A DNA stretch of 13,884 nucleotides from Synergistaceae bacterium. Its GTDB lineage: Bacteria; Synergistota; Synergistia; Synergistales; Aminobacteriaceae. Position 1 is the stretch's first letter; each line of letters starts with the position of its first letter. Positions 1-13,884 of this stretch are shown here, piece after piece. The DNA lies in assembly GCA_009784305.1 (NCBI GenBank), contig WRBZ01000008.1, forward strand, positions 1 through 13,884. Reading direction: 5' to 3'. A model generated the notes under the pieces. It made no database searches. It had not been told where the DNA came from and saw only the letters and a list, made by a program, of their open reading frames with translations. Position numbers and translations under genes: made by a program.

Positions 1-1
1 C

Positions 2-877
2 AAAATAGACAGGAGCAATGAGGTTAATAAGAAAATAATTTTACACGCCAGAAAAGCAAAAACTCGCTCAGACAGCGCGGAAATAAAGCTCAGAACAAAC
101 TCGGATAAAACCGCAGCGTTAGAGGATAAATTGCGTTCCACGCGTTCGGAAATTGTACAGCTTAATGAGCTTTGGGAGGAAAAATATCCTTACGACAGAA
201 CTCTTGCGGATAAGATAGAAACTGAAAAGGATTTGACTCAGACGATGCGCAAATTGGAAAGAGAGTTAAAAGCGCTTGGGACTTACAATCTTGGCGCGTT
301 ATCAGAAGATGAGTTTCTCCTCGAGCGCACGGATTTTCTTTCGGAGCAATTGGAGGACGTTCGCACAGCTCGCGATGAACTAACGTTGCTCATTGAGGAG
401 ACGGACAAGCAGGTCGAAACCATTTTCATGACTGCCCTTCGAAATATAGATAAAAGGTTTGACGAGCTTTTTCATAGACTGTTCGGAGGAGGCGAAGCGA
501 GGCTTCAAATTCAGGAAGCGGATAATATATGGGATCGCGGTGTCGAAATCTACGCGCGCCCGCCAGGGAAACAGTTGCATAACATAAACCAGCTTTCCGG
601 TGGAGAACAATCCCTTACTGCGATTGCTCATCTCTTTGCCTCGCTGGAAGTTGCCGGAGTGCCTCTTGCTGTTTTGGATGAAGTTGACGCTGCCCTGGAC
701 GAATATAACCTTATCAGGTTTGCATCCCTTGCGAAGGAGTATTCAAAGACGATACAACTCATTGTAATGACTCACCGCCGAACGACAATGGAGCAGGCGG
801 ATATCATTTACGGTGTGACGATGGTGGAGCCTGGATTATCCCGTATAGTGGGGATAGATATTGAAGATTATAAATAG
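2..877 (+). CDS. smc: Chromosome segregation protein SMC, C-terminal part (5' end outside the window)
   Basis: SMC forms a dimeric ATPase that, with ScpA and ScpB in most bacteria, organises and segregates the chromosome. The frame is open from base 2 with no stop, so the gene enters from the left; the Leu codon (TTG) at 131 is internal, not a start. The first ~115 codons are rich in Lys, Glu, Arg and Leu with the heptad look of the returning coiled coil. The C-terminal ATPase lobe follows: the ABC signature LSGGEQSLTA begins near base 593, Walker B with D-loop (VLDEVDAALDE) near 673-705, and the H-loop (MTHRRTTMEQAD) near 768-803. The end, GVTMVEPGLSRIV, is the usual SMC tail. The signature reads LSGGEQ where many SMCs have LSGGEK, a common variant. 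What is seen fixes the family; the N-terminal lobe with Walker A, most of the arms and the hinge are not in the window. Confidence 0.95.
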   Translation, partial: KIDRSNEVNKKIILHARKAKTRSDSAEIKLRTNSDKTAALEDKLRSTRSEIVQLNELWEEKYPYDRTLADKIETEKDLTQTMRKLERELKALGTYNLGALSEDEFLLERTDFLSEQLEDVRTARDELTLLIEETDKQVETIFMTALRNIDKRFDELFHRLFGGGEARLQIQEADNIWDRGVEIYARPPGKQLHNINQLSGGEQSLTAIAHLFASLEVAGVPLAVLDEVDAALDEYNLIRFASLAKEYSKTIQLIVMTHRRTTMEQADIIYGVTMVEPGLSRIVGIDIEDYK

Positions 878-943
878 GGAAATATAAATTCCGAATTGGG
901 ATAACGCTGATGCTGCTTAAGTTTACGAGTATACATAAAAGAC

Positions 944-996
944 TTGACACAATCCTTATTGATTCACACATAACTATGTGTATACTATTACACATA
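944..996 (+). promoter_or_regulatory. vapBC promoter with overlapping inverted-repeat operator
   Basis: Three copies of the half-site TATGTGT/ACACATA lie just upstream of vapB. ACACATA (966-972) and TATGTGT (975-981) form a perfect 7-bp inverted repeat with a 2-bp centre. TATGTGTA (975-982) pairs again with TACACATA (989-996) across a 6-bp centre. A -10-like TATACT (981-986) lies inside the second dyad, with TTGATT (959-964) 16 bp upstream as a possible -35. A consensus TTGACA at 944-949 is also present but is too far from TATACT (31 bp); it could only work with a weaker -10 around 968-974. The arrangement suits negative autoregulation by a VapBC complex, the known mode for this family. Exact promoter elements and the transcription start are inferred. 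Confidence 0.7.
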
Positions 997-1012
997 GAAA
1001 GGATGGTAACTT

Positions 1013-1216
1013 ATGGCAACAAATTTATCCATTGATATGCAGCTACTGGAAGACGCGCTGAAAATCGGCAGGTTTAAGTCAAAAAAAGATACAGTAAACA
1101 TGGCGTTGGCAGAGTTTATAAAAAAGCGTAAGGCGGCGGAAATACTTTCTCTATTCGGCACGATTGAATATGACGAGGATTATGATTACAAGAAATTGAG
1201 GTTTCAAGGCCAATGA
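1013..1216 (+). CDS. vapB: VapB-type antitoxin
   Basis: This 67-residue protein is the antitoxin partner of the PIN-domain toxin that overlaps its 3' end. The N-terminal half (NLSIDMQLLEDALKIG, then KSKKDTVNMALAEFIKKRK) has the short beta-strand plus two-helix pattern of the DUF2191-like VapB group, which dimerises and binds operator DNA. The C-terminal part (LFGTIEYDEDYDYKK) is acidic and aromatic, as in the segment that wraps around and inhibits VapC. ATG 1013 is chosen because AAAGGA lies about nine bases upstream and the protein then begins like its relatives (MATNL). The upstream inverted repeats at 966-996 are the likely binding site for the VapB-VapC complex. Family assignment comes from recall of sequence patterns plus the toxin next door. 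Confidence 0.88.
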   Translation: MATNLSIDMQLLEDALKIGRFKSKKDTVNMALAEFIKKRKAAEILSLFGTIEYDEDYDYKKLRFQGQ

Positions 1217-1602
1217 AGGTACTGGTGGATACATCTGTGTGGTCGCTGGCGCTTCGACGAAAAGAAAAATCAGAAATTTCTAAAAAGCTGGCTGATTTGA
1301 TTATAGCTTCTTTGGCGGTGATGATTGGCCCTGTGCGTCAGGAGCTTTTGTCCGGGATATCGAACGAGGACGCTTTTCTTAAGCTGAAGGCAAAACTGGA
1401 AGCATTTGACGATTTTCCAATAACCACGCAAGAATATGCTACAGCGGCAGAGTTTTATAATACATGCCGCAAACATGGGAAACAAGGCTCTCATATAGAT
1501 TTTCTGGTTTGCGCAGTGGCGTATAATAACGATCTTTATATCTTCACAACTGATGATGATTATTACAACTACGCTGAGCATCTGCCCATCAGGCTTTTAT
1601 AA
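1213..1602 (+). CDS. vapC: VapC-type PIN-domain ribonuclease toxin
   Basis: VapC toxins are Mg2+-dependent RNases that cut tRNA or rRNA and stop translation when released from VapB. The 129-residue length is typical. The PIN acidic cluster is visible: Asp6 in VDTSVW, Glu44 in VRQELL, Asp96 in SHIDFLVCAVA, and the Asp114-Asp116 group in FTTDDDYY. These are the four conserved positions that hold the metal, so the enzyme looks intact. The start codon overlaps the end of vapB in an ATGA junction (bases 1213-1216), indicating translational coupling and toxin production dependent on antitoxin translation. The RNA target cannot be read from the sequence. Confidence 0.92.
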   Translation: MKVLVDTSVWSLALRRKEKSEISKKLADLIIASLAVMIGPVRQELLSGISNEDAFLKLKAKLEAFDDFPITTQEYATAAEFYNTCRKHGKQGSHIDFLVCAVAYNNDLYIFTTDDDYYNYAEHLPIRLL

Positions 1603-1627
1603 AGGGCCTGTATTACAAATATAATAT

Positions 1628-2143
1628 ATGAAACTTGGATTTGAATTTTTCTCCCGTCCAGCTTTTGAAGTCGCCCCTGAATTGTTGGGGAAATTATTGT
1701 GCAGAAAATTAAATGGAAACATGATAAAACTAAGAATTACGGAAACTGAGTGCTATTATGGTGAAGATGATTCCGCGTGTCACGCTTATAAAGGAAAAAC
1801 TAAGCGAACATGGATAATGTATGAAAATGGAGGAAGGGCATATATTTACCTTTGTTACGGAGTTCATAACATGCTGAATATAGTCACTGGAGAAAAAGGT
1901 TTTCCGGAAGCGGTACTGATAAGAGGCGCTGGGGAGTTTGACGGGCCGGGAAAACTTTCTAAGGCCATGAAAATCGACAGGAGCCTTAATGGAATAAATC
2001 TTATAGATTCTGATAATCTATGGATTGAGGATGACGGGAGTTGGAAAAAATATCCATTCAAAACTGATAGGAGAGTAGGAATTGCTTATGCTCAGGAGGC
2101 AGATAGGAACAGATTATGGCGTTTCATAATGATACCAAGTTGA
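1628..2143 (+). CDS. mpg: Alkyladenine (3-methyladenine) DNA glycosylase, AAG/MPG family
   Basis: Enzymes of this family excise alkylated and deaminated purines such as 3-methyladenine and hypoxanthine, starting base excision repair in the cytoplasm. The 171-residue protein shows the family's ordered motifs: FFSRPAFEVAPELLGKLL at the start; ITETECYYGEDDSACHA, where Glu41 matches the catalytic Glu of human AAG (ETEAY); GGRAYIYLCYGVHNMLNI, containing the helix that supplies the intercalating Tyr; DGPGKLSKAMKIDRSLNGI; and a C-terminal VGIAYA...WRF. It is somewhat shorter than many bacterial members (near 190-200 residues), mainly in loops, with no core motif missing. The start lies 25 bases after vapC and has no strong ribosome-binding site, so it may be read from the vapBC transcript. 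ATG 1628 gives the expected N-terminus. Confidence 0.93.
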   Translation: MKLGFEFFSRPAFEVAPELLGKLLCRKLNGNMIKLRITETECYYGEDDSACHAYKGKTKRTWIMYENGGRAYIYLCYGVHNMLNIVTGEKGFPEAVLIRGAGEFDGPGKLSKAMKIDRSLNGINLIDSDNLWIEDDGSWKKYPFKTDRRVGIAYAQEADRNRLWRFIMIPS

Positions 2144-2179
2144 AAATAAAGACAAAAGAAAAAAGTTACTGTTGTGAGC

Positions 2180-2253
2180 GAAGCGCGGCAAACGGCAATC
2201 GTTCCTTGATGATTGTTTATTTGTCGCAAAGACGAGAATGGTAGACGCGCTTC
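2180..2253. repeat. Inverted repeat in the mpg-mltG gap, possible structured leader
   Basis: GAAGCGCG (2180-2187) is perfectly complementary to CGCGCTTC (2246-2253). This 8-bp, GC-rich stem encloses 58 bases and stands out in an AT-rich stretch. Inside it CAATC (2196-2200) can pair with GATTG (2211-2215). The right arm ends 16 bases before the mltG start codon, so folding could affect access to that start, which has no clear Shine-Dalgarno sequence. There is no T run after the stem, so it is not a typical intrinsic terminator. I do not recognise a known riboswitch, and chance pairing is possible. Confidence 0.35.
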
Positions 2254-2269
2254 TTAAGATTGGGTTATT

Positions 2270-3310
2270 ATGAAAAAGATATATATATTTACATTCATAT
2301 CGTTTTTTTTAATTTTCTGCACTTCTGCTGCCATATTATTAGCTTGGCAAAGAAAAATCCCGATTGAATTTTGGGATTCAGTGCTGCCCATGCCTGAGGG
2401 GCAGACAAATTCCGTTTTGATACGCCCAAACCAAACGGTTGCGGAAATTGCAAAATACTTTTATGATGAAGGGGTAATCAAAGACTCAGCAAGGGATTTT
2501 TCCCGATGGCTTACTAAATTCAATATAGACAGAAGGATTATTCCGGGCAGATACGAACTCATCCCCGCATCCGCGTGGGATGTTGCGAGACAAATGCGTG
2601 TCGCAGTTCCGGCATCGGAGGCAATTACAATTGTTCCTGGAACCAATATATATAGCTTTGCAAATATTTTCTTAACTTCCGAGGATATAGGGAGTTCTGT
2701 AAAATCCGAGGATATTGTCGGCGAGATACTCAATAATTCCATTTACCCCAAACAAATGCTTGGACTTATCCCGCAGACAAAAGAGGGGAGATTGGCGTTC
2801 CTGCTCCCAGATACATATTTAGCTGCGGAAGTATCGCCTGAAGAATTGATTCGCGCGGCAAGCGAAGCCTGGTGGAACAAACTTGGAAAACAAATACCGG
2901 ATGACCCGAAGGAAGCTAAGAAATTAGCAATAATTGCATCACTTATTGAGCGCGAAGCTCTATGGGATGAAGAACGCCCGAAGATATCCGGAGTTATATA
3001 TAACAGACTGAGAAAAAATATGCTTCTGCAAATAGACGCGGCAGTAGTTTACGCTCATCTTATGAAGGGACGCAGGCTTACGCGAGTGCTTTACAAGGAT
3101 TTAGAGCTGGATTCACCATATAATCTTTACAAATATGCAGGCTTATCCCCTGAACCGATATGCGCTCCATCCTTATTATCGTGGCAAGCCGCCCTTAATC
3201 CAGAAACACATGATTATTTATATTATGTGGCTGATAAAGATGGTCGTCACATATTCTCAAAAACGCACTCCGAACATCTGCGAAACATAAAGAAGGTAAG
3301 GCAAAAATGA
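2270..3310 (+). CDS. mltG: Endolytic murein transglycosylase MltG (YceG-like)
   Basis: MltG is a membrane-anchored lytic transglycosylase that cuts nascent glycan strands in peptidoglycan and is thought to end their synthesis. The 346-residue protein has one N-terminal membrane anchor (about residues 5-26) and then an extracytoplasmic region. Residues ~45-110 (LIRPNQTVAEIAKYFYDEGVI, IIPGRYEL) match the LysM-like subdomain. The catalytic region contains LAIIASLIEREA, where Glu227 aligns with the catalytic Glu of E. coli MltG (ASIVEKE), followed by PKISGVIYNRL, LLQIDAAVVYA, SPYNLYKYAGLSPEPICAP, ALNPETHDYLYYVA and HIFSKTHSEH. All signatures and the length are normal. Its stop codon overlaps the ftsK start (ATGA, 3307-3310), so the two wall and division genes are probably coupled. 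The ribosome-binding site is weak; see the inverted repeat just upstream. Confidence 0.96.
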   Translation: MKKIYIFTFISFFLIFCTSAAILLAWQRKIPIEFWDSVLPMPEGQTNSVLIRPNQTVAEIAKYFYDEGVIKDSARDFSRWLTKFNIDRRIIPGRYELIPASAWDVARQMRVAVPASEAITIVPGTNIYSFANIFLTSEDIGSSVKSEDIVGEILNNSIYPKQMLGLIPQTKEGRLAFLLPDTYLAAEVSPEELIRAASEAWWNKLGKQIPDDPKEAKKLAIIASLIEREALWDEERPKISGVIYNRLRKNMLLQIDAAVVYAHLMKGRRLTRVLYKDLELDSPYNLYKYAGLSPEPICAPSLLSWQAALNPETHDYLYYVADKDGRHIFSKTHSEHLRNIKKVRQK

Positions 3311-5934
3311 GACGTAAGATTCACGAAAGCAAAATGAAATCAAAAAGCAAACGTGTCAGAGGAGACTGGAAAGAGTTATTGTTTTTCATATTGCTTATGA
3401 TGCAAACCTGGCTGCTGATAATTTTAATTTTCGGCCCCCGGTTTGATATGCGCGGGCTTTGGATTGAAAACTACCTTATCAATGTTTGTGGCGGAGCTGT
3501 TATTATCCCGATTTTATTTATGATTTACGTTACCATGGCAAAATTCTTTGACACGAGTATTCCGCATTTCATAAGACAACTATTTGGAACGGCCGTTTTT
3601 TATTTGACGGCGGCGCTTACCCTTGGATTGTTTCAAAATACGTCCTGGTCAAATTCGATCCCGCGTTTACTGCAAGCAGGTGCTTGGGGGAGAGATATTA
3701 CAATTCTATTGATCAGAGATTCAGGAATAATTTTGACTATGTTTGCCGGCTTAACAGGTGTTTTTTTAGCGTCAGCCCTTTATGGCATACCTCTTTTCAG
3801 CTTCGTTATAAAATTTCCGATAACATGGGTATTCTCAAAAATATCAAAATTGGTTTCAAATATGAAGGAAAAGCGTCAAATGGTAATCGAGGAAAGAACT
3901 AAACAGCGCAAAGAAGCTGAGAAGATGGCTGAGATAGAAAAACGTAAGCAGTTAAAACAGATTAATGCTCAAAGGTTCTCCGAAAAGCAGAAGGCTGTAA
4001 ACATAGGTCCTGAAGAAACTCTCAGTGCCGGATCTGTCACAAGAGAAGAAGAGATTATGCTATTTTTCGAACAAGGCAAATTTGCGGAGAATAAAACGGA
4101 AATTAAAGAAGATGAACCATCATTTGATGATATGCTTAAAACGTCACTTGCAACGGTAAAAGATATTCCGGTAGATGCAAGGCTGCAAAATAAACCTAAA
4201 ATTCAAATAACTCCGCCGAATATTGAAAAAGACAGGTTTAACATAATTGAAAAAACAGATAGTACAGAATCAGAGAAAACCTCTGATGAGAGTTCAGTTC
4301 AGCCAGAACATACGCTCAATGGTAAATCAGTACCTATAATAGATTCATATTCGAAAGAAAATAACACGGTCATTTCCGTAAAAACAATTGAACCAATAAA
4401 GTCTCCTGAAGAAGATATTGCTCTTATAGCAGGGCAAGAAATACCGCCTGACCCCGAATTGCCGGAGGAGACGGATGATTATTCTGCGGCAGTTTTTCCT
4501 CCTCCGCTTGAAATTTACGGCGCCCCCATGGAGGAACTTGACTCATCCGAGGTGGAGGCTTTGGTAAAATCTCAGGGCGAAAAAATAATAGAAACTTTGC
4601 AAAATTTCTCAATAAAATCAAGTATGGCGGAAATAGTCATAGGTCCCTCCATTGTGCAATTTCAGATTGACCTTTCACCCGGAATACGGGTGAGCAAGGT
4701 CGCAGGGCTTGCAAATGATCTTGCTATGGCTCTTGCTGTAGTATCGGTTAGGGTTGAAGCTCCTATACCGGGGAAACCATACGTAGGAATAGAAATCCCG
4801 AATGCCAAAAGACGCGGTATTCCATTACGCTCTGTAATTGAATCTCAGGACTATCAGGAAAGCAAAAATATTCTTCCATTGCCTCTTGGAATGCGGGTTG
4901 ACTCCAGATATATGGTAACCGGATTGGAAGAAATGCCGCACTTATTAGTAGCGGGGACAACAGGCTCAGGCAAAAGCATATTTATGAACACATGCATAAT
5001 GGGGATGTGCAGTAAACGTACCCCAAGCGAATTAAATCTCATTCTGGTCGACCCTAAGTATGTTGAGTTTGCAATATATGAAGGACTGCCTCATTTACTT
5101 GCGCGTCCGATTTCTGAACCCAAGAAAGCTGTTTCTGCTCTTGCGTGGGCTATTCAAGAAATGGAATCGCGTTCTCAAATGTTTGCACTGGCGAAGGTAC
5201 GCAATCTTGAGTCATATAACGCAAAACTGCTTCCAAAGTCAAAACTTCCGTATATAGTCATCGTAGTGGATGAACTTGCTGACCTCATGTACACATCAGG
5301 GAAAGAAGTTGAAGCGCTGATAGCGCGCCTTGCGCAAAAAGCGCGTTCGGCTGGAATTCATATGATACTGGCGACACAAAGGCCTTCCGTTGACGTTATA
5401 ACTGGCCTTATAAAAGCTAACATACCTGCGAGAGTTGCCTTCTCCGTCCCATCTCAGACAGATTCAAGGACCATAATAGATTCGGCTGGAGCGGATAAGC
5501 TTCTCGGCAAAGGCGATATGCTGTTCCTGAGTACACGCTACCCTCGTCCCGTAAGGCTTCAGGCTTCATTTATAGACGAAAAGAGAACGATATCAATTAT
5601 AGAATGTCTGAGACAGTCCTTCGGACAGCCTGAATATATGGAATTTGAAGATTATAAAGAAGGAAATAAAAATGGCTCCTTAAATAATACTTACGATAGC
5701 GGCGTAACGCTTGATCCTAAAATTGACGAAGCGCTCAATTTCATCATGGAGTCCGGAATTGCCTCCGCAAGCAAACTGCAAACTATAATGGGAATAGGAT
5801 ACCCGCGGGCTTCCCGCATAATATCGACACTTGAACAACTTGGAATATTAGGCCCGCAACCTTCAAGCCCGAGTAAACCGAGGGAAATTCTTATGAGTTC
5901 TGAAGAAGCTTTTGATAAGATTCGTAATTTGTAA
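3307..5934 (+). CDS. ftsK: DNA translocase FtsK/SpoIIIE
   Basis: FtsK is a septum-anchored hexameric ATPase that pumps DNA to clear and resolve chromosomes at division. The 875-residue protein is complete. Four membrane segments lie at about 23-43, 57-79, 92-109 and 130-168. A basic coiled stretch (~180-220) and a poorly conserved acidic linker (~220-400) follow. The motor begins near 420: the alpha-domain pattern VEAPIPGKPYVGIEIPN, Walker A GTTGSGKS (residues 550-557, Lys556), DPKYVEF, then Walker B VIVVDELADLM with Asp655-Glu656, and LATQRPSVDVITGLIKANIP. The winged-helix gamma domain (~808-855, SGIASASKLQTIMGIGYPRASRI) reads DNA polarity signals and usually contacts XerD. AAGGTAAGG just before ATG 3307 serves as ribosome-binding site. 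The linker is short compared with E. coli FtsK, as in many bacteria. Next to mltG and near smc, it belongs to a cell-division neighbourhood. Confidence 0.97.
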   Translation: MRRKIHESKMKSKSKRVRGDWKELLFFILLMMQTWLLIILIFGPRFDMRGLWIENYLINVCGGAVIIPILFMIYVTMAKFFDTSIPHFIRQLFGTAVFYLTAALTLGLFQNTSWSNSIPRLLQAGAWGRDITILLIRDSGIILTMFAGLTGVFLASALYGIPLFSFVIKFPITWVFSKISKLVSNMKEKRQMVIEERTKQRKEAEKMAEIEKRKQLKQINAQRFSEKQKAVNIGPEETLSAGSVTREEEIMLFFEQGKFAENKTEIKEDEPSFDDMLKTSLATVKDIPVDARLQNKPKIQITPPNIEKDRFNIIEKTDSTESEKTSDESSVQPEHTLNGKSVPIIDSYSKENNTVISVKTIEPIKSPEEDIALIAGQEIPPDPELPEETDDYSAAVFPPPLEIYGAPMEELDSSEVEALVKSQGEKIIETLQNFSIKSSMAEIVIGPSIVQFQIDLSPGIRVSKVAGLANDLAMALAVVSVRVEAPIPGKPYVGIEIPNAKRRGIPLRSVIESQDYQESKNILPLPLGMRVDSRYMVTGLEEMPHLLVAGTTGSGKSIFMNTCIMGMCSKRTPSELNLILVDPKYVEFAIYEGLPHLLARPISEPKKAVSALAWAIQEMESRSQMFALAKVRNLESYNAKLLPKSKLPYIVIVVDELADLMYTSGKEVEALIARLAQKARSAGIHMILATQRPSVDVITGLIKANIPARVAFSVPSQTDSRTIIDSAGADKLLGKGDMLFLSTRYPRPVRLQASFIDEKRTISIIECLRQSFGQPEYMEFEDYKEGNKNGSLNNTYDSGVTLDPKIDEALNFIMESGIASASKLQTIMGIGYPRASRIISTLEQLGILGPQPSSPSKPREILMSSEEAFDKIRNL

Positions 5935-5938
5935 TTCT

Positions 5939-6685
5939 ATGCAAAATAAAAGTACAATGAAAAGTTTTGAATATATATTCCCGCAAATGAACGCAAATAT
6001 AACCTCAACTTCTATTGAAAATAATGACCCAGACTCTATAATCATGCTTGTATTGGGCGGAAAACCGCCTGATATCAATTGGCTAATGGATACTAGCTTG
6101 AATTACACTAAGATTTGGGCGGCGGATTCAGGGGGAGATATATGCAAGAAAGCTGGCCTGCTGCCAGAATGTCTTATCGGGGATTTTGACAGTATTTGTG
6201 AGGAGAATAAAGAATGGCTTGTTTCTCACGGGGTCGAAATTATAAAATATCCGGCGGAAAAAGATTTGACGGATTATCAGCTTTGCCTGGAAATTGCGTC
6301 GCACAGAGGAGTAAAAAACGTTATCGTTACCGGCGCGTGGGGTGGGCGTTTCGACCACGTATATAGTAATCTGTATTCAGCCCTGTGGGGGTTGGAGCTT
6401 GGAGTAAGAGTTATATGCCTTACCGATAAAAGTGAATCATTGTTTTATGTTTATTCCGGTGAATCCATTGAAATTGATTTTAAAAAAGAGCCTCTTGCTT
6501 TTTCATTGATAGCCCTTGAATCATCAAGCGTAGTTTCCGTAAGTGGAGCCAGGTGGAATATTTCCCGTTCAAGAATAATTCAGAAACACCCGTATGCAAT
6601 AAGCAATAAACCTGAAAACCGTAAGATAAAAGTAGAAGTGCATGAAGGTTCTGTAGGTATCTATGCGATAATTCAGAATGTGTAA
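5939..6685 (+). CDS. thiN: Thiamine pyrophosphokinase
   Basis: The enzyme transfers pyrophosphate from ATP to thiamine, giving thiamine diphosphate. The N-terminal catalytic domain shows VLGGKPPD, AADSGG (residues 61-66), IGDFDS (80-85), the metal and substrate motif KDLTD (108-112) and GGRFDHVYSNL (135-145). The C-terminal part (~165-248) is the thiamine-binding beta-sandwich found in the family. The last recognisable position of the KDxTDxE-like motif reads YQ here, a small deviation. ATG 5939, four bases after the ftsK stop, is used; ATG 5957 or 5987, or TTG 5912 inside ftsK, are also possible, and none has a good ribosome-binding site. With ATG 5939 there are about 35 residues before the first core strand, so a later start is quite possible. 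It probably shares the mltG-ftsK transcript. The symbol follows Bacillus usage. Confidence 0.9.
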   Translation: MQNKSTMKSFEYIFPQMNANITSTSIENNDPDSIIMLVLGGKPPDINWLMDTSLNYTKIWAADSGGDICKKAGLLPECLIGDFDSICEENKEWLVSHGVEIIKYPAEKDLTDYQLCLEIASHRGVKNVIVTGAWGGRFDHVYSNLYSALWGLELGVRVICLTDKSESLFYVYSGESIEIDFKKEPLAFSLIALESSSVVSVSGARWNISRSRIIQKHPYAISNKPENRKIKVEVHEGSVGIYAIIQNV

Positions 6686-6694
6686 TTCTGAATT
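6670..6694. repeat. 10-bp perfect inverted repeat across the thiN stop codon
   Basis: AATTCAGAAT (6670-6679) and ATTCTGAATT (6685-6694) form a perfect 10-bp stem with a 5-base loop (GTGTA). The stop codon TAA (6683-6685) of the thiamine pyrophosphokinase gene straddles the loop and the right arm. It lies between convergent genes, where a bidirectional terminator would be expected. However, neither strand shows a clear T run directly after the stem, and the stem is AT-rich. It may be a weak or Rho-assisted terminator or an mRNA 3'-end stabiliser. Confidence 0.45.
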
Positions 6695-6705
6695 CGAAAA
6701 AACTG

Positions 6706-7203
6706 TTAAAGCTTCACAACTCTGACTGGGCATGGATACTTCAAAGCAGTTTTACTGACTTTTTCGCCTGTAATGGGATGAGTCCAGTGCGGAAAGATTT
6801 CCGAGAGCGGATAAAGAACGAACGCGCGGTTGAAGATTTCCTTATGAGGAATGGCTAAGAACGAATTTTCATAAACCATGTAATCTATAAGTAGCAAATC
6901 AATATCAATGATCCGCGGCCCGTAGCGAAAACTTTTTTTTCTGCCCATAACGGATTCTATTTTTTTTATGATTTTCAATATTTTTACAGGAGACAGATTC
7001 TTGTCTATCCTTGTCCTGACGCACGCATTCAGAAACGAAGGCTGATCAGCAACTCCCCAAGGCTCGGTTTCAAATACATTGCTTTTCTTTTCAATAATAA
7101 AACCATAATATGCAAGTTTTTCTGCAGCTTCGCGCAGGTTATGCAGTCTTCCTTCCAAGTTGCTTCCAAGCCCAAAAGCTACATTATAATGAAATGCGCT
7201 CAT
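6706..7203 (-). CDS. folK: 2-amino-4-hydroxy-6-hydroxymethyldihydropteridine pyrophosphokinase (HPPK)
   Basis: HPPK moves pyrophosphate from ATP to 6-hydroxymethyl-7,8-dihydropterin, the step before dihydropteroate synthase in folate synthesis. The 165-residue length is typical. Visible motifs are FGLGSNLEGR (10-19), the pterin-binding loop ETEPWGVADQPSFLNA (45-60), and the ATP/Mg motif GRKKSFRYGPRIIDIDLLL (87-105), in which Asp100 and Asp102 match the two magnesium-binding Asp residues of E. coli HPPK. IPHKEIFNRAFVLYPL (near 118-133) is the usual C-terminal signature. It is the only minus-strand gene here, convergent with the thiamine pyrophosphokinase gene and divergent from alr, and is not next to folP or folB in this window. 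AAGGAG (complement of 7215-7220) lies 11 bases before the start codon, slightly far but usable. Confidence 0.96.
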   Translation of the reverse strand: MSAFHYNVAFGLGSNLEGRLHNLREAAEKLAYYGFIIEKKSNVFETEPWGVADQPSFLNACVRTRIDKNLSPVKILKIIKKIESVMGRKKSFRYGPRIIDIDLLLIDYMVYENSFLAIPHKEIFNRAFVLYPLSEIFPHWTHPITGEKVSKTALKYPCPVRVVKL

Positions 7204-7307
7204 TGTTTAAACAACTCCTTGAATGAAATGAATTCAATCATTTTATACTTTTTTATAATAAACACATTATAATAGAGATAATAAAAATAATTGATTGGGT
7301 GATTAAA
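7203..7307. promoter_or_regulatory. Divergent promoter region between folK and alr
   Basis: This AT-rich gap must hold the promoters for folK (leftward) and alr (rightward). On the plus strand TATAAT occurs at 7254-7259 and 7268-7273, the second a good -10 candidate for alr; no convincing -35 is seen at the right distance. On the minus strand TATAAA (complement of 7242-7247) could serve folK. A perfect 12-bp palindrome, TTGTTTAAACAA (7203-7214), abuts the folK start codon, and TTGAAT/ATTCAA arms (7219-7224 and 7232-7237) form a second dyad. Either could bind a regulator, but none is identified. GGGTGA (7297-7302) five bases before ATG 7308 is the likely alr ribosome-binding site. Confidence 0.5.
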
Positions 7308-8432
7308 ATGGGAAAAAGTTTTCGCCCTACGCGTATGGAAGTTAATCTGAAAAACCTTCGCGCTAATTTTTGCAGCATACGTTCTTATGTTAAAGGGCGG
7401 GAAATTTACGCCGTAGTTAAAGCAAACGCTTACGGGCATGGAGCTGTAGAAACTGCGAACGCCCTTATTGAGGAAGGGTGCAAGTATTTTGCAGTTGCAA
7501 CCCCCGATGAAGCCATTGAATTGCGCAGCGCCGGCATAACGAATCCAATACTTGTTCTCGGAGCATACGAGTACAGTTCAGCCGAAGAATTAGTTCACCT
7601 CGACATAACCGCCGCATGTACGGATGTAAAATTTGCATTGGCAATGAGTAAAGCAGCGGAAAAACAGGGAAAAACAGCAAAACTTCACATAAAAATTGAT
7701 TCTGGTATGGGAAGGGTAGGATTCACTGTTAGTGAGTTTAAGGACGCTATAGAAAGGATTTTACCACTGTCATCCATTGATATTGAAGGAGTATTCACTC
7801 ATTTTGCAGCGGCTGACGAATCCCGTCCGGATTGGACAAACCATCAGTTCTCCGAATACAAAAAAGCTCTTACAATTATCAGGCAAAAAGGACTTAATGT
7901 AAAACGTCATGTTTGCAATAGCGCAGGTATATTGGGACATCCGGACAAACATCTTGATATGGTACGCCCCGGCATAGCTTTATATGGAATGATGCCATCT
8001 TCGGAAACTGTATGTGCGTATCCGATAACCCTGCTTCCAACGTTCGAAGTAAAAACCAGGATCGTTCTGATACGAAGCCTGCCAGCAGGCACAGGAATAA
8101 GTTATGGACTTCGTTACATAACACGAGGGAAAGAACACTTAGCCGTCTTGCCTATAGGATATGCCGACGGAATCACAAGAGCTTTATCAGGGAAAATGTC
8201 AGTACTGATACATGGCCAGCGCTGTCCTGTTGTGGGAACTATATGTATGGATCAGATGATGGTTAATGTGACCGGTATTGAAAATGTTAAAATTGGAGAT
8301 GAAGCAGTTATTATTGGTAAACAAGGAGATAATATCATTTTACCGGAAGAGATGGCTTATGAAAGAAACACCATAAATTATGAAATACCAACTATTATTC
8401 AGAGAAGAGTTCCAAAAATTTATATGCAATAA
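7308..8432 (+). CDS. alr: Alanine racemase
   Basis: Alanine racemase is a pyridoxal-phosphate enzyme that interconverts L- and D-alanine, supplying D-alanine for peptidoglycan. The fold-III PLP signature AVVKANAYGHG is near the start, with Lys38 as the Schiff-base lysine. The second catalytic base is Tyr266 in GTGISYGLRY. DSGMGRVGF, VFTHFAAADE, CNSAGI, MVRPGIALYGM, LPIGYADGI and GTICMDQMMVNV are further family motifs in correct order. The 374-residue length is standard. ATG 7308 is preferred over GTG 7299 because GGGTGA sits five bases upstream of it and it starts directly before FRPTRMEVNLKNL. It heads a same-strand run with pgsA and the M20 genes (23-base gap to pgsA), so its promoter may drive them all. 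Confidence 0.96.
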   Translation: MGKSFRPTRMEVNLKNLRANFCSIRSYVKGREIYAVVKANAYGHGAVETANALIEEGCKYFAVATPDEAIELRSAGITNPILVLGAYEYSSAEELVHLDITAACTDVKFALAMSKAAEKQGKTAKLHIKIDSGMGRVGFTVSEFKDAIERILPLSSIDIEGVFTHFAAADESRPDWTNHQFSEYKKALTIIRQKGLNVKRHVCNSAGILGHPDKHLDMVRPGIALYGMMPSSETVCAYPITLLPTFEVKTRIVLIRSLPAGTGISYGLRYITRGKEHLAVLPIGYADGITRALSGKMSVLIHGQRCPVVGTICMDQMMVNVTGIENVKIGDEAVIIGKQGDNIILPEEMAYERNTINYEIPTIIQRRVPKIYMQ

Positions 8433-8455
8433 AGTAAAAAAAGCGGAGGCTCTAA

Positions 8456-9124
8456 ATGGGTTTTAAATCTGGAATATCAAGAGTACGGACAAATGCCAGA
8501 GAAAGAATATCAAAAGCAAAGGCAAGAGCTAAACAAAGGGTAACCAAGGCAAAGACCGCATTGTTCAGTGTTCCTAACATATTGAGTTTGAGCAGAGTTT
8601 TCCTTGCGCCGCTCGTACTTATTTTTTTGACTATACGGATAAAAGCGCCGGTAGGATTTTTTGAACAATGGGGAATAGAAGTTTCATTGGGAGACCTTCT
8701 GGCGGTGACTGTTTTTATAGTTGCGGCAATAACTGACTCGCTCGATGGATATATAGCAAGAAAATTCAAGTTAGTGACCACTCTTGGAAAATTTATTGAC
8801 TCTCTAGCGGACAAAGTTCTTGTGATCGCTGCTTTGCTGGCATTAGTCGAGCTTAATCGTCTTCCATCGTGGATGGTAATGATAATAATAACGCGCGAAT
8901 TTGTGGTAACGGGACTTCGCCTTGTTGCTGCCGCGCAAGGAGTTGTGATAGCTGCTTCTCCAGGGGGTAAAATCAAGACATTTACCCAAATAATAGCTAT
9001 AATACTTCTTATATTGAATTTACCAGGAAGGATGATTGCTATGTGGATAGCCATGGCATTGACCGTGATTTCAGGAATGCAATATCTGATGAACGGTAAA
9101 AAAATCCTGTTGGAAGGGGAATAA
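8456..9124 (+). CDS. pgsA: CDP-diacylglycerol-glycerol-3-phosphate 3-phosphatidyltransferase, with basic N-terminal extension
   Basis: PgsA makes phosphatidylglycerol phosphate from CDP-diacylglycerol and glycerol-3-phosphate in the cytoplasmic membrane. The complete CDP-alcohol phosphatidyltransferase motif is present with exact spacing: Asp94, Asp97-Gly98, Ala101-Arg102, Gly111, Asp115 and Asp119. Several hydrophobic segments follow. VPNILSLSR (39-47) matches the place where ordinary PgsA proteins begin (LPNILTLLR). Ahead of it is an unusual tail: residues 1-34 hold twelve Lys/Arg and one Glu. The start is well supported by CGGAGG (8444-8449) six bases before ATG, so the tail is probably translated. 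Within the superfamily PgsA is the best fit, but another CDP-alcohol transferase cannot be excluded. It lies six bases before M20 copy A1, whose ribosome-binding site (AAGGGGA) is in the pgsA 3' end. Confidence 0.87.
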   Translation: MGFKSGISRVRTNARERISKAKARAKQRVTKAKTALFSVPNILSLSRVFLAPLVLIFLTIRIKAPVGFFEQWGIEVSLGDLLAVTVFIVAAITDSLDGYIARKFKLVTTLGKFIDSLADKVLVIAALLALVELNRLPSWMVMIIITREFVVTGLRLVAAAQGVVIAASPGGKIKTFTQIIAIILLILNLPGRMIAMWIAMALTVISGMQYLMNGKKILLEGE

Positions 9125-9130
9125 TAAAGA

Positions 9131-10387
9131 ATGATTACAATAAGTGGGCTGAAAGATAATATTCTCAAGGAAATAGAGCATCTTGAAAGTGAGATGATAA
9201 AGTCTTTATGCCGTATAGTACGATTTCCAGCCGTATCCCCTCATAACGGAGGACGGGGAGAGGAAGCAAAAGCGCAGGAAATATCTAAAATATTAATAGA
9301 ACAGGGGCTTACAGAAGGTGCAGAATTAGAATGGATCAGGATACCTGATGAAAAATCGCATACCGGCAATCGCCCGTCTATAATTCTGCGTACGCCAGGG
9401 AAAACACAGCAGCGTCTATGGATATTATGCCATATTGACGTTGTATCTGCAGGTGACAGGTCATCGTGGAATAATGATCCGTTTGAACCTGTAATAAAGG
9501 ATGGAAAGGTGTATGCAAGGGGAACAAATGATAATGGACAAGCTGTAATAGCAATGATTTATGCGCTGAAAGCATTAAAAAATCTAAAAATAGTTCCGGA
9601 GTATGAAATATGTTTAGGGTTTGTAGCGGATGAAGAAACTGGGAGCCACTACAGTATTGAACCAATGGTAAATAATGGGATAGTAGATTTCCGAGAAGAT
9701 GATATGATCCTTGTTCCTGATGGAGGAGACAGCAAAGGGGACTTTATCGAGATAGCTGAAAAAGGATTATTACAGATAGAATTTACAATTATTGGGAAAC
9801 AAACTCACGCCAGCTCACCTAATTTGGGATCAAATGCATGCCGAGCGGCAAATATTTTGTCTGTAACGCTGGATGAAGAGCTGCATAAGGCTTTTCCTGA
9901 CTGTGATGAATTATTTACACCGAATAAATCCACATTTGAGCCTACAAGAAGATACACCAATGTTGTCAGTATTAACATTGTTCCCGGCGTGGAAAGAATA
10001 TCTTTTGACTGCCGGGTTCTTCCGCATATAAAACTTGACGATGTTATAAAAATTGCTGAAAAAGTTATGGAAAGTGTAATGTCACAAACCGGCGTCAAGG
10101 TGAAATTGAATGTAATAAACCGCAGTGACGCTGCTCCATGTACATCTCCAGATTCCACTGTAGCGAAAATTTTATCAAAAGCCATAAATGAAGTACTTAA
10201 TGTTAAACCCAGATTCGGAGGTGTAGGTGGAGGGACATTTTCTGCATTTTTCAGACATAAAGGGATTTCTTCCGTTGTTTGGGAGCAGAATACAGAAGGG
10301 CAGACACATCAACCTAACGAATACGCCATCATAAAATATATGCTCAACAACGCGAAAGTTTTTGCGTTGTTGATGTCAGGAGCATAA
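9131..10387 (+). CDS. M20 family metallo-hydrolase, copy A1
   Basis: This is a 418-residue zinc-dependent hydrolase of the M20 (ArgE/DapE/carboxypeptidase G2) superfamily, cytoplasmic, with no signal peptide. It resembles the subgroup, common in archaea and some anaerobic bacteria, that some databases misleadingly call 'diaminopimelate aminotransferase'; its substrate is not known to me. Active-site residues by family alignment: His101 and Asp103 (CHIDVVSAGD), bridging Asp134 (GTNDNG), general-base Glu168 and ligand Glu169 (DEETGS), ligand Asp197 (VPDGG), lid-domain His226 (GKQTHASSP), and ligand His393 (THQPNEY). All are present, so it should be active. The dimerisation/lid domain lies at about 215-325. 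It starts six bases after pgsA. An alternative reading is a dipeptidase or amidohydrolase of N-acyl amino acids; the sequence alone does not decide. Confidence 0.9.
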   Translation: MITISGLKDNILKEIEHLESEMIKSLCRIVRFPAVSPHNGGRGEEAKAQEISKILIEQGLTEGAELEWIRIPDEKSHTGNRPSIILRTPGKTQQRLWILCHIDVVSAGDRSSWNNDPFEPVIKDGKVYARGTNDNGQAVIAMIYALKALKNLKIVPEYEICLGFVADEETGSHYSIEPMVNNGIVDFREDDMILVPDGGDSKGDFIEIAEKGLLQIEFTIIGKQTHASSPNLGSNACRAANILSVTLDEELHKAFPDCDELFTPNKSTFEPTRRYTNVVSINIVPGVERISFDCRVLPHIKLDDVIKIAEKVMESVMSQTGVKVKLNVINRSDAAPCTSPDSTVAKILSKAINEVLNVKPRFGGVGGGTFSAFFRHKGISSVVWEQNTEGQTHQPNEYAIIKYMLNNAKVFALLMSGA

Positions 10388-10439
10388 TAATTATATACAT
10401 TAGATTATACTGTACTGTATTTTATATACTCAAACTTCG

Positions 10440-10858
10440 ATGTTGTAGGCGTTAATATCGTTCCCGGGATGGAAAGGCTGTCGTTCGATTGTCGAGTGCT
10501 TCCGCATATAAATCTTGACGATGTTATAATGACGGTTATGGAAGTTATAGAAAAGGTAATGTCCCAAACTGGAGCCAAGATAGAATTTAGTATAATAGAA
10601 CGCGATGACGCTGCTGCAAGCACGTCCCCGAATTTAGACTTTTGGATAAAGCCATAAGTGAAGCGCTAAACATTGAGCCCGTATTTTGCGGTGCAGGAAT
10701 AGGAACTTTTTCAGTATTTTTCAAACGTGAAGGGATTCCTACCATTGTTTGGGAACAGAATACAGGCGGACTGGCGCAGCAGCCTAATGAATACGCCCTT
10801 ATAGAACACATGATCAACAACGCAAAAGTTTTTGCTTTGATGATGGCAGGAGGTTTAT
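10440..10858 (+). pseudogene. Decayed M20 gene, copy psi-B1 (C-terminal third only, frameshifted)
   Basis: Homology to the neighbouring M20 genes begins abruptly at VVGVNIVPGMERLSFDCRV (from about 10440), equivalent to residue ~278 of the full protein; roughly the first two-thirds are missing. The first segment runs in one frame to STSPN near 10635. There about 10 bases are missing relative to B2, shifting the frame. The second segment continues from LDKAISEALNIEP to FALMMAGG. The normal stop after AGG is lost, so that frame runs on to 10881, past the start of copy A2. The remnant has the B-type signatures GIGTFSVFF and LAQQPNEY. The 50-base AT-rich spacer before it (10388-10439) shows no similarity to the M20 genes. 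No plausible functional product is expected; its 3' end supplies the ribosome-binding site of A2. Confidence 0.88.
10848..10853 (+). promoter_or_regulatory. AGGAGG ribosome-binding site of copy A2, inside the pseudogene 3' end
   Basis: A perfect AGGAGG lies five bases before ATG 10859. The same bases are the former C-terminal Ala-Gly-Gly codons (GCA GGA GGT) of the decayed psi-B1 gene, so this bit of the remnant still has a job. It decides the start of A2 in favour of 10859 over ATG 10868, whose spacing would be 14 bases. Confidence 0.75.
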
Positions 10859-12121
10859 ATGGTGAATATGAGCAGAAATGAGCTAAAGGATAAAATTTTT
10901 CAGGAAATTGATAATCTTGAAAAGGTGATGATAGATTCTTTATGCAGTATAGTACGATTTGAGGCTGTATCACCACATCACGGAGGACAGGGAGAGGAAG
11001 CAAAAGCGCAGCAAATATCAAAAATAATTGATGAACAGGGACTTTCTGAAGGAGCAAAACTTGAATGGATTAGGATCCCCGATGAAAAATCGCAGACCGG
11101 CAATCGCCCGTCAATAATACTATACTGCCCTGGTAAAACGCAGCAGCGTTTATGGATGTTTTGCCATATTGATGTTGTATCCGCAGGCGACCGGATTTTG
11201 TGGAACACTGACCCTTTTGAACCTTTGGTAAAGGATGGCAGAGTATATGCAAGAGGAGCAAGCGACAACGGACAGGCTGGAATAGCAATGCTTTACGCTC
11301 TGAAAGCATTGAAGAATTTGAATATAACTCCGGAATATGAAATATGTTTAGGGTTTGTGGCGGATGAGGAAACGGGAAGCCGATACAGTATTGAACCAAT
11401 GGTAAATAAAAAAATAATAGATTTCCGGAAAAATGATATGATACTTGTCCCTGATGGAGGGAAAAGTGCAGGGGACTTCATACAGATAGCTGAAAAAGGA
11501 CTATTACAGATAGAATTTAACGTTTATGGAAAACAATGTCACGCCAGCACCCCTGATTTAGGGATAAATGCATGCCGCGTGGCTAATATGCTTTCCGTAA
11601 TGCTGGACGAAGCGCTGCATAAATCATTCCCTGACTGCGATGAATTGTTTACACCAGCTAACTCCACATTTGAGCCTACAAGAAGATATGCCAATGTTGC
11701 AAGTGTCAATGTCATTCCCGGAGTGGAAAAATTATCATTCGACTGCCGTGTGCTTCCGCATATAAATCTTGATGGTGTTATAGAAACAGTCGAAAAAGTT
11801 ATGAAAAGCGTAATGTCGCAAACTGGCGCCAATGTTGAATTAAACGTATTAAGCCGCCATGACGCTGCTCCATGCACATCTCATGATTCTGCTGTAGCGA
11901 AACTCTTATCTAAGGCCGTAAGTGAAGTGCTCAACGTAAAACCCAGATTCGGAGGGGTAGGGGGAGGGACTTTTTCAGTATTTTTCAGACATGAAGGAAT
12001 CTCTTCCATCGTTTGGGAGCAAAATGTTGACGGGCAGGCGCATCAGCCTAACGAATACGCCCTCATAAAATACATGCTTAACAACGCGAAAGTTTTTGCC
12101 TTAATGATGGCAGGATGGTAA
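10859..12121 (+). CDS. M20 family metallo-hydrolase, copy A2
   Basis: This 420-residue M20 enzyme is very similar to A1 along its whole length. All catalytic and metal positions are present: His103 and Asp105 (CHIDVVSAGD), bridging Asp136 (ASDNG), general-base Glu170 and ligand Glu171 (DEETGS), Asp199 (VPDGG), lid His228 (GKQCHASTP) and His395 (AHQPNEY). The C-terminal glycine loop GGVGGGTF is A-type, as in A1. It is therefore the active member of the intact A2-B2 pair. The start is set by AGGAGG at 10848-10853. The nine bases after the stop carry no strong new ribosome-binding site; AGGATGG at 12112-12118 within the last codons, 12 bases before the B2 ATG, is the nearest candidate. The substrate is unknown; with the TctB-like transporter downstream, an imported N-acylated amino acid or small peptide is possible but unproven. 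Confidence 0.9.
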   Translation: MVNMSRNELKDKIFQEIDNLEKVMIDSLCSIVRFEAVSPHHGGQGEEAKAQQISKIIDEQGLSEGAKLEWIRIPDEKSQTGNRPSIILYCPGKTQQRLWMFCHIDVVSAGDRILWNTDPFEPLVKDGRVYARGASDNGQAGIAMLYALKALKNLNITPEYEICLGFVADEETGSRYSIEPMVNKKIIDFRKNDMILVPDGGKSAGDFIQIAEKGLLQIEFNVYGKQCHASTPDLGINACRVANMLSVMLDEALHKSFPDCDELFTPANSTFEPTRRYANVASVNVIPGVEKLSFDCRVLPHINLDGVIETVEKVMKSVMSQTGANVELNVLSRHDAAPCTSHDSAVAKLLSKAVSEVLNVKPRFGGVGGGTFSVFFRHEGISSIVWEQNVDGQAHQPNEYALIKYMLNNAKVFALMMAGW

Positions 12122-12130
12122 ATAATAACT

Positions 12131-13387
12131 ATGAACAATAATGGACTGAAAGACGATATTTTACAGGAAATAGAATCTCTAAGAAACGAGATGACAAAGT
12201 CTTTGTGCCGTATACTCCAGTTTCCGGCTGTATCCCCTCATCATGGAGGACAGGGAGAGGAAGCTAAAGCACAGGAAGTATTAAAAATTATAAAAGAACA
12301 GGGACTTGGTGAAGGTGCGAAACTTGAATGGATAAGGATACCTGATGAAAAATCGCATACCGGCAATCGCCCGTCGTTAATTTTGTACACCCCCGGTAAA
12401 ACACAGCAGCGTTTGTGGATGTTTTGTCATCTCGATGTTGTATCCGCAGGCGACCGTACATTGTGGAACACTGACCCTTTTAATCCTGTGGTTAAGGATG
12501 GCAGAGTATATGCAAGGGGAGCAAACGATAACGGACATGCTGCAATTGCAATGATATACGCTCTGAAAGCGTTGAAAAATCTGAACATAACTCCGGAATA
12601 TGAAATATGTTTAGGATTTGTAGCGGACGAGATGATGGGGAGCCGCTACAGTATTGAACCAATGATAAGGAAAAAAATCGTTAATTTCAGTAAAGATGAT
12701 ATGATCCTCATTCCTGACGGTGGAGAGAACACAGGGAGCTTTATTGAAATAGCGGAAAAAGGATTGCTGCAGATGGAATTTACAGTCAGTGGGAAACAGT
12801 GTCACGCCAGCACTCCCGAATATGGGATAAATGCATGCCGGGTGGCGAATATTTTTTCCGTCATACTGGATGAAACGCTTCATAAAACCTTTCCTGATAA
12901 AAACGAATTGTTTTCACCGGAAGAATACTCTACATTTGAGCCAACAAGAAGATACATAAATGTTGTTAGCGCTAATGTCATACCAGGTTTCGAAAAGCTA
13001 TCGTTCGACTGCCGTGTGCTTCCGCATGTAAAGCTTGACGATGTTATAAAGATAGTTAAGGAAGTTATGGAAAATGTAATGTCTCAAACCGGAGCTCAAA
13101 TTGAATTTAGCATAGCAGAGCGCGATGACCCTGCTCCAAGAACGTCCCCGGATTCTCCTATAGCGAAGCTTCTAGAAAAAGCTATAAGTGAAGTGCTTAA
13201 CGTGAAGCCCAGATTTGGCGGTTGTGGAATAGGTACTTTTTCAGTGTTTTTCAGACATGAAGGGATCCCAACAGTTGTTTGGCAGCAAAATACTAGCGGA
13301 TTGGCGCAACAACCTAATGAATATGCTGAAATTGAACACATGACCAACAATGCAAAAGTTTTTGCTTTGGTGATGGCAGGAGGATAA
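12131..13387 (+). CDS. M20 family protein with altered zinc site, copy B2
   Basis: The 418-residue protein keeps the full M20 fold and length, but its active site is changed. Retained: His100 and Asp102 (CHLDVVSAGD), bridging Asp133 (ANDNG), general-base Glu167, Asp196 (IPDGG) and lid His225 (GKQCHASTP). Changed: the ligand Glu after the general base is Met168 (DEMMGS instead of DEETGS), and the C-terminal ligand His is Gln393 (AQQPNEY instead of AHQPNEY). The glycine loop reads GCGIGTF rather than GVGGGTF. In carboxypeptidase G2 and DapE the two lost positions bind the same zinc ion, so B2 should hold one metal or be inactive. The frame is open and clean, so it is not simply decaying. It could be a partner subunit of A2, a mono-zinc enzyme, or a binding protein. 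Its final codons GCA GGA GGA contain the ribosome-binding site of tctB. Confidence 0.88.
   Translation: MNNNGLKDDILQEIESLRNEMTKSLCRILQFPAVSPHHGGQGEEAKAQEVLKIIKEQGLGEGAKLEWIRIPDEKSHTGNRPSLILYTPGKTQQRLWMFCHLDVVSAGDRTLWNTDPFNPVVKDGRVYARGANDNGHAAIAMIYALKALKNLNITPEYEICLGFVADEMMGSRYSIEPMIRKKIVNFSKDDMILIPDGGENTGSFIEIAEKGLLQMEFTVSGKQCHASTPEYGINACRVANIFSVILDETLHKTFPDKNELFSPEEYSTFEPTRRYINVVSANVIPGFEKLSFDCRVLPHVKLDDVIKIVKEVMENVMSQTGAQIEFSIAERDDPAPRTSPDSPIAKLLEKAISEVLNVKPRFGGCGIGTFSVFFRHEGIPTVVWQQNTSGLAQQPNEYAEIEHMTNNAKVFALVMAGG
13378..13383 (+). promoter_or_regulatory. AGGAGG ribosome-binding site placing the tctB start at ATT 13392
   Basis: A perfect AGGAGG lies within the last codons of M20 copy B2, exactly eight bases before the ATT codon at 13392. 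No ATG, GTG or TTG in the tctB frame lies between this site and ATG 13482, which is about 100 bases away and has no comparable site. The position supports ATT as initiation codon, or an ATG-to-ATT change. Confidence 0.65.
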
Positions 13388-13391
13388 AGAG

Positions 13392-13862
13392 ATTAGAATA
13401 ATTGGTGTAATTGTTTTCATAACGGGTGCAATTTACGCAGCCCGTGCGTTTACACTGATAAGGATCACAGGCGAATCACCTATGACCAACACATATCCAT
13501 TCATCCTCGGAATTTTATTATGTATGAGTGCATTGGGAATTTATATTTTCGGAAATGAAAAAAAATCATATTTTCATTGCAGCAAAACTGAGTTAATCCT
13601 CACGCTGATATGCTCAATTGTTTTCGCTTTAATATTCGAGAAAACAGGAACCATTAAAGCCTCATTCATATTTTCATTCATATTGGGAACCATATGGAAC
13701 CGCAAAGTCCCCGTGTCAGAAGAATCTACCCCAAAATCAGGTTTTATAGCATACCTTACGACTAATACAAAGAATATAGCGGAAAACATTCTTGCGTCAT
13801 GCATAAGTTCAGCGGGAATATGGCTGGTTTTTGAAAGGATATTCAGATTATCGCTGCCATGA
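13392..13862 (+). CDS. TctB-like small membrane subunit of a tripartite tricarboxylate-type transporter
   Basis: TctB proteins are the small four- to five-helix membrane subunits that pair with the large TctA permease and a periplasmic TctC binding protein to import carboxylates. Taken from ATT 13392 the protein has 156 residues, normal for the family. Membrane segments lie at about 3-24 (IIGVIVFITGAIYAARAFTL), 35-54, 65-82, 84-100 and 132-150. Between the first two, TNTYPFILGILL resembles the place where TctB proteins have a Pro-rich turn before helix 2. Using ATG 13482 would give 126 residues and delete helix 1, although the upstream codons clearly encode such a helix. The start lies four bases after the B2 stop, and the 3' end overlaps the next ATG (ATGA), the usual tctB-tctA coupling. 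Family assignment is by topology and order; TctB sequences diverge strongly. Confidence 0.7.
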   Translation: MRIIGVIVFITGAIYAARAFTLIRITGESPMTNTYPFILGILLCMSALGIYIFGNEKKSYFHCSKTELILTLICSIVFALIFEKTGTIKASFIFSFILGTIWNRKVPVSEESTPKSGFIAYLTTNTKNIAENILASCISSAGIWLVFERIFRLSLP

Positions 13863-13884
13863 TAAACATAAGCATTTTAGCTTC
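13859..13884 (+). CDS. Start of the next gene, possibly tctA permease (cut by window edge)
   Basis: An ATG at 13859 overlaps the tctB stop codon in an ATGA junction and opens a frame reading MINISILA to the end of the window. The hydrophobic beginning and the position directly after a TctB-like gene suit the large TctA permease, which normally follows tctB. Eight codons are too few to identify it; the call rests on context. Confidence 0.4.

Follow-up and report, generated by a model that had tools for sequence, protein, structure and literature searches.

The M20 gene array and its setting

The window analyzed here, 13,884 bases in length, makes up the entire contig G000:C8, which belongs to an incomplete assembly (1,376,256 bases in 272 contigs, 78% complete). 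An alanine racemase gene and a CDP-alcohol phosphatidyltransferase (pgsA-like) gene are followed by an array of M20 metallo-hydrolase genes in the order A1, psiB1, A2, and B2 (Table 1). The open reading frames A1, A2, and B2 all exceed the cut-offs of NF010589, PF01546, and PF07687. For B2, scores of 94.4 bits with PF01546 (cut-off 24.6) and 56.5 bits with PF07687 (cut-off 21) place the protein in the M20 family, and its 458 bits with NF010589 (PRK13983) lie above the equivalog cut-off of 333. The predicted model of B2 has the M20 fold with a catalytic and a dimerization domain (pLDDT 82.4, below 50 at residues 35–39, 168–170, and 272–279). The A2 stop at 12121 and the B2 start at 12131 are separated by 9 bases. 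A2, which is putatively active judging from its residues, and the damaged B2 thus stand side by side, in the manner of the active and inactive paralogues of the mitochondrial processing peptidase (MPP).

Table 1 Features of the M20 array in the window
Feature	Position	Strand	Description
A1	9131..10387	+	Intact M20 metallo-hydrolase (NF010589/PRK13983), metal ligands complete
psiB1	10440..10853 (widest 10440-10858)	+	Frameshifted, 5'-truncated B-type remnant, C-terminal third
A2	10859..12121	+	Intact M20 metallo-hydrolase paralogue
B2	12131..13387	+	M20 paralogue with damaged active site; uninterrupted 418-aa ORF
B2 codon 168	12632..12634	+	ATG (Met) at second-zinc ligand (ArgE Glu145)
B2 dimerization/lid domain	12749..13078	+	PF07687, residues 207-316; His225 and Asn282 kept
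B2 codon 367	13229..13231	+	ATA (Ile) within GGGT loop
B2 codon 393	13307..13309	+	CAA (Gln) at second-zinc ligand (ArgE His355)

The remnant psiB1 sits between A1 and A2 and bears the B-type motifs GAGIGTFS and LAQQPNEY. Its nucleotide identity is 79% to B2 (with 10 gap columns), 74% to A2, and 73% to A1, and a PF01546 match under the cut-off extends over 10618–10845. This remnant shows that another B-type copy once stood behind A1. An AGGAGG sequence (10848–10853) lies in the tail of psiB1, five bases ahead of the A2 start at 10859, and psiB1 may persist because this tail carries the ribosome-binding site of A2.

A TctB-like transporter subunit ORF (PF07331) comes next after B2, at 13386–13862. 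Its frame runs from ATG 13482 back to the B2 stop without a further ATG, GTG, or TTG, and at the end of B2 an AGGAGG precedes an ATT. A second alanine-racemase-like gene (G000:C202:13-1122) is 44% identical to the one at 7299–8432. Among the 97 loci from relatives, a number of them incomplete, nine have a pgsA match just upstream of a single M20 gene (L029, L074, L076, L080, L081, L083, L087, L098, and L099), so this gene order is probably older than the duplication. The sister genome G001 contains no match to the array, but that assembly has no pgsA match either. A scan of the genome contigs found no relative above 55% identity. At an E value of 1e-60, 56 of the 80 other genomes of the family have a match, 55 of them once and G017 twice.

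Loss of active-site residues in B2 and its homologues

In E. coli ArgE, Glu145 and His355 are reported to be ligands of the second zinc, alongside the bridging Asp (PMC11270798), and Met168 and Gln393 of B2 align with these two residues. The codons agree with the earlier note, which had placed Met and Gln at the private ligands of one zinc in a clean frame: codon 168 is ATG where A1 and A2 have GAA, and codon 393 is CAA (Gln) where A1 and A2 have His. In the alignment of A2 with HiDapE, DEE falls on DEE and HQPNE on HKVNE, while Met168 and Gln393 of B2 fall on Glu and His of E. faecium DapE. No substitute Glu or His at 168 or 393 emerged from these pairwise DapE alignments; the note had named such a realignment, based on structure, as the observation that would overturn it. 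Of the five metal ligands of an active dinuclear M20 hydrolase (His, Asp, Glu, Asp/Glu, and His), B2 therefore lacks two, and it possesses both the general base Glu (Glu167) and the lid His (His225). His100, Asp133, Glu167, Asp196, and His225 are all retained, as had been described. The view that the loss is confined to one metal site proved too narrow, since Gly367 in the GGGT loop is also replaced by Ile (GIGT). The reading of DEMMGS against DEETGS held for the loss of Glu168 but took the Thr of A1 and A2 as the reference; DEEMGS is what the family normally has (e.g., P0002, P0017–P0019, and P0023), so that Met169 of B2 is ancestral, the Thr is derived, and only Glu168 has changed in this motif. 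A near-copy of B2, P0001, is encoded on another contig of 38,894 bases (13,884 in the window), differs from B2 at the single residue 241 (Ile/Val), and carries the same Met/Gln pair, which speaks against chance and makes a read error unlikely, the latter in line with the original argument.

The family-wide comparison covered 213 homologues, namely the matches listed as the best 120 of each protein search, and the search admitted only sequences between 0.55 and 1.75 times as long as the query, by which broken copies would be missed. Homologues with the same kind of loss, which had been proposed as a check, were indeed found. At 13 key positions, 204 of the 213 listed homologues have the full set, two have alignment gaps (P0096 and P0209), and seven are damaged: P0001, P0005, P0014, P0015, P0016, P0020, and P0021. 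P0016 and P0021 each come from a contig of 3742 bases. All seven are confined to one clade of about 70% identity. Glu168 and His393 are both kept in 205 of the 213 listed homologues, the remaining eight being the seven damaged ones and P0209 (alignment gap at 167–168), and the GGGT loop is intact in 206; the loss of such family-conserved catalytic residues in B2 is one mark of a pseudoenzyme. The six damaged homologues besides the near-copy are full length and score 393–449 bits with NF010589, above the cut-off of 333, and a local one-off is ruled out by them. When the profile of the damaged group was used as the query, the best 120 matches contained no damaged homologue beyond these seven. 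Among relatives' loci, counted apart from the window's own locus (L001 and L031), 97 loci yielded 69 distinct translated stretches, two of them partial and one with GGA for GGG. Glu168 is kept in all 69 and His393 in all 68 that reach position 393.

The extent of the damage varies within the group. His393 is lost in all seven proteins (Gln in five and Phe in two), Gly367 likewise in all seven, and Gly368 in five. Glu168 is lost in six, where it is replaced by Met, Ile, Val, Leu, Ile, and Met, and P0016 keeps both glutamates (Glu167 and Glu168). B2 orthologues keeping both Glu and His, which had been named as the finding that would contradict the proposal, were thus not encountered among the proteins found, none of the damaged group having His393. 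The general base Glu167 is lost in four of the seven, the bridging Asp133 and the first-site Asp196 in two each, and the lid His225 in one (P0005, with Gln). His100, Asn282, Arg295, Gly366, and Thr369 are kept throughout. There are three positions at which most B proteins share a residue that is rare elsewhere, and only Gln393 belongs to the metal site.

Origin of the damaged group and selective constraint on B2

In a tree built without the active-site columns, the damaged proteins group together (support 81/84; 84% of 200 bootstrap trees), which corresponds to one change. P0003 and P0009, the A2 and A1 of the array, were left out of the trees and conservation counts. When residues 85–172, which hold a conversion tract between A2 and B2, were removed, the support for the damaged group dropped to 65/33 (68% of bootstraps), and B2 with P0005 (89/88) and the other five (96/92) remained grouped. 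Placement of B2 with A1/A2 was not rejected by the AU test (p 0.21, or 0.26 without residues 85–172), nor was its placement with A1/A2 plus P0002 (p 0.37). A single origin is likelier than two or more, but not firm. The fragments P0022 and P0096 were left out of the tree without residues 85–172 and of the subtree-length and ancestor-distance analyses below.

The tract itself spans alignment codons 89–159 (p 0.0022, uncorrected for three comparisons), corresponding to 11123–11335 in A2 and the equivalent stretch in B2, with an excess of shared third-position bases. The tract, which stops some ten codons short of the lost ligand, is likely to reflect gene conversion, and conversion from A2 could keep B2 tidy.

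Pairwise dN/dS values (NG86) are similar in all combinations, with 0.185 for A1–A2, 0.182 for A1–B2, and 0.175 for A2–B2. When a codon model allowed B2, the only damaged member for which omega was computed, an omega of its own, the estimates were 0.189 on the B2 branch, which includes time before the loss, and 0.189 on the A branches. Fixing the B2 omega at 1 was 25.5 log units worse (2dlnL 50.9) and is rejected. The rejection persists without the conversion tract (2dlnL 48.9; 0.191 for B2 and 0.207 for A) and without both the tract and the active-site segments (2dlnL 39.1; 0.193 for B2 and 0.218 for A). In the lid part, omega is 0.145 for B2 versus 0.235 for A, and in the C-terminal catalytic part it is 0.246 versus 0.202. 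B2 is thus under purifying selection like its intact neighbors, which upholds the suggestion of a selected change for this copy and shows that it is maintained.

Distances from the clade ancestor are close for the three array proteins, both in the catalytic columns outside the active site (B2 0.27, A1 0.25, and A2 0.21) and in the lid columns (0.28, 0.26, and 0.28). For the whole group, the ratio of mean ancestor distances between damaged (7 rows) and intact proteins (13 rows, with P0018 left out) is 1.57 in the catalytic part with the active-site segments and 1.24 without them, and 1.65 and 1.66, respectively, in the lid. The extra change in the catalytic part is therefore concentrated at the active site, and the faster lid (1.66 times) and catalytic part (1.24 times) point to mild relaxation or change outside the active site as well. 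These ratios are a size-free measure, unlike the subtree-length ratios of 0.57 (catalytic, active site excluded) and 0.71 (lid), which compare groups of unequal size. At 129 family-conserved sites, the seven B proteins, with B2 standing for P0001, keep 280/294 residues in the lid and 499/608 in the catalytic part; the intact clade keeps 661/672 and 1280/1340. The fold and the family-defining lid residues are thus kept and the chemistry is lost.

Possible roles of B2

We consider B2 to be a maintained M20 pseudoenzyme that most likely pairs with an intact A neighbor and belongs to a group of PRK13983-type paralogues arisen by duplication inside one Synergistota lineage; we put the probability of this reading as a whole at a little under one half (about 0.47). 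B2 has probably turned into a non-catalytic partner or regulator and is not a dying gene. The proposed course would start from two observed states, the loss of Glu168, His393, and Gly367, which relatives share, and purifying selection on B2 like that on its intact neighbors. Going by the ArgE work, normal two-metal hydrolysis at a useful rate would be impossible without the lost residues: the ArgE H355A variant reportedly has no detectable activity with zinc, a kcat with cobalt that is 380-fold lower, and a reduced affinity for zinc (Kd 39 vs 2.7 uM), with the authors' caution that reaction or assay conditions may contribute (PMC4320195). B2 would then act via its dimerization domain, most likely by pairing with an A subunit, whose cleft would be closed by the B2 lid with His225 and Asn282 acting in trans. 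In this way B2 may supply, limit, or tune a half-enzyme, by analogy with the inactive alpha subunit of M16 processing peptidases. Pairing with A is considered most likely because A2 and B2 are only 9 bases apart, because the lid residues are kept while the metal center is lost, and because psiB1 lies behind A1.

The part proposed for the lid draws on DapE. Modeling of HiDapE has His194 and Asn244/245 of the other chain reaching the active site and Arg258 and Thr325 acting in cis (PMC5919655 and PMC10815964), and DapE without the dimerization domain is reported to lose its activity (PMC4012986). His194 and Asn245 of HiDapE align with His225 (kept in 6/7) and Asn282 (kept in 7/7) of the damaged group. 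Arg295 and Thr369, which correspond to the cis residues, are retained in 7/7 too. Lid donation is therefore not the only reading of this pattern, and the two residues would suit a binding protein no less than a lid donor. The earlier idea of a partner that donates its lid is hence compatible with the kept residues and the 9-base spacing but unproven, and the Gln of P0005 at the lid His and the 1.7 times faster lid count against it. The idea that a specially protected lid would prove lid donation was considered and is not supported, given the lid rate of the damaged group. A more specific form, an obligate A:B heterodimer in the Synergistota lineage with one live and one dead site, in which B would give its lid and oxyanion His/Asn to A and the dead second-zinc site would be refilled by aliphatic residues, appears possible but unlikely.

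The mono-zinc enzyme put forward in the earlier note has been weakened and is now rather improbable. It would rest on the tighter site (His100, Asp133, and Asp196) and the general base that B2 keeps, and would carry out a slower or different one-metal reaction. However, loss of the equivalent His left ArgE without detectable zinc activity, within the assay limits noted above, and B2 has lost Gly367 too. Its kin lose the general base (4/7), the bridging Asp (2/7), and the first-site Asp (2/7), which a one-metal enzyme could hardly afford, and only one of the three positions shared by B proteins and rare elsewhere lies at the metal site.

Ranking just behind, and equally improbable in our estimate, is a stand-alone binding or sensing protein, in which B2 homodimers would hold substrate or product uncleaved via Arg295, Thr369, and Asn282 and serve as a sensor or store. 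These residues, kept in all seven damaged homologues, align with Arg258, Thr325, and Asn245 of HiDapE, which bind the substrate carboxylate in a model (PMC5919655). Against this, B2 has no extra domain, and Gly367 and Gly368 are altered differently among the members, which is unexpected for precise binding of one ligand.

Least probable, by a narrow margin, is a decaying duplicate, an early pseudogene of the tandem array taking the same course as psiB1 and kept open by chance and conversion from A2: the frameshifted and truncated psiB1 of the same array, the A2–B2 tract, the uneven damage among kin, and the faster change outside the active site (1.24 times catalytic, 1.66 times lid) would fit, but B2 has the omega of A (0.19) with omega 1 rejected even without the tract, the remaining six damaged homologues are of full length (within the length range searched), B2 lies about as far from the ancestor as A1 and A2 do, to within about a quarter, and Glu168 is replaced solely by aliphatic residues (Met, Ile, Val, and Leu).

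Single-copy PRK13983/NF010589 relatives have the same length, domains, and score over 333 bits as the B-type proteins, but the intact relatives keep Glu168, His393, and GGGT and the B-type proteins do not. The NF010589 name may therefore mislead for the latter, as this equivalog would label catalytically doubtful proteins as hydrolases. Compared with the dinuclear deacylases E. coli ArgE and H. influenzae DapE, B2 is missing one loop Gly and the residues that correspond to Glu145 and His355 in ArgE. A described precedent comes from the mitochondrial processing peptidase, with its inactive alpha subunit, and from prokaryotic two-gene homologues (PMC11266112); MPP and these M16B homologues belong to another peptidase family, and the A:B complex proposed here would be a candidate parallel. 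In pseudometallopeptidases generally (M12, M14, M24, and others), catalytic residues are lost and fold and selection are kept, as in B2. The 2024 review PMC11266112 contains the term M20 twice, each time inside a DOI string. The 'non-peptidase homologues' of M20 mentioned in PMC11511702 and PMC10122368 are working acylases, ArgE among them, and not enzymes that have lost their activity, and PMC11241649 uses both 'M20 family' and 'pseudopeptidase', the latter applied in its passages to other families. Searches of one open-licence library brought up no described maintained pseudoenzyme of M20, so this would be a case not described there of a kind known in several metallopeptidase families. The array forms a natural set, with two copies intact, one damaged yet under selection, and one reduced to a dead remnant, and is suited to asking what keeps a protein selected after loss of its metal site. 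Together with the six homologues with differing active-site loss, it is also suited to following the order in which the parts of a two-metal site are given up.

Coevolution between A and B was also tested within the array. At catalytic sites, A2 and B2 share changes at 9/208 positions against 2.2 expected, and A1 and B2 at 8/208 against 2.0; this excess may come from variable sites or conversion. At lid sites, 2/83 changes are shared against 1.0 and 0.9 expected, not clearly above expectation. The sole position standing out is residue 245 (B2 numbering) in the lid helix, a family-conserved Glu whose place is taken by Thr in A1, Met in A2, and Ile in B2. It is Glu in 12/12 other intact clade members compared, and P0002 and P0005 also have Glu, so that the change would reflect either conversion or coevolution of the interface.
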